In this document: piece by piece, positions 1 through 64,000 of the stretch | Numbering within the stretch: position 1 is the stretch's first letter | Layout of the letters: each line of letters begins with the position of its first letter | From: Paenibacillus sp. FSL M7-0420 | Lineage (GTDB): Bacteria > Bacillota > Bacilli > Paenibacillales > Paenibacillaceae | Assembly: GCF_038002345.1 (NCBI RefSeq) | Contig: NZ_JBBOCJ010000001.1 | Location: 2,728,001 to 2,792,000, forward strand | Reading direction: 5' to 3' | Length of the DNA: 64,000 bases | Notes under the pieces: model-generated | What the model was told of the DNA's origin: nothing | Databases searched by the model: none | What the model saw: only the letters and a program-made list of their open reading frames with translations | Program-made: the position numbers and the translations under genes

Positions 1-501
1 AATATAGGATTAGGAAATTTAGAGGAGGTAGACAATCTGGACCAAATAATGGATGCAGCTAAAAAGACGGGAGCAGATGAATTTATTTCTCAGCTTCCTG
101 AAAAATATGAAACAAGATTAAAGAAGGAGTGGTCTGGAAGTGTAGATCTTTCGCTGGGACAATGGCAAAAATTAGCTATTACACGGGCTTTAATGAAACC
201 TTCCGCTATTCTGATTCTGGATGAGCCCACTGCATCATTAGATGTGGTTTCGGAGCATGAAATATTCAAGCAGTTTCAAGAAATGAAATTTAGCAGACTA
301 TGTATAATGGTTACTCATAGATTCGTTAATACAAGAGATGTAGACAATATTATTGTATTAGAGTCAGGAGAAATAAGAGAATTGGGTACGCATGCCGAAC
401 TGATTCAGCAGGAAGGACTGTATGCCCGTCTATACAGAATGCAGGCGGATTCATATGAAAAAGAATCGGGTCAAGAGATTCACGAAAAAGTCACAATATA
501 A
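1..501 (+). CDS. ABC exporter ATP-binding domain, 3' part only
   Basis: This frame is open from the first base, so the gene starts outside the window and only about 166 C-terminal residues are seen. They form the second half of an ABC nucleotide-binding domain: a LSLGQWQK signature near visible residue 50, a Walker B strand ILILDEPTA near residue 70, and an H-loop in MVTHRF. The signature has LSLGQ where LSGGQ is usual. The C-terminal HAELIQQEGLYARLYRMQ segment is typical of fused permease-ATPase exporters (MsbA/LmrA type), so the missing part is probably a six-helix membrane domain. The substrate cannot be read from this fragment. The gene lies upstream of an ECF sigma gene and a second ABC exporter, all on the same strand and in similarly A+T-rich DNA, so the block may act together in export or self-protection (inference). 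Confidence 0.85.
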   Translation, partial: NIGLGNLEEVDNLDQIMDAAKKTGADEFISQLPEKYETRLKKEWSGSVDLSLGQWQKLAITRALMKPSAILILDEPTASLDVVSEHEIFKQFQEMKFSRLCIMVTHRFVNTRDVDNIIVLESGEIRELGTHAELIQQEGLYARLYRMQADSYEKESGQEIHEKVTI

Positions 502-556
502 TTCCATTTTTTATCGCACAAATTAGTTATACATAATAAGGAAAGGAGGGAACTAC

Positions 557-1153
557 GTGGATGAGGTGGAGTGGATCCGAAGAATACAGGAAGGGGAGAC
601 GCAGTATCTTACACCGCTGATCGAGCATTACTACCCAGGGATTCAGAAGTACTGCTACTACAGGGTCCGAAGTGAGGAAGAAGCAAAAGATCTGACTCAG
701 GAAACCTTCTATCGATTCTGCAGAAGTATTGACAAGTATAGGCATGCGGGAAAATGCCTTGCCTATTTATACACAATCGCCCGGAATCTTTGTAATGATT
801 ACCTGCAAAAACGCCGCTCATTATCTTGGGAGCAAGTGCAGGAAGCAGAAAAAGTATATAGATGGCAAACCCCTTCTATTGAAGAGCAAGTGGAAGGAGA
901 GCAACTGGTGACTGAACTGCTTCTGCTGCTGCCTGAAGAACAGAGGGAAATGGTCTTTATGCGATACTGTCTGGACATGACTTTTCGCGACATTGCCCGT
1001 GTTACGGGAGTGAATGTATGCATAGCCCAATATAAGGTGAATCGCGGACTAGTTGTATTTAGAAACTATTTAGAAAGGAGTGAGTTTTTTGAAAAAGAAA
1101 AAGAAACATTTCATCACAACTACACTAAGAGGCTACCCTTCGTTTCCCGTTGA
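557..1153 (+). CDS. ECF-type RNA polymerase sigma factor
   Basis: A protein of about 198 residues with the two sigma-70 domains of an extracytoplasmic-function sigma factor. Region 2 spans roughly residues 15-85 (EEAKDLTQETFYRFCRSID, then AYLYTIARNLCNDYLQKR). Region 4 spans roughly 120-170 (LLPEEQREMVFMRYC, then a helix-turn-helix at FRDIARVTGVNVCIAQYKV). It should direct RNA polymerase to a small regulon in response to an envelope signal. The GTG start follows GAAAGGAGGG at 541-550. The coding frame runs 65 nt past the start of the next gene, giving a lysine/glutamate-rich tail of about 24 residues that such factors usually lack. No classical zinc-finger anti-sigma gene follows; the next membrane protein could take that role (inference). 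Confidence 0.85.
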   Translation: MDEVEWIRRIQEGETQYLTPLIEHYYPGIQKYCYYRVRSEEEAKDLTQETFYRFCRSIDKYRHAGKCLAYLYTIARNLCNDYLQKRRSLSWEQVQEAEKVYRWQTPSIEEQVEGEQLVTELLLLLPEEQREMVFMRYCLDMTFRDIARVTGVNVCIAQYKVNRGLVVFRNYLERSEFFEKEKETFHHNYTKRLPFVSR

Positions 1154-1871
1154 TCATGAGCGAGTAGAACAAACCATTTATGGGGCTAATGAGATGCTGA
1201 GACAAGCACATGTCACGCGAAGAATCTCATTTCCAGAGTTTTATAAGGCTCAACTTTCTTTTATCAGTTGGAAAGTATGGATGCTACAACTGTTAATTGT
1301 CGCTGGAATGGGCGTACTTCTATATCAATTTGTGAATCGACCTCACGGAGATATTGAAATTGTCATGCTGGCTTCTATTGCTGCTCCATTATTAGTGATT
1401 ACGGGTTTACAGACACTGACCCGATCTTTGACTTGTCATATGATAGAGATTGAATTAAGCACCTGGCGGAGGCTGGAGAAGCTGACACTGGTGCGCATGA
1501 GTCTGCTTGGCATTGCGGATCTAATCGGTCTGATCATTTTGGCCATTCTCTTGAACGTTTGGATAGAGATGGAGATTGTGAGCCTCCTGCTATATCTTCT
1601 GGTACCGTTCAATGTGTCATGTCTTGGATCCCTTTGGTTAATGAACCGAGTTCGTAACACAAATTGTGGATATTACTGTCTGGCGTATTGCGGACTGTTG
1701 ATTATAGTACAGATTATTTGTACATTTACTCCTTCCTTATCTTTATTTATTTCATCAGCAGACACATTGTGGGGAATAGTACTGTTTCTTTCTTTGGGTG
1801 GGATTGTGTACGAGACTCTAGGGGTAAGCAAGAACTTCAAAAGTCTGGATACAGCCGTGAAATTACATTAA
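1089..1871 (+). CDS. Integral membrane protein, sigma-linked, unknown function
   Basis: About 260 residues with a basic, lysine-rich N-terminus, a soluble stretch of about 55 residues, then six hydrophobic segments (roughly residues 60-80, 95-115, 140-160, 165-190, 200-220 and 225-245). I do not recognise a named family. I chose the TTG at 1089 because AAAGGAG at 1074-1080 lies 8 nt upstream; the in-frame GTG at 1080 overlaps that ribosome site. The start lies inside the sigma gene, so the two are translationally coupled. Position suggests a membrane partner or anti-sigma regulator of the sigma factor, or an accessory part of the ABC exporter that follows; both are inference. Confidence 0.6.
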   Translation: MKKKKKHFITTTLRGYPSFPVDHERVEQTIYGANEMLRQAHVTRRISFPEFYKAQLSFISWKVWMLQLLIVAGMGVLLYQFVNRPHGDIEIVMLASIAAPLLVITGLQTLTRSLTCHMIEIELSTWRRLEKLTLVRMSLLGIADLIGLIILAILLNVWIEMEIVSLLLYLLVPFNVSCLGSLWLMNRVRNTNCGYYCLAYCGLLIIVQIICTFTPSLSLFISSADTLWGIVLFLSLGGIVYETLGVSKNFKSLDTAVKLH

Positions 1872-1925
1872 TATTTATAAGTTTATAGTAGACAGATCAA
1901 TTGTGATTATAAGGAGAAGTGTGGA

Positions 1926-2816
1926 ATGCTTGAACTAAAATTAAATCAAGTGAGTAAAAAATTTTCTGCTAAAAGAGCGGTAAACGGGATCTCAATCCAG
2001 CTTTCTAATGGTGTCTATGGTCTACTGGGAGCAAATGGTGCAGGAAAAACAACACTGCTACGAATGATCTGTGGAGTCCTGAACCCTACATCGGGTACGA
2101 TCCAGATGAATAAAGAGGATATCAGTGACATGGGGGAGCGCTATCGTGACTTGCTTGGCTATCTGCCCCAAGACTTCGGTTATTATCCTGATTTCAGTGC
2201 AGAGGAGTTTCTGTGGTATGTTGGATCGCTAAAGGGATTGACTTTGGCGGCATCAAAAGGGAAAGCACGGGAATTACTGGGCACAGTGGCTCTGGAGGAT
2301 GTGGCCCGGAAGAAAATTCGTACCTTTTCTGGAGGAATGAAGCAGCGGCTGGGTATTGCACAGGCTCTTCTTAATGATCCCCGCATTCTGGTACTGGACG
2401 AGCCTACGGCAGGTCTGGATCCTAAAGAACGTGTCCGTTTCCGCAATTTACTTGCTGATCTAGCCAGGGATAAAATAGTAATTTTGTCAACCCATATTGT
2501 ATCCGATGTGGAATATATTGCCGATCAAATTCTCGTAATGAAAAAAGGGGAGTTGATGACAAGCGGAACGGTTGATCAACTTACAGCAACGATGAAAGGA
2601 CGCGTATGGACTTGTCATGTCCCGCTTCGGGATGCTGAGGAATGGAATGCCCGTTATTGCGTAAGTAATTTACGCCATGAAGGGGATCAGGTGGAATTGA
2701 GAATTGTGTCCGCAGATCAACCGAACGAGACGGCGATATCAGTCGTACCCTCATTGGAGGACTTCTATTTATATCATTTTCAGGATGAAGAAACAGTCAC
2801 GGCTGAAGAAAAATAG
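1926..2816 (+). CDS. ABC-2 type exporter ATP-binding subunit
   Basis: A 296-residue cytoplasmic ATPase of the ABC-2 exporter class. It has Walker A GANGAGKTT at about residues 35-43, the signature FSGGMKQR at 134-141, Walker B LVLDEPTAGLDP at 155-166 and an H-loop in LSTHIVSDVE. The C-terminal 80 residues form the variable extension seen in bacteriocin- and antibiotic-export ATPases. AAGGAGAAG lies just before the ATG. It is followed after 12 nt by two permease genes, so the complex probably pairs an ATPase dimer with one copy of each permease. The substrate is unknown; a peptide or envelope-active compound is a guess from the sigma-factor context. Confidence 0.9.
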   Translation: MLELKLNQVSKKFSAKRAVNGISIQLSNGVYGLLGANGAGKTTLLRMICGVLNPTSGTIQMNKEDISDMGERYRDLLGYLPQDFGYYPDFSAEEFLWYVGSLKGLTLAASKGKARELLGTVALEDVARKKIRTFSGGMKQRLGIAQALLNDPRILVLDEPTAGLDPKERVRFRNLLADLARDKIVILSTHIVSDVEYIADQILVMKKGELMTSGTVDQLTATMKGRVWTCHVPLRDAEEWNARYCVSNLRHEGDQVELRIVSADQPNETAISVVPSLEDFYLYHFQDEETVTAEEK

Positions 2817-2828
2817 GAGGCGTGTTCC

Positions 2829-4067
2829 ATGGATATACTAACCCGGTTTGAACTGCGAAAGATTATCCGTAAAAAAACATTTTATGCAGGAATTTTATTT
2901 TTAGTAGCGGTGGCGTTATTTTTATCTATTGTACTGGTTGCAAATATGCAAATGACCGGTAAGGATGGACAGTTTGTGAATGGAGTTGCAGCCATCCGGC
3001 TGGAAAGAGAGTACAATCGGCAGCTTGCTGGTCCGTTAACTATAGCAGCAATGGAGGCCGCTATAAGAAGGCATCAGGACTTACTTCATGATCCTAATAA
3101 CCTGGACAAGAAGGGGGAGATGACTGTCGAAGCTAATGCAAAATATGATATAAAGGATAATCAAATTCAATTCTTAATTACGGATGCCTTCTCTCCTGCT
3201 AATGCATACGATTATTATCTAATCGACAAAATCAACCCTGAAGAGATGCAGGGATTTTATCAGCGACGGTTGGATAAGGTGAGAGAATTTTTAAATAGCA
3301 ATGATTCTGATAACAACTATACTGCCAAAGAGAAAGCTTATTTTACAAAAATGAACGAAGGAATTCCAGTGCCTTTTCAAATGGACTATGTTACCGGCTG
3401 GAAAAATGTATTTGAAAATTTACCGGATCTCTTTCTAATCATTGCTTTTGTTATTGGGTTCTGTCTCGCACCGGTTTTTGCTGGGGAGTATCAGAGAGGA
3501 ACTGATGCTATAGTTTTATCTACTCGTTATGGTAGAAGCAAAGTTATTGCTGCTAAATTAAAAGCAAGCTTTATAGTTTCTGTAGGACTAATTTTTTCTC
3601 CAATTGCAATATATACTTTCCTGATACTTGGGGTGTTTGGATTTGATGGTGCAGGTGCCCACGTGCAAATGATCAGGTTTTTGGCTCCCGTTCCCTTCAC
3701 GGTGATTGAGACCTACCTGTGGACAGTATTGATCGGTAGTCTGGCGTGTCTTATGGTAGGAGCTTTGACACTTTGGCTCTCTAGCCGGATGAGCAATTCA
3801 TTCACAGTTATTGTTGCAACTGGAGTTTTTCTTGTAGGTACGCAGTTTATTCCCGAAAGCAAAAATAGTCGTCTATTAAGATATCTGACAGATCTGCTCC
3901 CAGGAAATATGTTTGACAGCTTTAGAAAGATAACTGGTTATCAAATATTTAATATTGGGGGACAGTTGGTTCCAACGTATAAAATAATGGTTGGATTTTC
4001 GATTATTGCTATAGCACTTCTGATACCTTTTACTTATCAGGCATTCAAAAAGCATCAGGTTGTATAG
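2829..4067 (+). CDS. ABC-2 type permease, copy 1
   Basis: A 412-residue membrane protein with an N-terminal cytoplasmic RFELRKIIRKKTF motif, one membrane helix (about residues 18-38), a large extracytoplasmic domain of about 160 residues, and five or six further helices from about residue 200. The conserved GEYQRGTDAIVLSTRYGR loop (about residue 217 on) matches the ABC-2 permease pattern in which a cytoplasmic loop contacts the ATPase. AGGAGG precedes the ATG. The next gene encodes a close relative of exactly the same length, so the two probably form a heterodimeric channel driven by the upstream ATPase. Confidence 0.85.
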   Translation: MDILTRFELRKIIRKKTFYAGILFLVAVALFLSIVLVANMQMTGKDGQFVNGVAAIRLEREYNRQLAGPLTIAAMEAAIRRHQDLLHDPNNLDKKGEMTVEANAKYDIKDNQIQFLITDAFSPANAYDYYLIDKINPEEMQGFYQRRLDKVREFLNSNDSDNNYTAKEKAYFTKMNEGIPVPFQMDYVTGWKNVFENLPDLFLIIAFVIGFCLAPVFAGEYQRGTDAIVLSTRYGRSKVIAAKLKASFIVSVGLIFSPIAIYTFLILGVFGFDGAGAHVQMIRFLAPVPFTVIETYLWTVLIGSLACLMVGALTLWLSSRMSNSFTVIVATGVFLVGTQFIPESKNSRLLRYLTDLLPGNMFDSFRKITGYQIFNIGGQLVPTYKIMVGFSIIAIALLIPFTYQAFKKHQVV

Positions 4068-4079
4068 GGGGCTTGACTT

Positions 4080-5318
4080 ATGGACGTGCTAACCCGTTTT
4101 GAAATACGGAAAATAATAAGGGGCAAATTATTTTATCTCGCCATTGGACTTGTGATGGCTGTTGTCTTACTTTTGGTCAACATGAGGTTTACTGGGGCAT
4201 ACATAACCGATCAAACGGGGAAGGGAATTAAAGGTATTGCAGCAATTGCTTTGGAAAAAAAATATGCGCGTCAGCATGCCGGACCCTTGTCAACGGAAAA
4301 AATAGCAAATGCGATTGAACGCCATAATAAAATTTTGCTTGATCCGAAGAATATTGATTATAAAGGGAATTTAAATCAGCATGCTTATGCTGTATATGAA
4401 GTTCCAGATGAACAGATCAATACGCTAATACGGTATGCTTTTTCACCCTTAAGCCAGTTCGATTATTCTGTAATGAATAGATTACATGAGGATGATGCAA
4501 AGAGATTTTATGAGAAGCGGATGGAAAAAATAAATGGATATTTAGATTACGATTATTCTTATGGTAATTATTCAGATAGGGAGAAAGCTTTTTTTAATGC
4601 AATGAACGAAAAACTTCGCGTTCCCTTTCAGATGGATTATGTTACCGGCTGGGAGAAGGTATTTCAAAATCTTCAAAACCTTTTTTTGGTGATCGCTTTA
4701 GCTATTGGAATATGTCTTGCTCCAATCTTCGCTGGTGAATATCAGCGGGGGACTGATGCGATAATTTTGTCTACACGTTATGGCAGGAATAAGGTGATCA
4801 CTGCCAAACTCAAGGCGAGCTTTATCCTATCTTTAGGTTTACTCTTCTTAGCACTCATGCTATACACACTTCTTCTTCTGGGGATATTTGGTTTTGAGGG
4901 CACGGGAGCCAGTGTACAGATCATTGATCTTTTAGCTCCCGTTAATTATACGGTAATCCAAGCATATCTGTGGACGATCTTGATTGGTAGTTTAGGCTGT
5001 CTGATGGTAGGAGCATTGACGTTATGGCTGTCTAGCAGTATGAATAGTCCCTTTTCAGTTATTATTGTAATTGGTATATTTGTGATTGCTCCATTCTTTA
5101 TTCCTGCAAGCAAGAGCAGCCGTTTGTTTAATCAACTGATGGATTTATTACCTGCTAATATGTTTAATGGTTTCAAAAAAATCACTTCATATGAAGTAAT
5201 TGATCTATTCGGTGCATTAATTCTAGAGTATAAGTTCATGACAGGATTCGCTATTATTGTTATAGCAGCATTGCTTCCACTTACTTTTAGAGCATTTAAG
5301 AACCATCAGGTAACCTGA
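4080..5318 (+). CDS. ABC-2 type permease, copy 2 (tandem paralogue)
   Basis: A 412-residue membrane protein aligned along its whole length with the gene just upstream: both start MD.LTRFE.RKIIR, and both contain QMDYVTGW, FAGEYQRGTDAI.LSTRYGR and TLWLSS. The extracytoplasmic domain (about residues 40-190) differs most between the copies, while the ATPase-contact loop and core helices are nearly the same. This points to a tandem duplication in which the outer domain specialised. The gene starts 12 nt after the previous stop and ends the A+T-rich block; a hairpin with a T-run follows at 5397-5437. Confidence 0.85.
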   Translation: MDVLTRFEIRKIIRGKLFYLAIGLVMAVVLLLVNMRFTGAYITDQTGKGIKGIAAIALEKKYARQHAGPLSTEKIANAIERHNKILLDPKNIDYKGNLNQHAYAVYEVPDEQINTLIRYAFSPLSQFDYSVMNRLHEDDAKRFYEKRMEKINGYLDYDYSYGNYSDREKAFFNAMNEKLRVPFQMDYVTGWEKVFQNLQNLFLVIALAIGICLAPIFAGEYQRGTDAIILSTRYGRNKVITAKLKASFILSLGLLFLALMLYTLLLLGIFGFEGTGASVQIIDLLAPVNYTVIQAYLWTILIGSLGCLMVGALTLWLSSSMNSPFSVIIVIGIFVIAPFFIPASKSSRLFNQLMDLLPANMFNGFKKITSYEVIDLFGALILEYKFMTGFAIIVIAALLPLTFRAFKNHQVT

Positions 5319-5396
5319 TTAAGAATAAAGTGTACTTTATGTATTATTATTAATCAGCCTGTAGACTGCCGATAAATTAATAAAAATAGCTTTAAA

Positions 5397-5437
5397 AAAA
5401 GATGGAGACTCTCGCAGGGTTGAAGTCTTCTTTTTTG
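5397..5437 (+). terminator. Probable intrinsic terminator after the duplicated permeases
   Basis: A hairpin with arms GGAGACT and AGTCTTC (one G-T pair) is followed by TTTTTT at 5431-5436 and preceded by an A-run. The rest of the gap 5319-5607 has no clear gene. It contains a short open stretch near 5450-5534 without a start or ribosome site. Confidence 0.55.
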
Positions 5438-5607
5438 TATTATATAGAAGCACAGCTGAACGAAAACCTAAGTGCCAAGAGCTGGAGTCCCGCATGAATT
5501 TAATCACGGCAAAAATGCGGGAGATTGGGATTTAATAGAAATGAACGATCTGGCCGGATGGTTCGTATTATAGTTATTTGCTAACACCAAGGAAGAGGTG
5601 AGAGGAA

Positions 5608-6321
5608 ATGCTGACCATCAAGAATTTTACGAAGAGTTATAAAGGCGGCGCAAAGGCCGTGGATGATCTTAGCCTTGAGGTTGAACGGGGCGACATCTAC
5701 GGCTTCATCGGGCATAACGGCGCTGGCAAGACCACGACGATCCGCGCTGTGGTGGGCGTGCTTGATTTTGAACAAGGGGAGATTGAAATTGACGGCATCT
5801 CAATTAAAAAAGATCCGTTAGCCTGCAAGGCGAAAATTGCCTACATCCCGGATAACCCGGACCTGTACGATCACCTGACGGGGATTCAGTACCTGAATTT
5901 CATCGGCGATCTCTTCAGTGTATCGAAGTCCACCCGGGAGCGGCTGATCGGGCAATACGGCGATGCCTTCCAGCTCACAGCCAGTCTGGGCGACTTGATC
6001 TCCTCGTATTCCCACGGCATGAAGCAGAAGCTGGCCATTATCTCGGCGCTGATTCATGAGCCGAAGCTGCTGGTGCTGGACGAACCCTTTGTCGGCCTTG
6101 ATCCGAAGGCGGCGCATACGCTGAAGACGATCATGGCAGATGTGTGCAGCAGAGGCAGTGCGATTTTCTTCTCCACGCATGTGCTGGATACTGCTGAGAA
6201 GCTCTGCAATAAGATTGCGATCATCAAAGGCGGACGGCTGATTGCCCATGGTAAGACCGAAGAGGTCAGGGGCGAGAACAGCCTGGAGGATGTATTCATG
6301 GAGCTGATCAATCATGATTAA
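5608..6321 (+). CDS. ABC transporter ATP-binding protein, EcsA-like
   Basis: A 237-residue ATPase with Walker A GHNGAGKTTT at about 35-44, Walker B LVLDEPFVGLDP at 155-166, an H-loop in FFSTHVLDT, and a signature that reads YSHGMKQK instead of SGGQ. The SHGM form is characteristic of EcsA-type ATPases in Bacillus. A ribosome site of AAGAGGTGAGAGG type precedes the ATG. The 3' end overlaps the following permease gene by 8 nt. By family, EcsAB-type transporters affect secretion and membrane-protease function, but this pair is only EcsA-like and its substrate is not known. Confidence 0.88.
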   Translation: MLTIKNFTKSYKGGAKAVDDLSLEVERGDIYGFIGHNGAGKTTTIRAVVGVLDFEQGEIEIDGISIKKDPLACKAKIAYIPDNPDLYDHLTGIQYLNFIGDLFSVSKSTRERLIGQYGDAFQLTASLGDLISSYSHGMKQKLAIISALIHEPKLLVLDEPFVGLDPKAAHTLKTIMADVCSRGSAIFFSTHVLDTAEKLCNKIAIIKGGRLIAHGKTEEVRGENSLEDVFMELINHD

Positions 6322-7912
6322 TGTCTGGAGATTAACGAAGCTGCAGCTATTGTCCTCCTTCGGCCTCAATAAAGCGCTGCATACGAAAGACCCTGCGGAG
6401 AGACGGAAGGCGCTGTTGCTCAGCATTGCGATGATAGCCGGGATACTCATGATCGGAGCCGTGTCATTCGGCTACAGCTTCATGATGGCGCAGTCGTTCG
6501 AGCAGCTTGGGAGGATGGACTTATTGCTGGCAGTGATGATGGCGGTCACTTCGCTGGTAGGCTTCTTCACTACGGTCTATAAGGCAAGCGGGGTATTATT
6601 CAGTTACAAAGACTACGATATGATCATGTCGCTTCCCGTGAAGACCAGCCATGTGGTGGCGAGCCGTGTGCTTCAGCTTTATGTGATGAATCTGTTCTTC
6701 ACGCTGCTGGTCATGCTTCCGGCGGGGGCGGTGTATGCGATACATGTGAAGCCGGGCGTGCTGTTCTACCTGTTTTTCCTATTGACGCTCTTCTTCATTA
6801 ATCTGCTGCCGATTATAGCGGCTGCGCTTGTGGGCACCCTCATTAGCTGGGTCTCGTCCCGGTTCCGGGCGAGCAAAATCCTGAATATGATTCTCACGTT
6901 CGCCTTCATCATTGTGCTGATGCTGGGCTCGTTCACGCTCAATCAAGGGCAGCAGGCGATTGCAGATGTTGGGGCCGCCTTGGGTGATATGATTTACAAG
7001 GTGTATCCTCCGGCTTTCCTGTACGTTGATGCGGTCTGCTCGTACCGGGTAAGTGCCTTGCTCTTCTTCATCGCGGTGTCTGTGCTGGTCTTCATGCTCT
7101 TCTCAATCCTGCTGGCGACCCGGTATAAGGCGATTCATACAGGGCTTATGACCAGCCGGGCAAGCCGCGGATATACGATGAAGCCGCTACAGGCTAATTC
7201 AGCATTCAAGGCCTTGTATCTAAAGGAGCTGCGGCGTTATTTCAGCTCGGTCAATTATGTGCTGAACACAGGGATCGGCATGGTGCTGCTCCTGATGATG
7301 TCCATTTCCTTATTATTCGTCAGCTCAGAGCAGCTGGGAACCATTCTTGACATCCCGCAGCTGTCGGACTCTCTAAGTACGCTGAGTCCGCTGGTGATCT
7401 CTCTGTTTGTTGTTCTGAGCTGCACCACGGCCTGCTCCATTTCGCTGGAAGGAAATCATCTGTGGATCTTGACCAGCTCCCCCGTGCCCAAACCGGCGAT
7501 TGTATTCAGCAAAGTGGCGGTGAATCTCACCATTACGTTACCCATTACAGCTGTAAGCTGGGGGCTGCTGGCCTATACTCTGCGTGCCGGGTGGATGGAA
7601 AGTATATTAATGCTGGCCGTTCCGGTAATCTATGCCTGCTATTCCGCCCTGCTGGGCGTTATGGTGAACCTGAAGCTGCCCAAGCTCGACTGGACCAGTG
7701 AAGTTGCGGCGATCAAGCAGAGTGCGTCGGTGCTGGTAACGATGATTATCGGCGTTCTCACGCTGGCTGTTCCCGCCGTACTGTTCATGCTTCTTCCTGG
7801 AGTGGGCGGAAATCTCATTCTGCTGGGATACGGCATTCTAATGGCAGCGGTGTGCGCCGGTATGTACAGATATATCCAGATCAACGGAGAGAGGATGTTT
7901 CAGAAGCTGTAG
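6314..7912 (+). CDS. ABC exporter permease, about 12 helices
   Basis: A 532-residue polytopic protein. Hydrophobic segments cluster in two halves, roughly residues 38-60, 70-90, 110-215 and 240-260, then 315-335, 350-375, 390-520. A cytoplasmic basic stretch (about 265-300) separates the halves and contains YLKELRRYFSS, which fits an ATPase-coupling region. The start overlaps the upstream ATPase gene by 8 nt, so the two are surely co-translated and form one transporter. The high helix number in a single chain suggests it works with a dimer of that ATPase. A T8 run follows at 7940-7947, but the hairpin in front of it is weak. Confidence 0.82.
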   Translation: MINVWRLTKLQLLSSFGLNKALHTKDPAERRKALLLSIAMIAGILMIGAVSFGYSFMMAQSFEQLGRMDLLLAVMMAVTSLVGFFTTVYKASGVLFSYKDYDMIMSLPVKTSHVVASRVLQLYVMNLFFTLLVMLPAGAVYAIHVKPGVLFYLFFLLTLFFINLLPIIAAALVGTLISWVSSRFRASKILNMILTFAFIIVLMLGSFTLNQGQQAIADVGAALGDMIYKVYPPAFLYVDAVCSYRVSALLFFIAVSVLVFMLFSILLATRYKAIHTGLMTSRASRGYTMKPLQANSAFKALYLKELRRYFSSVNYVLNTGIGMVLLLMMSISLLFVSSEQLGTILDIPQLSDSLSTLSPLVISLFVVLSCTTACSISLEGNHLWILTSSPVPKPAIVFSKVAVNLTITLPITAVSWGLLAYTLRAGWMESILMLAVPVIYACYSALLGVMVNLKLPKLDWTSEVAAIKQSASVLVTMIIGVLTLAVPAVLFMLLPGVGGNLILLGYGILMAAVCAGMYRYIQINGERMFQKL

Positions 7913-7967
7913 TCCGCTTGTTGTGCACGCGGGGAGAAGTTTTTTTTCGGATACACCCGATTAGCCC

Positions 7968-7999
7968 CTTGAAGTTGCCGCGGCGTCAAGTGATAGGAT
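7968..7999 (+). promoter_or_regulatory. MerR-type promoter: long spacer with internal dyad
   Basis: TTGAAG at 7969-7974 and TAGGAT at 7994-7999 are separated by exactly 19 bp. The spacer region carries the dyad CTTGA (7968-7972) / TCAAG (7986-7990) around a GC-rich core. A 19-bp spacer with a dyad between the -35 and -10 is the known hallmark of promoters activated by MerR-family proteins through DNA distortion. The next reading frame begins with what looks like the N-terminus of a MerR protein, as expected for an autoregulated merR gene. Confidence 0.7.
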
Positions 8000-8019
8000 A
8001 GCTAAGAGAGGAGGGTGAA

Positions 8020-8103
8020 ATGAACAAGACTGTTGTTACCATACAGCAATTGTCGGAGCAACTCGGGCTGACTACGTGTATAGGCCATGAAATTGGGGGG
8101 ACT
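8020..8103 (+). pseudogene. Remnant of a MerR-family regulator N-terminus, in frame with GNAT gene
   Basis: A strong ribosome site (GAGGAGGG, 8009-8016) leads into 28 codons. Residues VTIQQLSEQLGLTT match the first helix and turn of a MerR DNA-binding domain, which normally continues as R(T/S)(I/L)R(Y/H)YE.IGL. Here the recognition helix is replaced by CIGHEIGG, and the frame runs straight into an acetyltransferase. The best reading is an internal deletion that removed the rest of the regulator and left its promoter and start. It may still be translated as an N-terminal extension of the GNAT protein or serve as a leader peptide. Confidence 0.6.
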
Positions 8104-8589
8104 ATGAAAAAGTCAGAGGTTACACTAAGTAAAGCTACAGTGAAGGATGCGGCGGCGATTCATGCGTTGCAGCTTGAGGCCTTCATGCCGCTCTTAGAGA
8201 AATATCAGGATTATGAGACAAATCCGGCTAATGAAACGTTGGAGAGACTCGTAGAACGGATGAATCAGGAATTTGTTAATTACTATATCATCCGAAACGC
8301 CGGGAATGCTGTAGGCAGTATCAGAGTCAAGAAAATAGAAGAGCATCATTACTGGCTCGGTCAATTATGTGTAGTTCCGCAATCCCAAGGCCAAGGCATC
8401 GCCCAGCAGGCATTCGCCCGGATTGAAGAGATCTATTCGGATGCGAAAATGTGGGGGCTGGCGACCGTCGTCCAGGAAGAGCGGAACTGCTATTTGTATG
8501 AGAAGCTGGGCTACAGAAGGACCGATGAAATCCGGGAAATCAATGATAAGATGACCTTGTGCTTTTATGAGAAAAAGCTTGTTAAGTAA
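8104..8589 (+). CDS. GNAT family N-acetyltransferase
   Basis: About 161 residues from the internal ATG. The acetyl-CoA binding motif is QLCVVPQSQGQGIAQQAF (roughly residues 83-100), with the Q/R-x-x-G-x-G/A loop, followed by LATVVQEERNCYLYEKLGYRR, the usual second half of the GNAT fold. The substrate amine cannot be predicted. The ATG at 8104 follows a GGGGGG stretch and gives the usual GNAT N-terminus (EVTLSKATVKDAAAIHALQ). The same frame also opens at 8020 behind a much better ribosome site but with MerR-like residues, so a longer fused product is possible. Confidence 0.82.
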   Translation: MKKSEVTLSKATVKDAAAIHALQLEAFMPLLEKYQDYETNPANETLERLVERMNQEFVNYYIIRNAGNAVGSIRVKKIEEHHYWLGQLCVVPQSQGQGIAQQAFARIEEIYSDAKMWGLATVVQEERNCYLYEKLGYRRTDEIREINDKMTLCFYEKKLVK

Positions 8590-8661
8590 AGTTAATGCTG
8601 ATAGCTAAGAAATACTGCATAAATTGCAACTCTGGTTGATTAATACCTAAGTATTCGGGAG

Positions 8662-8742
8662 AAATGTTGTATAAAAAGCAGGAATAGTCCCGTCCAGCTG
8701 TCTGGTGGAGGCGGAGAAGCTGCCTTTTGTGCAACATTTTTT
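8662..8742 (+). terminator. Long structured hairpin with T-run after the GNAT gene
   Basis: AAATGTTG (8662-8669) pairs with CAACATTT (8732-8739). Inside this, AAAAGCAG pairs with CTGC-C-TTTT, leaving a GC-rich loop of about 40 nt that can fold further (CCAG/CTGG). Six T residues end the structure. It is probably the terminator of the GNAT transcript, though it is longer than usual. The gap 8590-9000 otherwise holds only the promoter and operators of the next operon. Confidence 0.45.
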
Positions 8743-8876
8743 GATTACGGGCCTTAGAGTGAGCAGAATGTTGCAATATGTGCAGGATTGTCACTGTTCA
8801 TCTAGTAAAATGTGTTCAAAAACTATTAGTTCAGCGGCCTCTTCTTAGGAAGGGGCTATTTATTGTACTCAAGTAC

Positions 8877-8905
8877 TTGACAACTGTAACTATAGAAAGT
8901 AAAGT
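8877..8905 (+). promoter_or_regulatory. Sigma-A type promoter of the dioxygenase operon
   Basis: TTGACA at 8877-8882 and TAAAGT at 8900-8905 are separated by 17 bp. The two dyad operator boxes at 8918-8966 lie directly downstream, in a position suited to repression. Confidence 0.55.
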
Positions 8906-8917
8906 GAGGATATAAAT

Positions 8918-8966
8918 TATCTTAACTTAAAGATAATATTCAACCAAATATCTTAAAGTAAAGATA
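8918..8966 (+). promoter_or_regulatory. Twin operator boxes TATCTT-N6-AAGATA (MhqR-like)
   Basis: Two boxes of identical geometry, TATCTT-N6-AAGATA, lie at 8918-8935 and 8949-8966. Their centres are 31 bp apart, about three helical turns. The downstream gene is an MhqO-like dioxygenase. In Bacillus subtilis such genes are controlled by the MarR-type repressor MhqR through a related TATCTCGA/TCGAGATA dyad. The regulator gene is not in the immediate neighbourhood. Confidence 0.6.
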
Positions 8967-9000
8967 TAATTCGATTTTATTAACTTAGGAGGCAATTCAA

Positions 9001-9939
9001 ATGAACAAACAAACCATGGGTATTCATCATATCACCGCGATTGTCGGGCATCCGCAGGAGAATATGGACTTTTATGCAGGCGTACTGGGGCTGCGGCTGG
9101 TGAAGCAAACGGTCAATTTCGATGATCCGGGAACGTATCATTTCTACTTCGGCAATGATGGCGGGAAGCCGGGAACCATTATTACCTTCTTCCCATGGGC
9201 GGATGCGTACCAGGGTAAGATCGGCGGGGGCCAGGTTGGCGTTACTTCGTATGTGATTCCGGCCCAGGCGATGGCGTTCTGGAGAGAGCGGCTCACGGCA
9301 TTCAAGGTGGCTTACACAGAGATGGAGCGGTTTGGCGAGCAGTACCTGGAATTCGATGATCCGCACGGCCTGCATCTGGAGCTGGTGGAACGGGAGGCGG
9401 GTGAGCGTAATGAATGGACCTTCGGCGGAGTAACGCCCGAGGTGGCGATCAAGGGCTTCGGCGGCGCGACGCTGCTGTCCACTCATCCGGAACAAACCGC
9501 TGAGCTGCTGGAGAAGGTGATGGGACTTACATTCGTGGGGCAGGAAGGCGATGTCGCCCGCTACCGCTCGGCTGCAGATCTGGGCAATGTGATTGAGCTG
9601 AAGGTGACGGCTGTACCGCGTGGTGAAATGGGGGTTGGCACTGTCCACCATATTGCCTGGAGAGCGAAGGATGACCAGGATCAGCTTGAATGGCAGGATT
9701 ATGTGCATGATAATGGATATGGGGTAACGCCGGTGCAGGACCGAAATTATTTCAACGCTATCTACTTCAGAGAGCATGGGGAGATTCTGTTCGAGATCGC
9801 TACCGATCCTCCGGGCTTCGCTCATGATGAAACGCCGGAGACGATGGGGACCAGCCTGATGCTGCCGGAACAATACGAGCCGCACAGAGCAAAGATTGAA
9901 CAAGTTCTGCTGCCGGTTACTGTAAGAGCGCTTGACTAA
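9001..9939 (+). CDS. Ring-cleaving dioxygenase of the MhqO/MhqA glyoxalase family
   Basis: A 312-residue cytoplasmic protein built of two vicinal-oxygen-chelate (glyoxalase) modules. The first begins GIHHITAIVGHPQENMDFY and the second starts near residue 154 (GFGGATLLSTHPEQTAELL). Candidate metal ligands are His8/His9, the HHIAWRAKD histidines (about residues 217-218) and Glu in ILFEIATDPPG (about residue 265). The family includes hydroquinone- and catechol-responsive dioxygenases (MhqA, MhqE, MhqO). AGGAGG precedes the ATG. The operon partner is a flavin reductase-like gene 31 nt downstream, and two dyad operators lie just upstream, so induction by quinone-type electrophiles is likely (inference). 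Confidence 0.88.
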   Translation: MNKQTMGIHHITAIVGHPQENMDFYAGVLGLRLVKQTVNFDDPGTYHFYFGNDGGKPGTIITFFPWADAYQGKIGGGQVGVTSYVIPAQAMAFWRERLTAFKVAYTEMERFGEQYLEFDDPHGLHLELVEREAGERNEWTFGGVTPEVAIKGFGGATLLSTHPEQTAELLEKVMGLTFVGQEGDVARYRSAADLGNVIELKVTAVPRGEMGVGTVHHIAWRAKDDQDQLEWQDYVHDNGYGVTPVQDRNYFNAIYFREHGEILFEIATDPPGFAHDETPETMGTSLMLPEQYEPHRAKIEQVLLPVTVRALD

Positions 9940-9970
9940 TCTGCTTTGACATTAAAAAGGAGGCATGAGC

Positions 9971-10564
9971 ATGATCCCTATTGATCCGCAGCAGGGCACC
10001 GAACGGGATAATTATAAGCTTCTGATCGGGACAATTATCCCGCGTCCGATTGCTTTTGTAACCACCTTGTCGGAGGGAGGGGTCTTGAACGGTGCGCCGT
10101 TCAGCTACTTCAATATCGTATCCTCCAATCCGCCGATGATCTCTATCTCTATTCAGCATGCCGGGGGCCAGTCGAAGGATACTGCACGCAACATTAAGCA
10201 AATGAAGGAGTTTGTGGTTCATATTGTGGATGAGCAGAATGTCGGACAGGTGAATATGACCGCCGCGCCTTTGCCGCCGGATCAGAGTGAGATAACCTTA
10301 GCCGGAATGACGCCTGTAGATAGCCTGCGCATTAAGGTTCCCGGCGTTCAGGAAGCGAAGGTGCGGATGGAATGTGTCCTTGAGCAGTGTCTGGAGCTGC
10401 CAAATACTGATCTATTGATCGGCAGGATCGTGCAGTTTCATCTGGACGAGGCGATCTACGAACAGGGGAGAATTAATCCGGTGGCATTAGGGGCGGTCAG
10501 CCGTCTGGCCGGGAATAACTATGCGGGGATCGGGGAGATTTTTGAGATTGAGCGGCCGTTGTAA
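9971..10564 (+). CDS. Flavin reductase-like FMN-binding protein
   Basis: About 197 residues of the flavin-reductase split-barrel fold: an N-terminal YKLLIGTIIPRPIAFVTTL strand pair, then GAPFSYFNIVSSNPPMISISI, the usual FMN-phosphate region, and DTARNIKQMKEFVVHIV. It probably binds FMN and reduces it or a quinone-type substrate with NAD(P)H. I chose the ATG at 9971 because AAGGAGG (9957-9963) is 7 nt upstream; the ATG at 9965 is too close. It is co-transcribed with the dioxygenase and followed by a strong terminator, so the operon has two genes. Confidence 0.85.
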   Translation: MIPIDPQQGTERDNYKLLIGTIIPRPIAFVTTLSEGGVLNGAPFSYFNIVSSNPPMISISIQHAGGQSKDTARNIKQMKEFVVHIVDEQNVGQVNMTAAPLPPDQSEITLAGMTPVDSLRIKVPGVQEAKVRMECVLEQCLELPNTDLLIGRIVQFHLDEAIYEQGRINPVALGAVSRLAGNNYAGIGEIFEIERPL

Positions 10565-10647
10565 CGGCTGTGCTGGTGAGCAGACGGTTAGCCGTTTCAG
10601 CGGGGGATAGCGGGCAATACAAGGACAGGTTATCACCTAAACAACAA

Positions 10648-10675
10648 AACCCTGGCGCAAGCGCCAGGGTTATTT
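10648..10675 (+). terminator. Intrinsic terminator of the dioxygenase operon
   Basis: AACCCTGGCGC and GCGCCAGGGTT form a perfect 11-bp stem with an AA loop, followed by ATTTAT. Confidence 0.85.
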
Positions 10676-10855
10676 ATGATTCAGGAAGTATTGCATACAA
10701 AGAAATAATATGCTAATGTTAGAAGACTGTTGACTATTTTTAAAAATCAGATCGGAGGTAACGCATCTTATTTATATTTTAATTATAGCAAAGGGACATC
10801 CGGTTTGTCAACCCGCCTGTTTGGGACTATTTCAAGAAAGAGGAGTGATCAGGTG

Positions 10856-13285
10856 ATGGAGAAGGTAAGCAGCTGGGAGCAGGAGCAGGAGTGGCTGGAG
10901 CAGGTGAAGGAGAAGCTGAAAGCGGGGATCGCTGAGCTGGAGCCGGAGGTCGGGCAGCTGAAGGAGCAGGCCACAGACATCCGCCGGAGATTCTGGGAAG
11001 AGGTAACGGTCAATACGAGTACGGAGGAGGATTTCGAAGAGAGCTTTTTCACCATTACCCAGCAGGACGCAGTCCTGTCAGAACGGGAACGCAGTCATGC
11101 GCGGAAGCTGCGGCAATGGAAGAATATGCAACGGCTGCTGCCGTCGCCTTATTTTGGGCGGATAGATTTTCATGAGGAGGGTCAGAAGGCTGTGGAACAG
11201 GTCTATATCGGAGTGTCCTCCTTCATCGAAGAGGATGGTCTGAGCTTCGTGGTCTATGACTGGCGGACCCCGATTGCGAGCCTGTACTACGACTATCCGC
11301 CGGGAAAAGCAGCCTTCGACACACCTGGAGGACGGATTAGCGGAACGATGGAACTGAAGCGGCAGTACCAGATCCGTGACGGTCAGCTCCAGCATTTGTT
11401 CGATTCTAGCGTTACAATCGGAGATGAACTGCTCCAGCAGGTGCTTGGCAAAGGCGCAGATTCACAAATGAAGAGCATCGTAGCCACGATTCAGGCCGAG
11501 CAGAACGCGATTATCCGTAACGATACCAGCCGGATGCTTATTGTGCAAGGAGCGGCGGGCAGCGGCAAAACCTCGGCAGCGCTCCAGCGCGTAGCCTATC
11601 TGCTGTACAAACACCGGGAGCGGCTCACGGCGGATCAGATCGTATTATTTTCCCCGAACCCGATGTTCAACAGCTATGTATCCACCGTTCTTCCGGAGCT
11701 GGGTGAAGAGAATATGCAGCAGACGACCTTTCAGGAGTATCTGGAAACGTGGCTGGGTCAGGATTACCGGATAGAAGATTCGTTCGATCAGATGGAATAC
11801 GTGCTTACCGCTCAGCAGGAAGAGGGTTATGAAGCCCGTCTTAAGGGAGTCGGATATAAGGCGTCGGAAGCCTTCCTCCGGGCACTTCAGGGTTATGCGC
11901 AGTGGCTGAAGCTGGAGGGGATGCTGTTCAAGGACATTTGCTTCCGGGACCGCGTGTTAATCTCGGGGCAGCAGATCAAGAGCAAGCTGTACAGCTATGA
12001 TCCTTCGATTCGTCTGCCGAACCGGGTGGAGCTGGTGCAGAAATGGCTGCTCACCGAGCTGGCGGGACTACAGAAGGAGGAGCAAGGGGCAGCCTGGGTA
12101 GAGGAAGAGATGAATTACCTCGACAATGACCAATATGCTGAAGTGCACGGTAAGCTGCACAGAGAGAAGGGCGTGTTCGACTTCGCGGAGAAATACCTTC
12201 GCCTGCAGGAGCTGCTGGTGCATAAGCGGGAGCAGGATGAAGGGGACTTCGATTACGCCGAGCGGGAGGAGGCGCTGCTGGGAGAGATGATCGTGAAGGA
12301 GCAGTTCAAACCGCTGAGACGGGGGATCAGGAAGTTCACCTTTATCGACATGGCCGGGCTCTACCGTCAATTGTTCAGTGATGAAACGGCCTACAGGGAA
12401 ATGACAGGTGAAGCGGAGGTACCGGAGCTATGGCCGGAGATCTGTGCGCAGACCCGGAAGATGCTGGATAGCGGGACACTCTGGTATGAAGATGCGACCC
12501 CGTATTTGTATTTAAAAGAGCTGATCGAGGGTGTGCGGACGAATACGCAGGTGCGGCATATTTTCGTGGATGAAGGCCAGGATTATTCCATGTTCCAGTA
12601 TGAGTTCCTCAAAAAGCTGTTTCCGCGTGCCCGCATGACGGTGCTGGGAGACTTCGGCCAGGCGATCTTCACGCAGGCGACGAATCTGTATGGAAGCAGC
12701 TCACCGCTGCTAAAGCTCTATGGAGAAGAAGAGACTAACCAGTTCCTGCTGGTCCGCAGCTACCGCTCGACCTTTGAGATTGTGGAGTTCACGAAGCGGC
12801 TGCTGCCCGGCGGCGAGGCGATTGTGGCTTTTGAGCGGAGGGGCCGGAAGCCTGTATTGGCTAAGCTGGACAATCATGAGTTGAGGGCGGAGCGAATCGT
12901 GAAAGATCTCGCGGAGCTTCAGGCTGAAGGCTATAGCTCCATCGCTGTGATTACGAAGACGGCCGCAGAGAGCAGAGAAACTTATGAGTGCCTGACGGCT
13001 CGAGGTAGCGCCCCGGAGCTGAAGCTGATTACAAAGAACACGCCAACTTTTGAAAAAGGAATACAGGTGATCCCTGCCTATCTCGCCAAAGGCGTCGAAT
13101 TTGACGCGGTGCTAATCTACGATGCTTCTGCGCAGACGTATCATAGGGAGAGCGAGCGGAAGCTTTTTTATACGGCATGTACTCGGGCTATGCACCGGCT
13201 GCAGTTGTTTACTGCGGGGGAGTGGACGCCGTTTGTCGGTGGGGTAGATGGGGCGTTGTATGAGCAGACAGTAGCTACGCTATAG
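10856..13285 (+). CDS. helD: HelD-like RNA polymerase recycling ATPase (UvrD/Rep superfamily)
   Basis: About 809 residues. The N-terminal 100 residues are a charged coiled coil, the arm that in HelD enters the polymerase secondary channel. Walker A GAAGSGKTSAALQR is near residues 232-245, and Walker B IFVDEGQDYS is about 290 residues later. Helicase motifs LVRSYRST and TACTRAMHRLQLF follow, so this is a superfamily-1A motor. HelD releases RNA polymerase from nucleic acids in an ATP-dependent way. GTG 10853 and ATG 10856 both suit the AGAGGAG at 10839-10845; an open frame back to 10730 has no ribosome site. A 70-bp scrap of a related sequence lies at 16189-16258. Confidence 0.85.
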   Translation: MEKVSSWEQEQEWLEQVKEKLKAGIAELEPEVGQLKEQATDIRRRFWEEVTVNTSTEEDFEESFFTITQQDAVLSERERSHARKLRQWKNMQRLLPSPYFGRIDFHEEGQKAVEQVYIGVSSFIEEDGLSFVVYDWRTPIASLYYDYPPGKAAFDTPGGRISGTMELKRQYQIRDGQLQHLFDSSVTIGDELLQQVLGKGADSQMKSIVATIQAEQNAIIRNDTSRMLIVQGAAGSGKTSAALQRVAYLLYKHRERLTADQIVLFSPNPMFNSYVSTVLPELGEENMQQTTFQEYLETWLGQDYRIEDSFDQMEYVLTAQQEEGYEARLKGVGYKASEAFLRALQGYAQWLKLEGMLFKDICFRDRVLISGQQIKSKLYSYDPSIRLPNRVELVQKWLLTELAGLQKEEQGAAWVEEEMNYLDNDQYAEVHGKLHREKGVFDFAEKYLRLQELLVHKREQDEGDFDYAEREEALLGEMIVKEQFKPLRRGIRKFTFIDMAGLYRQLFSDETAYREMTGEAEVPELWPEICAQTRKMLDSGTLWYEDATPYLYLKELIEGVRTNTQVRHIFVDEGQDYSMFQYEFLKKLFPRARMTVLGDFGQAIFTQATNLYGSSSPLLKLYGEEETNQFLLVRSYRSTFEIVEFTKRLLPGGEAIVAFERRGRKPVLAKLDNHELRAERIVKDLAELQAEGYSSIAVITKTAAESRETYECLTARGSAPELKLITKNTPTFEKGIQVIPAYLAKGVEFDAVLIYDASAQTYHRESERKLFYTACTRAMHRLQLFTAGEWTPFVGGVDGALYEQTVATL

Positions 13286-13292
13286 ATCTAAG

Positions 13293-13325
13293 AAGGCCTC
13301 TCCAATTCAATGGAGGGGTCTTTGC
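13293..13325 (+). terminator. Intrinsic terminator of helD
   Basis: GGCCTCTCCA and TGGAGGGGTC pair over 10 bp with two wobble pairs and an ATTCAA loop; TTT follows. Confidence 0.7.
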
Positions 13326-13431
13326 TTGGAAGTTGGATTAGCAGATCAAATTGTACAACTCCCGGAAAAGATGCATAGTCATAGCGGCAGTTCCCATGGT
13401 AGACTTTAGAAAAATATTTAGGGGGATATAA

Positions 13432-13968
13432 ATGCGTCGAGGTGTTGTTCTATTATTAATGATTGTGTTGCTTACTGCCTGCGGGTCATCAAACAAAGGA
13501 TTATCCACAGATGATCTTGCAATTGTGAGAGTAACTGATGAAAAACAAATTGTAAGCTACGGTATGAGCCGTGCGTTAGCAGAAAAGGTGCTTGGAGAAG
13601 GTGAAGAAGATGGTAATACAAACTTTTTTAATTATGAGAGTGGTATAAGGATATTTTACCGGGATAATGCTGTAGTGTTTATCTATATGGGCGAAGATTC
13701 TAAAGGTGTCTACAAGACTGTACAAGGTGCTGAGATTAATATGAACCAAGATGATTTGAAAAGAATATACGGTAAAAATAATTTTATAGAACATGAAGGA
13801 ATAGTTTCGGCCTATAGATATGATTCGATAAACAAAAAATATCTTACCGATTTTGAAGTTGGCTCAGAAGAAAGAGATAAGTTTTATGAAATAGGTTTTG
13901 CTTATAAAGGTGGAGAGGTTAAGGGGATAGGTTTGGCAGATTACAAAGCTTTCGCTGATAGGAAGTAA
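13432..13968 (+). CDS. Putative lipoprotein, unknown function
   Basis: A 178-residue protein with a lipoprotein signal peptide (MRRGVVLLLMIVLLTAC; the lipobox cysteine is residue 17), so it should be anchored to the outer face of the membrane. The mature part has alternating strands and a segment YGMSRALAEKVLGEGEEDG that recalls SMN/BamE-like small adaptor folds, but the resemblance is weak. AGGGGGAT precedes the ATG. It stands alone between two terminators. Its codons are more A+T-rich than those of its neighbours, which could mean separate acquisition. Confidence 0.75.
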   Translation: MRRGVVLLLMIVLLTACGSSNKGLSTDDLAIVRVTDEKQIVSYGMSRALAEKVLGEGEEDGNTNFFNYESGIRIFYRDNAVVFIYMGEDSKGVYKTVQGAEINMNQDDLKRIYGKNNFIEHEGIVSAYRYDSINKKYLTDFEVGSEERDKFYEIGFAYKGGEVKGIGLADYKAFADRK

Positions 13969-14001
13969 TACCAACGGATATCCCATAAAGAACTTCATAA
14001 T

Positions 14002-14031
14002 TAGCCCGCTGGCTTCAGCTAGTGGGCTTTT
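14002..14031 (+). terminator. Intrinsic terminator of the lipoprotein gene
   Basis: AGCCCGCTGGC and GCTAGTGGGCT pair over 11 positions with two wobbles and a TTCA loop, then TTT. Confidence 0.75.
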
Positions 14032-14124
14032 AAGCATAGACTTGCCTGGTCCGCCTATAAGAATGCAGTGAACGGCTCGGTAATACTTTTTTCATATCAA
14101 AACACTCGTTAAATGATATTTCAC

Positions 14125-14165
14125 CTATTAATAGTGGTTTGTTACGCTTAAATTACTATTAATAA
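14125..14165 (+). promoter_or_regulatory. Repeated CTATTAATA motif upstream of the aldo/keto reductase
   Basis: The palindrome CTATTAATAG at 14125-14134 recurs as CTATTAATAA at 14156-14165, exactly 31 bp downstream and abutting the ribosome site. This geometry suits a dimeric or tetrameric regulator. The LysR-type gene converging from downstream is one candidate, which is inference. Confidence 0.4.
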
Positions 14166-14177
14166 GGAGGTAAGAAG

Positions 14178-15167
14178 ATGGAATATCGGAAATTGGGTGC
14201 TAGCGGCTTATCGGTCAGTGAGATTGCTTTTGGCAACTGGATTACGCATGGGGCACAAGTGGATAATGACACCGCCAAAGCTTGTGTCCATGCTGCATTG
14301 GATGCGGGAATTACTACATTTGACACCGCAGATGTGTATTCGGATACGAAGGCGGAGACGGTGCTGGGGCAAGTCTTGTCAGGAGTGCGGCGCGAAAGCA
14401 TCGAGTTATGTACCAAGGTCTATCAGCCTACAGGAACAGGACCTAATGACCGTGGTCTATCCCGGAAGCATATTATGGAAGCTTGTAACTCTTCGTTGAA
14501 AAGGTTACAGACGGATTATATAGACATTTATTATGCCCATAGATTTGATAAAAAGGTTTCGCTGGAGGAGACCTTCCTGGCCTTCTCTGATCTGGTGCGT
14601 CAAGGGAAGGTTCTGTATGTGGGGATCAGCGAATGGACGGCGGAACAGATCACACAAGCCGCGGTGTTGGCCCGGGAGCTGAGGGTTCCTCTGGTGGCCA
14701 GCCAGCCGCAATATTCGATGCTATGGCGGGTAATTGAAGCGGAGGTTATTCAGGCTTCTGAGCGGGAAGGGATCGGGCAGGTTGTCTGGTCACCGCTGGC
14801 CCAAGGCATTTTGTCGGGAAAATATCTGCCGAATCAACCTGTCCCGCAGGGGTCCCGTGCTTCGACTTCAGCGGGTTCTCCGTTTTTTGAACGATTGGCT
14901 GGCCAGTGGCTGCACACAGAGGTTCTTACGGCTGTATCCCGGCTGTCCTCACTTGCACACGAGGCGGGGCTGACGCTTCCGCAATTAGCCATAGCATGGG
15001 TGCTGCAGAATCCGCAGGTGTCGGCTGCAATCATTGGGGCATCCAGACCAGAGCAGGTACAAGAGAATGTGAAGGCTTCGGGGGTGCTTCTTGAACCTGA
15101 TTTGCTGAGTGAGATCGACAGAATATTAGAGGGACTGGTTGAGCGTGATCCTGCAAAAACCGGGTGA
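14178..15167 (+). CDS. Aldo/keto reductase (Kv-beta-like)
   Basis: A 329-residue NADPH-dependent reductase of the AKR superfamily. The catalytic tetrad is visible: Asp and Tyr in FDTADVYS (about residues 52 and 55), Lys in ELCTKVY (about 84) and His in YYAHRFD (about 124). The C-terminal IIGASRPEQVQENVKA forms the nucleotide-phosphate site. The length and the WSPLAQGILSGKYLP motif place it with the Kv-channel beta-subunit-like/YghZ branch, which reduces small carbonyls. AAGGAGG precedes the ATG. It converges on a LysR gene, and the two are often functionally linked in such pairs. Confidence 0.88.
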   Translation: MEYRKLGASGLSVSEIAFGNWITHGAQVDNDTAKACVHAALDAGITTFDTADVYSDTKAETVLGQVLSGVRRESIELCTKVYQPTGTGPNDRGLSRKHIMEACNSSLKRLQTDYIDIYYAHRFDKKVSLEETFLAFSDLVRQGKVLYVGISEWTAEQITQAAVLARELRVPLVASQPQYSMLWRVIEAEVIQASEREGIGQVVWSPLAQGILSGKYLPNQPVPQGSRASTSAGSPFFERLAGQWLHTEVLTAVSRLSSLAHEAGLTLPQLAIAWVLQNPQVSAAIIGASRPEQVQENVKASGVLLEPDLLSEIDRILEGLVERDPAKTG

Positions 15168-15190
15168 GTAACGCTGTCCGCTCACCTTTC
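15156..15190. terminator. Short hairpin between convergent AKR and LysR genes
   Basis: GGTGAG (15163-15168) and CTCACC (15181-15186) can pair. On the minus strand the stem is followed by TTTTT. It may serve both genes, but the stem is short. Confidence 0.35.
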
Positions 15191-16073
15191 ACCTGGAATT
15201 ATGCTCTTGTAAAATCTCTATAAATGCAGAGAGGATGGCCTGATTCGTATCCGTTCTCCAGGCAGCGTAGAAGGGAACAGGCGGCGCATTTTCTTCGAAG
15301 GGTCTGAACACGACCCCGCTGCGCTGGAAGACGGAAACTGAAGAAGGGACAATGGAAACCCCCAGGTTCGCTGCCACAAGGTTAACAATGGTATACATCT
15401 GCACGGCTTCCTGTACAACCTGAGGGTAAACATCATGCTCAGCACAGAAGCCCATAATCAGATCATGAAAAGGAAGGCCGTGCTTACGCGGAAAGAAGAC
15501 AAAAGGCTCAGAACGCAAAGCGGACACTGGCAATGCAGGAAGCTTGGCCAGCGGATGTTGATCAGGCAACACGGCAACCAGAGTTTCGTTGATCAGGCTG
15601 CAATGACTAATGTTCTTGGCCGGCTCAATGAAGCGAAGGAATCCAATATGGATGTTGCCGTCATGCAAGGCCTGCCATTGCTGGGCAGAAGTCATCTCCA
15701 GCAGGTTCAGCTGTATTTGAGGGAACCGTTGCCGGAAGATTTTGAGCACATCGACCATGATGCCGCCCTCTGCTGAACCGATGAAAGCTATATTTAAATG
15801 TCCAATGATGCCTTGGCTTGCCAGTTGTACCGTTCGAATAGACCGCTCCAGTTGAGATAAGATCCGGGTGGCTTCCTCCCAAAAAACAGATCCCGCTGGT
15901 GTGAGGCGGACTTGACGTTTGTTCCGTTCAAACAGCTTCACGCCAAGCTCTTGTTCCAGCGCTTGAATCTGCTGAGTCAACGGAGGCTGTGTCATATTTA
16001 ATTTCTCTGCGGCACGATGGAAATGAAGCTCTTCCGCCACCGCAACGAAGTATTGTAATTTTCGTATATCCAT
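15189..16073 (-). CDS. LysR-family transcriptional regulator
   Basis: A 294-residue regulator with an N-terminal winged helix-turn-helix (MDIRKLQYFVAVAEELHFHR, then AAEKLNMTQPPLTQQIQALE, residues 1-60), a linker helix, and a two-lobed periplasmic-binding-like effector domain from about residue 90. It should bind DNA as a tetramer and respond to a small aromatic or carbonyl-type ligand. It points toward the aldo/keto reductase gene, and the two ends are 21 nt apart. No divergent partner is present: its own upstream region is the scrap-containing 16074-16385 gap. Confidence 0.9.
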   Translation of the reverse strand: MDIRKLQYFVAVAEELHFHRAAEKLNMTQPPLTQQIQALEQELGVKLFERNKRQVRLTPAGSVFWEEATRILSQLERSIRTVQLASQGIIGHLNIAFIGSAEGGIMVDVLKIFRQRFPQIQLNLLEMTSAQQWQALHDGNIHIGFLRFIEPAKNISHCSLINETLVAVLPDQHPLAKLPALPVSALRSEPFVFFPRKHGLPFHDLIMGFCAEHDVYPQVVQEAVQMYTIVNLVAANLGVSIVPSSVSVFQRSGVVFRPFEENAPPVPFYAAWRTDTNQAILSAFIEILQEHNSR

Positions 16074-16142
16074 TGTTGTGGTCCTCTTTTCCTACAGATA
16101 AAGCTAGTATAGCATAAGGGGTAGGATCGGCATGTATACTGC

Positions 16143-16190
16143 GAAGCACCGCAGATGAATCTGGGGACAGTCAGATACTATACGCAGATA
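16143..16190 (+). pseudogene. Fragment of a MerR-family gene (related to the gene at 16986)
   Basis: These 48 bases align without gaps to 17031-17078 inside the downstream MerR gene, with about 7 mismatches. They cover codons for DPQMNLRTVRYYTQI, the recognition helix. The frame does not continue. It joins directly to a helD-like fragment. Confidence 0.7.
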
Positions 16191-16258
16191 TCCGCCGGGA
16201 CACGCGGCCTTCGACACACCGTGAGGACGGCTCACCGGCACGATGGAGCTGAAGCGGA
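16189..16258 (+). pseudogene. Fragment of a helD-like gene
   Basis: About 70 bases align with 11294-11363 in helD (codons for YPPGKAAFDTPGGRISG and MELKR), including the shared blocks TATCCGCCGGGA and GCCTTCGACACACC. Frame-disrupting changes are visible (ACCGTGAGG in place of ACCTGGAGG). It begins within 2 nt of the end of the MerR fragment, so the two form one chimeric remnant. The rest of 16074-16385 shows no gene. Confidence 0.7.
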
Positions 16259-16385
16259 GGGATTAGTAATTTGATTGAAATGTAAATTGTCGAAAAAGTT
16301 AGAAATATGTAAATATAGGTATATACAAATATCTAAAAAAGTAGTAATATTCTCCTGTGAAATAATTACCATGGGGGGATTTGGA

Positions 16386-16733
16386 ATGTTTGCAATGGGT
16401 CTAATTGGTGGTATTACTGGTATTATCGCCTCACTCTTAGCGATGGCTATCGGAGGCGTTGATGCTGCTTTTTCGGATAGTGGGACTTCAAGTATTACAG
16501 GGTTGGCAGTTTCTGCGTTACTATTCAGTATTTTGGGAATAGTTGGTTCTGCGTTCTCTAAAAGCAAGCCAAAACTAGCTGGATATCTTATGTTGGTTAG
16601 TGGTGTAGCTGGGGCTATCAGTATTTCGTTGTTCTACGTTCTTTCAGGAGTACTACTTATCGTGGCTGGATTCATGGGAGTTTTAAGTAAGAAGAAAGCT
16701 GGAAATTCCACAGTTCCTCCTGTATTTGAATAA
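16386..16733 (+). CDS. Small DUF4064-like membrane protein
   Basis: About 115 residues with three or four hydrophobic helices. It begins MFAMGLIGGITGIIASLLAMAIGG, followed by a glycine-rich turn, then helices at about 40-60, 65-85 and 85-105 and a short basic tail. This layout matches small DUF4064 membrane proteins of Bacillota, whose role is unknown. I chose ATG 16386 because GGGGGGA lies 6 nt upstream; an open frame back to 16275 has no ribosome site and a non-membrane leader. It is A+T-rich and monocistronic. Confidence 0.65.
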   Translation: MFAMGLIGGITGIIASLLAMAIGGVDAAFSDSGTSSITGLAVSALLFSILGIVGSAFSKSKPKLAGYLMLVSGVAGAISISLFYVLSGVLLIVAGFMGVLSKKKAGNSTVPPVFE

Positions 16734-16789
16734 GTACAGAACAATTGTGGAAATTTAAAATTATAAATTATACAGTTTGGATTTTTTTT

Positions 16790-16830
16790 AAAAAAGCCTA
16801 TCAACCAGTTAAGGTTGGCTGGCTTTTTTC
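16790..16830 (+). terminator. Intrinsic terminator
   Basis: AAAAAAGCC...AACC and GGTT...GGCTTTTTT form a stem interrupted by a small internal bulge, with a T-run. The flanking A-run would let it work in both directions. Confidence 0.8.
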
Positions 16831-16905
16831 TTTTTGTAATTAGGACCTATCAATCTTTTACCTCTGAACTCCAGCAATATCCGGATCTCACGTAAAGTGA
16901 GAATA

Positions 16906-16934
16906 TTGACATTCTTCATGTCTTACACTAAACT
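16906..16934 (+). promoter_or_regulatory. Sigma-A promoter of the MerR operon
   Basis: TTGACA at 16906-16911, a 17-bp spacer and TAAACT at 16929-16934. The spacer is of ordinary length, unlike promoters activated by MerR proteins. Confidence 0.6.
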
Positions 16935-16961
16935 GTAACAAATACAGTTAACTGTAACAAA
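16932..16961 (+). promoter_or_regulatory. Operator-like repeats at the MerR operon start site
   Basis: ACTGTAACAAA occurs at 16932-16942 and again at 16951-16961, flanking the perfect 12-bp palindrome ACAGTTAACTGT (16944-16955). The cluster overlaps the -10 and the start of the transcript, a position that suits repression, probably by the MerR-type product of the first gene (inference). Confidence 0.5.
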
Positions 16962-16985
16962 AATTCCGTAAGGAAGGAGAATCCA

Positions 16986-17405
16986 ATGAATACCTACACC
17001 GCGAAGCAGTTGGCTGAAGTGCTACAGAATGAAGATCCGCAGATGAATCTGCGGACGGTCAGGTATTATACGCAGATCGGGATGTTGCCGCCGCTGGAAC
17101 TGGTGGGCAATAAGAGGGCGTATACAGATAGTCATTTGCATTATTTACGGGCGATCCTTGTATTAACCAGGAGCGGCGAGACGTTGGCCTCGGCCCAAGA
17201 GAAGTTAGCCGGACTGACGATGGACGAAATCATGAAGCTGGGCGATAACCTGCGGCTTTACCAATCGGATCAGATGCTCCAGAGTGAGCTGCATGTTGTT
17301 AGTGAGGATGTCATTCTCTCCGTTAGTCCGCGCATCTCAACGGCGCTGAAGGAGAAGATGCTTGAGACGATTACTAGACTACTTCAAGAGGAGGGGCAGG
17401 TATGA
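16986..17405 (+). CDS. MerR-family transcriptional regulator
   Basis: A 139-residue protein. An N-terminal MerR helix-turn-helix runs from YTAKQLAEVLQ to LRTVRYYTQIGMLPPLE and wing RAYTDSHLHYLRAILVLTRSG (residues 3-65), followed by a short helical tail rather than a large ligand domain. The tail has no cysteine cluster, so a metal sensor is unlikely. GAAGGAGA precedes the ATG. The gene overlaps the next by 4 nt (ATGA), so they are coupled. It probably controls its own operon through the repeats around 16932-16961. Confidence 0.85.
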   Translation: MNTYTAKQLAEVLQNEDPQMNLRTVRYYTQIGMLPPLELVGNKRAYTDSHLHYLRAILVLTRSGETLASAQEKLAGLTMDEIMKLGDNLRLYQSDQMLQSELHVVSEDVILSVSPRISTALKEKMLETITRLLQEEGQV

Positions 17406-17935
17406 TCCATATCCGCTTTGCAAAATCTGCTATAGAGCAGGAAGAAGGAATGAATCATCTCTGGCTTCACATCGCGCTGCCCGGCGGGGTGCAGAATGCC
17501 CGCTTACAATTAATCCTTCCGGCAGGGCTTCACCGGTCCCCTAATCTGAATGGTGCTGTTGAAGACAGCAGCGGGAGAATATGGATTAACGATACGCAGT
17601 CAGTAACTGACCTGTACGTTGAAATCTTCACCCGGGAGCCGGTCCCTTGCGGGGAGTATAGTCTGGCGGTTGAATTGTCTTACACGGACAGGGGGGGAAC
17701 GGGTACCAGTGTTAAGCAGGTGATTCCGCTTAAGGTAGTATCCGAGGAAGAGTCGGCGGAGATTCGTACGGATGATGAAGTCGTGCGCAGAATCAAAGCG
17801 CTGCAAGGGGTAGGCAGCAGCAACAGTGAGCTGAGACAGTACAACGAGTACACCCCCGCCAAGCTGATCAGGCTGGACTCCAGCCAGGTGTCAGAATGGG
17901 AGAAGAAGTACCGCGTCGAAGGGGCAACCCGATAA
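17402..17935 (+). CDS. Conserved-looking protein of unknown function, MerR operon
   Basis: A 177-residue protein with no family I recognise. The first 120 residues look like a beta-sandwich: alternating hydrophobic strands such as HLWLHIALPGGV, ARLQLILPAGL, DLYVEIFTREPVPCG and YSLAVELSYTD. A charged helical tail follows, containing DDEVVRRIKALQ. No signal peptide or membrane segment is visible. It overlaps the MerR gene by 4 nt and has GAGGAGGGGCAGGT before the ATG. The strand pattern recalls von Willebrand-linked or inter-alpha-trypsin beta-domains, but that is only an impression. Confidence 0.6.
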   Translation: MIHIRFAKSAIEQEEGMNHLWLHIALPGGVQNARLQLILPAGLHRSPNLNGAVEDSSGRIWINDTQSVTDLYVEIFTREPVPCGEYSLAVELSYTDRGGTGTSVKQVIPLKVVSEEESAEIRTDDEVVRRIKALQGVGSSNSELRQYNEYTPAKLIRLDSSQVSEWEKKYRVEGATR

Positions 17936-17963
17936 TGAATGGATCTACAGGCAGGTGAATCCT

Positions 17964-18686
17964 ATGAACTATGAGAATGCCGGGGATGTTCTGCCGGAGA
18001 AGCTGTTACAGGAAGTGAAGAAATATGCGGCAGGCAAGCTGCTGTATGTTCCACAGGATAACCATAAGAAAGCCTGGGGCGAGGTATCGGGCCACCGCCA
18101 GGTTCTGGTCAGACGCAATCAGCTGATCCTTAATAAATTCCTGCACGGAACCCCGATCTGTGAGCTGTCGAAGGAGTACTTTCTGTCTGAGGAGACGCTC
18201 AAACGAATTGTGTATTCCAAGAAGGATACGAATAAACTGGATTACCATCCCACCACCAAATCCGCCAAAGCCTATTCGGAAGCAGGTATGCTGGAAGAGT
18301 GGGTTCATACGTATGTACTGTTCGGCCGGCGCAACAAGGGGTTCTCTGAGGGGTTACGGCTGATGGACAGATGTTATCTGGGGCCACATGTGATGCCGCT
18401 CACCTTGTTCAGCAGATCCAGCGGACCGGAGAGTGGCATGAAGTGGAGGGTGGACCGGGAGTATTTTGAGCAGAAGGTGATCCGCTGGACGAAGCGAATT
18501 CAAGTTGGCGAAGATACTCCGCCGCTCATAGTGAACTATGCACAAGGGAAGTTGGAGCTGAATTGCGGCAATCCATTGCTGGAAGCGCTTAACCGCGTCG
18601 GAGTGAGCGAATATCCTGTAATCATCTGGGTGACGGAGTTAGCGGATTATGAGCAGTGTCTGGAAGATTACGCTATGCACGTATAA
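17964..18686 (+). CDS. CD3324-like HTH protein fused to a degenerate ParB-like domain
   Basis: About 240 residues. The first 85 match the small CD3324/Mor-like helix-turn-helix family: MNYENAGDVLPEKLLQEV, LLYVPQDNHKKAWGEVSG, then RNQLILNKFLHGTPICELSKEYFLSEETLKRIVYSK. The remaining 150 residues align with the whole of the next protein (EEW, then PPLIVNYA.G..E.N.G....AL...PVI.W). In the ParB/sulfiredoxin motif, where the neighbour has DGRHRN, this copy has NCGNPL, so the nucleotide-binding arginines are lost. ATG 17964 is preferred over GTG 17955 from the AGGTGA spacing and the family start. The likely role is a DNA-binding regulator with a non-catalytic sensor half. Confidence 0.65.
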   Translation: MNYENAGDVLPEKLLQEVKKYAAGKLLYVPQDNHKKAWGEVSGHRQVLVRRNQLILNKFLHGTPICELSKEYFLSEETLKRIVYSKKDTNKLDYHPTTKSAKAYSEAGMLEEWVHTYVLFGRRNKGFSEGLRLMDRCYLGPHVMPLTLFSRSSGPESGMKWRVDREYFEQKVIRWTKRIQVGEDTPPLIVNYAQGKLELNCGNPLLEALNRVGVSEYPVIIWVTELADYEQCLEDYAMHV

Positions 18687-18784
18687 GCTAATGGCGAATT
18701 TAAGTTTAATCATTCTCGTCATATGACCGTTCCTCCTTCTTCAGTATGATTAAGACATCACCTATAGAAAGGCAGGGGTTCAAG

Positions 18785-19228
18785 ATGGTCTATGGAACTA
18801 CCGGGTGTGCCATGGAGTATGCCCGGCAGGGGGCGATTGACGAGTGGCTGCAGCTTTTTCTAAGAAATGATGGAAGGAATGTAGCATTGGCGGACGGATT
18901 ACTGCGTGAGCCGAGAGTGTATACGGGACCTGTCAAAGTAGATATCACGAGGTTAGGAATAGAAGAAGGCGCGCCTTCGTATTTGACCACGGCTGCTGAA
19001 ATTGCTGATTTCTATGCCATCGTTGATAAAATGACAGCGGGCTACAGTGGGTGGGATATGCCTCCGCTCATTGTTAATTATGCTGACGGACAATTTGAAA
19101 TCAATGACGGGCGCCACCGTAACGTGGCCCTGCATCAGATGAACATTACCCATGCCCCGGTAATATTCTGGACGAGCTCGGAAGAGGATCATGTCTATAT
19201 TGCGGAATACATAAGCAGGAGAGGATGA
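18785..19228 (+). CDS. ParB-like N-terminal domain protein
   Basis: About 147 residues. The C-terminal half has the ParB/sulfiredoxin core: WDMPPLIVNYADGQFEINDGRHRNVALHQ (motif near residues 94-120, cited in part), in which GRHR supplies nucleotide-phosphate contacts, followed by a PVIFW strand. There is no ParB helix-turn-helix or dimer domain, so it is not a chromosome-partition ParB. Such stand-alone domains can be nucleases, CTPases or kinases. ATG 18785 follows AGGGG by 6 nt; an upstream in-frame ATG at 18746 lacks a ribosome site. It overlaps the next gene by 4 nt. Confidence 0.65.
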   Translation: MVYGTTGCAMEYARQGAIDEWLQLFLRNDGRNVALADGLLREPRVYTGPVKVDITRLGIEEGAPSYLTTAAEIADFYAIVDKMTAGYSGWDMPPLIVNYADGQFEINDGRHRNVALHQMNITHAPVIFWTSSEEDHVYIAEYISRRG

Positions 19229-19770
19229 TGGAAATGAAATTGCCATTGTTTATTATCACAGGAGCCAGCGGCGTAGGCAAGACAACGGTTATGCACGAGC
19301 TGAGGCAGCAGCTGCCTGAATTTGTGCTGTTCAGTACGGATGATGATCATTTCGGAACGACAGGGAAGAAGCTGGAGTATCAGGACCGCTACAACCTGCT
19401 GCTACATGCTGCCCATGCTGTTGCTTTGTCTGGACGAGGGACGGTGATCTGCGGGACTATGATGCCATGGGATGCGGAGAAATGTGATGCCTACAGCACA
19501 TTCAGTGAAGTGCACTTTATTAACCTGCATTGTGACGATGCCACCCGAAATGCCCGTCTGCGCAGCCGTGAGGATGCGGCGACCTGGACAGAGGATATGC
19601 TTAGGCAGCATGAGGTATTTGCCCAGTGGCTGCTGAATCATGCGGAGACGGATTATGATCCGCCGATGCCTACGTTTGACTCGGCTTCTACACCTCCGGC
19701 CGCGCTGGCGGAACAGATCAAGGAGTATATTAAGGGGAAATGGAAGAGTAGCACGGGAATTGTCTCTTAG
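19225..19770 (+). CDS. P-loop kinase-like NTPase
   Basis: About 181 residues of the small P-loop kinase type: Walker A GASGVGKTTV (residues 13-22), an aspartate-rich substrate segment LFSTDDDHFG, and a lid-like region with ARLRSREDAATW holding basic residues. The shape resembles gluconate kinase, chloramphenicol phosphotransferase or zeta-toxin-like enzymes, but no diagnostic substrate motif lets me choose. ATG 19225 gives the ATGA overlap with the ParB-like gene; ATG 19228 or 19234 fit the AGGAGAGG spacing as well. Last gene of the MerR operon, followed by a perfect terminator. Confidence 0.75.
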   Translation: MMEMKLPLFIITGASGVGKTTVMHELRQQLPEFVLFSTDDDHFGTTGKKLEYQDRYNLLLHAAHAVALSGRGTVICGTMMPWDAEKCDAYSTFSEVHFINLHCDDATRNARLRSREDAATWTEDMLRQHEVFAQWLLNHAETDYDPPMPTFDSASTPPAALAEQIKEYIKGKWKSSTGIVS

Positions 19771-19803
19771 GTGAATAAATCTGACATTTGTATGTAAAAG
19801 CTT

Positions 19804-19829
19804 AAGGCCATCCCGGCAGGGATGGCCTT
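19804..19829. terminator. Bidirectional terminator between kinase and anti-sigma genes
   Basis: AAGGCCATCCC and GGGATGGCCTT form a perfect 11-bp stem with a GGCA loop. A T-rich tail is present on the plus side and AA/TT flanks on the minus side. Confidence 0.8.
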
Positions 19830-19833
19830 TGAA

Positions 19834-20796
19834 CTATTTTAGGTTATCCCACAGCGCCTGGAAAGCACCGGGCTCAACCTCGAAGAATACTGGCGCATTG
19901 CCGTAGCGCACAAGTCCCTTGCCGAACAAGGTTAGCTCAACCCGGGCTTTGTCAGCAAGTTCGAGGTAAACCAGCTTGCGGTCCTCATTGTCATAGATGC
20001 CTTGCGCCATGAGCGAGTCTGCGGACAGCGGCTTGGCGGCATTAAGCGCGCTCAGGAAGCTGTCAAGCGCTGCGCCTTCGGGCAGCGGCAGGTATTGCTG
20101 CTTGCCGTTATTCCAGCTGTCGAAGCTCTCCCACTGGGCGGAGGCGATGCGCCCGTCCAGGTTCAGCTTGCCAATAAGATCGGCACCGCTATGCACAGTA
20201 ATCCCGTTGGTGTGTTCGTACAGCTCCGCGAACACCTGACCGTCTGCCTCTGTATAGGACATGACCAGGAAGCCGGAATCGTATCCTTTGACAGCATAGA
20301 TATCCGTCTCTCCGATGTTTGAGGCCAGCTCTGTATACGCATCCTTGCCGCTCCATTCATCAATCCCGCTGGTCGTGCGGCCCAGCTTCTCCCCGCGCAG
20401 TGCAGCCGCATCGGCCGCTTCAATGCGGATCGCCGCCTGGGTATAGATATTTCCCTGGTAGATGACCAGGCCGATCATATCTGCCTGGGCACCGGAGCTT
20501 TTATCCGGCAGCTCGATCTTGGGAATAACGACTCCGGCAGAATTCCCTGCCGAAGGTGTGCCCGGATCTACCTGGGCTACTTGATTCGGCGAAGCTGTAC
20601 CATTGAGCTGCTTCATTACGCCGGGTCCGGCCAGGCCGATTCCGGCGGCGACCAACACGCTTGCTGCGATATAGACCATTTTACGCGGACGGCGCTTTTG
20701 TTCCATTTTACCTTCTAAACCTTGCTTCATTTCTCTGCTTGAACTCATAGTATCCACCGCTTTCTTGTATTGGGTTCGAAACTGATCTTCCTTCAT
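19834..20796 (-). CDS. Membrane-anchored anti-sigma factor
   Basis: A 320-residue single-pass protein: about 38 cytoplasmic residues (MKEDQFRTQYKKAVDTM onward), one helix (RKMVYIAASVLVAAGIGLAG, about residues 38-58), a proline/serine-rich linker, then a large extracytoplasmic domain of mixed strands. The gene overlaps the sigma gene upstream by 4 nt, the standard arrangement of an ECF sigma factor and its anti-sigma partner. No zinc-binding HxxxCxxC motif is seen in the cytoplasmic part, so inhibition would be of the zinc-independent type. The outer domain should sense an envelope or ligand signal. Confidence 0.8.
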   Translation of the reverse strand: MKEDQFRTQYKKAVDTMSSSREMKQGLEGKMEQKRRPRKMVYIAASVLVAAGIGLAGPGVMKQLNGTASPNQVAQVDPGTPSAGNSAGVVIPKIELPDKSSGAQADMIGLVIYQGNIYTQAAIRIEAADAAALRGEKLGRTTSGIDEWSGKDAYTELASNIGETDIYAVKGYDSGFLVMSYTEADGQVFAELYEHTNGITVHSGADLIGKLNLDGRIASAQWESFDSWNNGKQQYLPLPEGAALDSFLSALNAAKPLSADSLMAQGIYDNEDRKLVYLELADKARVELTLFGKGLVRYGNAPVFFEVEPGAFQALWDNLK

Positions 20797-21287
20797 TCCG
20801 CTTCTGCTCCTTCCAGTTCCAGTCTTAACAGCTGACGTCCGCGCTGAAGTCTCATCTTCACGGCAGACTCGCTGATCTGCAGAATTCTGCTGATCTCCTG
20901 GACGGGATAATCCTCGTAATAGTACAGATGAATCACAGTCTTATACTTCACCGGCAGGGCCAGCACGAGCTGCAAGACCGCCAGCTCCTCGGGGTTATCG
21001 GCCGTGACCGGCTCCACCCCTTCGAGCTTGACCTCGCGCTTGCGCCAGCCTCTGCCCAGCAGATTCTTGCAATGATTGGTGATGACCCGGATCAGCCAGG
21101 CCTTCTGGTGTTCGTCATCCTTGAATACGGGAGCCTTCTCCATCAGCTTGATGAAGGTGTCCTGCGTAGCCTCTTCGGCATCCTGGCGGCTGCCCAGATG
21201 AACCAGGGCAATCCGGTACAGCATATCTGCATATTGTTCGTAGCTCTTCATCACAGGATGGCCCGGCCGGGTCATGGGTTGCTGCAT
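20793..21287 (-). CDS. ECF-type RNA polymerase sigma factor
   Basis: A 164-residue factor. Region 2 is at about residues 15-80 (YADMLYRIALVHLGSRQDAEEATQDTFIKLME, cited in part, then KAWLIRVITNHCKNLLGRGWRKRE). Region 4 is at about 100-155 (LALPVKYKTVIHLYYYEDY, then PVQEISRILQISESAVKMRL). It resembles SigV/SigW-type factors that respond to cell-wall stress. AAAGGAGGG lies 9-10 nt before ATG 21287. The anti-sigma gene follows with a 4-nt overlap. The promoter in 21288-21390 was not resolved, but autoregulation would be usual. Confidence 0.88.
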   Translation of the reverse strand: MQQPMTRPGHPVMKSYEQYADMLYRIALVHLGSRQDAEEATQDTFIKLMEKAPVFKDDEHQKAWLIRVITNHCKNLLGRGWRKREVKLEGVEPVTADNPEELAVLQLVLALPVKYKTVIHLYYYEDYPVQEISRILQISESAVKMRLQRGRQLLRLELEGAEAE

Positions 21288-21391
21288 GAGGTTATGCCCT
21301 CCTTTATCTATAACACCCTTTAGGACGGCATCCGGTCACATTTTGTTTCCGGGAATTTATTCTGCTTGTTCTAAGCTCACCCTGATACAGC

Positions 21392-21436
21392 AAAAAACAG
21401 GGGATGAAGAAGTCCAAGACTTCCTCATCCCCTGTG
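21392..21436 (-). terminator. Terminator of the secreted GH16 gene
   Basis: ACAGGGGATGA and TCATCCCCTGT frame an almost perfect 17-bp stem with a short loop. On the minus strand it ends in TTTTTTG. Confidence 0.85.
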
Positions 21437-21498
21437 ATAGAGGCCGTATGAAGCGGCCGGCTCATCCGGTCACTTATCTGTTTGCAGGAATCCTGCTG

Positions 21499-24150
21499 TT
21501 ACTCGGGGGTTCCCTGGGTTACCCCGTGAACATAAGTCTTCCAGGGGGTGTCCAGCGCCCCTTGTCCCGGATTGTAAGTGAAGAAATACTCTACGGAATC
21601 GCCTTGCTGCACGTTATTGACCGCGTAGGTGTAATTGCCGTTGCCTGCGGAGGTCATGGCTACGTTCTGCTGGCCGCCGCCGTTGATCTTGTAATGCAGA
21701 TCAGCGAAGGTGGCGCCGTTCACATAGAAGAGCAGGTTATTGCCTGTTTTCTTCAAGCCGCGCACCTGATCTCCGATCACAATGGTTGCTGGCGGAGGGG
21801 AGACTACAGTGATTGTGCTGCTGGAGGTTTTGTTACCATCCGCGGTTGTTGCAGTAACGGTAGTGGTTCCCGTTGCAATTCCGGTAACAAGACCACTCTG
21901 GCTCACTGATGCAATGTTGCTGTTCGCTACGCTCCAGTTCACCTGTTTGTTGGACGCACCGGAAGGTGCTACGTTAGCTGTTAACTGGACATTCTGCCCA
22001 ATCTCCACTTGGGAGGTGGACGGAGTTACGGTAACGCCGCTAACCGGGACGGTACCCGGATTGCCCGGGTTCCCGGGATTTCCGCCGCCGCTGCCTTCCT
22101 TATACACCCGTACATAATCGACCTGCATCGTTGCCGGGATATCGGACGGAGCCGGAGTCAGTCCGCCGTCGAAATGTCCGCCCACTGCCAGATTCATAAT
22201 CAGATAGAAGGGCTTGTCGAAGGGAGCATTAGGATTGTTCGGCGCTGCAACGGAATACCACTGCTCTTTGTTAACCTTGAAAAAGAACTTTCCGTCCACA
22301 TACCATTTCACATTGTCTTCTTCCCAGACCATGGAATATACGTGATAGTCGTTCGCAAAGGTCTGACCTTGCGGGAAGTGATATTCCCCGGCAATGTACT
22401 TGTTCACCGGCCATTGTCCGCCGAAGTGAACCGCGCCGCTGGTCGTGCCGGGCAGCCGTCCTTTGGCTTCCATAATGTCAATCTCACCGGATGCAGCCCA
22501 GGCTCCATAAGCCGCATCCTGCGGGAGCATCCACAGCGCGGGCCAGATACCGTTGCCTGTCGGCAGCTTGGCACGGATGTCTACCCGGCCGTACTGGAAG
22601 GACAGATGGTCTTTGGTATTGATTTTGCCGGAGGAGTATTGTGCATAGCGGTTCGGGTCCTGCGGGAAGGACTTCGGATCGTTCTTGGCCCGGATGTTCA
22701 GCTGGCCGTTCTGCACAAACACATTCTCCGTACTATTCGTATAATGCTGCAACTCGTTATTCCCCCAGCCCCAGCTGTTAGGGTCATTGGTGATATAGTA
22801 ACCCTGCTCATAGTTCCACTTGCTGGTATCCAATGCGGTTCCGCTGAACTCATCCTGCCAGAGCAGGTTCATGCCCGCTACGGCCGGGTCTGACGGAGTA
22901 CCCAACGTAATATCTTCCTGATCGCTTTCATCTGGACGCGGAGCATTCGGGTTACCGGTGAAGGTATAATACACATAATTGCTGCCGATATTGCCGCCCT
23001 GCTGGCCGTTTAACGGATAGCCGATGCGGATCTCCATATTCTCCTGGATCGGCTGGAACCACAGTCCATAGACGTAATCGGCCCAATAGCCCCACTGGTT
23101 GGCCGCGGACATATTGTTGTAGCCGTTGCCTGCATAGACGAAGCCGCTCTGGGCGGAATTGCTCAGATCGACCCACTGGCCGCCGATTTTGATCTGATAC
23201 ACATATTTGTTCAGCTCGCTGCCAATCGGTGCGCCCCCGTCAATTTTCGGCAAAGGGAAACCGATAGATCCGTTGTTATCCGCAGTGAAAGCTGTGCCTT
23301 CATAAGCGGATAGGACATAGGAAGCTCTGACGGGCTGATTGAAGGTAAGGGTGTAGATCACGTTCGCGGATGAGGTCTTGGACTCTAGCTTGACGTTGAT
23401 AGATTCGGTGATCGTGAACCAGTATCCGCCGCCTCCTTCGGTGAACTGACCGAAGTTGCTGTCGTAGATCCAGCCGCTGGCTGCATTGTTGTCAATATCA
23501 ATCCAGGTGCTGCTGTTCACCGGCTTCACATACACCTTCAGGTCATCGGCCACAGCTTCATAGGTGAGCGCCGGATCATTATTGAAGGTAGGGTAGGTGA
23601 AGCCGGCCCCGCCGGTGAAGCCTGCTGTAATCTGCGGCCCTTGGGTTGGTGTCATCGCGGTGATCGTTGTCTTGTTCAGGTTCTGAAAAGCCAGCGTATA
23701 ATTCAGCGTAACCCCGCTATTCGCCTTAGAGTGGAGCTGGATCTCGGTTGTAGCCGACAGGGTGAACCAGTAGCCGTTCTGTCCGCCGTCGCTCCAGTGT
23801 CCCCAGTTCTGGTTGTAGACAAAGCCGCCTGCGCTGTCAATGTCAACCCAGTTGCCATTTACTTTGACTTTGACGCCTACATCATCCGACACATCGCTCC
23901 AGGACGCAGACCCGCCGTTAAATACCGGCATAACGAACCCGTAGCTCGCCTGGCCGACACCTGATTTGGAGATAACCGGACCGTCTGCCGCTGAGAAATA
24001 AGCCATTGAGGTAACTGTAGTTCCTGCGGCCTCCGCTGTACGGATGCCCGAAGCAGGGAGCTGGCCGATGCCGGACAACAGCAGCAGGACCAGTAACAAA
24101 CTAAGCACCTTCCGCTTGAAACCGGGTTGCGTAACATAAATTCGCTTCAT
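21499..24150 (-). CDS. Secreted multidomain GH16 beta-glucanase with Big2 and CBM56 domains
   Basis: An 883-residue precursor. A signal peptide (about residues 1-42, ending AEA) is followed by three related modules of about 115 residues (44-160, 161-275, 276-400) that repeat a W(V/I)D(I/L)...G(F/W)(V/I)Y pattern. The GH16 catalytic domain is at about 425-685, with GEIDIMEAKG giving nucleophile Glu556 and acid/base Glu561. Then come a glycine/proline linker, a bacterial Ig-like Big2 domain (702-783) and a CBM56-type domain (790-876; NGATFADLHYKINGGGQQNV). CBM56 binds beta-1,3-glucan, so laminarin-type substrates are likely. It lies downstream of the YesN-like gene and the hairpin array, on the same strand. 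Confidence 0.92.
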   Translation of the reverse strand: MKRIYVTQPGFKRKVLSLLLVLLLLSGIGQLPASGIRTAEAAGTTVTSMAYFSAADGPVISKSGVGQASYGFVMPVFNGGSASWSDVSDDVGVKVKVNGNWVDIDSAGGFVYNQNWGHWSDGGQNGYWFTLSATTEIQLHSKANSGVTLNYTLAFQNLNKTTITAMTPTQGPQITAGFTGGAGFTYPTFNNDPALTYEAVADDLKVYVKPVNSSTWIDIDNNAASGWIYDSNFGQFTEGGGGYWFTITESINVKLESKTSSANVIYTLTFNQPVRASYVLSAYEGTAFTADNNGSIGFPLPKIDGGAPIGSELNKYVYQIKIGGQWVDLSNSAQSGFVYAGNGYNNMSAANQWGYWADYVYGLWFQPIQENMEIRIGYPLNGQQGGNIGSNYVYYTFTGNPNAPRPDESDQEDITLGTPSDPAVAGMNLLWQDEFSGTALDTSKWNYEQGYYITNDPNSWGWGNNELQHYTNSTENVFVQNGQLNIRAKNDPKSFPQDPNRYAQYSSGKINTKDHLSFQYGRVDIRAKLPTGNGIWPALWMLPQDAAYGAWAASGEIDIMEAKGRLPGTTSGAVHFGGQWPVNKYIAGEYHFPQGQTFANDYHVYSMVWEEDNVKWYVDGKFFFKVNKEQWYSVAAPNNPNAPFDKPFYLIMNLAVGGHFDGGLTPAPSDIPATMQVDYVRVYKEGSGGGNPGNPGNPGTVPVSGVTVTPSTSQVEIGQNVQLTANVAPSGASNKQVNWSVANSNIASVSQSGLVTGIATGTTTVTATTADGNKTSSSTITVVSPPPATIVIGDQVRGLKKTGNNLLFYVNGATFADLHYKINGGGQQNVAMTSAGNGNYTYAVNNVQQGDSVEYFFTYNPGQGALDTPWKTYVHGVTQGTPE

Positions 24151-24291
24151 ACTTGCCCTCCTTTAATTAAATGGTAGTGAAGGTAACCGCTTACATGTGA
24201 GAGAACATCTTTATTCTATCGAAACTTGTCAGCTGCTAAAAGGGACAATCCTTTTTGTTTTGACCCAATTTTTTGGGTCTGCTGCCAGTGA

Positions 24292-24647
24292 AGGGCTGGC
24301 GCGGGGCGCGTGGGCGGAATGTAATCGGAAAACCGATTACAATGGGCGTGGCGGAGGCGCGTGGAGGGAATGTAATCGGAAAACCGATTACAATGGGCGT
24401 GGCGGAGGCGCGTGGAGGGAATGTAATCGGAAAACCGATTACAATGGGCCTGGCGGAGGCGTGGGGAGGGAATGTAATCGGAAAACCGATTACAATGGGC
24501 GTGGCGGAGGCGTGTGGGCGGAATGTAATCGGAAAACCGATTACAATGGGCATGGCGGAGGCGTGGGGAGGGAATGTAATCGGAAAACCGATTACATTAG
24601 GCATGGCGAAGGCGCGGGGAGGGAATGTAATCGGAAAACCGATTACA
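24292..24647. repeat. 51-bp tandem array with seven identical hairpins
   Basis: TGTAATCGG, an AAAA loop and CCGATTACA (22 bp in all) occur without any change at 24320, 24371, 24422, 24473, 24524, 24575 and 24626, a period of exactly 51 bp. The 29-bp spacers (ATGGGCGTGGCGGAGGCG-type) vary at several positions, so the palindrome is more conserved than its surroundings. Because 51 is a multiple of three, frames stay open on both strands, giving spurious 17-residue repeat peptides. The array occupies most of the gap 24151-24779 between the YesN-like gene and the GH16 gene. I see no gene in the remaining G+C-rich flanks. Confidence 0.95.
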
Positions 24648-24779
24648 TTCTGCCCAGCGCGGGACCTGAAGGTCGGCCGCGCTGGGAATTTCGCATAAAT
24701 AGCGGAGCGGACGGAGCATAGGTTGAATCAGCCGCCCGATAGCTGGTGACTGGCGCGGGGCGCAGGGGCGGATTTTTTT

Positions 24780-26351
24780 TCACAGCACAGTATCGCGGTA
24801 ATCCTCTTCACTGGCAGGCTTCCGGCGGATCAGCAGACGGTATTCGGTCGGCTGCATGTCCATAGCTTCGCGGAAGGCGCGGGTGAAGCTTTTGTAGCTC
24901 TCGTAGCCGACCATGGCGGCAATCTCGATGATCTTGTGGTCGGTCTCGGCCAGCAGACGCCGCGCTTTGCCCAGACGCACATCACGCAGGTATTCGGCGA
25001 AGCCCTTGCCGATATTCTTCTTGAACTGGTTGGAGAAGTACGCGTAATTCAGCGAGACATGATTGGACACCATCGCGAGATCCAGCGGCTTGTGGTAATT
25101 CTCGTGGATGAAGCGGATAGCCTCATTCAGATCTTGCGAGCTGCGGTAGCTGCACTTGTATTCATAGTAGAACTGGTCGAGCCGCAGGAGCTGCTGCTGT
25201 AAGGCCTGGATATATTCGCGGATGCCGGGATAGTCGAACAGATTGCGCAGACACTCCAGATCAAGCGCTTCTTCACCCAGATAAGGACGGATGACACGCT
25301 CATAATCCTCCATCATCCGGACAACGGCGCGGCATAGCTGCTGGGTGTAACGGATGTGATAGTGCTGAAGCACCTCCTTATGGAAGAGGCTGGAGATCCC
25401 TTGGGTGATTCTGCCGCTGTTACTTGTGCCGGTTAACTGGAAGAGAGCATACAGCTCCTCATAAGGAAGCTCCCAGTGCTGCTCCAGCCGTGCGATGTGC
25501 TGAGGCAGCAGGCAGCGCGTATCCGGGAAAAGAAAGCTGTGGCGGTACAGATCAAGCACCTGTATATAACTGCCCGGCAGAGTGCTTAATCCTTGGTGTG
25601 GCTCAGTCATGGCCGTGACAGCCCCGATCTGCTCTTCGCTGAGCGCAGCAGGCAAGGCTCCCGGATCTATGGCTGCATCCACGGCCAGGACCAGGTGGGG
25701 GCGGTGCTGGAGACAGATGCAGCCCTGTCTGCCATACACACGGTAAGCCACAGCTTCGATGCTGTGACTGCTGCTGGCCCCCGGCTGGTTAATCCAGCGC
25801 TCCTCGCGCAGATGGCAGAGGCGGTAGCTGCGCCACAGCCCCGGGTTCTGCTGCTCAGTCGCGGCAATCCACGCTTCATCGCCCGCCGCACCTTGCATAT
25901 ACATCCGCAGCTCCTTGCGGTCCGTCTCCCGGGCACGCTGCGAGAGCCGCTCGATATCGCTGGTGAGCAATATGCGCGTCTCGATCTCCTGCCAGACATG
26001 CTCCACCGAGACCTGCAGGTCCTCGCGCTTCACAGGCTTGAGCAGGTAACCTTTGGCCCCGAGCTCAATGGCCTTCTGGGCATAGGCGAAATCGCTGTAT
26101 CCGCTAATGATCAGATAATCCGCCTTCAGGCCTTCCAGCCGGCTTTGCGCCATAAGCGCAAGGCCGTCCATATCCGGCATGCGGATATCGGTAATGACGA
26201 GCTGGATGCTGTGCGCCCGGAGAAGCTCCAGGGCTTCAAGCCCGTTAGCGGCGCTGTACATATGCCCCGGCTGCTGCGGGAACTGGCGGAGCATCGCCTG
26301 CAGTCCGTCGCGGATATGCTTTTGATCATCCACCACCAGAATATTGATCAT
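24780..26351 (-). CDS. YesN-like response regulator with AraC DNA-binding domain
   Basis: About 523 residues. The receiver domain (1-120) has the acidic pair in VVDDQ, phospho-acceptor Asp55 in ITDIRMPDMDG and Lys in YLLKPVKRED. A long middle region follows, and a C-terminal AraC double helix-turn-helix ends it (LDLAMVSNHVSLNYAYFSN, then KIIEIAAMVGYESYKSFTR). It is the partner of the YesM-like kinase, whose stop lies 2 nt upstream. ATG 26351 is chosen because GGAGG is 9 nt before it; the in-frame TTG at 26360 touches that site. It probably switches on the sugar ABC transporter and GH16 genes around it. Confidence 0.9.
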   Translation of the reverse strand: MINILVVDDQKHIRDGLQAMLRQFPQQPGHMYSAANGLEALELLRAHSIQLVITDIRMPDMDGLALMAQSRLEGLKADYLIISGYSDFAYAQKAIELGAKGYLLKPVKREDLQVSVEHVWQEIETRILLTSDIERLSQRARETDRKELRMYMQGAAGDEAWIAATEQQNPGLWRSYRLCHLREERWINQPGASSSHSIEAVAYRVYGRQGCICLQHRPHLVLAVDAAIDPGALPAALSEEQIGAVTAMTEPHQGLSTLPGSYIQVLDLYRHSFLFPDTRCLLPQHIARLEQHWELPYEELYALFQLTGTSNSGRITQGISSLFHKEVLQHYHIRYTQQLCRAVVRMMEDYERVIRPYLGEEALDLECLRNLFDYPGIREYIQALQQQLLRLDQFYYEYKCSYRSSQDLNEAIRFIHENYHKPLDLAMVSNHVSLNYAYFSNQFKKNIGKGFAEYLRDVRLGKARRLLAETDHKIIEIAAMVGYESYKSFTRAFREAMDMQPTEYRLLIRRKPASEEDYRDTVL

Positions 26352-26353
26352 GC

Positions 26354-28192
26354 CTACCAACCTCCAAGATTCTCATTTTCCCAGGGCAGCCTCAGGGTTA
26401 CACAGGTATATTCCCCTTGAACGCTGCTGATCCACAGGCCGCAATCCGTGCCGTAATGAAGCTGCAGGCGCTTATGTACATTGTCCAGCCCCAGCCCGCT
26501 GCTGCTGCTGATAATCGGGGTGTCAGAGTCCCCCCGCAGCACAGACTGCAGGCTGTCCAGCATCCGGGGAGCTACCCCGGCGCCGTCATCGCGGATCTCG
26601 ATCAGCAGCAGACTGTCATTCTCTACCCGTACCGAAATGGTGATCTGAATACTGCCGCCGGAAGGGGCCGCATGGTGTACGGCGTTCTCGACAATGGGCT
26701 GCATGCACATCTTGGGGATGCGGTAGCGCTGGACCTCCGGGGGGAGATCGGCCGACAGCTCCGTGCTCCCGCCTTCCATGAAGTTGATGAACCGGATATA
26801 GCTGCGGATATTGGCCAGCTCCTCGCTGAGCGCGACCGTATCGCTGCGCCATTGCATGCTGTAACGCAGCAGGGACCCCAGCGAGACGAGAGCGCCTGCG
26901 ATGGCAGGCTGCCGTTCCACCTCTGCGCGCATTCTGATAGATTCCAGCGCATTGTACAGAAAGTGGGAGTTGATCTGCGAATGGAGAGAGTGGAGCTGCG
27001 CATTCTTGGCGATAAGCTGCTTATCCACTACCTGTGTCATCAGCTGCTGGATTTCGTCCAGCATACTATTGTAGCTGACGGCGACATAGTCAATTTCGTC
27101 ACCGGTTTCGTTCGCGCCAAGCCCGGTATCAATCTTGGCATCCAGCTGGCCCCTGCGCACCTTGCGCATCGAGCCCAGCACCTTCTCTAAGCGTCGGAAG
27201 ATCCGCCGGGTCATCCTCGACACCAGCAGCAGCATCAGCAGCAGGACGGAGGAGGTGATGGCAATGACCAGCAGATACCCGTCGCGCGGACCTTTCATCA
27301 GTGCCTGACGGGAGGCGATGTCCACCACATAGGCGTTCAGGGGAGCGATATAACGGTAGAGCGCATAGTAAGTCTGGTCCCCGGAATGGACCTCAATGGG
27401 GGCCTTTTGCTCCAGTACGTTCAATTGCTCATGGGTCCGGCTAAGGATGTCATCCAGCTTCTCTCCGGCCTTCTGCGGGAACACATGCCCCGGAAGGTAG
27501 ACATTACGGGAAGCATCTGCGCTGTCCATGATCACGGTGAAGAAATCCCGCCCGCTGTCCTCCAGCAGATCGCTGAACAAGACGTTATGCCGCGCCCGGA
27601 TCTCCATAATGGTAGGCAGCCTCTGCTGCTGGCCCTGAAGCCGCACCAGCCTGTAGTAAGACAAGGTATCTGCGCCATCCTTGAAGGAGAACAGCCGGAA
27701 GGCGGCGCCGCCTTCATCCCGGAGGGTCATCCAGTAATCCTGCGGCCAGAACTTGCTGTAATGATAGATTTCCGGCCAGATCTCATAGACATCGGGGTTA
27801 TCTACATAGAAGCTCAGACTGCTAATCATCGCATGGCTCTGGATGATGTTATGCATCTGTTCATATTGGTTCTGCTTGAATTTCACAAGCCGCAGACCGT
27901 CCCCGCGCATGCCCGAATGGATGAAATCCACGAAGGACTTCTGGGTCAGGGCTGTTGAGGAAGCGTTCTCAAGAAGTTCAAGCCGGCTGCGCAGCCGTTC
28001 GTTCATCCGGGCGACATGGTTGCTGCCCTCGGCCATAGCCTCTTTATAGAGCTGGTTCTCCTGGCTGCGGATGAACAGGGAAGACACCACAACGGCCGGG
28101 ATGGCGATCATCAGGCTGAAGGCCAGGAACAGCTTTTGCGAGATCGGGGCATTGCGGTATAGCCTTCTTAACGTGGTCAGCAGCTTCTTCAT
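26354..28192 (-). CDS. YesM-like sensor histidine kinase
   Basis: About 612 residues. One membrane helix at about 21-41, an extracytoplasmic sensor of about 230 residues, and a second helix at about 270-292. HAMP-like and coiled-coil segments follow, then the YesM phospho-acceptor region (HSQINSHFLYNALESIRM, His in NSHFLYN) and an ATPase domain with the N-box VENAVHHA and G-boxes DDGAGV and GLGLDNV. It should sense a sugar or a sugar-loaded binding protein outside the cell and phosphorylate the adjacent regulator. ATG 28192 follows GGAGGGG by 6 nt; an earlier start at 28207 overlaps that site. Confidence 0.9.
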   Translation of the reverse strand: MKKLLTTLRRLYRNAPISQKLFLAFSLMIAIPAVVVSSLFIRSQENQLYKEAMAEGSNHVARMNERLRSRLELLENASSTALTQKSFVDFIHSGMRGDGLRLVKFKQNQYEQMHNIIQSHAMISSLSFYVDNPDVYEIWPEIYHYSKFWPQDYWMTLRDEGGAAFRLFSFKDGADTLSYYRLVRLQGQQQRLPTIMEIRARHNVLFSDLLEDSGRDFFTVIMDSADASRNVYLPGHVFPQKAGEKLDDILSRTHEQLNVLEQKAPIEVHSGDQTYYALYRYIAPLNAYVVDIASRQALMKGPRDGYLLVIAITSSVLLLMLLLVSRMTRRIFRRLEKVLGSMRKVRRGQLDAKIDTGLGANETGDEIDYVAVSYNSMLDEIQQLMTQVVDKQLIAKNAQLHSLHSQINSHFLYNALESIRMRAEVERQPAIAGALVSLGSLLRYSMQWRSDTVALSEELANIRSYIRFINFMEGGSTELSADLPPEVQRYRIPKMCMQPIVENAVHHAAPSGGSIQITISVRVENDSLLLIEIRDDGAGVAPRMLDSLQSVLRGDSDTPIISSSSGLGLDNVHKRLQLHYGTDCGLWISSVQGEYTCVTLRLPWENENLGGW

Positions 28193-28304
28193 CGGTAACC
28201 CCTCCATCCCAGTAATATAGCATAGATCATAAATGGGCTGGTAGGGAATATGGCACGTATTTTAGCAGCTACAGCCCGTAGGGAGCCTCCTCTATGCAGG
28301 AAAT

Positions 28305-28329
28305 ACCGGCAGCCCTCACGGCCGCCGGT
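28305..28329 (-). terminator. Weak terminator or attenuator after the binding-protein gene
   Basis: ACCGGCGGCC and GGCTGCCGGT pair over 10 bp on the minus strand with a GTGAG loop, followed by only ATTTCC. Partial read-through into the kinase/regulator genes is plausible. Confidence 0.5.
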
Positions 28330-28351
28330 ACAGCTCCATTACACCGGCGGA

Positions 28352-30022
28352 TTATTCCGCCATCTTGGCCTTGCGGGCATCCAGCTCGGTCTGCCGGTAT
28401 TCCATCACCTGCGCGAACCCGTAGCCGTCGCGGCGGGAGCGGAAGCTCTCGAACACCTTGTCAAAAGCCGCCTCATCCTTGGCCGTAATCAGCTCCGGCA
28501 GCACCTCTTCCCAGTTCTGGGAGATCCGTGACCAGGCTACGGCAACATCGGAATCGCCGAGCGGGTCCAGGCCTTTGTAGATCCCGCTGTCAATATCGGC
28601 CTGCGCATTCGCGAAGTCCTCCATCTGCTTGATGACCGGGGCTTTCTCCGGTCTCCACTGGTTGACGATGACCGGGTTACGCATCATCCAGTAGGTGTCC
28701 AGAATGCCGTATTCTTTCTCCAGCTTCTCAATATTGCTGCCCAGCATGTCGGCGAACTCGGCCTTCAGCTGCGGCTTGCCGTCCACGGAATCCCAGGTTT
28801 CGCCCTCCTTGCCAAGGAACAGGTCGCGCTGGCCTTCTTCACTGGCGAGGTAGGTCAGGAAGCGGATCGCCCGCTCCGGGTTCTCCGTGGATTTGCTGAT
28901 CATGGTCACCATCCAGCCGTCCATGTTGCCGGGGAACAGCTTGGCGCTCTCGCCCTTGCTATTCTGCGGCCCATCAACCGCGATGTAGTAAGAGTCCGGG
29001 TTGGCCCCCGCCGCCAGCATCGGATTGACCGCTGACATGCCGGTCCATTCGCGGATCATCATGAAGTAGCGGGCGTTGTTCGTTTTCTCCTCTACCTGGG
29101 TATCGGAATCCACCAGGAAATCGACGTTAATCAGTCCGCGCTCGTAGGCGGTACGGAAGGTTTTGAGCCAGGCGATGTAATCAGGGTCGGTAATACGGTC
29201 ATATACTTTGCCATCCTTCTCATGTGGAACCGCCAGCAGATTCTGGAGATATTCCGTCATCCCGTAAGGCACATTGCCCTGGGCGAAAAAGGGGCTGATC
29301 GGCTGGCCCTTATACTCGGGGTACTTATCCTTCAGCAACTGCAGCGCACTGAGGAAGCCTTCCGGGGTACTGAGGTCCGGCTTGCCCATCTCCTCGTACA
29401 GATCCTTGCGGACCAGGAAGGTCTGGTTGGCCGCCGTCATGCCGGTCTCGTGCATCAGGTTAGGGCTGTAGGAATCATTCGGCACTCCGTAGGTGTTGCC
29501 GTTCTCCTGCCGGTACCACTTCAGTGTGCCGTCACCGGCAACCTTGAAGAAGTAGGGATCATACTTGTCGGCCAGTTCATTAAGCGCATAGACATGATCG
29601 CCTTCCCACAGTTTTTTGACAGCGGTCTCCCAGGAGCCCATGCTGATCAGGTCAGGCAGCTTGCCGGAGGTCATCATCAGCGTAACCTGCTCATTCGCTT
29701 CCCCGGAGGGAACCTCCAGCTTGACGTTCACGCCCGTCTTCTCGGTGACATACTTGGAAGCTAGGCTCTCGCCCCAGGTGTGGGCATACCAGTTCGCGCC
29801 GACGAACCACGTGAGATCCACCGGACTGGTATCGAGCTTCCAGGCGGGCTCCTCCGCATTCAGCTTGGTCTCGGTCTGCGGTTCCGCTGACGCTTCGGCC
29901 TGAGGCGCAGCCGTCGGCGTATTCTCCTTAGTGGCGGAATTGCTGCTGCAGGCGGCTATGCTTAATGCCAAGGTTACGGTCATCATTGCGGCCAGGATGG
30001 GGCGTACAGGTTTGCTTTTCAC
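28352..30022 (-). CDS. Sugar ABC transporter substrate-binding lipoprotein
   Basis: A 556-residue extracellular solute-binding protein with a lipoprotein signal (LSIAAC; acylated Cys25) and a Ser/Thr/Pro/Glu-rich tether. The mature part is the large LipO/YtcQ-type oligosaccharide-binding fold: DLTWFVGANWYAHTW, TGVNVKLEVPSGEANEQ, SGKLPDLISM and later AIRFLTYLASEEGQRDL. It should deliver an oligosaccharide, probably a beta-glucan fragment given the GH16 genes nearby, to the two permeases encoded upstream on the same strand. The gap of 45 nt to the permease gene and same orientation indicate one operon. Confidence 0.9.
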   Translation of the reverse strand: MKSKPVRPILAAMMTVTLALSIAACSSNSATKENTPTAAPQAEASAEPQTETKLNAEEPAWKLDTSPVDLTWFVGANWYAHTWGESLASKYVTEKTGVNVKLEVPSGEANEQVTLMMTSGKLPDLISMGSWETAVKKLWEGDHVYALNELADKYDPYFFKVAGDGTLKWYRQENGNTYGVPNDSYSPNLMHETGMTAANQTFLVRKDLYEEMGKPDLSTPEGFLSALQLLKDKYPEYKGQPISPFFAQGNVPYGMTEYLQNLLAVPHEKDGKVYDRITDPDYIAWLKTFRTAYERGLINVDFLVDSDTQVEEKTNNARYFMMIREWTGMSAVNPMLAAGANPDSYYIAVDGPQNSKGESAKLFPGNMDGWMVTMISKSTENPERAIRFLTYLASEEGQRDLFLGKEGETWDSVDGKPQLKAEFADMLGSNIEKLEKEYGILDTYWMMRNPVIVNQWRPEKAPVIKQMEDFANAQADIDSGIYKGLDPLGDSDVAVAWSRISQNWEEVLPELITAKDEAAFDKVFESFRSRRDGYGFAQVMEYRQTELDARKAKMAE

Positions 30023-30067
30023 AGCATAATCATCCTTTCGGGTTAGGTGTGGTTAGACTTCCTACGG

Positions 30068-30952
30068 TTATCCCTTAATCGCGCCGATCATCACACCCTT
30101 GACCAGATAACGCTGAATGAAGGGGTAGAAGATCAGGATCGGCAGCGTGGCCACCATCATGGAGGCGAATTTGATTGAGTTGCCGGGCAGACGGGCACCG
30201 AATTGGGCCATAGCCTGCTGCTGCATGAAGGACATGGAGTTCTCGGCGATGATTTTGTACAGCATGGTCTGCAGCGGCAGCAGCTCCTGGGAATGGATGT
30301 AGATCACACCCTGATAATAATCATTCCAGTGATAGACGGCGGAGAACAGCGCAATGGTAGCAATGACCGCCATGCTGTTAGGCAGTACAATCCGGAACAG
30401 CACGCCGTAATCCGAAGCGCCGTCTACCTTGGCCGACTCCTCCAGGCTATCAGGAATGGTACGGAAGAAGCTCATGAAGATGACCATATTAAAGAAAGTA
30501 TACATGGACGGGATGATGAACACCCAGAAGCTGTCATACAGGCCGAGCTTGGTCATGAGAATGAAGGAGGGGATCAGCCCGCCTGAGAAGAGCATGGTGA
30601 TCAGAGAGATTTTGAGATAGAGCTTGCGGCCGATGAGATTCGTCTTGCTGATTCCGTAAGCGATGATTGCGGTGAAGAGCACATGCACCACTGTTCCGAT
30701 AACCGTCCGCATTGTAGTGATGTAGAACCCGTTCATCAAGGTCTTATCGTTAAAAGCCACACTGTAACTGGCCAGCGACAGCTCGGAGGGGAACCAGTTA
30801 ACGGTGCCTAGTGAAGCCTGCTCCGGCGAATTCAGCGAGTTGACGAGCACGAACCACATCGGGTACAGCGTCAGGAAGCAGACGGCCAGCATCAAGAGCG
30901 TATTGCCGATCTCGAAAGCGCCAATCCGCCGGTATCTTCCGCGTCTTGCCAT
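30068..30952 (-). CDS. Sugar ABC permease, LplC/YtcP type
   Basis: A 294-residue inner-membrane permease of the CUT1 class with six helices. The cytoplasmic EAA loop reads EESAKVDGASDYGVLFRIVLP (about residues 180-200, cited whole only as a landmark), the docking point for the ATPase. The C-terminus YPFIQRYLVKGVMIGAIKG is the conserved end of this family. It pairs with the LplB-type permease 35 nt upstream. No ATPase gene is in the cluster; in Bacillus such transporters borrow a shared MsmX-type ATPase. Confidence 0.92.
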   Translation of the reverse strand: MARRGRYRRIGAFEIGNTLLMLAVCFLTLYPMWFVLVNSLNSPEQASLGTVNWFPSELSLASYSVAFNDKTLMNGFYITTMRTVIGTVVHVLFTAIIAYGISKTNLIGRKLYLKISLITMLFSGGLIPSFILMTKLGLYDSFWVFIIPSMYTFFNMVIFMSFFRTIPDSLEESAKVDGASDYGVLFRIVLPNSMAVIATIALFSAVYHWNDYYQGVIYIHSQELLPLQTMLYKIIAENSMSFMQQQAMAQFGARLPGNSIKFASMMVATLPILIFYPFIQRYLVKGVMIGAIKG

Positions 30953-30987
30953 GAATCGGTTGTCTCCTTTCCAAATGGAATCCTGCT

Positions 30988-31908
30988 CTAAAAAATACTG
31001 TCCCCCGTAAGCCTCTTGGAGCTCTGATTGGCTAACAGCAGCAGTCCCAGCGCTACAATCGAGCGGGCGAACAGGACGGCGGTGGAGAAGGAATGGCGCC
31101 CGGAGACCAGTCCCATGTTGTAGATGTAGAGGTCCAGGCTCTCCGCCATCTTCATGTTCATATTGTTCTTCAGCATGAAGATCTGCTCAAAGTTGCTGCC
31201 GAGAATGCCGCTCACAGCGAGGATGAAGAGGATGGCAATGGTCGGGCGGATGCTCTGCACCGTGATATGCCACATCCGCTGCCAGCGGTTCGCGCCGTCC
31301 AGCTCGGCAGCTTCATACAGCCCCGGATCAATGCCCGCTATGGCCGCTATGTAGATAATGGCGCTCCAGCCGGTCTCCTTCAGCGTATCGGTGAAAAAGG
31401 TAATCCACCAGAAGTACTGCGGCTCGCTGTTGAACAGAATATCCCGGTCCTGAAGCCCCAGCGCCATCATCAGCTGGTTAATGACACCGCCTTCGCCCAG
31501 CCAGTTGAGCGCGATTCCCCCGAAGATCGTCCAGGCGATGAAATGAGGCAGGTAGGAGATCGTCTGCACCGTACGCTTGAACCGGAGGCTGCGGATTTCA
31601 TTCAGCAGCAGGGCGAACAGAATAGGGATGGGGAAGCCGAGGAAGAGCTTGATGCTGCTCATCCCGAGGGTGTTGCGGATCGAGCGCCAGAACCGGTCAT
31701 CTGTCAGGAAATCGCGGAAATGCTTCAGCCCGACAAACGGAGATTCCAGCATAGGCTTCGCGATACTGAAATCCATAAAGGCTATGATCAGCCAGAGCAT
31801 GGGGATGTAACAAAAGATAAACATCCAGAGAATGCCCGGGATCACCATGCTTTGCAGCTGCCACTGCCTAAGAAGCGCTTTCATTTGTCCCGTTCGGGTG
31901 TGGAACAT
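30988..31908 (-). CDS. Sugar ABC permease, LplB type
   Basis: A 306-residue CUT1 permease with six helices. FIFCYIPMLWLIIAF is the first, RTVQTISYLPHFIAW the periplasm-proximal motif, and YEAAELDGANRWQRMWHIT (about residues 205-223) the EAA loop. Its N-terminus is basic and cytoplasmic. First gene of the minus-strand series permease, permease, binding protein, YesM, YesN and GH16. Upstream at 31909-32057 it faces the cytoplasmic GH16 gene, so the two directions share a control region. Confidence 0.92.
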   Translation of the reverse strand: MFHTRTGQMKALLRQWQLQSMVIPGILWMFIFCYIPMLWLIIAFMDFSIAKPMLESPFVGLKHFRDFLTDDRFWRSIRNTLGMSSIKLFLGFPIPILFALLLNEIRSLRFKRTVQTISYLPHFIAWTIFGGIALNWLGEGGVINQLMMALGLQDRDILFNSEPQYFWWITFFTDTLKETGWSAIIYIAAIAGIDPGLYEAAELDGANRWQRMWHITVQSIRPTIAILFILAVSGILGSNFEQIFMLKNNMNMKMAESLDLYIYNMGLVSGRHSFSTAVLFARSIVALGLLLLANQSSKRLTGDSIF

Positions 31909-32000
31909 GTACTGTACCCCCTTCCTTCTTCATCGTATGAAAAAGGCCGGCGGAAAAAAAGGCCATGATTATTGGCCCTATCCCAATTTTTTGGATTCCA

Positions 32001-32028
32001 TTGACCGGCCCCCGAAATTAAGTATGCT
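32001..32028 (+). promoter_or_regulatory. Candidate promoter of the cytoplasmic GH16 gene
   Basis: TTGACC at 32001-32006, a 16-bp spacer and TATGCT at 32023-32028. The box lies 30 nt before the ATG. The spacing is near optimal and the -10 match is partial. Confidence 0.45.
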
Positions 32029-32057
32029 GTGATTAACTGAAGGGAGTGTGCCAAACG

Positions 32058-32801
32058 ATGAACAGACTGGTATGGGAGCAGGATTTCCAGGGGGGGACTG
32101 CTGATTTGAAGCTATGGAACATCCGCATGGGCAATGATCTGCTGGACAATGACGGAAATGCAATCTTCCCGGGCTGGGGGAATGGAGAGCAGCAATTCTA
32201 TACGGGGCGGCCGGAGAATCTCTCGATTGGCGCAGAGGGGCTGCAGCTCTGTGCGCGCCGCGAGGTGACCCGGCAGGAGGGCCGCAGCTTCGCTTACACC
32301 TCGGCACGAATGGATACGAGGGATCATTTCGCTTACTGCTACGGCAGGCTGGTCGTACGCGCCAGGCTGCCGGTAGGCCAGGGCATCTGGCCGGCCATCT
32401 GGCTGCTTCCGCAGGATCAGGCCTACGGCCCCTGGCCCGCTTCCGGCGAGATCGATATCCTGGAGGCGAAGGGCCGCCTGCCCCGGCACATAGCAGGAAC
32501 GCTGCATTATGGGCCGGATCTTGAGCATAAGGTCGTGGAAGAATTCACCCATGAGCTGGAGCGCGGGACGATTAACGAATTCCGGGAGTACACGCTGGAA
32601 TGGGAGGAAGGCTCCATGAGGTGGCTGGTGGACGGGCACTGCTATGCCGAGCGGCGGCTTGAGCCGGGGATGCCGTTCGACCAGCCCTTTTATCTGCTGC
32701 TTAATCTTGCTGTTGGCGGATGGTATGACCCTGTCGCAGTAGATGAAGCTGCGCTGCCTGCGGTAATGACGGTGTCGGGCATCCGGCTGTATCAGAGCTA
32801 A
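32058..32801 (+). CDS. Cytoplasmic GH16 beta-glucanase
   Basis: About 247 residues consisting of a GH16 domain alone, with no signal peptide, so it acts inside the cell. Motifs are WPAIWLLPQD, GEIDILEAKG (nucleophile Glu131, acid/base Glu136) and FYLLLNLAVGGW. These are close to the catalytic part of the secreted GH16 enzyme encoded 8 kb away, so the two probably attack the same glucan, one outside and one on imported oligosaccharides. ATG 32058 follows GAAGGGAG; an in-frame GTG at 32046 lies within that site. Divergent from the transporter operon. Confidence 0.9.
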   Translation: MNRLVWEQDFQGGTADLKLWNIRMGNDLLDNDGNAIFPGWGNGEQQFYTGRPENLSIGAEGLQLCARREVTRQEGRSFAYTSARMDTRDHFAYCYGRLVVRARLPVGQGIWPAIWLLPQDQAYGPWPASGEIDILEAKGRLPRHIAGTLHYGPDLEHKVVEEFTHELERGTINEFREYTLEWEEGSMRWLVDGHCYAERRLEPGMPFDQPFYLLLNLAVGGWYDPVAVDEAALPAVMTVSGIRLYQS

Positions 32802-32811
32802 GGACAATCCC

Positions 32812-33786
32812 TCAGATCCCGGCAAAAATATCATTCAATCGGTCCCAGTTGGCCGCGATCCAATGATTCTCCTGACGGAAGCGGACGAGCGGCGGGAATT
32901 CATCCTGCTGAGGCACAGCAATCCATTCGGCTTCCTTCCACCAGGTTAATTTCAGTGACCGGATGAGTGTACTTGCAGGCAAGGGAGTATATTCACGGTA
33001 GCCCGTCACGAAGGCCCGTACCCGGTCCAGCCCGATTCCGTCCTCAGATAACGCGCAGGAGAGGATCGGCCGGGCTATATCGAACTCCGGGTAGACGAAA
33101 TGCAGCCGGTCGAAGTCAAGGATCGCCGCCACCTGATCTGCGCTGAACAGTATATTATCCACGAACAGGTCCCGGTGCCCCCAGCCCCGTTCGCAGTCCG
33201 CGAAGATGCCGGTGTCCATCCGGTCGATGATCCTCCGCTGAAGCTCAAGCGCCGATAGAGTATCCTCGCTCTGCCGGGCGGTAGCCTGATGATAGCGTGC
33301 CTCCCAGTTTCTCACCATAGACGCCTGGCTGCGGACCTCCCAGTACAGCGGCAACGAAGCAGGCTGAGCGTTAAGTAACTTGTGCATCCGGCCGACTACC
33401 CTGCCCAGCGAATACATCTGCTGCTCCGTGGCCGAGCCGGGGGCAATACTGTGCCCGTCACACAAGGTCATCAGCACGTAACGTTCCTGTGAAGGCGTTC
33501 TCAATACATAATTTCCGGCGTGCGAAAATAACTTCGGAACAGGAAGGCCTTCCCGGTACAGATGATCCTGATGGCTTAAGGAGACTTCCAGTCCGCGGGT
33601 GAGGGCTTCAGGGTAACGGATTTTGCTGTACTGCTTCACGAACAGACGGCCTTGATCACTGTCCAGCCTCCACTTTAGATTCAGGAAGCCCTGATCGATC
33701 TGGACCGCTTCAGTGACATGCAACCCGAATTGTTCTGTGATGGAGTCCAGGATCTCATCCCGGATTCTTACGGCGGTGTCTGACAT
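32812..33786 (-). CDS. Aminoglycoside-phosphotransferase-fold kinase
   Basis: About 324 residues of the APH/choline-kinase fold. N-lobe: FLNLKWRLDSDQGRLFVKQY, with the ATP-binding lysine in FVKQY. Catalytic loop: GWGHRDLFVDNILF (Asp in HRD, about residue 204). DFG equivalent: ILDFDR. Length and sequence recall YtpT/CotS-like or homoserine-kinase-type small-molecule kinases of Bacillus. The substrate is unknown; a sugar or a spore-coat component are the options. ATG 33786 lies 7 nt after AGGAG; the in-frame GTG at 33801 is part of that site. It is convergent with the GH16 gene. Confidence 0.82.
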   Translation of the reverse strand: MSDTAVRIRDEILDSITEQFGLHVTEAVQIDQGFLNLKWRLDSDQGRLFVKQYSKIRYPEALTRGLEVSLSHQDHLYREGLPVPKLFSHAGNYVLRTPSQERYVLMTLCDGHSIAPGSATEQQMYSLGRVVGRMHKLLNAQPASLPLYWEVRSQASMVRNWEARYHQATARQSEDTLSALELQRRIIDRMDTGIFADCERGWGHRDLFVDNILFSADQVAAILDFDRLHFVYPEFDIARPILSCALSEDGIGLDRVRAFVTGYREYTPLPASTLIRSLKLTWWKEAEWIAVPQQDEFPPLVRFRQENHWIAANWDRLNDIFAGI

Positions 33787-33891
33787 ACAATATCTCCTCA
33801 CCGGGATAATATAGAGGCTGGATTAGCGAAGTATTCACACTAGTAGAGCATCAGATTTAAAATGGTGGAGTAGAGGCTGAAAGAGACAGGG

Positions 33892-34437
33892 TTATAGAAA
33901 TGGGAAAAAAGAGCGCAACAGACCGCGCTTCCTTGGTGGAGACATCAGCCTGCCAGCGGCAACCGGATAAAGCTCTTCATGCGGGGAGAGGGATGGACTG
34001 CCGGGCTTCTGCATCGTTTCCAGCGTTGCGGATAATTGTTTAATCATTACTCGCATATCCTCAAGCTCTGCACGCTGCTGGAGCAGCTGTACCGAAACAA
34101 TCTCGCTCGCTTTTTGATCCAGTGCGTGTTCAATATACTCGATCCGGGACCATATTTTATTCATAGGGTCACCATCTGTATATAGGCTTGGATTCTCTTG
34201 CAGCGGGCCCCTTGGCAGCTTGTCGTTAGTGAGATCCGGATCTATGCCTTCCAGTGCTTCCCCCTGATTAATACGGTCTTTAATATGATTGAGCTGGCTG
34301 ATTTGCTGCTCCGAGAAGGTATAATGTCCAAGACGGTCCTTTGGAAAGAAATCGGGGAACATGGCCGCCCAGCGTTTGATCGTAGTCTGGCTAACGGACA
34401 GCAGCTCCGCAGCTTCCTTTGTTTTCAGAATTTCCAT
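33892..34437 (-). CDS. racA: RacA-like DNA-binding protein (MerR-type HTH plus coiled coil)
   Basis: A 181-residue protein. The N-terminal MerR-like helix-turn-helix is MEILKTKEAAELLSVSQTTI followed by KRWAAMFPDFFPKDRLGHYTF. A flexible linker, a coiled coil (about 95-140, with QLLQQRAELEDMRVMIKQLS) and a basic, hydrophobic C-terminus (RKRGLLRSFFPFL) suited to membrane or DivIVA contact follow. This order and size match RacA of Bacillus, which tethers the chromosome origin region to the cell pole during sporulation. Family identity rests on architecture, so the symbol is tentative. The gap 34438-34636 upstream shows no gene and must contain its promoter. Confidence 0.65.
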   Translation of the reverse strand: MEILKTKEAAELLSVSQTTIKRWAAMFPDFFPKDRLGHYTFSEQQISQLNHIKDRINQGEALEGIDPDLTNDKLPRGPLQENPSLYTDGDPMNKIWSRIEYIEHALDQKASEIVSVQLLQQRAELEDMRVMIKQLSATLETMQKPGSPSLSPHEELYPVAAGRLMSPPRKRGLLRSFFPFL

Positions 34438-34636
34438 TTCAATCCCTCCGGTGTAGTAGTCTTCTATGAGTTATTCGCTATTCTTCGGCGGCCCCCTGCA
34501 CAGGTGACAAAGGAAGTGCTGATTCGCCAAGCAAAGTGTTATTACGACTATTCTTGCTCTCTAGAGAGCAGTGTACATACAGAAGAGTATAATTGTATCC
34601 CCAGAGAGCTCCAGAGGTAGAATCTATAACAAAGAA

Positions 34637-34680
34637 AAAGCTTTCCATAACCCCCTTCCGGGCAATTATGGAAAGCTTTC
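34637..34680 (-). terminator. Terminator of the LacZ-type gene
   Basis: AAAGCTTTCCATAA and TTATGGAAAGCTTT form a perfect 14-bp stem around a C-rich loop. TTTTTC follows on the minus strand. Confidence 0.85.
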
Positions 34681-34730
34681 TTCAGCTAGTTACAGACATT
34701 GTGCTGAGCTGCCTTAAGGGAGAAGGCAGT

Positions 34731-37856
<3,126 letters not shown>

Positions 37857-37976
37857 TTATATTGTTATATTCATATTATAGGATGGGAAATGTTCTGGGT
37901 ATATATAATGATTTTGTTTAGATATAATAGAATATGAAACTAAGTGATGCCAGATTGCATCTGGAGGGAGGCTGCT

Positions 37977-38798
37977 ATGGACAGTACGATGATCTTTTGC
38001 GAAATGGAAGATATGCTTCTGCTGCCCCTGTATCCCATGACCATCGGGTATTGGGAGCATCAGGGGGAGATGTCCCGGCCTGCGGGCTTCCCGGATTATC
38101 AGCTGCACCAGGTCCTTGGCGGCAAGGGTGAAGTGAATATCAAGGGGAAAACCTATATTGCCGAGGCGGGTGATATCTTCTGTCTCTACCCGGATGTGCC
38201 CCACTCTTATACGCCGCTTACCCGCGAATGGGAGCTGGCCTGGATCTCCTTCAACGGAAGAGAAGCAGCCCAGATGCTGCTCTACGCCGGAATACGGGAG
38301 TCCGGGGTGGGACGCCTCAGAGCAGAATCCATCCTTGCTCCGCTTGAGGAGATGCTTACGCTCTCCTGCGGCAATGAGCTTCAGGACAACATGGAGCGTT
38401 CCAAGCTGCTGTATGCCCTGCTGCTGGATCTGAAGCGCAGCCTGCTTCCGGCCTCGAATGAGGACAATGAGCTTGCGCGGATGAAGCCGGTGCTGCAATA
38501 TATTGAGCTTCACCTGCACCGCCCGCTGCTGCTGAAGGAGCTGGCCGAAGTGGCGTCAGTCTCGCCGCAGTATCTGTGCCGGCTGTTCCAGCGGACCGTC
38601 CGTGAACGGCCGGTGGCCTATATTAACAAGCAGCGGGTCAACCGGAGCAAGCAGCTGATGTTCAGCAGCCGGGGGCAGCGGATCTATGAAATCGCCCAGC
38701 GGGCCGGCTTCGAGAATGTCAGCTATTTCTGCGCTGTCTTCAAACGCATTACCGGCATGCAGCCGGAAGAGTGGAGAGGACTGCACGGGTTAGACTAG
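37977..38798 (+). CDS. AraC-family regulator, partner of the LacZ-type gene
   Basis: About 273 residues. The N-terminal cupin-like sugar-binding domain (1-160) contains LHQVLGGKGEVNIKGKTY and AGDIFCLYPDVPHSY. The C-terminal 100 residues hold two helix-turn-helix motifs (LLKELAEVASVSPQYLCRLF; RIYEIAQRAGFENVSYFCAVF). It should activate lacZ when a galactoside binds. ATG 37977 follows GGAGGGAGG by 5 nt; an open frame from 37944 lacks a site. A TATAAT at 37923-37928 and its mirror image ATTATA at 37875-37880 suggest back-to-back promoters in 37845-37976. Confidence 0.88.
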   Translation: MDSTMIFCEMEDMLLLPLYPMTIGYWEHQGEMSRPAGFPDYQLHQVLGGKGEVNIKGKTYIAEAGDIFCLYPDVPHSYTPLTREWELAWISFNGREAAQMLLYAGIRESGVGRLRAESILAPLEEMLTLSCGNELQDNMERSKLLYALLLDLKRSLLPASNEDNELARMKPVLQYIELHLHRPLLLKELAEVASVSPQYLCRLFQRTVRERPVAYINKQRVNRSKQLMFSSRGQRIYEIAQRAGFENVSYFCAVFKRITGMQPEEWRGLHGLD

Positions 38799-38819
38799 AG
38801 GAGCGGCTTCTAAGATAGC

Positions 38820-40280
38820 TCACGCAAGCTCCAGCTTAAACACAACCGGCAAGGCGCTTGTGACCGTAGTGGTACGGATGGTTAAGGCCTCAGTATCCCG
38901 TTCCCAGGAGGGCTGCTCGCTGAACCCGAGGACTGTAATATCCCTCAGGATTCCCTCGAAGCAGGGGGATTTCTCCCGGAGCGACTGGATGCGCACGATA
39001 CCATCCTCCGGGTACACCAGTACTGTCGCATACAGGCAGCTGCCTTTTACAGTGAAGCGGATATCTTCCGGTGTGAATGTTTTGGCCTGGCCATCGGTAA
39101 ATTGTCCTTCTTCAATACGTGTCGGCCCTTCCCCAAATATGCGCCAGAAGGAGGTATCATAGATCGCTTCTCCGTTTGTACCCAGCCAGCTGCCGATGGC
39201 CGTCAGAATCGCCTGGTCCTCCTCTGCGAAGCTGCCATCGGCCTTGGGCCCCACGTTCAGGAGCAGATTGCCGTTCTTGCTGACGATATCGACCAGGTCG
39301 CGGATGATTTCTGCGGCGGATTTGTAATCGTTATTCTCCGTATAACACCAGGAATTACGCGCCGCCGCGGTATCTGTCTGCCAGAAGAAGGGCTTCAGCC
39401 CGGCGAATTGCCCGCGCTCGACATCGGGGACCGCACTGCCGAACATGAAGGCATCATGCTTATAATTAATAGCTGCCGGCATTCCGCGCTCTGCCGCGCG
39501 ATTGTAGTAGTAGGCCGCGAACTTTTGCAGATAGGGCCGGAAGGCCGCATTCTCAATCCACCAGTCGAAGTAAAAAATCTTGGGCTGGTACTGATCGACC
39601 AGCTCGCAGCAGCGGATCAGCCAGTCCTCCAGATACTCCCCGGACGGGGGAGAGCCGTAGGGATCATGATGATCCGGTTCCGGCATGGCCGGCCAGTAGA
39701 AGTCGCCGCGGACAAGCGGCTCGCGGATATCGGAGTCGAATTCCTTGCCGTGGGACATAAAGAACCAGTGCTCCGCGCGGTGGGAGGAGACGCCCAGCTC
39801 CAGCTCCTGCTCTGCGAAGGCCGCCTTCAGCTCGCCGAGAATATCCCGTCCGGGACCCATGTCATAAGTGTTATAATGAGAGACAGCGCTTTTATACATC
39901 TGGAAGCCGTCATGGTGTTCTGCCACGGGAATGACATATCGGGCGCCGGAGGCCTTGAATAATGCAGCCCACCCGGCCGGATCGAACTGCTTCGCTGTGA
40001 ACAGGGGAATGAAGTCCTTGTACCCGAACTCCTTGTGGTTCCCGTAGACTGCCAGATGATGCTCATATTCCTTCGTGCCCTGAATGTACATATTGCGTGA
40101 ATACCACTCATTGCTGAAGGCCGGAACCGAATACAGCCCCCAGTGAATGAAGATCCCGAATTTGGCCTGGCGGTACCACTGCGGCACCTCATAGGCGCTT
40201 AACGATTCCCAATTCGCCTTATAAGGGCCTTTCTTAATCGTCTCGTCAATAACCTGCAGATAATCAGTCGTGTTCATCAT
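38820..40280 (-). CDS. GH29 alpha-L-fucosidase
   Basis: A 486-residue protein with the GH29 barrel and a C-terminal beta-sandwich. Landmarks are WYRQAKFGIFIHWGLYSVPAF, AEHHDGFQMY, and the nucleophile aspartate in FYFDWWIEN (Asp239). Without a signal peptide it should act on imported fucosylated oligosaccharides. Whether substrate preference is broad or limited to alpha-1,3/1,4-linkages cannot be read here. The ATG is 10 nt after AGGGAGA. It is divergent from an AraC-type regulator gene, with operator repeats in between, and convergent with the other AraC gene. Confidence 0.9.
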   Translation of the reverse strand: MMNTTDYLQVIDETIKKGPYKANWESLSAYEVPQWYRQAKFGIFIHWGLYSVPAFSNEWYSRNMYIQGTKEYEHHLAVYGNHKEFGYKDFIPLFTAKQFDPAGWAALFKASGARYVIPVAEHHDGFQMYKSAVSHYNTYDMGPGRDILGELKAAFAEQELELGVSSHRAEHWFFMSHGKEFDSDIREPLVRGDFYWPAMPEPDHHDPYGSPPSGEYLEDWLIRCCELVDQYQPKIFYFDWWIENAAFRPYLQKFAAYYYNRAAERGMPAAINYKHDAFMFGSAVPDVERGQFAGLKPFFWQTDTAAARNSWCYTENNDYKSAAEIIRDLVDIVSKNGNLLLNVGPKADGSFAEEDQAILTAIGSWLGTNGEAIYDTSFWRIFGEGPTRIEEGQFTDGQAKTFTPEDIRFTVKGSCLYATVLVYPEDGIVRIQSLREKSPCFEGILRDITVLGFSEQPSWERDTEALTIRTTTVTSALPVVFKLELA

Positions 40281-40317
40281 GAGCCAGTCATCTCCCTGTG
40301 TATGAGGTAATGCCTTT

Positions 40318-40373
40318 ATTGTACCGGGCGTCAGGGCGGGTAAGAATGTACAGTGCTAACTTTTTGATGTACA
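40318..40373 (-). promoter_or_regulatory. Fucosidase promoter with AraC-type direct repeats
   Basis: On the minus strand a -10 TACAAT (40323-40318) and a poor -35 TTCTTA (40346-40341) are separated by 17 bp. ATGTACA occurs at 40346-40352 and again at 40367-40373, exactly 21 bp or two helical turns apart, touching the -35. Direct half-sites about 21 bp apart next to a weak -35 are the known arrangement for AraC-family activation. Confidence 0.65.
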
Positions 40374-40400
40374 AAAATAACCTTTAAGGCGGTCTGTCCC

Positions 40401-41234
40401 ATGGACTCCCACAATCTTCTTACCAGCTACCTGGCCAATCTTAAGGTTGACCTGATCGTAGCTGACTATAACGAATGCTCTATGGATTGGAAGGATCTGG
40501 ACTACACTCCGGACTACAGCAAATTCTATTACATAATTGGCGGAGAAGGCTGGCTGAAGATCGGGGATAAGGAGTATTATCCGCAGCCGGGTGAACTGAT
40601 TCTAATGCCGGAGGGGGTGAGGCAATCCTATGCCTGCATCAGCGAACGCCCCTTTCTCAAATACTGGTGTCATTTCAGTGCCAAGGTCGGGCAGATGAAC
40701 CTGTTCCGTGTGCTTGAGCTGAGCCATGTCTGTCTTCCTGAGAATTCTGCGGCGGTTGAGGCGGCGTTCAAGGGGATCACCGACAGTGCCAGATCTGACG
40801 CGGTCTACGCCCCGCTGCTGGCGAGAAGCAAACTGCTTGAGCTGATGTCCTATTACCTGATGAATCTCAAGCTGGATGAGCTCTCTTATAAGAATCTCGG
40901 GGCGGCCCGGAAGCTGACGGCTGTCCTGGACTATATCGCGGAGAATATCGAGCAGAATATGAGCATTCATGATCTTGCCGAGATTGCATACATGCACCCG
41001 AACTACTTCATGCGCCTGTTCAAGCAGCAGATCGGCGTGCCCCCCATCCAGTACATTACCCGGCAAAAGATTGAAAAGGCCAAAGAGCTGCTGACCACCA
41101 CCTCCGGTTCGGTCAGCGCGATTGCCGACCAGCTCGGCTTCGGCGATCTGTTCTATTTCTCCAAGCAGTTCAAGAAGCATGCCGGGCTTACGCCCACCGA
41201 ATTCAGGAAACAAAAGAGCGGAGGGATGCTGTAG
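40401..41234 (+). CDS. AraC-family regulator, partner of the fucosidase gene
   Basis: A 277-residue protein with an N-terminal AraC sugar-sensing cupin (about 1-150; YYIIGGEGWLKIGDKEYYPQ, GELILMPEGVRQSY) and two C-terminal helix-turn-helix motifs (SIHDLAEIAYMHPNYFMRLF; SVSAIADQLGFGDLFYFSKQF). It is divergent from the GH29 gene and probably binds the ATGTACA repeats between them. The ribosome site is weak (AAGGCGG), suggesting low expression. Confidence 0.88.
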   Translation: MDSHNLLTSYLANLKVDLIVADYNECSMDWKDLDYTPDYSKFYYIIGGEGWLKIGDKEYYPQPGELILMPEGVRQSYACISERPFLKYWCHFSAKVGQMNLFRVLELSHVCLPENSAAVEAAFKGITDSARSDAVYAPLLARSKLLELMSYYLMNLKLDELSYKNLGAARKLTAVLDYIAENIEQNMSIHDLAEIAYMHPNYFMRLFKQQIGVPPIQYITRQKIEKAKELLTTTSGSVSAIADQLGFGDLFYFSKQFKKHAGLTPTEFRKQKSGGML

Positions 41235-41343
41235 TGCTTCTGGAACAGAGCATTGCTGCCCGTCTATAGCGCGAGTGGAGAATACAGGGTGAAGTCTGTT
41301 AATATAGAACTACGGCATCATCCATATCAAAGGAGAATTCAAT

Positions 41344-42249
41344 GTGAACGAGAACCTGAAGCAAGCGTATGTACAGTTAGGATTACCTGAAACCGTAACC
41401 AGAGAGGAACTGAACAAGCGGTTCGATCTGCTCCTGAAGCGAAGACGCGCCCTGACCACAGAGGAAGAGATAGCAGCCTACGAAGCGGATTTCCGGGCGT
41501 ACAAGCTGATTCTCGATACCTGGGATGAGCAGGAGATCCAGAAGGCCGAAGACGAGCGGCTTGCCAAGTATGGACGCTTCTCCGGTACGGCAAGCAAGTG
41601 GGAGACCTTCATGCGGCTATACCGGACACATGTGATCCTCGGCATTATCGGGCTGCTGGTAGTGATTTTTGGCGGGAAGGCTCTCTATGACAATTATCAG
41701 CATAGACAATATCTGGCTTCTCTGCCGCCAGTAGATGCTAAGATTATGTTCATCGGCAGCTTCGGAGTTACGGATACCAGCGGCAAGACCGAGGAGCTGG
41801 AGAAGGCGATCATCGCGGCTTATCCGGAATGGAAGCGGGTGGAGACGGTGATGACTTACCTGCCCAGAACGGGCGAAGGTTCCGACTCGCTGGATATGAA
41901 TTATATGCAAAAGGCCGTTGTGGAGCTGGCGGCGAACCGGCCGGATATCCTCATTCTGGATGAGGCCACCGTCAAGTGGATCGGCGGACAGACCGGATTC
42001 CAGAATCTGGAGCCGATCACAGCGGACGGGAAGCTTGCCGCTGACGATACCCGCATGCAGTGGGGAGTCAATGAGGACACGGGCAAGAATGAGCTGTATG
42101 GTGTAGATATTCTGAAATCTCCGTTCATCTCAGAGCTGCCTATCAATTATAATGCGAAATCCATCATTATCGGTGTACTGAATGACAAGGACAAGGATAA
42201 GATGCTGGCGTTCGTGAAGCATATTGCGGAGGAGCCGCCCGTTAAGTAA
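41344..42249 (+). CDS. Single-pass membrane protein with J-domain-like N-terminus
   Basis: A 301-residue protein. The N-terminal 75 residues (QAYVQLGLPETVTREELNKRF, then EIAAYEADFRAYKLILD) resemble the helices of a J-domain but lack the HPD motif. One membrane helix lies at about residues 96-114 (HVILGIIGLLVVIFGGKAL), followed by a 190-residue extracytoplasmic domain. That domain has a pattern like solute-binding proteins or proteases (DILILDEATVKWIGGQTGF). The GTG start at 41344 lies 9 nt after AAAGGAG and overlaps an ATG-TGA. Monocistronic, ending in a strong terminator. Function unknown. Confidence 0.7.
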   Translation: MNENLKQAYVQLGLPETVTREELNKRFDLLLKRRRALTTEEEIAAYEADFRAYKLILDTWDEQEIQKAEDERLAKYGRFSGTASKWETFMRLYRTHVILGIIGLLVVIFGGKALYDNYQHRQYLASLPPVDAKIMFIGSFGVTDTSGKTEELEKAIIAAYPEWKRVETVMTYLPRTGEGSDSLDMNYMQKAVVELAANRPDILILDEATVKWIGGQTGFQNLEPITADGKLAADDTRMQWGVNEDTGKNELYGVDILKSPFISELPINYNAKSIIIGVLNDKDKDKMLAFVKHIAEEPPVK

Positions 42250-42265
42250 GCAGGATACACAGTAC

Positions 42266-42323
42266 ACCAAAAACCTCTCTTCACCGATGGACTGGACAGT
42301 CATCAGGAAGAGAGGTTTTTGGT
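42266..42323. terminator. Bidirectional terminator
   Basis: ACCAAAAACCTCTCTTC and its exact reverse complement frame a 24-nt loop. The A- and T-runs in the arms allow termination from both sides, serving the converging pyridoxine kinase gene too. Confidence 0.88.
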
Positions 42324-42363
42324 ATGCCTATTGCTCTATTATATGCCTGTTAAGGGTCTGGTC

Positions 42364-43176
42364 TTACTGCTCTAAGCGGTAGCCCCCATGGAATACAGGA
42401 CCGACATACTCATTGAACGCATAGCCATTGCGGATGGCGGCGGATACGAAATCCTTCGCCTTCACCACAGCATCCTTCACCGACAAGCCGTTAGCCAGTC
42501 CGCCGGTAATCGCTGCGGCGAAGGTGCATCCCGCTCCATGGTTATGGGCAGGCTCGATCTTCGCAGTCTCCAGGACGAGGTATTCGCTGCCGTCGAAGAA
42601 GATATCAATCGCCTTGTCGCCGCCCAGCGCCTTGCCGCCCTTGACGACAACATTCCGGGTGCCGAGCTGATGGATCAGGCGGGCAGCTTCCTTCATCTGA
42701 TCAAGCGTAGTCAGCTTGCCGAGACCCGAGAGCACTCCGGCTTCGAACAGATTCGGAGTAGCCACCGTAGCAAGCGGCAGCAGCAGATCGCGGATGGCAT
42801 CTGCACTCTCCGGGTTCAGTACTTCATCCTCGCCTTTGCATACCATAACCGGATCGATCACGACATTGGTCTGCTTGTTGCTCTTCAGGGCCTGTTCAGT
42901 AACCTTAACAATGTCCACACTGCCGAGCATACCGGTCTTCATGGCATCCACAGGACCGCCGGCGAAGATCGTCTTAAGCTGTTCGGCAACGATGGCAGCA
43001 TCGACAGGGTATACATTATGATGCCAGCCCCGGTCAGGGTCCATCGTTACAATGGTAGTCAGGGCACTAAGGCCGTAAGTACCGTATTCCTCAAAGGTTT
43101 TGAGGTCTGCCTGAATGCCTGCGCCTCCGCTGGAGTCACTGCCGGCAATGGTTAATGTCTTAATGATTTTTGACAA
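42364..43176 (-). CDS. pdxK: Pyridoxine/pyridoxal kinase (ThiD-like PdxK)
   Basis: About 270 residues of the ribokinase-like ThiD family. IAGSDSSGGAGIQADLKTF binds substrate, DPVMVCKGEDEVL matches the PdxK branch of Bacillus rather than ThiD proper, and AHNHGAGCTFAAAI holds the anion hole. It phosphorylates pyridoxine, pyridoxal or pyridoxamine for B6 salvage, possibly also HMP. I chose the TTG at 43176 because AAGGGGA is 9 nt upstream and it gives the usual length; the frame is open for 50 further codons, which look like non-coding leader. Confidence 0.88.
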   Translation of the reverse strand: MSKIIKTLTIAGSDSSGGAGIQADLKTFEEYGTYGLSALTTIVTMDPDRGWHHNVYPVDAAIVAEQLKTIFAGGPVDAMKTGMLGSVDIVKVTEQALKSNKQTNVVIDPVMVCKGEDEVLNPESADAIRDLLLPLATVATPNLFEAGVLSGLGKLTTLDQMKEAARLIHQLGTRNVVVKGGKALGGDKAIDIFFDGSEYLVLETAKIEPAHNHGAGCTFAAAITGGLANGLSVKDAVVKAKDFVSAAIRNGYAFNEYVGPVFHGGYRLEQ

Positions 43177-43361
43177 AGGTAACGTCCCCTTCTTGTATAT
43201 AAATAGTATGCTGCTTATTATAACAAAAATCATCGGCTTAGTCCGCAAAAAAAGTATAAGCTCCAAAAACGCACCGCTGCCCTTGGGTGAGAGCATGGGT
43301 TTGCCGGCTGCTGCACTGCATATCATGGTAGTCTAGTGGATTATGTATTCAGGAGGCTGCC

Positions 43362-44459
43362 ATGATTGAGATCAGTTTATGCATGATTGTCCGCAATGAG
43401 GAGAAGAGCCTGCCCCGCTGCCTGGCTTCGGTGGAAGGGCTGGTCGATGAGATCGTCATTGTAGATACGGGATCGGCAGACCGCACCAAGGAGATTGCCG
43501 GTGCCTTTGGCGCCGCAATTTATGATTTTACCTGGATTGACGATTTCTCCGCTGCCCGTAATTACGCCTTCAGCAAGGCGACCCGGGATTATATCTTCTG
43601 GCTGGATGCGGACGACTATCTGAGAGAAGAGGATCAGGCGCTGTTCAGGGAGCTGAAGTCTTCGCTGCCGGAGCAGGTGGACAGTGTGAATATGCAGTAT
43701 AATCTCGCTTTTGACGGGGAGGGAAGGGTGACGACCTCCTTGCGGCGCAACCGGCTGGTCCGCCGGGCGTGCGGGTTCCGCTGGATCGGTCCGGTGCATG
43801 AATATCTGGAGGTGTACGGCCCGTCGCTGGCAAGCAGAGTCTGTGTCACCCATGAGAAGGATAAAGCGTACACGGACCGCAATCTGCAGATCTACCGCAA
43901 ACGGGAAGCGGAAGGAGAGAGCTTCTCTGCGCGCGATCAATATTATTACGCCAATGAGCTGCGCGACCACGGAATTCACCGGGAGGCCTGCCGGTATTAC
44001 GAGCTGTTCCTCAGCGGCGGGCAGGGCTGGATTGAAGATAATATTCAGGCCTGCCTGCGGCTGGCCGAATGCCTGGAAGCGCTTGGGGACAAGGAAGCGG
44101 CCTTCACTGCGGTCACCCGCACGCTGCAATATGATGCCCCGCGTGCCGAAGGCTGCTGCCGGATAGGTGCATGGCATCTGGAGAAGGGCCAGCTTCATCC
44201 GGCAATCTACTGGTTTGAGCTTGCTATTCAGCTGCCCGGACAGACAGAGTCCATGGCGATGAAGAATGAGGCCTTCGCCACCTGGATTCCGAATCTGCAG
44301 CTTGCGCTCTGCTATGACCGGCTGGGCCAGCATGAACGGGCCAACCGCTATAATGAGACTGCGCTGCTTCATTCCCCCGGCCATCCCAGCATGCTGTATA
44401 ACCGGAATTACTTCCAGAAGCTACTGGGCGACAAGTATGTCTCCTTGCAGCAGCCCTGA
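43362..44459 (+). CDS. Family 2 glycosyltransferase with TPR-like C-terminus
   Basis: A 365-residue cytoplasmic enzyme. The GT2 domain (1-230) shows SLCMIVRNEEKSLPRCLAS, the nucleotide-binding DTGSADRT and the metal-binding WLDADDYL. The C-terminal third has helical TPR-like repeats (EALGDKEAAFTAVTRTL; CYDRLGQHERANRYNETAL). This architecture is shared with SunS-type peptide or protein glycosyltransferases and with many uncharacterised Paenibacillus genes. Acceptor unknown. AGGAGG precedes the ATG. It ends before a terminator that also serves the converging GDSL gene. Confidence 0.85.
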   Translation: MIEISLCMIVRNEEKSLPRCLASVEGLVDEIVIVDTGSADRTKEIAGAFGAAIYDFTWIDDFSAARNYAFSKATRDYIFWLDADDYLREEDQALFRELKSSLPEQVDSVNMQYNLAFDGEGRVTTSLRRNRLVRRACGFRWIGPVHEYLEVYGPSLASRVCVTHEKDKAYTDRNLQIYRKREAEGESFSARDQYYYANELRDHGIHREACRYYELFLSGGQGWIEDNIQACLRLAECLEALGDKEAAFTAVTRTLQYDAPRAEGCCRIGAWHLEKGQLHPAIYWFELAIQLPGQTESMAMKNEAFATWIPNLQLALCYDRLGQHERANRYNETALLHSPGHPSMLYNRNYFQKLLGDKYVSLQQP

Positions 44460-44465
44460 ACACAT

Positions 44466-44504
44466 AACAAGCGCTCCCCTGCCGAGGCTGGGGAAGCGCT
44501 TGTT
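44466..44504. terminator. Bidirectional terminator
   Basis: AACAAGCGCT and AGCGCTTGTT enclose CCCC/GGGG pairing and a short loop. T-rich tails are seen on both sides. Confidence 0.8.
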
Positions 44505-44509
44505 ATTGT

Positions 44510-45274
44510 CTACGGATGTCCAGGCATTGCCGCAGGCTCCAGCAGCAGCTGGGGTTCACTCATGCGGATGAATTCCAGCACCTTGTCGTAGATAATCCGG
44601 TGGCCCTCCCGGTTGGGGTGGATGCCGTCCCGGCAGATGAACTTGGTGTAATCCGGCTGCTGCAGGAAGGCGCCCCGGACATCGATAATCTTGGTCCTGG
44701 TGCTCTCGGCGACCTTGAGGATAGCGGAGTTATAACGCTCCTGCCACCAGTAGATTTTGGTGACGCTGCCGAGGAACTTCATAATGTTCACTTCGGAATC
44801 GGGATTGTTGCCGCTGACCCACTTGAAGTAGTTGTCCGCATTCAGCGGAGGCAGACTCATCAGGATTGGCGTGATTCCCTGGTTCTTCAGGAAATGGATC
44901 ATATCAGCCAGCATCCGCTCGAAGGCCGGAAAATCTGTCTTGGGACTATGCTCTGCCTCGGGATTGCTCGCAATCTCACTCCAGTGGTAGTCACAGTCAT
45001 TGCCGCCGTATTCAATCAGCACCACATCCGGCTTCTCCTTCAGGACATCCCGCTTCAGATTGCCGAAGCCCTTCATCAGCGTATTGCCGAATCTGGCAGT
45101 ATTGCGCATAGCTCCCTTGAGCTTGCCCTGAAGCATGGATACATAATTATCCTCCAGAATGACATACTTGCTTCGGGTCTCGTCATACACAACGCCCTTG
45201 GAGATAGAATCTCCGCTGACCATATATTTGAACTGAGACCCCATGGACTCTTGCTGCTCCTCATTCCTGTTCAT
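44510..45274 (-). CDS. SGNH/GDSL-family hydrolase
   Basis: About 254 residues. The four SGNH blocks are visible: VSGDSISKG (nucleophile Ser), the FGNTLMKG block II segment, EYGGNDCDYHW (block III Asn) and DGIHPNREGH (block V Asp and His). No signal peptide is seen, so it is probably cytoplasmic. It may be a carbohydrate esterase acting on acetylated oligosaccharides, given the hydrolase-rich surroundings, but a lipase-type role is not excluded. ATG 45274 follows GGAGGCGGG by a few nt; the open frame back to 45322 has no site. Confidence 0.82.
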   Translation of the reverse strand: MNRNEEQQESMGSQFKYMVSGDSISKGVVYDETRSKYVILEDNYVSMLQGKLKGAMRNTARFGNTLMKGFGNLKRDVLKEKPDVVLIEYGGNDCDYHWSEIASNPEAEHSPKTDFPAFERMLADMIHFLKNQGITPILMSLPPLNADNYFKWVSGNNPDSEVNIMKFLGSVTKIYWWQERYNSAILKVAESTRTKIIDVRGAFLQQPDYTKFICRDGIHPNREGHRIIYDKVLEFIRMSEPQLLLEPAAMPGHP

Positions 45275-45400
45275 GCTCCCGCCTCCGATAACCCTAGTGT
45301 ATATACAATCAGTGTAAACCATACATGCAGCCGTGCCTATGTATAGATGTCATGGGTTCTTAGGCTTGCCGGCAGTATTCTGGCGGATCAGTGGAAAATA

Positions 45401-45443
45401 CAGAAAAGGTTCAACCCCATCCTCATAAGTTGGACCTTTTTCT
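45401..45443 (-). terminator. Terminator of the GT4 glycosyltransferase gene
   Basis: CAGAAAAAGGTCCAAC and GTTGAACCTTTTCTG pair with one wobble around a 12-nt loop on the minus strand. Confidence 0.7.
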
Positions 45444-45459
45444 GCATTCTCCGGGACCT

Positions 45460-46542
45460 CTACCCATTCTCTGCAAAAGGTCGGCTGGAGCGCGATTTAC
45501 CCGCACCGTTCCCCTTTAAAAAAGCAGCGGCCGTCCGTTCCATGATTTTGACACTGTTCTCCCAGGTCCATGATCTTGAATCGGTCTCACCGCGCTCGGC
45601 GATCCGGTTCCGGAGTACGGGATCTTGAATGAGCCGCATCACATCCGCCGCAAGCCGGTTCTCATACCGGTAGGACAACAAGGAGTTCTCCTCATGGCGG
45701 GCATACTCCAGATTTCCTCCCGAGTATACCGAGACTACCGCCGCCCCGCAGCGCATCGCCTCCAGCCCGGGCAATGAGCCGGTGTCGAAAATGCTGGAGC
45801 TGACAAAAATATCAGCACCGTTATAGTGATAGCATAGCTCCTCGTCATTGAGCGGCGTGAAGAAGCGGTATTTGCCGCTGTCCATCATTCTTCTCAGTGT
45901 ATCAGAAGTGAAACATTCATCCGGCGGACTGATGAAATTGATATTGACCCATGGGAAGTTCAGCTTCACGATATCCAGCTGATTTACCAGATAATCCTGC
46001 TCGCGGTGCCAGGAGAAGCCGTGCTCCACCTTGCGCAGAATCGCTGTAATATTCAGCGGCTCCTGAAGCTCCTTGCGGATATTCATATTTCGGAATGAAG
46101 CGCTGATCCCTACCGGTACAATGCTTCCGCTGATGCCGTGACTGAGCCTAATCAACTCCTGCTGCCATCTGGAGAGGACAATTAGTTTATCGGTAATGTG
46201 GTAAGAGGGGAAGGATATCTCGCTCTGCGGGAGAAAAAGAGGTTCATAGCATAGAGAAAGGCGGATATGCATGCCTTTGCCGCTCAGGCTGGCTGCCTGT
46301 GAGACCGGAACCGTAGTGTAGAAGTTGGAGACGATGATATCACTGACCGGAAAATCGGATTCACGGAGCAGCGGGTAGTCGGTAATCAGCAGAGTGGAAC
46401 GGACGTCATAGGAAACATCCCCTCCCAGCGGCATGACAATCACAACCTGGTGGCCCCGGGCCGTAAGACCGTTCGTAAGCTCCACGAGCATGCGTTGTGC
46501 CCCGCCATGGCTTAAGGTAAGAATGGGGAAAGTGAACCGCAT
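45460..46542 (-). CDS. Family 4 glycosyltransferase
   Basis: About 360 residues of the GT-B fold. The N-terminal acceptor domain begins MRFTFPILTLSHGGAQRM with the glycine-rich loop. The C-terminal donor domain carries the ADIFVSSSIFDTGSLPGLEAMRCGAAVVS motif (cited in part; EX7E equivalent around LPGLEAM), typical of retaining GT4 enzymes. It probably adds a sugar to a surface polymer. The ATG 46542 lies about 9 nt after AAAGGAAGG; the in-frame start at 46578 lacks a site. Codon use is less G+C-rich than its neighbours in the middle section. Confidence 0.83.
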   Translation of the reverse strand: MRFTFPILTLSHGGAQRMLVELTNGLTARGHQVVIVMPLGGDVSYDVRSTLLITDYPLLRESDFPVSDIIVSNFYTTVPVSQAASLSGKGMHIRLSLCYEPLFLPQSEISFPSYHITDKLIVLSRWQQELIRLSHGISGSIVPVGISASFRNMNIRKELQEPLNITAILRKVEHGFSWHREQDYLVNQLDIVKLNFPWVNINFISPPDECFTSDTLRRMMDSGKYRFFTPLNDEELCYHYNGADIFVSSSIFDTGSLPGLEAMRCGAAVVSVYSGGNLEYARHEENSLLSYRYENRLAADVMRLIQDPVLRNRIAERGETDSRSWTWENSVKIMERTAAAFLKGNGAGKSRSSRPFAENG

Positions 46543-46616
46543 CTGTGATCCCTTCCTTTCTGTACAATCGCCCTGCAAAAATGCGATAGGTATACTATTT
46601 TATTCAGTGAAAAGCG

Positions 46617-46641
46617 AAAAGTACCGCTAAGCGGTACTTTT
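46617..46641. terminator. Palindromic terminator after the isomerase gene
   Basis: AAAAGTACCGC and GCGGTACTTTT are a perfect 11-bp stem with a TAA loop. The same strand pattern works from both directions. Confidence 0.7.
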
Positions 46642-46665
46642 GGAGGAAATGGGGGTATGGCTGGA

Positions 46666-47502
46666 TTATAACGATTTGCGCAGATTGCGCAGCAGATTCA
46701 CAGTGTCCCGGATCTCCAGGCTGGTGACATCCTCCAGCGAGACATCGATCATAGGCTTATGCGCCTCAAGCTTGTTCAGGAACTCAGCGGTGTGGAACAG
46801 TCCGGCTCCGGGAGCGCCGTGACGAATGTGTCCGCCGTCTTCATAGATTCCTTTGAGATGGGCGAGGATGATCCGGTCGCCGAACAGGCTGAAGGATTGA
46901 TCGACGATCTCATCCTGGAGATGAACCTCTTCACCGATCAGGTTGCACGGGTCGAATACGACACCGATGGAGCTGGAAGGCACCTCGTCGAGGATGCGCC
47001 GCATTTTGGCTGGAGAGGACAGGGTATGGGTACTGACGCCTTCAAGCCCTAAGAATACGCCCCACTTCTCCGCCTCCTCTGCCAGCTCCTCAATCGTTGC
47101 CTTAAGGGCATCCCAGCCGAGCTCCTCATAGCGGTAAGGATCAAGCTCCTGGAAGGTCTTGAGTGCTCCCGTCTCCGTGGCGACCATAGGGGCACCGAAC
47201 AGGCGGGCATAGCGCAGATGCTCCTTGAAGCGGTCGATCTCCGCCCGGCGGACCGCAGGATCGGGGTGGATCGGATTGATGTAGCAGCCAAGCACGCCAA
47301 TGCGGATACCGGCCCTGTCGAATTGCTCACCGATATAGGAGGCTAGTCCAGGACTCAGCTTGCCCGGGGAGAGGTCGATATCCTGTATGGCTTTGGACAG
47401 AGCGAGCTGTACGAAATCAATATTGTAGGTCTGAAGAGCGGAGGTCAATTCCTTAAGCGGCAGGCAGCCGGCAGTATGCGCCAACGTTCCGTAACGAATA
47501 AT
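46666..47502 (-). CDS. Sugar phosphate isomerase/epimerase (xylose-isomerase-like TIM barrel)
   Basis: About 279 residues of the AP-endonuclease-2/xylose-isomerase-like barrel. Metal-ligand positions are suggested by LGLEGVSTHTL (Glu), VVFDPCNLI (Asp), ILAHLKGI (His) and MIDVSLEDV (Glu near the end). It probably interconverts a keto and aldo sugar or an inositol derivative. The start is odd: AAAGGAG at 47515-47509 directly abuts TTG 47508, leaving no spacer, while ATT codons at 47502 and 47499 have spacings of 6 and 9, matching where the family begins (IRYGTLAHT). It is divergent from the CE7 deacetylase gene. Confidence 0.82.
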   Translation of the reverse strand: MIRYGTLAHTAGCLPLKELTSALQTYNIDFVQLALSKAIQDIDLSPGKLSPGLASYIGEQFDRAGIRIGVLGCYINPIHPDPAVRRAEIDRFKEHLRYARLFGAPMVATETGALKTFQELDPYRYEELGWDALKATIEELAEEAEKWGVFLGLEGVSTHTLSSPAKMRRILDEVPSSSIGVVFDPCNLIGEEVHLQDEIVDQSFSLFGDRIILAHLKGIYEDGGHIRHGAPGAGLFHTAEFLNKLEAHKPMIDVSLEDVTSLEIRDTVNLLRNLRKSL

Positions 47503-47604
47503 AAACAACTCCTTTGGAATTCTATGAATTTATATCTATAATATTAATGACGCTTACATAGACATGCAAGGTTAAAGAGTGCATGCACAACAGGAGGAAT
47601 TGAG

Positions 47605-48567
47605 ATGAATGCAATAGAAGCGCGTAAGCAAGAGCTTGAGAACTGCCGTCCAGAGCCGACTCTGGACCGGGAGACGGTTGATGAATTCTGGAATGAGCTG
47701 CTCGCGGAAGATGAAGAGCAGCCGCTGGATGTGAGCATCACCCCTGAAGAGACCCCCTATCCGGGAATGAAGGTGAGCAAGGTCAGCTACATGAGCTATG
47801 GTGAGACTACGATCAATGCCTGGTATATCCAGCCTGCCGGTGATACAGAGAACACTGGAGACCGGCCGTGTGTTGTGACCTTTCCAGGTTACACCGGAGA
47901 CCGGGGATATCCCGAGCGTTACGCACATTTCTTGCTGCTTGGCTACACTGTCCTCGCCGTAGATGTTCGTGGACAGCTAGGCGAGACGGGCAATCTGCTG
48001 CCGCAGGAGCACGGCATTGTCAGAGGCTGGATTACCCAGGGGTTGCTGGAGAAGGAGCAATCCTATTATCTGGCGTTAGCTATAGATACCGTCCGGGCCA
48101 TTGAGACGGCAGCACAGCTGCCAGGGGTTGATCCGGCGCGCATTGCGATTACAGGAGCCAGCCAGGGCGGGGGGATCGCTCTCTTGGCAGGGGCGCTCAG
48201 CCGCCGCGTGGCTGCGGTAGCCGCAGATATTCCTAATCTGTGCCGGCTGGATTTCGGTGTGCTGAATTCCACCAGCTCACTTACAGAGATCGCGGAATAC
48301 TTGAAGCGCTATCCGGAGCACCTGGAGCGTGTGCTGGAGAATCTGGCCTTTTTCGACATCGTTAATTTGGCTCACCGCTTCACTGTCCCTGTCCTGATGT
48401 CTGTAGGCTGGAAGGATACGGTATGTATGCCGGAGACGATCTATGCCGCGTATAACCGGATAGAGTCGCCTAAGGAGATTAAGGATTATCCGTTCTCCGG
48501 GCATGAGGTGAGCGAATTCCAGCGCAGACAGACGGCACTGTTCTTCCAGGAGCATCTGGGCTCCTAA
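47605..48567 (+). CDS. CE7 acetyl xylan esterase/cephalosporin C deacetylase
   Basis: A 320-residue alpha/beta hydrolase of the AXE1 family without signal peptide. The catalytic triad is Ser186 in GASQGGG, Asp271 in VGWKDTVC and His300 in PFSGHEV; the family RGQ motif is VRGQLGETG. Such hexameric cytoplasmic enzymes remove acetyl groups from short xylo-oligosaccharides and other small esters. GGAGGAAT precedes the ATG. It shares a short control region with the divergent isomerase gene, so both may serve the same sugar pathway (inference). Confidence 0.9.
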   Translation: MNAIEARKQELENCRPEPTLDRETVDEFWNELLAEDEEQPLDVSITPEETPYPGMKVSKVSYMSYGETTINAWYIQPAGDTENTGDRPCVVTFPGYTGDRGYPERYAHFLLLGYTVLAVDVRGQLGETGNLLPQEHGIVRGWITQGLLEKEQSYYLALAIDTVRAIETAAQLPGVDPARIAITGASQGGGIALLAGALSRRVAAVAADIPNLCRLDFGVLNSTSSLTEIAEYLKRYPEHLERVLENLAFFDIVNLAHRFTVPVLMSVGWKDTVCMPETIYAAYNRIESPKEIKDYPFSGHEVSEFQRRQTALFFQEHLGS

Positions 48568-48678
48568 GAGAAGCGGTACAGGCTACAGTGATTAGCAGCA
48601 AGGGAATGGTGTGATGATATAGTAAGGGCTGGCGCGAGGCCAAGTGAAGGCAGTCTAATCACCGGGAGGGAATTACAG

Positions 48679-49053
48679 ATGGACAATCAGACAGGTAAGC
48701 TGCCGGCGGGAGTATTGGTGGAGAGCTTTGAGTATGACAAGAAGAATGAGGAGCTGGTGAAGAAGAGCTTCTGGAGCAAAACCAAGAAAGCCGCCGGTAA
48801 AATCCCCTTCACCAGAGAAGCGATAGCCATGTACTATTGTGCTATGGATGCCAAAACACCGCTATGGGCGAAAGGGATTGCCTTTGGAGCGCTGGCGTAT
48901 TTCATTTCCCCGATCGATGCTATTCCCGATGCGCTGATCGGCCTGGGCTTCACAGACGATGCTGCCGTCATGGCGGCGGGCATCCGGGCTATTGCCGGAC
49001 AGGTCAAGGAGGAGCATAAGCAGAAGGCGGAGGAGTTTTTCGAAGATTCATAA
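48679..49053 (+). CDS. YkvA-type DUF1232 small membrane protein
   Basis: A 124-residue protein. The DUF1232 signature is TPLWAKGIAFGALAYFISPIDAIPD (cited as landmark near residues 58-82; the core is YFISPIDAIPD), followed by LGFTDDAAVMAAGI. It has one or two weak hydrophobic segments and a charged C-terminus. The function of YkvA proteins is unknown; they occur widely in Bacillota. GGGAGGGAA precedes the ATG. It is monocistronic and followed by a perfect terminator. Confidence 0.85.
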   Translation: MDNQTGKLPAGVLVESFEYDKKNEELVKKSFWSKTKKAAGKIPFTREAIAMYYCAMDAKTPLWAKGIAFGALAYFISPIDAIPDALIGLGFTDDAAVMAAGIRAIAGQVKEEHKQKAEEFFEDS

Positions 49054-49071
49054 TAGGCTGGAAGATAGCGA

Positions 49072-49098
49072 AGGGATGCAGCGGGTTGCTGCATCCCT
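49072..49098. terminator. Bidirectional terminator
   Basis: AGGGATGCAGC and GCTGCATCCCT pair over 11 bp with a GGGTT loop. The HxlR gene converges from the other side. Confidence 0.75.
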
Positions 49099-49113
49099 AT
49101 TCTGTGCGCTCTG

Positions 49114-49503
49114 CTACACTCCGGTGTCTATAGCTGGACGCTCTGAAGTCTGCTGCTTCGCCTGGTACTCCAGACCCCAATCTCTCATCAGCTTGATGAT
49201 CGGAATCAGAGACCGGCCGAAATCAGTCAAGGAGTACTCGACCTTCGGCGGCACCTGATGATAGACCTCACGGTGTACAACGCCATCCTCCTCCAGCTCG
49301 CGGAGCTGCAGGGTCAGCATGCGCTGGGTGATGCCGGGGCAGATGCGGCGGAATTCATTGAACCGGACGGTGGAATCCATCATATGGTACAAGAGCACAC
49401 CCTTCCATTTGCCGCCGATAACATCAAGGGTGAATTCTACAGGACAAGCAGGGCCCTTGCCGTCCGGGCAGGTGCCGAAACCGCCTTTACGGTCGCGCAT
49501 CAC
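49114..49503 (-). CDS. HxlR-family transcriptional regulator
   Basis: A 129-residue winged-helix protein: CPVEFTLDVIGGKWKGVLLY (Cys21 at the usual redox-sensing position of YodB/HypR relatives), then FNEFRRICPGITQRMLTLQL and RELEEDGVVHREVYHQVPPKVEYSLT. HxlR proteins of this type often repress a nearby reductase and are released by electrophile or disulfide stress. Here a nitroreductase gene is divergent 147 nt away. The GTG at 49503 and ATG at 49500 are both possible after AAGGAG. Confidence 0.88.
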   Translation of the reverse strand: MMRDRKGGFGTCPDGKGPACPVEFTLDVIGGKWKGVLLYHMMDSTVRFNEFRRICPGITQRMLTLQLRELEEDGVVHREVYHQVPPKVEYSLTDFGRSLIPIIKLMRDWGLEYQAKQQTSERPAIDTGV

Positions 49504-49539
49504 TGAACACGCTCCTTAGTATCATTTTGTATACTACAT

Positions 49540-49551
49540 CACATAAATGTG
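49540..49551. promoter_or_regulatory. Dyad in the HxlR/nitroreductase gap, candidate operator
   Basis: CACAT-AA-ATGTG at 49540-49551 is flanked by TACTA on the left and GTACT on the right, making a longer imperfect dyad. It lies midway between the divergent genes. The candidate -10 TACTAT of the nitroreductase lies at 49580-49585. Confidence 0.4.
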
Positions 49552-49650
49552 CGTACTTCTAAATGTGTTGTATATCCATTACTATAGGCATGGGAACAGG
49601 AAAACGTCAATTCCTTATCATGAACGGTACACAGAAAGGGAGTATGGAGG

Positions 49651-50337
49651 ATGGAGAACACAAGCACAGCAACTCAAATGACGAAAGCGCAGATTTTGGC
49701 GGCCTATGAGTACAGACATGCGACCAAAGAATTCGACAGCAGCAGAAAAATCAGCGGGGAGGATTTCGGCTTCATTCTGGAGACGGGACGTCTGTCACCG
49801 AGCTCGTTCGGCTTCGAACCCTGGAAATTTGTAGTGGTCCAGAACCCGGAGCTCCGGCAAAAGCTGCTGCCGTACGCCTGGGGAGCTCAGAAGCAGCTTC
49901 CGACCGCAAGCCATTTCGTGCTTGTTCTGGCCAGACAGCCGCGTGATCTGGCAGCTGACTCAGAATATATTCAGAGTATGATGTCAGAGGTGCAGAAGCT
50001 GCCGGTTGAGATTGCAGAGGGCAAGCAGCGGGTCTTCGGCGCATTCCTGAAAAACGATTTCGGCCTGGCTGGCAATGAGCGGGCGATCTTCGAGTGGGGG
50101 GCGCGTCAGACGTATCTGCCCCTTGGCAATATGATGACCGCAGCCGCGCTGATCGGCGTCGATTCCTGTCCGATTGAAGGCTTCGATAAGCTGAAGATGG
50201 AGCAGCTTCTGGTTGATGAGCGGATTATGGACCCTGAACATTTCGGGCTGGCTTGCATGGTAGCCTTCGGCTACCGTACCGGCGAGCCGCGTGCCAAGAC
50301 CCGGCGGACCGCTTCGCAGGTGGTGGAGTGGGTCTAA
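49651..50337 (+). CDS. Nitroreductase-family NAD(P)H-dependent oxidoreductase
   Basis: A 228-residue FMN enzyme. RHATKEFDSSRKISGEDF gives the FMN-phosphate arginine, GRLSPSSFGFEPWKFVVV the substrate-face strand, and ACMVAFGYRTGEPRAKTRR the C-terminal FMN-binding loop. It resembles MhqN/YfkO-like reductases of Bacillus, which reduce quinones and nitro-compounds with two electrons. It is divergent from an HxlR regulator and ends in a strong terminator. Together with the dioxygenase and flavin reductase at 9.0 kb, this makes two quinone-type detoxification units in the window. Confidence 0.88.
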   Translation: MENTSTATQMTKAQILAAYEYRHATKEFDSSRKISGEDFGFILETGRLSPSSFGFEPWKFVVVQNPELRQKLLPYAWGAQKQLPTASHFVLVLARQPRDLAADSEYIQSMMSEVQKLPVEIAEGKQRVFGAFLKNDFGLAGNERAIFEWGARQTYLPLGNMMTAAALIGVDSCPIEGFDKLKMEQLLVDERIMDPEHFGLACMVAFGYRTGEPRAKTRRTASQVVEWV

Positions 50338-50378
50338 GGGCGGCGGCGTCAACGGGCAGGAGAACGTACTGAGAATCT

Positions 50379-50422
50379 AAAAAGAAACGGATGCAGCCCC
50401 AGGGCGTCATCCGTTTCTTTTT
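50379..50422 (+). terminator. Intrinsic terminator of the nitroreductase gene
   Basis: AAAAGAAACGGATG and CATCCGTTTCTTTT form a long stem with a C/G-rich loop and a T-run. Confidence 0.88.
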
Positions 50423-50498
50423 GCAATCTGGAGATTCTGCGGCAGTTCCTGCTTCCGCCTGCACCATTATGAAAGTACATAGAAGAGTCGAAAACTTA

Positions 50499-50528
50499 TT
50501 GAAAATTTACTGAAAATTCTGCTACTCT
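50499..50528 (+). promoter_or_regulatory. Candidate promoter of lrgAB
   Basis: TTGAAA at 50499-50504, an 18-bp spacer and TACTCT at 50523-50528. TGAAAATT is repeated in the box at 50500 and 50511. Confidence 0.45.
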
Positions 50529-50600
50529 TAGGAGGTCAACTTGCTGCCGGTAAGCAGCTGCTTAAGATCGTCATTTCAAGATTGAAGGGATTCCTGCATT

Positions 50601-51017
50601 ATGAAAATCATCCGCATTATCGCCGAGGTCTGCCTGCTGTATGTGTTCTTCCTGGCCGGAGACTATCTGCAAGAGCTGCTGCATTTGCCGATTCCAGGCA
50701 GTATCGTGGGACTATTGCTGCTCTTCGTCTTGCTGCTGCTAAAGATTGTGCCCGTGAAGCTGATCGAGAACGGCTCGTCCTTTATTCTGGCGTATCTGCC
50801 CATGTTCTTCATCCCGGCCACCGCAGGCATTATGAACCATCTGGATATCTTCAGCGGAAGAGGCTTGCTCCTGATTGGTATTCTTGTCATCAGCAGTGTG
50901 CTGACCATGGTTGTTACAGCACATTCCAGCCAGTGGATCGCTGCCCGCAGCGTCAAACGGTTAACACGCCGGACGTACCGTGCCCGTAATCTCCACGGGA
51001 AGGGGAAGGAAGCATGA
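50601..51017 (+). CDS. lrgA: CidA/LrgA-family holin-like membrane protein
   Basis: A 138-residue protein with four hydrophobic helices (about 5-22, 30-48, 60-80, 88-108) and a basic C-terminal tail. The LPIPGSIVGLLLLFVLL and FFIPATAGIM motifs are diagnostic for CidA/LrgA. In Staphylococcus and Bacillus these proteins affect murein hydrolase activity, pyruvate uptake and programmed lysis. GAAGGGA is 10 nt before the ATG. It overlaps the next gene by 4 nt, as is normal for the pair. The symbol follows the usual naming; CidA is equally possible. Confidence 0.88.
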   Translation: MKIIRIIAEVCLLYVFFLAGDYLQELLHLPIPGSIVGLLLLFVLLLLKIVPVKLIENGSSFILAYLPMFFIPATAGIMNHLDIFSGRGLLLIGILVISSVLTMVVTAHSSQWIAARSVKRLTRRTYRARNLHGKGKEA

Positions 51018-51703
51018 GAATTCTGCTGGCCATTGGTTTCGTGCTGATGAATGTTGTGATCTATCTGGTCATGTCCATGCTGTACAGACGCTACCGTCTT
51101 CCTGTCCTGCTGCCTGCACTGACGGCAACGTTCACGGTTGTTGTGCTGCTCATGGGCTTCCATATCTCTTATGAGACTTATATGATCGGCGGCGACTGGA
51201 TTAACCGCCTGCTGGGACCAGCGGTAGTATCGCTGGCTTATCCCTTATACAAACAGCGGCATGTACTGTGGAAGAATCTCCCCGCCATTCTCGGCGGAAC
51301 GGTCACCGGACTTATGGTCGGAATGTTCAGCGGGCTGCTGATGGCAGCCGGACTCGGCTTCTCCAAGCTGTACGTGCTGTCCATTCTGCCCAAGTCGATT
51401 ACCACCGCTGTAGCGATCCAGATCTCCAGCAATCTCGGCGGAGATTCATCGCTGACCTCCGTGTTCGTGATGGTTGCCGGCTTCACGGGAGCGATTGGCG
51501 GCCCCTACATTATCAAGCTGTTCAGAATCCGCAGCGAGTCGGGGATCGGCATTGGCCTGGGCACAGCTTCCCATGCCCTCGGCACAGCCAAAGCACTGGA
51601 ATACGGCGAGGAGTCAGTCTCCATGAGCTCTGTAGCCATGACCGTATGCGCGATTGTCGGCTCCATCGCCGGACCGCTAGTCGCCTGGATCATGTACCAT
51701 TGA
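51014..51703 (+). CDS. lrgB: CidB/LrgB-family membrane protein
   Basis: A 229-residue polytopic protein with about seven helices. Diagnostic motifs: GPAVVSLAYPLYKQ, LPKSITTAVAIQIS and GIGLGTASHALGTAKALEYGE (cited near residues 178-198). It acts with the LrgA/CidA partner encoded directly upstream; the pair has been linked to pyruvate and glycolate transport as well as to cell lysis control. The ATGA overlap indicates coupled translation. It ends only 18 nt from the converging arabinofuranosidase gene with no visible terminator between. Confidence 0.9.
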   Translation: MRILLAIGFVLMNVVIYLVMSMLYRRYRLPVLLPALTATFTVVVLLMGFHISYETYMIGGDWINRLLGPAVVSLAYPLYKQRHVLWKNLPAILGGTVTGLMVGMFSGLLMAAGLGFSKLYVLSILPKSITTAVAIQISSNLGGDSSLTSVFVMVAGFTGAIGGPYIIKLFRIRSESGIGIGLGTASHALGTAKALEYGEESVSMSSVAMTVCAIVGSIAGPLVAWIMYH

Positions 51704-51721
51704 GCTTGCAGCAATCAGTAA

Positions 51722-53254
<1,533 letters not shown>

Positions 53255-53322
53255 TTAATGGAATAGCTAATCGTTCAAGCCCATTTATGATTACATGATA
53301 CGAATTACGGGGTATACTAAGC

Positions 53323-53357
53323 AATAACTAATTTCAGGATTAACTTAATAACTAATT
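53323..53357 (+). promoter_or_regulatory. Direct repeats AATAACTAATT between abfA and its regulator
   Basis: AATAACTAATT occurs at 53323-53333 and 53347-53357 (24 bp apart). A related AATAGCTAAT lies at 53262-53271 on the abfA side. The pair follows a candidate -10 TATACT (53313-53318), so binding would block transcription of the regulator gene, while the third copy sits near the abfA start. Confidence 0.5.
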
Positions 53358-53379
53358 CAAAGAGCGCGGAGGGCCACCG

Positions 53380-54282
53380 ATGTATTTAACCACAGATTCC
53401 GAATCGTTGAAGGTCTATGAAGCACTTGCCAGTGAAGTGCGCCTGCGGATCATCGATCTGCTTAGCAGCGAGGAGATGCATATTAAGGAGATTGCAGCGA
53501 GGCTGTATCTCAGCAGTGCCATTGTCAGCTCGCATGTAACGAAGCTCCAGAAGGCTGGCATCGTCAGCTCCCAGATGAAGCGGATCGACGGGGGGACTTA
53601 TAAATTCTGCTCACTTTCCGCGAATTTCTTGCAGATTAAATTATCCGGGGCCAAAGGCATCGCCCGCAAGGTAGTGGAGGTCTCTGTCCCTGTGGGCCAT
53701 TACACCGACCTTGCAGCTGCACCGACCTGCGGCATTGCCACAACCGAGAAGCTGATCGGATATTATGACGACCAGCGTTATTTCCTGGACCCGCAGCGGG
53801 TGGATGCCGGGATTCTCTGGTTCGCCAAGGGATACGTGGAATATAAGGTTCCGAATTATCTGTTCATGGATCAGACGGTGCAGGAGATTGAGATTTCGAT
53901 GGAGATTGGTTCGGAGGCGCCGAGTGTGAACGAGAAGTGGCCTTCGGATATCTCTTTTATGATGAATGGCATTTCGCTTGGCAAATGGACCAGCCCCGGC
54001 GACTTCGGCGTGATGAGAGGCCGGCTGACTCCAGCCTGGTGGCAATCGGATGTGAACCAGTACGGGCTGCTGAAGGTGCTCAGAATTAATGCAGGGGGAA
54101 CTTATATAGACGGCCAGCAGATATCGGCAGTTACCATCGATCAGGTGGGCTGGCAGCAGGACCAGTGGAGCTTCAGGTTCACGGCAGAAGACACGACCCG
54201 AAGGCGGGGCGGCTTAACGTTATTCGGGCGCGGCTTCGGGAATTACGAGCAGGACATTGTGTTTCGTGTCTATTATGAATAA
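53380..54282 (+). CDS. ArsR-type regulator with large C-terminal domain, linked to abfA
   Basis: A 300-residue protein. An ArsR/SmtB-type winged helix occupies residues 8-75 (EALASEVRLRIIDLLSSEE, then HIKEIAARLYLSSAIVSSHVTKL, cited in part). About 220 further residues form a beta-rich domain with paired aromatic motifs (GILWFAKGYVEYKVPNYLF; TPAWWQSDVNQYGLLKVL). ArsR repressors are usually 90-120 residues, so this is a long form, and the added domain may bind an arabinoside or other sugar ligand. Divergent from abfA and probably its repressor. The C-terminal half is not a family I can name. Confidence 0.8.
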   Translation: MYLTTDSESLKVYEALASEVRLRIIDLLSSEEMHIKEIAARLYLSSAIVSSHVTKLQKAGIVSSQMKRIDGGTYKFCSLSANFLQIKLSGAKGIARKVVEVSVPVGHYTDLAAAPTCGIATTEKLIGYYDDQRYFLDPQRVDAGILWFAKGYVEYKVPNYLFMDQTVQEIEISMEIGSEAPSVNEKWPSDISFMMNGISLGKWTSPGDFGVMRGRLTPAWWQSDVNQYGLLKVLRINAGGTYIDGQQISAVTIDQVGWQQDQWSFRFTAEDTTRRRGGLTLFGRGFGNYEQDIVFRVYYE

Positions 54283-54295
54283 GAGGGACCTGTTC

Positions 54296-54327
54296 GCCGA
54301 ATGGCAAGTGAGCCGAATGGCAAGTGA
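54296..54327 (+). repeat. 16-bp perfect tandem duplication
   Basis: GCCGAATGGCAAGTGA is present twice without a gap (54296-54311, 54312-54327), just after the stop of the ArsR-type gene. Confidence 0.9.
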
Positions 54328-54369
54328 ATGGATAAGACAAGGAAAAAAGGAGCTTTGTTAAGACGGGAT

Positions 54370-54394
54370 GTTTGCAAAAGGGGTCTGCGGGTAA
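54370..54394 (+). promoter_or_regulatory. SigB-like promoter of the 57-residue gene
   Basis: GTTTGC at 54370-54375, a 13-bp spacer and GGGTAA at 54389-54394. This fits the known GTTT(A/T)(A/T)-N12-14-GGG(A/T)A(A/T) pattern of SigB, and is also near the sporulation SigF pattern. No good sigma-A box is seen. Confidence 0.5.
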
Positions 54395-54447
54395 CTATAA
54401 CTAAGTAATCCAAATCGCGCACAACTTGCATACAAGGAGGAATTCAC

Positions 54448-54621
54448 ATGTCGGATCAATCCCATAATGAAGCAGACATCCGCAACAAGGAGAATAAAGA
54501 CGGGGATTCACTCGCAGAACGCAAAAAGATGGAGAATGGTGTGGATATTGAACCTGAAGCCGATGATTGGGAAGCCAAACCGGCCGAAACCGCCCATCCT
54601 GACCCGCTCCCGAAGAATTAG
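54448..54621 (+). CDS. Small acidic hydrophilic protein, 57 residues
   Basis: A short gene behind a perfect ribosome site (AAGGAGG at 54434-54440, 7 nt before the ATG). The product is rich in Asp, Glu, Lys and Asn (MSDQSHNEADIRNKENKDGD at the start; DDWEAKPAETAHPDPLPKN at the end), with no hydrophobic segment, no cysteine and little predicted structure. Such proteins are often stress- or sporulation-linked in bacilli, which agrees with the SigB-like promoter. No family is recognised. A terminator follows at 54688. Confidence 0.7.
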   Translation: MSDQSHNEADIRNKENKDGDSLAERKKMENGVDIEPEADDWEAKPAETAHPDPLPKN

Positions 54622-54687
54622 GGGATAGGGATAAGGCATGCGGCTAGGTCATAAGGCAGCATAAGGTATAAGGCAAATGCATGTAAC

Positions 54688-54717
54688 AGACTGTTCCTCA
54701 CGGGGCAGTCTTTTTTT
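54688..54717 (+). terminator. Intrinsic terminator of the small-protein gene
   Basis: AGACTG-TTCC and GGGG-CAGTCT pair (two wobbles) around TCAC, followed by seven T. Confidence 0.85.
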
Positions 54718-54849
54718 CTTTCTGGCATAGGAATCAACAGGGTCAGCCATGCGCAGATCCGCCAGATATTCCCGTCATAATGTCCCGTTCTTGGAGACAT
54801 ACTAGCTCCAATTGGAAAATAATTGGGACCGGAGGCGGGGATAACTACG

Positions 54850-55437
54850 ATGACACCGTTACTTTTACAGCATAGTTACAGTGTAGTGGCTGCGGCAAGT
54901 CCCTATCTGTTCTATTTCACTGTATACTCGTTTCTGGGGTGGGTCCTTGAAGGCAGCTATAACCTCTACAGCACGGGGACCTTTCGGAAAGAAGGCTTCC
55001 TCAAAGGGCCATTTAAGCCCATGTATGGCTTCGCCCCGCTGCTGCTGCTGGCGGCACATGAAATTAGGCTTCCCTTTCTGTTATTCCTGCTGCTTGCGCT
55101 GATTGTCCCTTCGGCGGTTGAGTTTGTCAGCGGCTGGCTGCTTAAGGGGATCTTTCGCAGACAATGGTGGGATTATTCAGGGATGCCATTTCAGCTGCAA
55201 GGGCATATCTGCTTGAAATTCTCGTTGTATTGGTGGGGACTGTCAGTGGCTTGCATCTTCGGCTTGCAACCGCTGGTACACTTCCTGTATTTGCATATGG
55301 AGCGGGTATGGATGCCTGTACTGCCCATCGCCCTGCTCGTATTCACGGTGGATCTGCTGTGGACCTTCCGCACCCGCCGCCGCGGGCTGCAACTGCTGGA
55401 TCATCTGTTGGAGCCACCAGAGCTTGGAGAAGGCTAA
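54850..55437 (+). CDS. Putative ABC-transporter type IV membrane protein (CmpB-like)
   Basis: About 195 residues with five or six helices. FTVYSFLGWVLEGSYNLYSTGTF, then GFLKGPFKPMYGFAPLLLL and SGWLLKGIFRRQWWDYSG are the recognisable core of the family named putative ABC-transporter type IV. Despite the name no ATPase has been tied to it, and its function is unknown. ATG 54850 is a better start than the TTG at 54823, because GGGGA lies about 9 nt upstream and the leader before it is not membrane-like. It ends before a strong hairpin at 55475. Confidence 0.78.
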   Translation: MTPLLLQHSYSVVAAASPYLFYFTVYSFLGWVLEGSYNLYSTGTFRKEGFLKGPFKPMYGFAPLLLLAAHEIRLPFLLFLLLALIVPSAVEFVSGWLLKGIFRRQWWDYSGMPFQLQGHICLKFSLYWWGLSVACIFGLQPLVHFLYLHMERVWMPVLPIALLVFTVDLLWTFRTRRRGLQLLDHLLEPPELGEG

Positions 55438-55474
55438 GGAATTAGTGACGAACGTGAATACAAAAAAACAAAAG

Positions 55475-55522
55475 AACCCAAAGATATCTCCGGCGTATGT
55501 CTGGAGGTATTTTTTGGGTTTC
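55475..55522 (+). terminator. Intrinsic terminator
   Basis: AACCCAAA...ATATCTCC and GGAGGTAT...TTTGGGTT form a long stem with one small internal loop; a T-rich tail follows. Confidence 0.75.
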
Positions 55523-55652
55523 CTTACTTTTTGTATCGTAACAGTTTTTAATCACTTGCATCACAATTGTGCGTCAGACAAGGAATATCATACAACCATG
55601 TCAAATATAGTGCTAACCCGGTTTATTCATAAACCGTAGTACGGGAGGGAAC

Positions 55653-56114
55653 ATGAACAACTTTTTCAGCAAATACAGCCGGTCTATTATAATTCTTGAA
55701 ACGCTACTTATTGCAGTACTATCGCTAATGCTGATAGGGGAATTCAACAAGCCTGTCCCTCTGGTCAGGGACCAGAGGGACTTGATTACGCATTTTGATC
55801 AGCTGGATTTGGACAGAATTACAGAAATGATACATAGATTTAATGAAGGCAAGGGAGATAACCTTACCATGCTTCAGTGGGGTGTTGACAGCGGGCCGTA
55901 TGTTCATGATTTCTACAACGATGGCAGGGTGCTGCACTGGACGGTGGACAACAGCCGGGACTGGGCAGGCGACGGCGGGAAGATTGAATATGTGTGCAGA
56001 GCGATAGGGCTCTCCGAGACTCAGGAGTTCTATAACGTAGAGCTGACGGATTGTGAGAATCAGCCGGATGATTTCGTGGTTCATCCGGTTTCTTTCCGCA
56101 AGGATGAACTGTAG
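55653..56114 (+). CDS. Membrane-anchored DUF4362-like protein
   Basis: A 153-residue protein. An N-terminal signal-anchor (IIILETLLIAVLSLMLIGEF, about residues 12-31) is followed by an extracytoplasmic domain of about 115 residues. Its pattern HFDQLDLDRITEMIHRFNEG, LTMLQWGVDSGPYVHDFYNDG, WTVDNSRDWAG and a closing ELTDC matches the DUF4362 domain common in small Bacillus lipoproteins. The cysteines in EYVCRAIG and LTDCEN could form a disulfide. Function unknown. GGGAGGGAAC precedes the ATG. Confidence 0.65.
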   Translation: MNNFFSKYSRSIIILETLLIAVLSLMLIGEFNKPVPLVRDQRDLITHFDQLDLDRITEMIHRFNEGKGDNLTMLQWGVDSGPYVHDFYNDGRVLHWTVDNSRDWAGDGGKIEYVCRAIGLSETQEFYNVELTDCENQPDDFVVHPVSFRKDEL

Positions 56115-56169
56115 GCTGGAATTATGAAGGATATAGGGATTAATTGAAATAAAGTCAGGAGGAAACTTC

Positions 56170-56646
56170 ATGCCAATGTCTGAGTATTACCGGGAGCTGC
56201 GCGGGAAGGCCGGCAACGGACTGTTAATGATGCCGTCTGTAGCGGCTGTAGTAAGGGATGAACAGGATCGGATTCTGCTGATCCGCAAAAAGGATGAGAC
56301 CTTATGGGGCCTGCCAGCCGGAGCGGTTGAACCTGGAGAGACCCCGTCCAGGGCGCTGCGGAGAGAGGTGTTCGAAGAGACCGGCTTAATGGTTACGCCT
56401 GAACAGATTATCGGCGTATTCGGCGGTGAGAAATTCAGATATGAATATAGCAATGGGGATCAGGTAGAGTACACGGTTATTGTATTTGAATGCGTCATTG
56501 TTAAAGGCCAGCTCAGAAGCCTGGACGGGGAAGCGGAAGAGCTGAGATTCTTCAAGGAAGATGAACTGCCCGGGCTAACGATGCCTTATCCCCCGAACCT
56601 GTTCGTGCGGGATACATCTGCGCCGCGGAAAATTGTATTTGATTGA
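56170..56646 (+). CDS. Nudix hydrolase
   Basis: A 158-residue enzyme. The Nudix box fits exactly: Gly51, five residues, Glu57, seven residues, Arg65-Glu66, then Glu69-Glu70 and Gly72 (REVFEETGL). It hydrolyses a nucleoside diphosphate linked to another group, with Mg2+ bound by the box glutamates. The specificity cannot be predicted; YjhB-like and MutT-like relatives are both possible. AGGAGGAAAC lies before the ATG. The next gene begins 17 nt after its stop and may be co-transcribed. Confidence 0.9.
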   Translation: MPMSEYYRELRGKAGNGLLMMPSVAAVVRDEQDRILLIRKKDETLWGLPAGAVEPGETPSRALRREVFEETGLMVTPEQIIGVFGGEKFRYEYSNGDQVEYTVIVFECVIVKGQLRSLDGEAEELRFFKEDELPGLTMPYPPNLFVRDTSAPRKIVFD

Positions 56647-56663
56647 TGAAGGAGTAGTTTCGA

Positions 56664-57053
56664 TTGCGGATTTTGAATTTACAATCCAGAATGATCTACT
56701 GCGGCGCAGTACTGCTAGCCGCCCTGCTGGGTCTTGGGACCAGGGCATACGGGAACTCGCTGCCGCACTTTGTCAGCGAACACTTTGGGGATGCGATCTG
56801 GGCAGGGATGATCTACCTTGCCTCCCGGGTGCTGCTGATCCGGCATCCGCTATGGATGTCGCTTGTCCTTAGCCTGTGCTTTAGCTTCGGAATTGAGTTC
56901 AGCCAGCTCTACCAGGCAGAGTGGATTCTGCATGTGCGTGCTACAACCCTTGGCAGCTTGATTCTCGGCCACAGCTTCCTGTGGATTGATCTGGTCCGGT
57001 ATACAGCCGGAATTCTGTTCTGCTGGACGGTGGACCAAATCTTACAAAATTGA
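56664..57053 (+). CDS. DUF2809 membrane protein
   Basis: A 129-residue protein with four hydrophobic helices. LGLGTRAYGNSLPHFVSEHFGDAIWAGMIY (cited in part) and FGIEFSQLYQAEWILHVRATTLGSLILG are the typical DUF2809 blocks. The conserved acidic and aromatic residues lie between helices. Function unknown. The start is TTG 56664, 9 nt after AAGGAG at 56649-56654. Confidence 0.8.
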   Translation: MRILNLQSRMIYCGAVLLAALLGLGTRAYGNSLPHFVSEHFGDAIWAGMIYLASRVLLIRHPLWMSLVLSLCFSFGIEFSQLYQAEWILHVRATTLGSLILGHSFLWIDLVRYTAGILFCWTVDQILQN

Positions 57054-57173
57054 TTCTGGATTATATAGGAAGAAGAATATACATTAAGTGAGGCGATCCG
57101 GTCTGTAATAATCTGGAACAAGAATACCGGTCATCTGCCGAATGCTGCCTGATTTGGAGATGAGTAACCGTAA

Positions 57174-57965
57174 ATGACGAACAGCTTATTAGTGGTATGC
57201 CTGTTGACTCTGATTATTCATACAGCGGAGACATTGTCGTATTCGGTGCGGTTTGCGGGAGTGAAGCTGAACAAGATCGCTATCGCCTTATCCCTGACCG
57301 GAATTATCGTGCTGGTCTCCAGAACCGCAAATATGGTACAAGGTCCCTTAACGGCGAAGTTCGTAGATTATGCCAAAGCTGACGACAGCTTCCCGCTGCT
57401 CAACTATCTGCGGATTATTATGCTGGCTTCTTCACTGGGGACATTGATCGCGATTGCGTTGTTTCCAACCTTCGTAGGACTGTTCGCAAGAGTGATCTCC
57501 AAGCTGGAGATCGAAGGATCTATCCCTAAGCTGCTGACGAGTGTAACGGTCAGCCAGCTCAAGAATACGCGCAAATATATCCGCAGACCGAAGGTCAGGC
57601 TGAGCAGCTTCCGTTATCTTGGAATTCCCAAACGCTTCATCGTGATGAATGTCTTCGTGACGGCCTTCTACACGGTAGGCGTGTTATCCTCGATGTATGC
57701 GGCCAAGCTGTTGCCGGCGTTCAGCACCACTGCTTCCCAGGCATCGGGCCTGATTAACGGGATAGCAACGATCCTGCTGACGGTGTTCATCGATCCGCAG
57801 CTGGGAATCATTACGCACAAGGCAACCGAGAATGCGGAATACCGTGACCAGCTCGGGAAGATCTATGTACTCCTGATGGGCTCGCGCTTCCTGGGATCAC
57901 TGCTGGGCCAAGCCCTGCTGGTACCGGGAGCCTTCATCATCACCTGGCTGGTGAAGCTGCTCTGA
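57174..57965 (+). CDS. amj: Lipid II flippase of the Amj family
   Basis: A 263-residue polytopic protein with about six helices. It begins MTNSLLVVCLLTLIIHTAET, carries LSYSVRFAGVKLNKIAIALSLT, and continues through VSRTANMVQGPLTAKFVDYA. This matches Amj (YdaH) of Bacillus subtilis, the alternate lipid II flippase that replaces MurJ and is induced by envelope stress through SigM. Sequence agreement appears to run over the full length. The ribosome site is weak (GGAGATGAG). It converges on the coiled-coil secreted protein gene with 23 nt between. Confidence 0.85.
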   Translation: MTNSLLVVCLLTLIIHTAETLSYSVRFAGVKLNKIAIALSLTGIIVLVSRTANMVQGPLTAKFVDYAKADDSFPLLNYLRIIMLASSLGTLIAIALFPTFVGLFARVISKLEIEGSIPKLLTSVTVSQLKNTRKYIRRPKVRLSSFRYLGIPKRFIVMNVFVTAFYTVGVLSSMYAAKLLPAFSTTASQASGLINGIATILLTVFIDPQLGIITHKATENAEYRDQLGKIYVLLMGSRFLGSLLGQALLVPGAFIITWLVKLL

Positions 57966-57988
57966 CCCTCATGACTATGCTGCTTCGG

Positions 57989-58813
57989 CTACTTCGGCAG
58001 CTTCAGCTCTGCGGCACGGAGCGCCGTGCTGATCTGTTGCTCCCAGTTGTACAATTGTCCCGCCATAGTACGGATCTCCTTCATCCGGTTATAAGACAGC
58101 TTCATTGCAGCCGCAGCCTGGGGAGCGTCCCCCGCCTGGACCGCAGCTTTGTAGCGCTTGTCGGCCTCGGTTCTCTCTGATTGTGCGGCTGAGAATAGCT
58201 TGTTCTGGGCGGCAATCTGCTTCTTGAGCAGGGTGACGGGGGCAAGGGCATCCTTAGCCGGCTTGTTCTTCGCGGCAGTTAACGCTTTGGCTTCTGCCAA
58301 GGCTGAGGCGGCCTTCTTCACTTCAGCCCGTGCTGCGGCAGCGGCAGCCTTAAGCTTATTGCGCTTCAGCTCAAGCACAGTGGCACTCTTCAGATTGCTT
58401 GCCTTGCGGGCAGCGGTGATCTGTTTGCTGAGAGCAGTATACTGGTCCAGGAGCGGAGCATGCTTCTTCTGCACCGCCTCCGAGGCAGCCTTAAGCTTGG
58501 CGAGCTGGGCAGCATTAGTGGCTTGAAGCTGCTTGTTCACTGCGGCAAGTGCAGCGTTATTCTGCTTGCGCAATTCCTGATTCCGCTGGAGGTCAGACTT
58601 CAGCGATGCCTGAAGACCCGTATAGTCTGTATACAGATTATGAATCTCGTCCAGCGCAGCATCCCACCCGGAATCGGCAGAGACACCGGACAAGGGATAT
58701 GTACAAAGTGACAGCAGTATCACCAGCACAAACAGCCTTCTTACAGCTCTTCCCGAGAAAGGTGTAACAACTCCCATACCTCTCCAATTCGTCAAGTCCA
58801 TGAATTTAAACAT
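57989..58813 (-). CDS. Secreted alanine/lysine-rich coiled-coil protein
   Basis: About 274 residues. A signal peptide (VRRLFVLVILLSLCTYPLSG, cleaved near residue 47 after VSA) precedes a nearly continuous helical region of Ala, Lys, Gln and Leu with heptad spacing. Examples are NAALAAVNKQLQATNAAQLA and RKASNLKSATVLELKRNKLK. No enzymatic motif is visible. It may be a wall-associated spacer or an extracellular matrix component. ATG 58813 lies about 10 nt after GAGGAG; the open frame back to 58963 crosses the structured leader at 58856-58905 and is probably not translated. Confidence 0.7.
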   Translation of the reverse strand: MFKFMDLTNWRGMGVVTPFSGRAVRRLFVLVILLSLCTYPLSGVSADSGWDAALDEIHNLYTDYTGLQASLKSDLQRNQELRKQNNAALAAVNKQLQATNAAQLAKLKAASEAVQKKHAPLLDQYTALSKQITAARKASNLKSATVLELKRNKLKAAAAAARAEVKKAASALAEAKALTAAKNKPAKDALAPVTLLKKQIAAQNKLFSAAQSERTEADKRYKAAVQAGDAPQAAAAMKLSYNRMKEIRTMAGQLYNWEQQISTALRAAELKLPK

Positions 58814-58855
58814 TGCGTTCAGCTCCTCTGATTGTTCATTTGGCAATAGACACAA

Positions 58856-58905
58856 AGAAGCACCTCCAAGAAAGGCATGAACTGCCTGTCCTGCGAGGTG
58901 CTTCT
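58856..58905 (-). promoter_or_regulatory. Structured leader upstream of the coiled-coil gene
   Basis: AGAAGCACCTC (58856-58866) and GAGGTGCTTCT (58895-58905) form a perfect 11-bp outer stem. AGGCA-TGAAC-TGCCT makes an inner hairpin. On the minus strand the structure ends 42 nt before the start codon, with only TTTG after it, so it may be an attenuator or a binding site in the mRNA rather than a simple terminator. It does not match a riboswitch I can name. Confidence 0.5.
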
Positions 58906-59111
58906 CCCGCTTAACGTGTGCTATTGTGCATCTACTATAACCCTGTGAACCTGCGGCAGTCAAGCATTTTTAAGAACGCCAGTTCGTGAAATGGGATATT
59001 TATCTTCTTTTTGTATATGACTCTGCCGGAAAATCTAGTAGAATATATCTGTAGTTTACAATAATATATAAAGTTCGACATCTTGGTACTCACAGGAATG
59101 GGAGATGCATT

Positions 59112-60113
59112 ATGCAGCTTAGACATGTGAAAATAAAAGGAACAGGCAAATATTTGCCGGAGCGTGTAGTCAGTGATGCAGAGCTTGATCAGATCCTTGG
59201 CACAACACCGGGCTGGGTGAACAAAATCACCGGCGTCGGCACCCGCCATTATGCCAATACAGATGAAACCGCCTCCTTCATGGGCGCAAGAGCTGCTGAA
59301 GCGGCCCTCGCCGATGCAGGCCTCAGCTTCAGTGAGGTCGATTGTCTGGTGTGTACGAGCGGAACCAAGGAGCAGCCGCTGCCGAGTACCGCCGTGTTCA
59401 TTCAGCAGGCCATGGGGCAGGCGGATTCCGGTGTGCCGGCTTTTGATATCGATGCGACTTGTCTCAGCTTTCTGGTGGGGCTTGATGTAATGTCCTACAT
59501 GGTGGAGGCGGGCAGATATAAGAATGTGCTGCTGGTGGCCACTGAGATTGCATCTGTGGGGCTGAACTGGCAGGATAAGGAGAGCTCGGCCTTGTTCGGT
59601 GACGGAGCGGCAGCGGTGGTGATCGGACCTGCGGAGACCGGTGATTCCTCGCGGATACTCCACGCTTCGCTCAAAACCTACAGCAGCGGTGCGCGTTATT
59701 CGGAGATTGCCGGGGGCGGGACCAGACTGCATCCCCAGAATTATACAGCTGAGGATGCGCTGCCTTATCTGTTCCATATGGATGGCCAGGCTATATTCCG
59801 CAAAGCGTCCAAGCTGCTTCCGGATTTCATTGCAGACATGCTGAGCGCCACAGGCAATAAGATGGACGACTTCTCGCTGGTTATTCCCCATCAGGGAAGT
59901 GCAATGGCGATGCGTCTCCTGCGTAAAAAGCTCGGTATTGCCGAGGACCGCTTCCTCGACAACACCGCTGGCCATGGTAATACGATTGCAGCGTCTATCC
60001 CGATGGGGCTGCATGAAGCGATCCGTCAAGGCCGGATATCGCGCGGAGAGCGGATCATGCTGATCGGCACAGCTGCAGGGCTGTCTCTGGGAGGCATGAT
60101 TATTGAGTACTGA
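59112..60113 (+). CDS. KAS III/OleA-like condensing enzyme
   Basis: A 333-residue thiolase-fold enzyme. The catalytic triad of the FabH group is intact: Cys117 in DIDATCLSF, His260 in VIPHQGS and Asn290 in GHGNTIAAS. The N-terminus KIKGTGKYLPERVVSDAEL and the GDGAAAVVIG motif fit a KAS III-type enzyme outside the core FabH group. By family it would join an acyl thioester to malonyl-ACP, to a second acyl group, or transfer an acyl chain. First gene of a five-gene operon whose members overlap, so its product is probably used by the ligase, reductase and hydrolase that follow. The ribosome site is modest (GGGAGATGC). Confidence 0.88.
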   Translation: MQLRHVKIKGTGKYLPERVVSDAELDQILGTTPGWVNKITGVGTRHYANTDETASFMGARAAEAALADAGLSFSEVDCLVCTSGTKEQPLPSTAVFIQQAMGQADSGVPAFDIDATCLSFLVGLDVMSYMVEAGRYKNVLLVATEIASVGLNWQDKESSALFGDGAAAVVIGPAETGDSSRILHASLKTYSSGARYSEIAGGGTRLHPQNYTAEDALPYLFHMDGQAIFRKASKLLPDFIADMLSATGNKMDDFSLVIPHQGSAMAMRLLRKKLGIAEDRFLDNTAGHGNTIAASIPMGLHEAIRQGRISRGERIMLIGTAAGLSLGGMIIEY

Positions 60114-61320
60114 GGCCCGGCGTATTCTGATTACCGGCGGACGCGCCCCGGTAGCCCTGGAGCTGGCAAGGCTGTTCAAGGCTGCGGGCCACCGGGTATA
60201 CGTGGCGGAAAGTGCTGAGTATCATCTGTGCCGGGTATCCTCTGCCGTTGAGGCCAGCTTCCGGGTGCCTGCCCCAAGGCATCACCCGCAGGCATATGTC
60301 CAGCGGCTGGCTGCGTTAACGGAAGAACTGGGCATTCACTGCCTGATTCCCACCTGCGAGGAGATCTTCTATGTCTCTGCCGGTCTTGAGCATCTGACGG
60401 GGTGCCGCGTACTTACGTCAGAACGAAGTATTCTGGCCGGGCTGCACCATAAAGGGGAGTTCATGGTCCTGCTCCGTTCGCTCGGCTTCAAGGTCCCGGA
60501 CACGGTGCTGATCAGCAGTGCAGAAGAATGGCGGAGAGCCGTGAAGCAGGCAGCGGAGAGGGGGGAGCAGCGGGTCTATAAGCCTGCGTACTCCCGCTTT
60601 GCCTCTAAAGTCATTCTTCCGGGTAAAAGATCCGCTTCAACTAATCCGCATAGTCTTGCTCTAGGGGAAGCAGAGCCTCCAGCCGGACTATCGGCCGGGG
60701 CTCCCTGGGTGTCCCAGGAGTACATTCAAGGCAGAGCTGTTTGTACGTACAGCATTGTTCATGACGGCACAGTTGTGGCGCATGCAGCGTACGACAGCAG
60801 GTACAGGACGGGGCGCAGCGGGGCAAGTGTGTATTTTGAACCGCTGGAGCATCCTGCGGCTCTGGAATGGGTACAGCGGTTCGCCGCAGCAACCGGCTTC
60901 AGCGGCCAGATCGGATTCGATTTCATCGAACCGGAGAACGGGATGCTGTATCCGATTGAATGCAATCCGCGCGCTACAAGCGGTATTCATCTGTTCACGC
61001 CGGAGGAAGGGCTGACGGAGGCGCTGCTCAATCCCGGACCGCTCATGCAGAGCGGAACAGTCATTGTCCCGCGTTCAGCCCGCACAGCCATGCTGACGCT
61101 GCCCATGCTGGGCTGCGGACTGAAGCCGGGACCCGGGGGCTTCCGCAGCTGGCGGCAAGCGTTGCTTGGAGCAGCGGATGTGGTCTACCGCAAGGATGAC
61201 CGCCGCCCTGCGCGCGAGCAGTTCCGCATAGTATACGCCGCCTGGAAGACAGCCCGGCGGCATCACATCTCGATTACAGAGGCGTTAACTGAAGATATAG
61301 AATGGAATGGTGAAGCATGA
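60103..61320 (+). CDS. ATP-grasp family ligase
   Basis: A 405-residue protein. The N-terminal Rossmann-like pre-ATP-grasp domain starts ILITGGRAPVALELARLF. The ATP-grasp core has VYKPAYSRFASKV (the ATP-binding lysine), QEYIQGRAVCTYSI and, at the Mg2+ site, GFDFIEPENGMLYPIECNPRATSG (cited in part). It should join a carboxylate to an amine or thiol nucleophile through an acyl phosphate. The TTG start at 60103 is 8 nt after GGGAGG and lies inside the KAS gene (11-nt overlap). The acceptor is unknown. An insertion near residues 185-205 is rich in Pro/Ala. Confidence 0.85.
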   Translation: MSTEARRILITGGRAPVALELARLFKAAGHRVYVAESAEYHLCRVSSAVEASFRVPAPRHHPQAYVQRLAALTEELGIHCLIPTCEEIFYVSAGLEHLTGCRVLTSERSILAGLHHKGEFMVLLRSLGFKVPDTVLISSAEEWRRAVKQAAERGEQRVYKPAYSRFASKVILPGKRSASTNPHSLALGEAEPPAGLSAGAPWVSQEYIQGRAVCTYSIVHDGTVVAHAAYDSRYRTGRSGASVYFEPLEHPAALEWVQRFAAATGFSGQIGFDFIEPENGMLYPIECNPRATSGIHLFTPEEGLTEALLNPGPLMQSGTVIVPRSARTAMLTLPMLGCGLKPGPGGFRSWRQALLGAADVVYRKDDRRPAREQFRIVYAAWKTARRHHISITEALTEDIEWNGEA

Positions 61321-62309
61321 CCAAAGCGCTGGTAACAGGTGCAACCGGATTTCTTGGACGGCATACCGCCCTGAGGCTGGCCCGGATGGGCTGGGAGGTT
61401 TACGCGCAGGGACGCAACCCGGAGCTGGGGAAGCAGCTGGAGCAGGAAGGTGCAGTGTTCCTGGCCGGGGATCTGCGTGACCCGGAGACTGCCTATAGCT
61501 TTTGCCGGGGAATGGATGTGGTGTTCCATTGTGCAGCATTGTCGTCACCCTGGGGGAAGTACAAGGAGTTCTATACTTGCAATGTGGAGGCTACAAGCCA
61601 TATCGTAGAAGGGTGCAAACGTCATGGCGCAGGAAGGCTGGTTCATATCTCCACGCCCAGTGTGTATTCCAGCCAGCGGCCCCGCTTCGGCATCCGGGAG
61701 AGTGATCCGCTTCCCGGGCGGCCGGCCAATGCCTATGCCGCAACGAAGCTGATTGCCGAGCAGATCGTCCGGCAGGCTTCAAGCGCTGGCCTTACCGCCT
61801 TCATGCTCCGGCCCAGAGCCATATTCGGCCCGATGGACAATGCCTTGTTCCCCCGGCTGCTGGCAGCGAATGAGAGCAAGGGGGTGCCGCTGATGAATGG
61901 CGGACAGGCCAAGCTTGATCTCACCTGCGTAGAGAATGTAGTCGATGCCATGCTGCTCTGCTGTGAAGCCCCGCTCTCTGCTTCCGGCAGCGTCTACAAT
62001 ATTACCAATGGTGAGCCGTTAAGGTTCGAAGAGCTGGTCACCCGGCTATTCTCACTGCTCGGGCTGCCGCTGCACACCCGGCGATTGTCCTACCCGGTAG
62101 CTTATACCGCAGCGGCCCTAATGGAGGGGATCTACAAGGTGCTGCCTATTCCGGGTGAGCCGCTGCTGACCCGTTATTCTGCAGCCGCACTCGGCATCTC
62201 CCAGACACTGGATATTACACTGGCCCGCGAGCAGCTGGGTTATCAACCGCGTATAACAACAGACGAGGGACTTTGTGCCTTCGCAGAGTGGTGGAGGGAA
62301 CAGCAATGA
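61317..62309 (+). CDS. Extended SDR, 3-beta-HSD/OleD-like reductase
   Basis: A 330-residue NAD(P)-dependent enzyme. The cofactor loop GATGFLGR spans residues 8-15 and the catalytic pair is Tyr140 and Lys144 in NAYAATK, with Ser/Thr at 112-113. The C-terminal half has the RPRAIFGPMDN substrate-side motif of the 3-beta-HSD/NSDHL/OleD group, which reduces beta-keto acids or steroids. In the Ole pathway OleD reduces the beta-keto product of OleA, so the neighbour KAS-type enzyme is a logical supplier. It overlaps both neighbours by 4 nt. Confidence 0.87.
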   Translation: MTKALVTGATGFLGRHTALRLARMGWEVYAQGRNPELGKQLEQEGAVFLAGDLRDPETAYSFCRGMDVVFHCAALSSPWGKYKEFYTCNVEATSHIVEGCKRHGAGRLVHISTPSVYSSQRPRFGIRESDPLPGRPANAYAATKLIAEQIVRQASSAGLTAFMLRPRAIFGPMDNALFPRLLAANESKGVPLMNGGQAKLDLTCVENVVDAMLLCCEAPLSASGSVYNITNGEPLRFEELVTRLFSLLGLPLHTRRLSYPVAYTAAALMEGIYKVLPIPGEPLLTRYSAAALGISQTLDITLAREQLGYQPRITTDEGLCAFAEWWREQQ

Positions 62310-63160
62310 TTACAGAAATTCCAGTTGGATTATCTATACTGTCTGCGGGCTATTGCCTGCATCCCGAGCGTCTGACGCTGCGTGGAGGCACACTGAAGCC
62401 GGTTGCCTTCCCGGCGGGCTATGCCCTGATCCGGCATCCGCAATACGGACCCATCCTGTTCGATACGGGCTACAGTGCGCGTTTCTTCGAGGAGACAGCA
62501 AGTCTGCCAGCCTCTCTATACCGCAAGATCACTCCGGTTGTCTATAGGGAGGAAGAGAGTGCTGCGCGGCGGCTGCAGGCAGGCGGGATATCGCCGGAGG
62601 AGGTGCGGTATGTGGTACTGTCGCATTTTCATGCCGACCATATCGGCGGGGTACGGGATTTCCCGCAGGCGCAGTATATTTATCTGCAGAAATCTTACGA
62701 TGCCGTAAGCGGGCTGGGTCCGGTGCGGGCGACGAAGGCGGGATTTCTGCCCGGGCTGCTGCCGGAGGATTTCAAGCTCCGCTCCATCCCTGTGGATGAA
62801 GCCACGGCGAAGCGTGCGCTGCCGCCAGGCTTCCCGTTCACAGAAGCCTATGATCTGCTTGGAGACGGCAGCCTGCTGGCGGTTGAGCTGTCAGGCCATG
62901 CCGCCGGGATGATCGGCGTATTCGTCTCCACCGGCGAGCATGATTATCTGCTCTGCGCAGATACAGTCTGGTCGAGCCGGGCGTTCCGGGAGAACCGCAA
63001 GCCGCACCCGGCAGCAGGCTTGATCATGTCCAGCCGCACAGAATACCACCGCAATTTCGAGCGGCTGCGCCAGCTGCATGAACAATTTCCTAAGCTTCGG
63101 ATTGTGCCCAGCCATTGCCGCGAGGCGCTTGCGCACTGGGGAACGGGAAGTGTGACATGA
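62306..63160 (+). CDS. MBL-fold metallo-hydrolase
   Basis: A 284-residue metallo-beta-lactamase-fold enzyme. The metal motif LSHFHADHIGG gives His107, His109, Asp111 and His112; further ligands are His in ELSGHAAG (about residue 202), Asp in LLCADTVW and His in VPSHCRE. It resembles the N-acyl-homoserine lactonase/AttM-like group more than true beta-lactamases, so an ester, lactone or thioester substrate is likely. ATG 62306 makes the ATGA overlap with the reductase; the frame is open back to 62273 but inside that gene. Confidence 0.87.
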   Translation: MITEIPVGLSILSAGYCLHPERLTLRGGTLKPVAFPAGYALIRHPQYGPILFDTGYSARFFEETASLPASLYRKITPVVYREEESAARRLQAGGISPEEVRYVVLSHFHADHIGGVRDFPQAQYIYLQKSYDAVSGLGPVRATKAGFLPGLLPEDFKLRSIPVDEATAKRALPPGFPFTEAYDLLGDGSLLAVELSGHAAGMIGVFVSTGEHDYLLCADTVWSSRAFRENRKPHPAAGLIMSSRTEYHRNFERLRQLHEQFPKLRIVPSHCREALAHWGTGSVT

Positions 63161-64000
63161 AGCGCATCAGACTGGTGATCACCCATTATATTCTTACCAA
63201 GTGGGGCAGACGCTGGAAGAACCGGGCAGCACTCGAGCAGTGGCAGGAGAAGCGTATCCGGCTTCATGTAGAGAAGGTGAGGCAGCGCTCGGAATTCTAC
63301 AGGGAGCTGTGGGCAGGTATTCCGTCCAAGGAATGGCGGAGTTTCCCGGTGATCGGGAAGCCGGAGATGATGGGGAATTTCGATCAGCTCAATACAGCGG
63401 GCATTACGAAGGAGCAGGCTTTTGCAGAAGCCTATGAAGCGGAGAACAGCAGGAACTTCAAGCCTACGCTGCAAGGCGTCACCGTCGGGTTATCCTCGGG
63501 TACCTCCGGCAACCGGGGGATTTTTCTCGTTGGCGAAGAAGAGCAGGCCGCCTGGACCGGTACGGTGCTGGCAAAGCTTTTGCCGGGTGGACTATGGAAG
63601 CGGGCGAGCATTGCATTTTTTCTGAGGGCAAATAGTAATTTGTATGAATCTGTGAAGCAGGGACGGCTGCAGTTCCGGTATTTCGATCTGCTGGAGCCGC
63701 TACCGCAGCTCTTGGCCCGTATGAAGGAATACCAGCCGGATATCTGGATTGCACCGCCGTCCATGCTGCGTCTGCTTGCCGGGGCACAGCAATCGGGTGA
63801 GATGAATCTGCATCCCCGCCGGATCATTGCGGTTGCGGAAGTGCTTGACCCGCTCGACCGGCAGCAGATTGAGCAGACCTTCGGGCAGAAGGTCCATCAG
63901 GCTTATCAGTGTACCGAGGGCTTCCTCGGTGCGACCTGCAGTCACGGGACGCTGCATCTTAATGAAGATATTGTACATATCGGCAAAGAAATGCTGGATG
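63157..64000 (+). CDS. F390-synthetase-like adenylate-forming enzyme, cut by window end
   Basis: The frame is open from ATG 63157 (ATGA overlap with the MBL gene) to the last base, 281 codons, so the C-terminus is missing. VGLSSGTSGNRGIF is the adenylate-forming P-loop motif (S/T-S-G-T-S-G), and YQCTEGFLGATC is the motif that follows the acyl-adenylate site in phenylacetate-CoA ligase/F390 synthetase-like (PaaK) enzymes. It would activate a carboxylic acid with ATP. Such F390-synthetase-related proteins are common in Paenibacillus genomes beside KAS III-type genes. No acyl-carrier gene is visible within the window. Confidence 0.82.
   Translation, partial: MKRIRLVITHYILTKWGRRWKNRAALEQWQEKRIRLHVEKVRQRSEFYRELWAGIPSKEWRSFPVIGKPEMMGNFDQLNTAGITKEQAFAEAYEAENSRNFKPTLQGVTVGLSSGTSGNRGIFLVGEEEQAAWTGTVLAKLLPGGLWKRASIAFFLRANSNLYESVKQGRLQFRYFDLLEPLPQLLARMKEYQPDIWIAPPSMLRLLAGAQQSGEMNLHPRRIIAVAEVLDPLDRQQIEQTFGQKVHQAYQCTEGFLGATCSHGTLHLNEDIVHIGKEMLD

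Follow-up and report, generated by a model that had tools for sequence, protein, structure and literature searches.

Several described systems resemble, in part, the locus reported here. The ketosynthases CorB and MxnB fuse two chains as the final step of large PKS/NRPS lines, and CorB belongs to an antibiotic pathway. Mycolic acid assembly proceeds through FadD32, Pks13 and CmrA to a glycosylated product, and PqsABCDE includes a KAS III, a metallo-beta-lactamase (MBL) enzyme and a CoA ligase. The Ole pathway leads to olefins or beta-lactones, and it was this pathway that the original prediction, made from the DNA alone, held to be like, though not equal to, a five-gene operon in the soil bacterium Paenibacillus sp. 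FSL M7-0420. The operon lies at the end of the stretch analysed here, hereafter the window (64,000 nucleotides; bases 2728001-2792000 of a 7.67 Mb genome). NCBI family names ('beta-ketoacyl-ACP synthase III' for A, 'hypothetical protein' for B and 'F390 synthetase-related protein' for E) indicate no pathway, and our search, limited to the open-licence PMC literature, found no published account of the cluster, an absence that is not proof.

Results

An overlapping operon that continues beyond the window

The frames of A to E are all open at the positions in Table 1, where starts were assigned mechanically, and the overlaps of 11 (A/B), 4 (B/C), 4 (C/D) and 4 nt (D/E) agree with the five genes overlapping by 4-11 nt that had been predicted. 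This five-gene operon is real but longer than was thought: a search for its end beyond position 64000 found F, G and H in L005, a locus that extends the window and is identical to it where the two coincide; adding 50000 to an L005 position converts it to window numbering. E and F overlap by 13 nt, and the gaps F/G and G/H are 34 and 15 nt. Beyond H lie genes for a DUF4265 protein and then a signal peptidase (gaps of 55 and 25 nt); since this pair is confined to the nearest species, we left it out of the unit. The operon contains no PKS and no carrier protein, for which a check had been proposed, and the nearest of the 26 PP-binding domain matches in the genome is 270 kb away. A promoter scan (2 sites against a shuffle mean of 5.5) and a count of terminator-like sites (12 against a shuffle mean of 7.7, sd 2.6) were set aside as evidence.

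Table 1 Genes of the operon, in window positions or, past the window end, in positions of L005
Gene	Product	Position	Strand	Remarks
A	KAS III-type ketosynthase, core	59112..60113	+	NCBIfam PRK07204 match
B	ATP-grasp, add-on	60103..61320	+	PRK06849-like; TTG start
C	Extended SDR (OleD / sterol-4-carboxylate dehydrogenase kind), core	61317..62309	+	
D	Metallo-beta-lactamase-fold hydrolase, lactonase-like, core	62306..63160	+	
E	F390 synthetase-related PaaK-like adenylate-forming enzyme, core	63157..64000, onward to L005:14473	+	438 aa
F	GNAT-type	L005 14461-15615		Past window end
G	PgsA-like	L005 15650-16252		Past window end
H	Second SDR	L005 16268-17140		Past window end

Four genes form a constant core

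Of the 148 genomes sampled from the host family, 52 exceed the cut-off for the family of A (PRK07204) and 52 that for the family of E (TIGR02304); the two sets of genomes are identical, and in every one of the 52 A lies upstream of E, at a distance of 1.9-4.8 kb and in the same orientation. Gene presence was counted by tblastn within 8 kb of E at the best 80 of 584 confirmed relatives, a sample hence biased to kin, some of whose loci share genomes with other regions sampled. Among these best 80 loci A lies near E in all 80, B in 79, D in 78, C in 77, H in 65, F in 50 and G in 2, while 51 preserve the 11-nt overlap of A with B. A, C and D occur jointly in 75 of the 80, the exceptions lacking either C (L096, L100, L108) or D (L102, L138). 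Locus L095, which comes from one species with L096, has truncated remnants of C and D. All four of A, C, D and E were present in 35 of 40 further regions, namely in 17 of 20 in a first batch (exceptions L047, L048 and L057) and 18 of 20 in a second (exceptions L199 and L200). The identical genome sets and the joint presence of A, C and D bear out the expectation that the products act together, and the genes, B included, are neighbours at most loci with E, whereas rare adjacency had been named as the outcome that would count against the prediction.

The operon genes form a true unit, and its constant core is four genes, those for the KAS III, the OleD-like SDR, the MBL enzyme and the F390-related enzyme. 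Other gene families near the core each occur in at most 19 of 100 Firmicutes loci, those 19 belonging mostly to one clade; among the same 100 loci we found no conserved regulator family beside the core and, in ORFs of at least 80 aa, none of the conserved exporters for which a check had also been proposed. G was considered as a core gene and rejected, as it occurs at two of the best 80 loci, at L061 and in the host genome, where it is one of five PgsA-like genes.

Gene A is a ketosynthase set apart from housekeeping FabH

A passes the cut-offs of NCBIfam PRK07204 (441.4 bits, cut-off 402) and of the KAS III model PRK09352 (269.4, cut-off 249), and fails that of TIGR00747 fabH (254.6, cut-off 292.1); its E. 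coli and L182 counterparts score 333.4 and 309.6 bits with PRK07204, under the cut-off of 402. The predicted residues Cys117, His260 and Asn290 are invariant in 26 of 26 aligned rows (24 operon KAS III and 2 FabH), the rows of alignment and trees being hand-picked for spread. In both single-sequence and family-profile searches the solved chains nearest A are 4yuc (CorB) and 4v2p, labelled KETOSYNTHASE, which we take to be MxnB. With the A family profile, 4v2p scores 331.8 bits, FabH chains up to 271, the PQS enzyme 3h76 (presumably PqsD) 171, and 5vxd, 3row and their kin, labelled 3-oxoacyl-[ACP] synthase III and assumed here to be OleA, at most 113.9.

Operon KAS III parts from both FabHs with support of 100/100 in a tree that holds two other KAS III of the host genome; a second tree holds three, the first differing from it by the omission of L004 (a host KAS III) and of ten of its operon loci, L203 among them, and OleA is not among the rows of either. 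CorB and MxnB fall on the operon side against FabH, and the tree does not separate a position inside the operon KAS III from one beside them (p-AU 0.341). Another KAS III of the host genome passes the fabH cut-off (453.7 bits, cut-off 292.1) and is located between genes read by eye as plsX and fabD. We rejected A as a housekeeping FabH on the tree split and on this separate fabH-passing KAS III; a KAS III falling within FabH in a genome that has no other FabH, which the original prediction had named as counting against it, is not the case here.

At the place of OleA Glu117 the A family has Ile or Leu in 128 of 128 copies, repeats included (127 by script, with Ile printed in the one unmatched copy), and the host has Leu90-Pro91; the place was located through the Phe-Pro column of FabH in the alignment of operon KAS III and FabH rows, together with the general features of OleA. 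According to PMC7064751, glutamate 117 of OleA is followed by proline, is present in all but two of the OleA proteins of that study, and is essential in the X. campestris enzyme.

Families, residues and folds of genes B to H

B falls short of the ATP-grasp model PRK06849 (366.9 bits, cut-off 406), and its E286 and N288 are invariant in 26 rows. Searches by sequence against solved structures gave no convincing match for B or F, and folds were therefore predicted. The predicted fold of B (pLDDT 91.0) lies near a carbamoyl-phosphate-synthase-like protein, GAR synthetase, PylC and PurK, and the model of the L068 copy of F has a double-GNAT, FemX/MprF fold. By this predicted fold F is a plausible candidate for a FemX/MprF-type aminoacyl-tRNA transferase, although its identity to MprF and FemX is just 8-13% and it lacks an MprF-like membrane domain.

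The best NCBIfam model of C is OleD, whose cut-off it misses (239.6 bits, cut-off 580), and OleD models match C in 17 of 17 rows. The nearest solved chain to the C profile is a sterol-4-alpha-carboxylate 3-dehydrogenase (152.9 bits); with the single sequence MoeE5 comes first (91.0) and the sterol-4-alpha-carboxylate 3-dehydrogenase second (84.8). D retains the metal-site residues, with H107, H109, D111, H112, H198, D219 and H270 invariant in 17 rows, and it misses the cut-offs of the AHL lactonase models AttM (92.9 bits, cut-off 390), AhlS (55.7, cut-off 475) and AiiA (42.9, cut-off 375); the D family matches PqsE at about 25 bits. E clears TIGR02304 (502 bits, cut-off 251.9), and its residues 113-118 (SSGTSG) and K428 are invariant in 12 rows. 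Its nearest solved chain is the phenylacetate-CoA ligase 4r1l (81.8 bits); by family assignment and nearest solved relative its sequence is of the PaaK branch, which would fit the predicted adenylating enzyme from another branch than OleC.

Spread of the core and its add-on genes

The distribution of E is patchy: at class level 67 of 398 genomes, from 21 of 145 genera, have a match over the cut-off, and at phylum level 9 of 398 do. The best-matching named genomes are of Paenibacillus, E being 94% identical in P. silagei, and a P. polymyxa locus (L084) carries A-B-C-D-E-H. The core recurs in E. coli, rhizobia, Burkholderiales, Rhodobacterales and Fusobacterium with varying add-ons. A seven-gene version, located between narI and a tRNA-Tyr pair, is carried by 672 of 5426 complete E. 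coli genomes, counted irrespective of lineage, and 671 matches cover at least 80% of the query; in E. coli, as in Burkholderia stagnalis, genes for PAP2, a fatty-acid hydroxylase and a desaturase stand behind A-C-D-E. Roughly an eighth of the complete E. coli genomes have this cassette, which would serve hydroxylated/desaturated chains. A plasmid collection held 83 records with a relative of E, and 12 of the 14 records examined carry the full set of A, C, D and E, interrupted by B in two cases. The remaining records are megaplasmids of Pseudomonas: on one, E is accompanied only by an ATP-grasp-like gene, and on the other the genes are scattered.

Add-ons in Firmicutes are mostly B, with F and H often present. 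Behind the core, Paraburkholderia has B, F and a Rieske protein, whereas records of Shinella, Rhizobium and Roseateles have F and the Rieske protein with B on the opposite strand. Ketogulonicigenium and Paracoccus add a divergent sulfotransferase; a TetR gene is also present at these loci. In Fusobacterium (L178) and in a Bacilli genome of 2.6 Mb (L182) the core is preceded by genes for an SDR resembling H, a glycosyltransferase of family 21 and an uncharacterised protein of about 211 aa; L182 additionally has a family 28 glycosyltransferase, and the add-on set of L178 and L182 recurs within the host's own family (L050). The L182 SDR scores 97.5 bits with the mycolate reductase model (cut-off 380), which stands tenth in its list. 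Four Bacilli of about 2 Mb (L045, L184, L185 and L188), probably streptococci to judge by a visual reading of the neighbouring genes, have a family 28 glycosyltransferase followed by C-D-E-A; at L188 the glycosyltransferase frame is split. Judged by family, most add-ons are probably lipid tailoring or head-group enzymes, pointing to a lipid.

Discussion

A proposed lipid pathway and its alternatives

For the lack of a carrier and a PKS in the operon, together with the lipid-type add-ons and the absence of a conserved exporter among the Firmicutes loci, the best explanation is that the core product is a lipid. The acyl-derived product of the original prediction is likely. We tentatively favour, at a little under an even chance, a stand-alone lipid pathway with A, D, C and E as its core and an exchangeable polar head. 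A would load an acyl chain onto Cys117 and join a second acyl chain to it in the manner of CorB, giving an alpha-substituted beta-keto acyl product, which D would release from its thioester; C may then turn the beta-ketone into a hydroxyl, and E may adenylate the carboxylate and pass the acyl group to a polar part supplied, depending on lineage, by the add-on genes. This order, A, D, C, E, is in our view the likeliest, and we infer it, like the substrates and the product, from the enzyme kinds. A chain-joined, alpha-branched beta-hydroxy acid would fit both the kinship of A with chain-joining ketosynthases and that of C with two families acting on alpha-substituted beta-oxo or beta-hydroxy acids; the joining of two long acyl chains by A is proposed by analogy with CorB and MxnB. 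In the host version, B might form an amide with an amino acid, F might add another amino acid or an acyl group by transfer, and H may act as an additional ketone reductase. For the host operon, the head suggested by B and F is amino-acid-based; the amine-joined product that had been predicted is plausible there, given the ATP-grasp and the FemX/MprF-fold transferase, but both are add-ons and not part of the core.

A more specific version holds that the product of this megasynthase-free core is a mycolate-like acyl lipid, chain-joined, alpha-branched and with a beta-hydroxyl, to which several phyla add interchangeable cassettes for an amino acid (ATP-grasp and the FemX/MprF-like transferase), a sugar (glycosyltransferases of families 21 and 28), sulfate or hydroxylated/desaturated chains. 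As a whole this version is doubtful. A lipid could also arise without chain joining, if A acted as a FabH-type enzyme on malonyl-ACP and a CoA- or ACP-bound acyl group to give an unbranched 3-hydroxy acid, which E would activate for a head group. A retains Cys-His-Asn and passes the general KAS III cut-off, and FabH chains score well with its family profile. However, A misses the fabH cut-off, CorB and 4v2p outscore FabH and group with A, C is nearest to the OleD and sterol-4-carboxylate dehydrogenase models, and normal fatty acid synthesis already yields 3-hydroxyacyl-ACP, all of which makes this alternative unlikely.

A secreted small molecule of the PQS or pyrone kind, serving as a signal or an antibiotic, would cast A as a PqsD-like KAS III, D as a PqsE-like MBL thioesterase and E as a PqsA-like aromatic-acid ligase. 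Quinolone signalling uses the same trio of enzyme kinds, A and D do match 3h76 and PqsE to the extent given above, and CorB serves an antibiotic. Yet A and D have nearer relatives than PqsD and PqsE, neither a regulator nor an exporter family is conserved next to the core in the 100 Firmicutes loci, and the add-ons are mostly lipid enzymes; we regard such a product as quite improbable. Still less can be said for a genuine Ole pathway, ending in beta-lactones or olefins, in which the MBL enzyme replaces OleB and the PaaK-like enzyme replaces OleC, even though OleD models are the best NCBIfam match of C. We rejected Ole membership because of the Ile or Leu at the place of the OleA glutamate, the KAS kinship (OleA chains at most 114 bits against 332 for 4v2p), the missed OleD cut-off and the absence of an OleB, an alpha/beta-hydrolase that decarboxylates beta-lactones, among the families of A-H, and consider the route very unlikely; PMC7158056 likewise reports no ole clusters found in Firmicutes. 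That unrelated genes share a transcript by chance is refuted by identical presence in 52 genomes and a grouping conserved over three phyla, and its probability is close to nil.

The four-enzyme core is common to E. coli and several other proteobacteria of different orders, to Fusobacterium, to Paenibacillaceae and to Bacilli with small genomes. If it makes a lipid, the membranes of common bacteria may hold a class of lipid overlooked, or not named, in surveys so far, and the variable add-ons would offer a ready test of head-group swapping.

Comparison with known systems

PqsABCDE resembles the operon in its trio of KAS III, MBL enzyme and CoA ligase and differs in its weak sequence kinship to the operon genes; the pqs genes are not known to include an SDR or lipid add-ons. 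Like the Ole pathway, the operon brings together a condensing enzyme with a thiolase fold, an SDR similar to OleD, an enzyme of the adenylate-forming kind and a hydrolase. Here, in contrast, the condensing enzyme is without the OleA glutamate, the ligase is of PaaK type, an MBL enzyme stands in for OleB, as had been predicted, and the add-ons vary. The view of the operon as Ole-like but not equal to Ole holds in that it is not Ole and that its SDR is alike; a likeness of the KAS III, the adenylating enzyme or the hydrolase is not supported. In a different setting, PMC2649909 describes a D. psychrophila cluster of fatty-acid genes, in which one gene annotated as F390 synthetase has a guessed role in glycerol attachment. 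The parts of the operon are known kinds of enzymes, while their combination and spread appear undescribed.

The proposed route recalls mycolic acid assembly by analogy only, through activation, chain joining, keto reduction and a polar head; the operon lacks a Pks13-like megaenzyme and the mycolate model is far under its cut-off. CorB (4yuc; corallopyronin) and MxnB (4v2p; myxopyronin) are the nearest solved relatives of A and share its side of the tree against FabH, but they act at the end of PKS/NRPS lines, whereas the operon has no carrier within 270 kb. Set against these systems, the operon is best read as an acyl-condensing pathway of discrete enzymes, distinct from Ole.

Variation within and around the operon

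The gene for Amj, an alternate to MurJ, was seen at its place upstream of the operon (Table) only in the species nearest to the host (L061, L065-L069). Two loci carry additional genes upstream, namely a further KAS III (A-type) 2.6 kb from the operon in L114 and, on the opposite strand in L065, a further SDR resembling H, the second SDR. An uncharacterised protein adjoins a family 21 glycosyltransferase in three loci, from Paenibacillaceae (L050), Fusobacterium (L178) and Bacilli (L182), and a Pfam search with the L182 copy returned no match.

Table. Coordinates of neighbouring genes
Feature	Location	Strand	Remark
Amj gene	window 57174-57965		~1.1 kb upstream of operon
Uncharacterised protein, ~211-215 aa	L182:13409-14044	-	adjoins family 21 glycosyltransferase
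Uncharacterised protein, ~211-215 aa	L178:6211-6858		adjoins family 21 glycosyltransferase

In the Brevibacillus-type group (L095, L096, L100, L200), the OleD-like SDR (C) is absent or fragmentary between the ATP-grasp gene (B) and the F390-related adenylating enzyme (E), as if an internal deletion had spread; A, B, E, H and the GNAT-type transferase (F) are nevertheless found, and the MBL hydrolase (D) is shortened as well in L095. Two loci (L047, L048) hold distant members of E's family, TIGR02304 (33% identity), with A, C and D all absent nearby. By eye, the gene that follows resembles a membrane acyltransferase. On the Pseudomonas megaplasmids L174 and L204, E and a B-like gene are dispersed amid hypothetical genes, as are further core genes in L204, and these are perhaps remnants or a set put to new use.

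The core in E. coli

Two E. coli loci (L173, L181) carry a seven-gene unit, A-C-D-E-PAP2-hydroxylase-desaturase, flanked by narI on one side and a tRNA-Tyr pair on the other. It is present in 672 of the 5426 complete E. coli genomes, and a search of the open-licence literature found no publication on it. The L173 record is labelled a plasmid, but given the presence of narGHJI, galU and hns it looks like a chromosome fragment instead.
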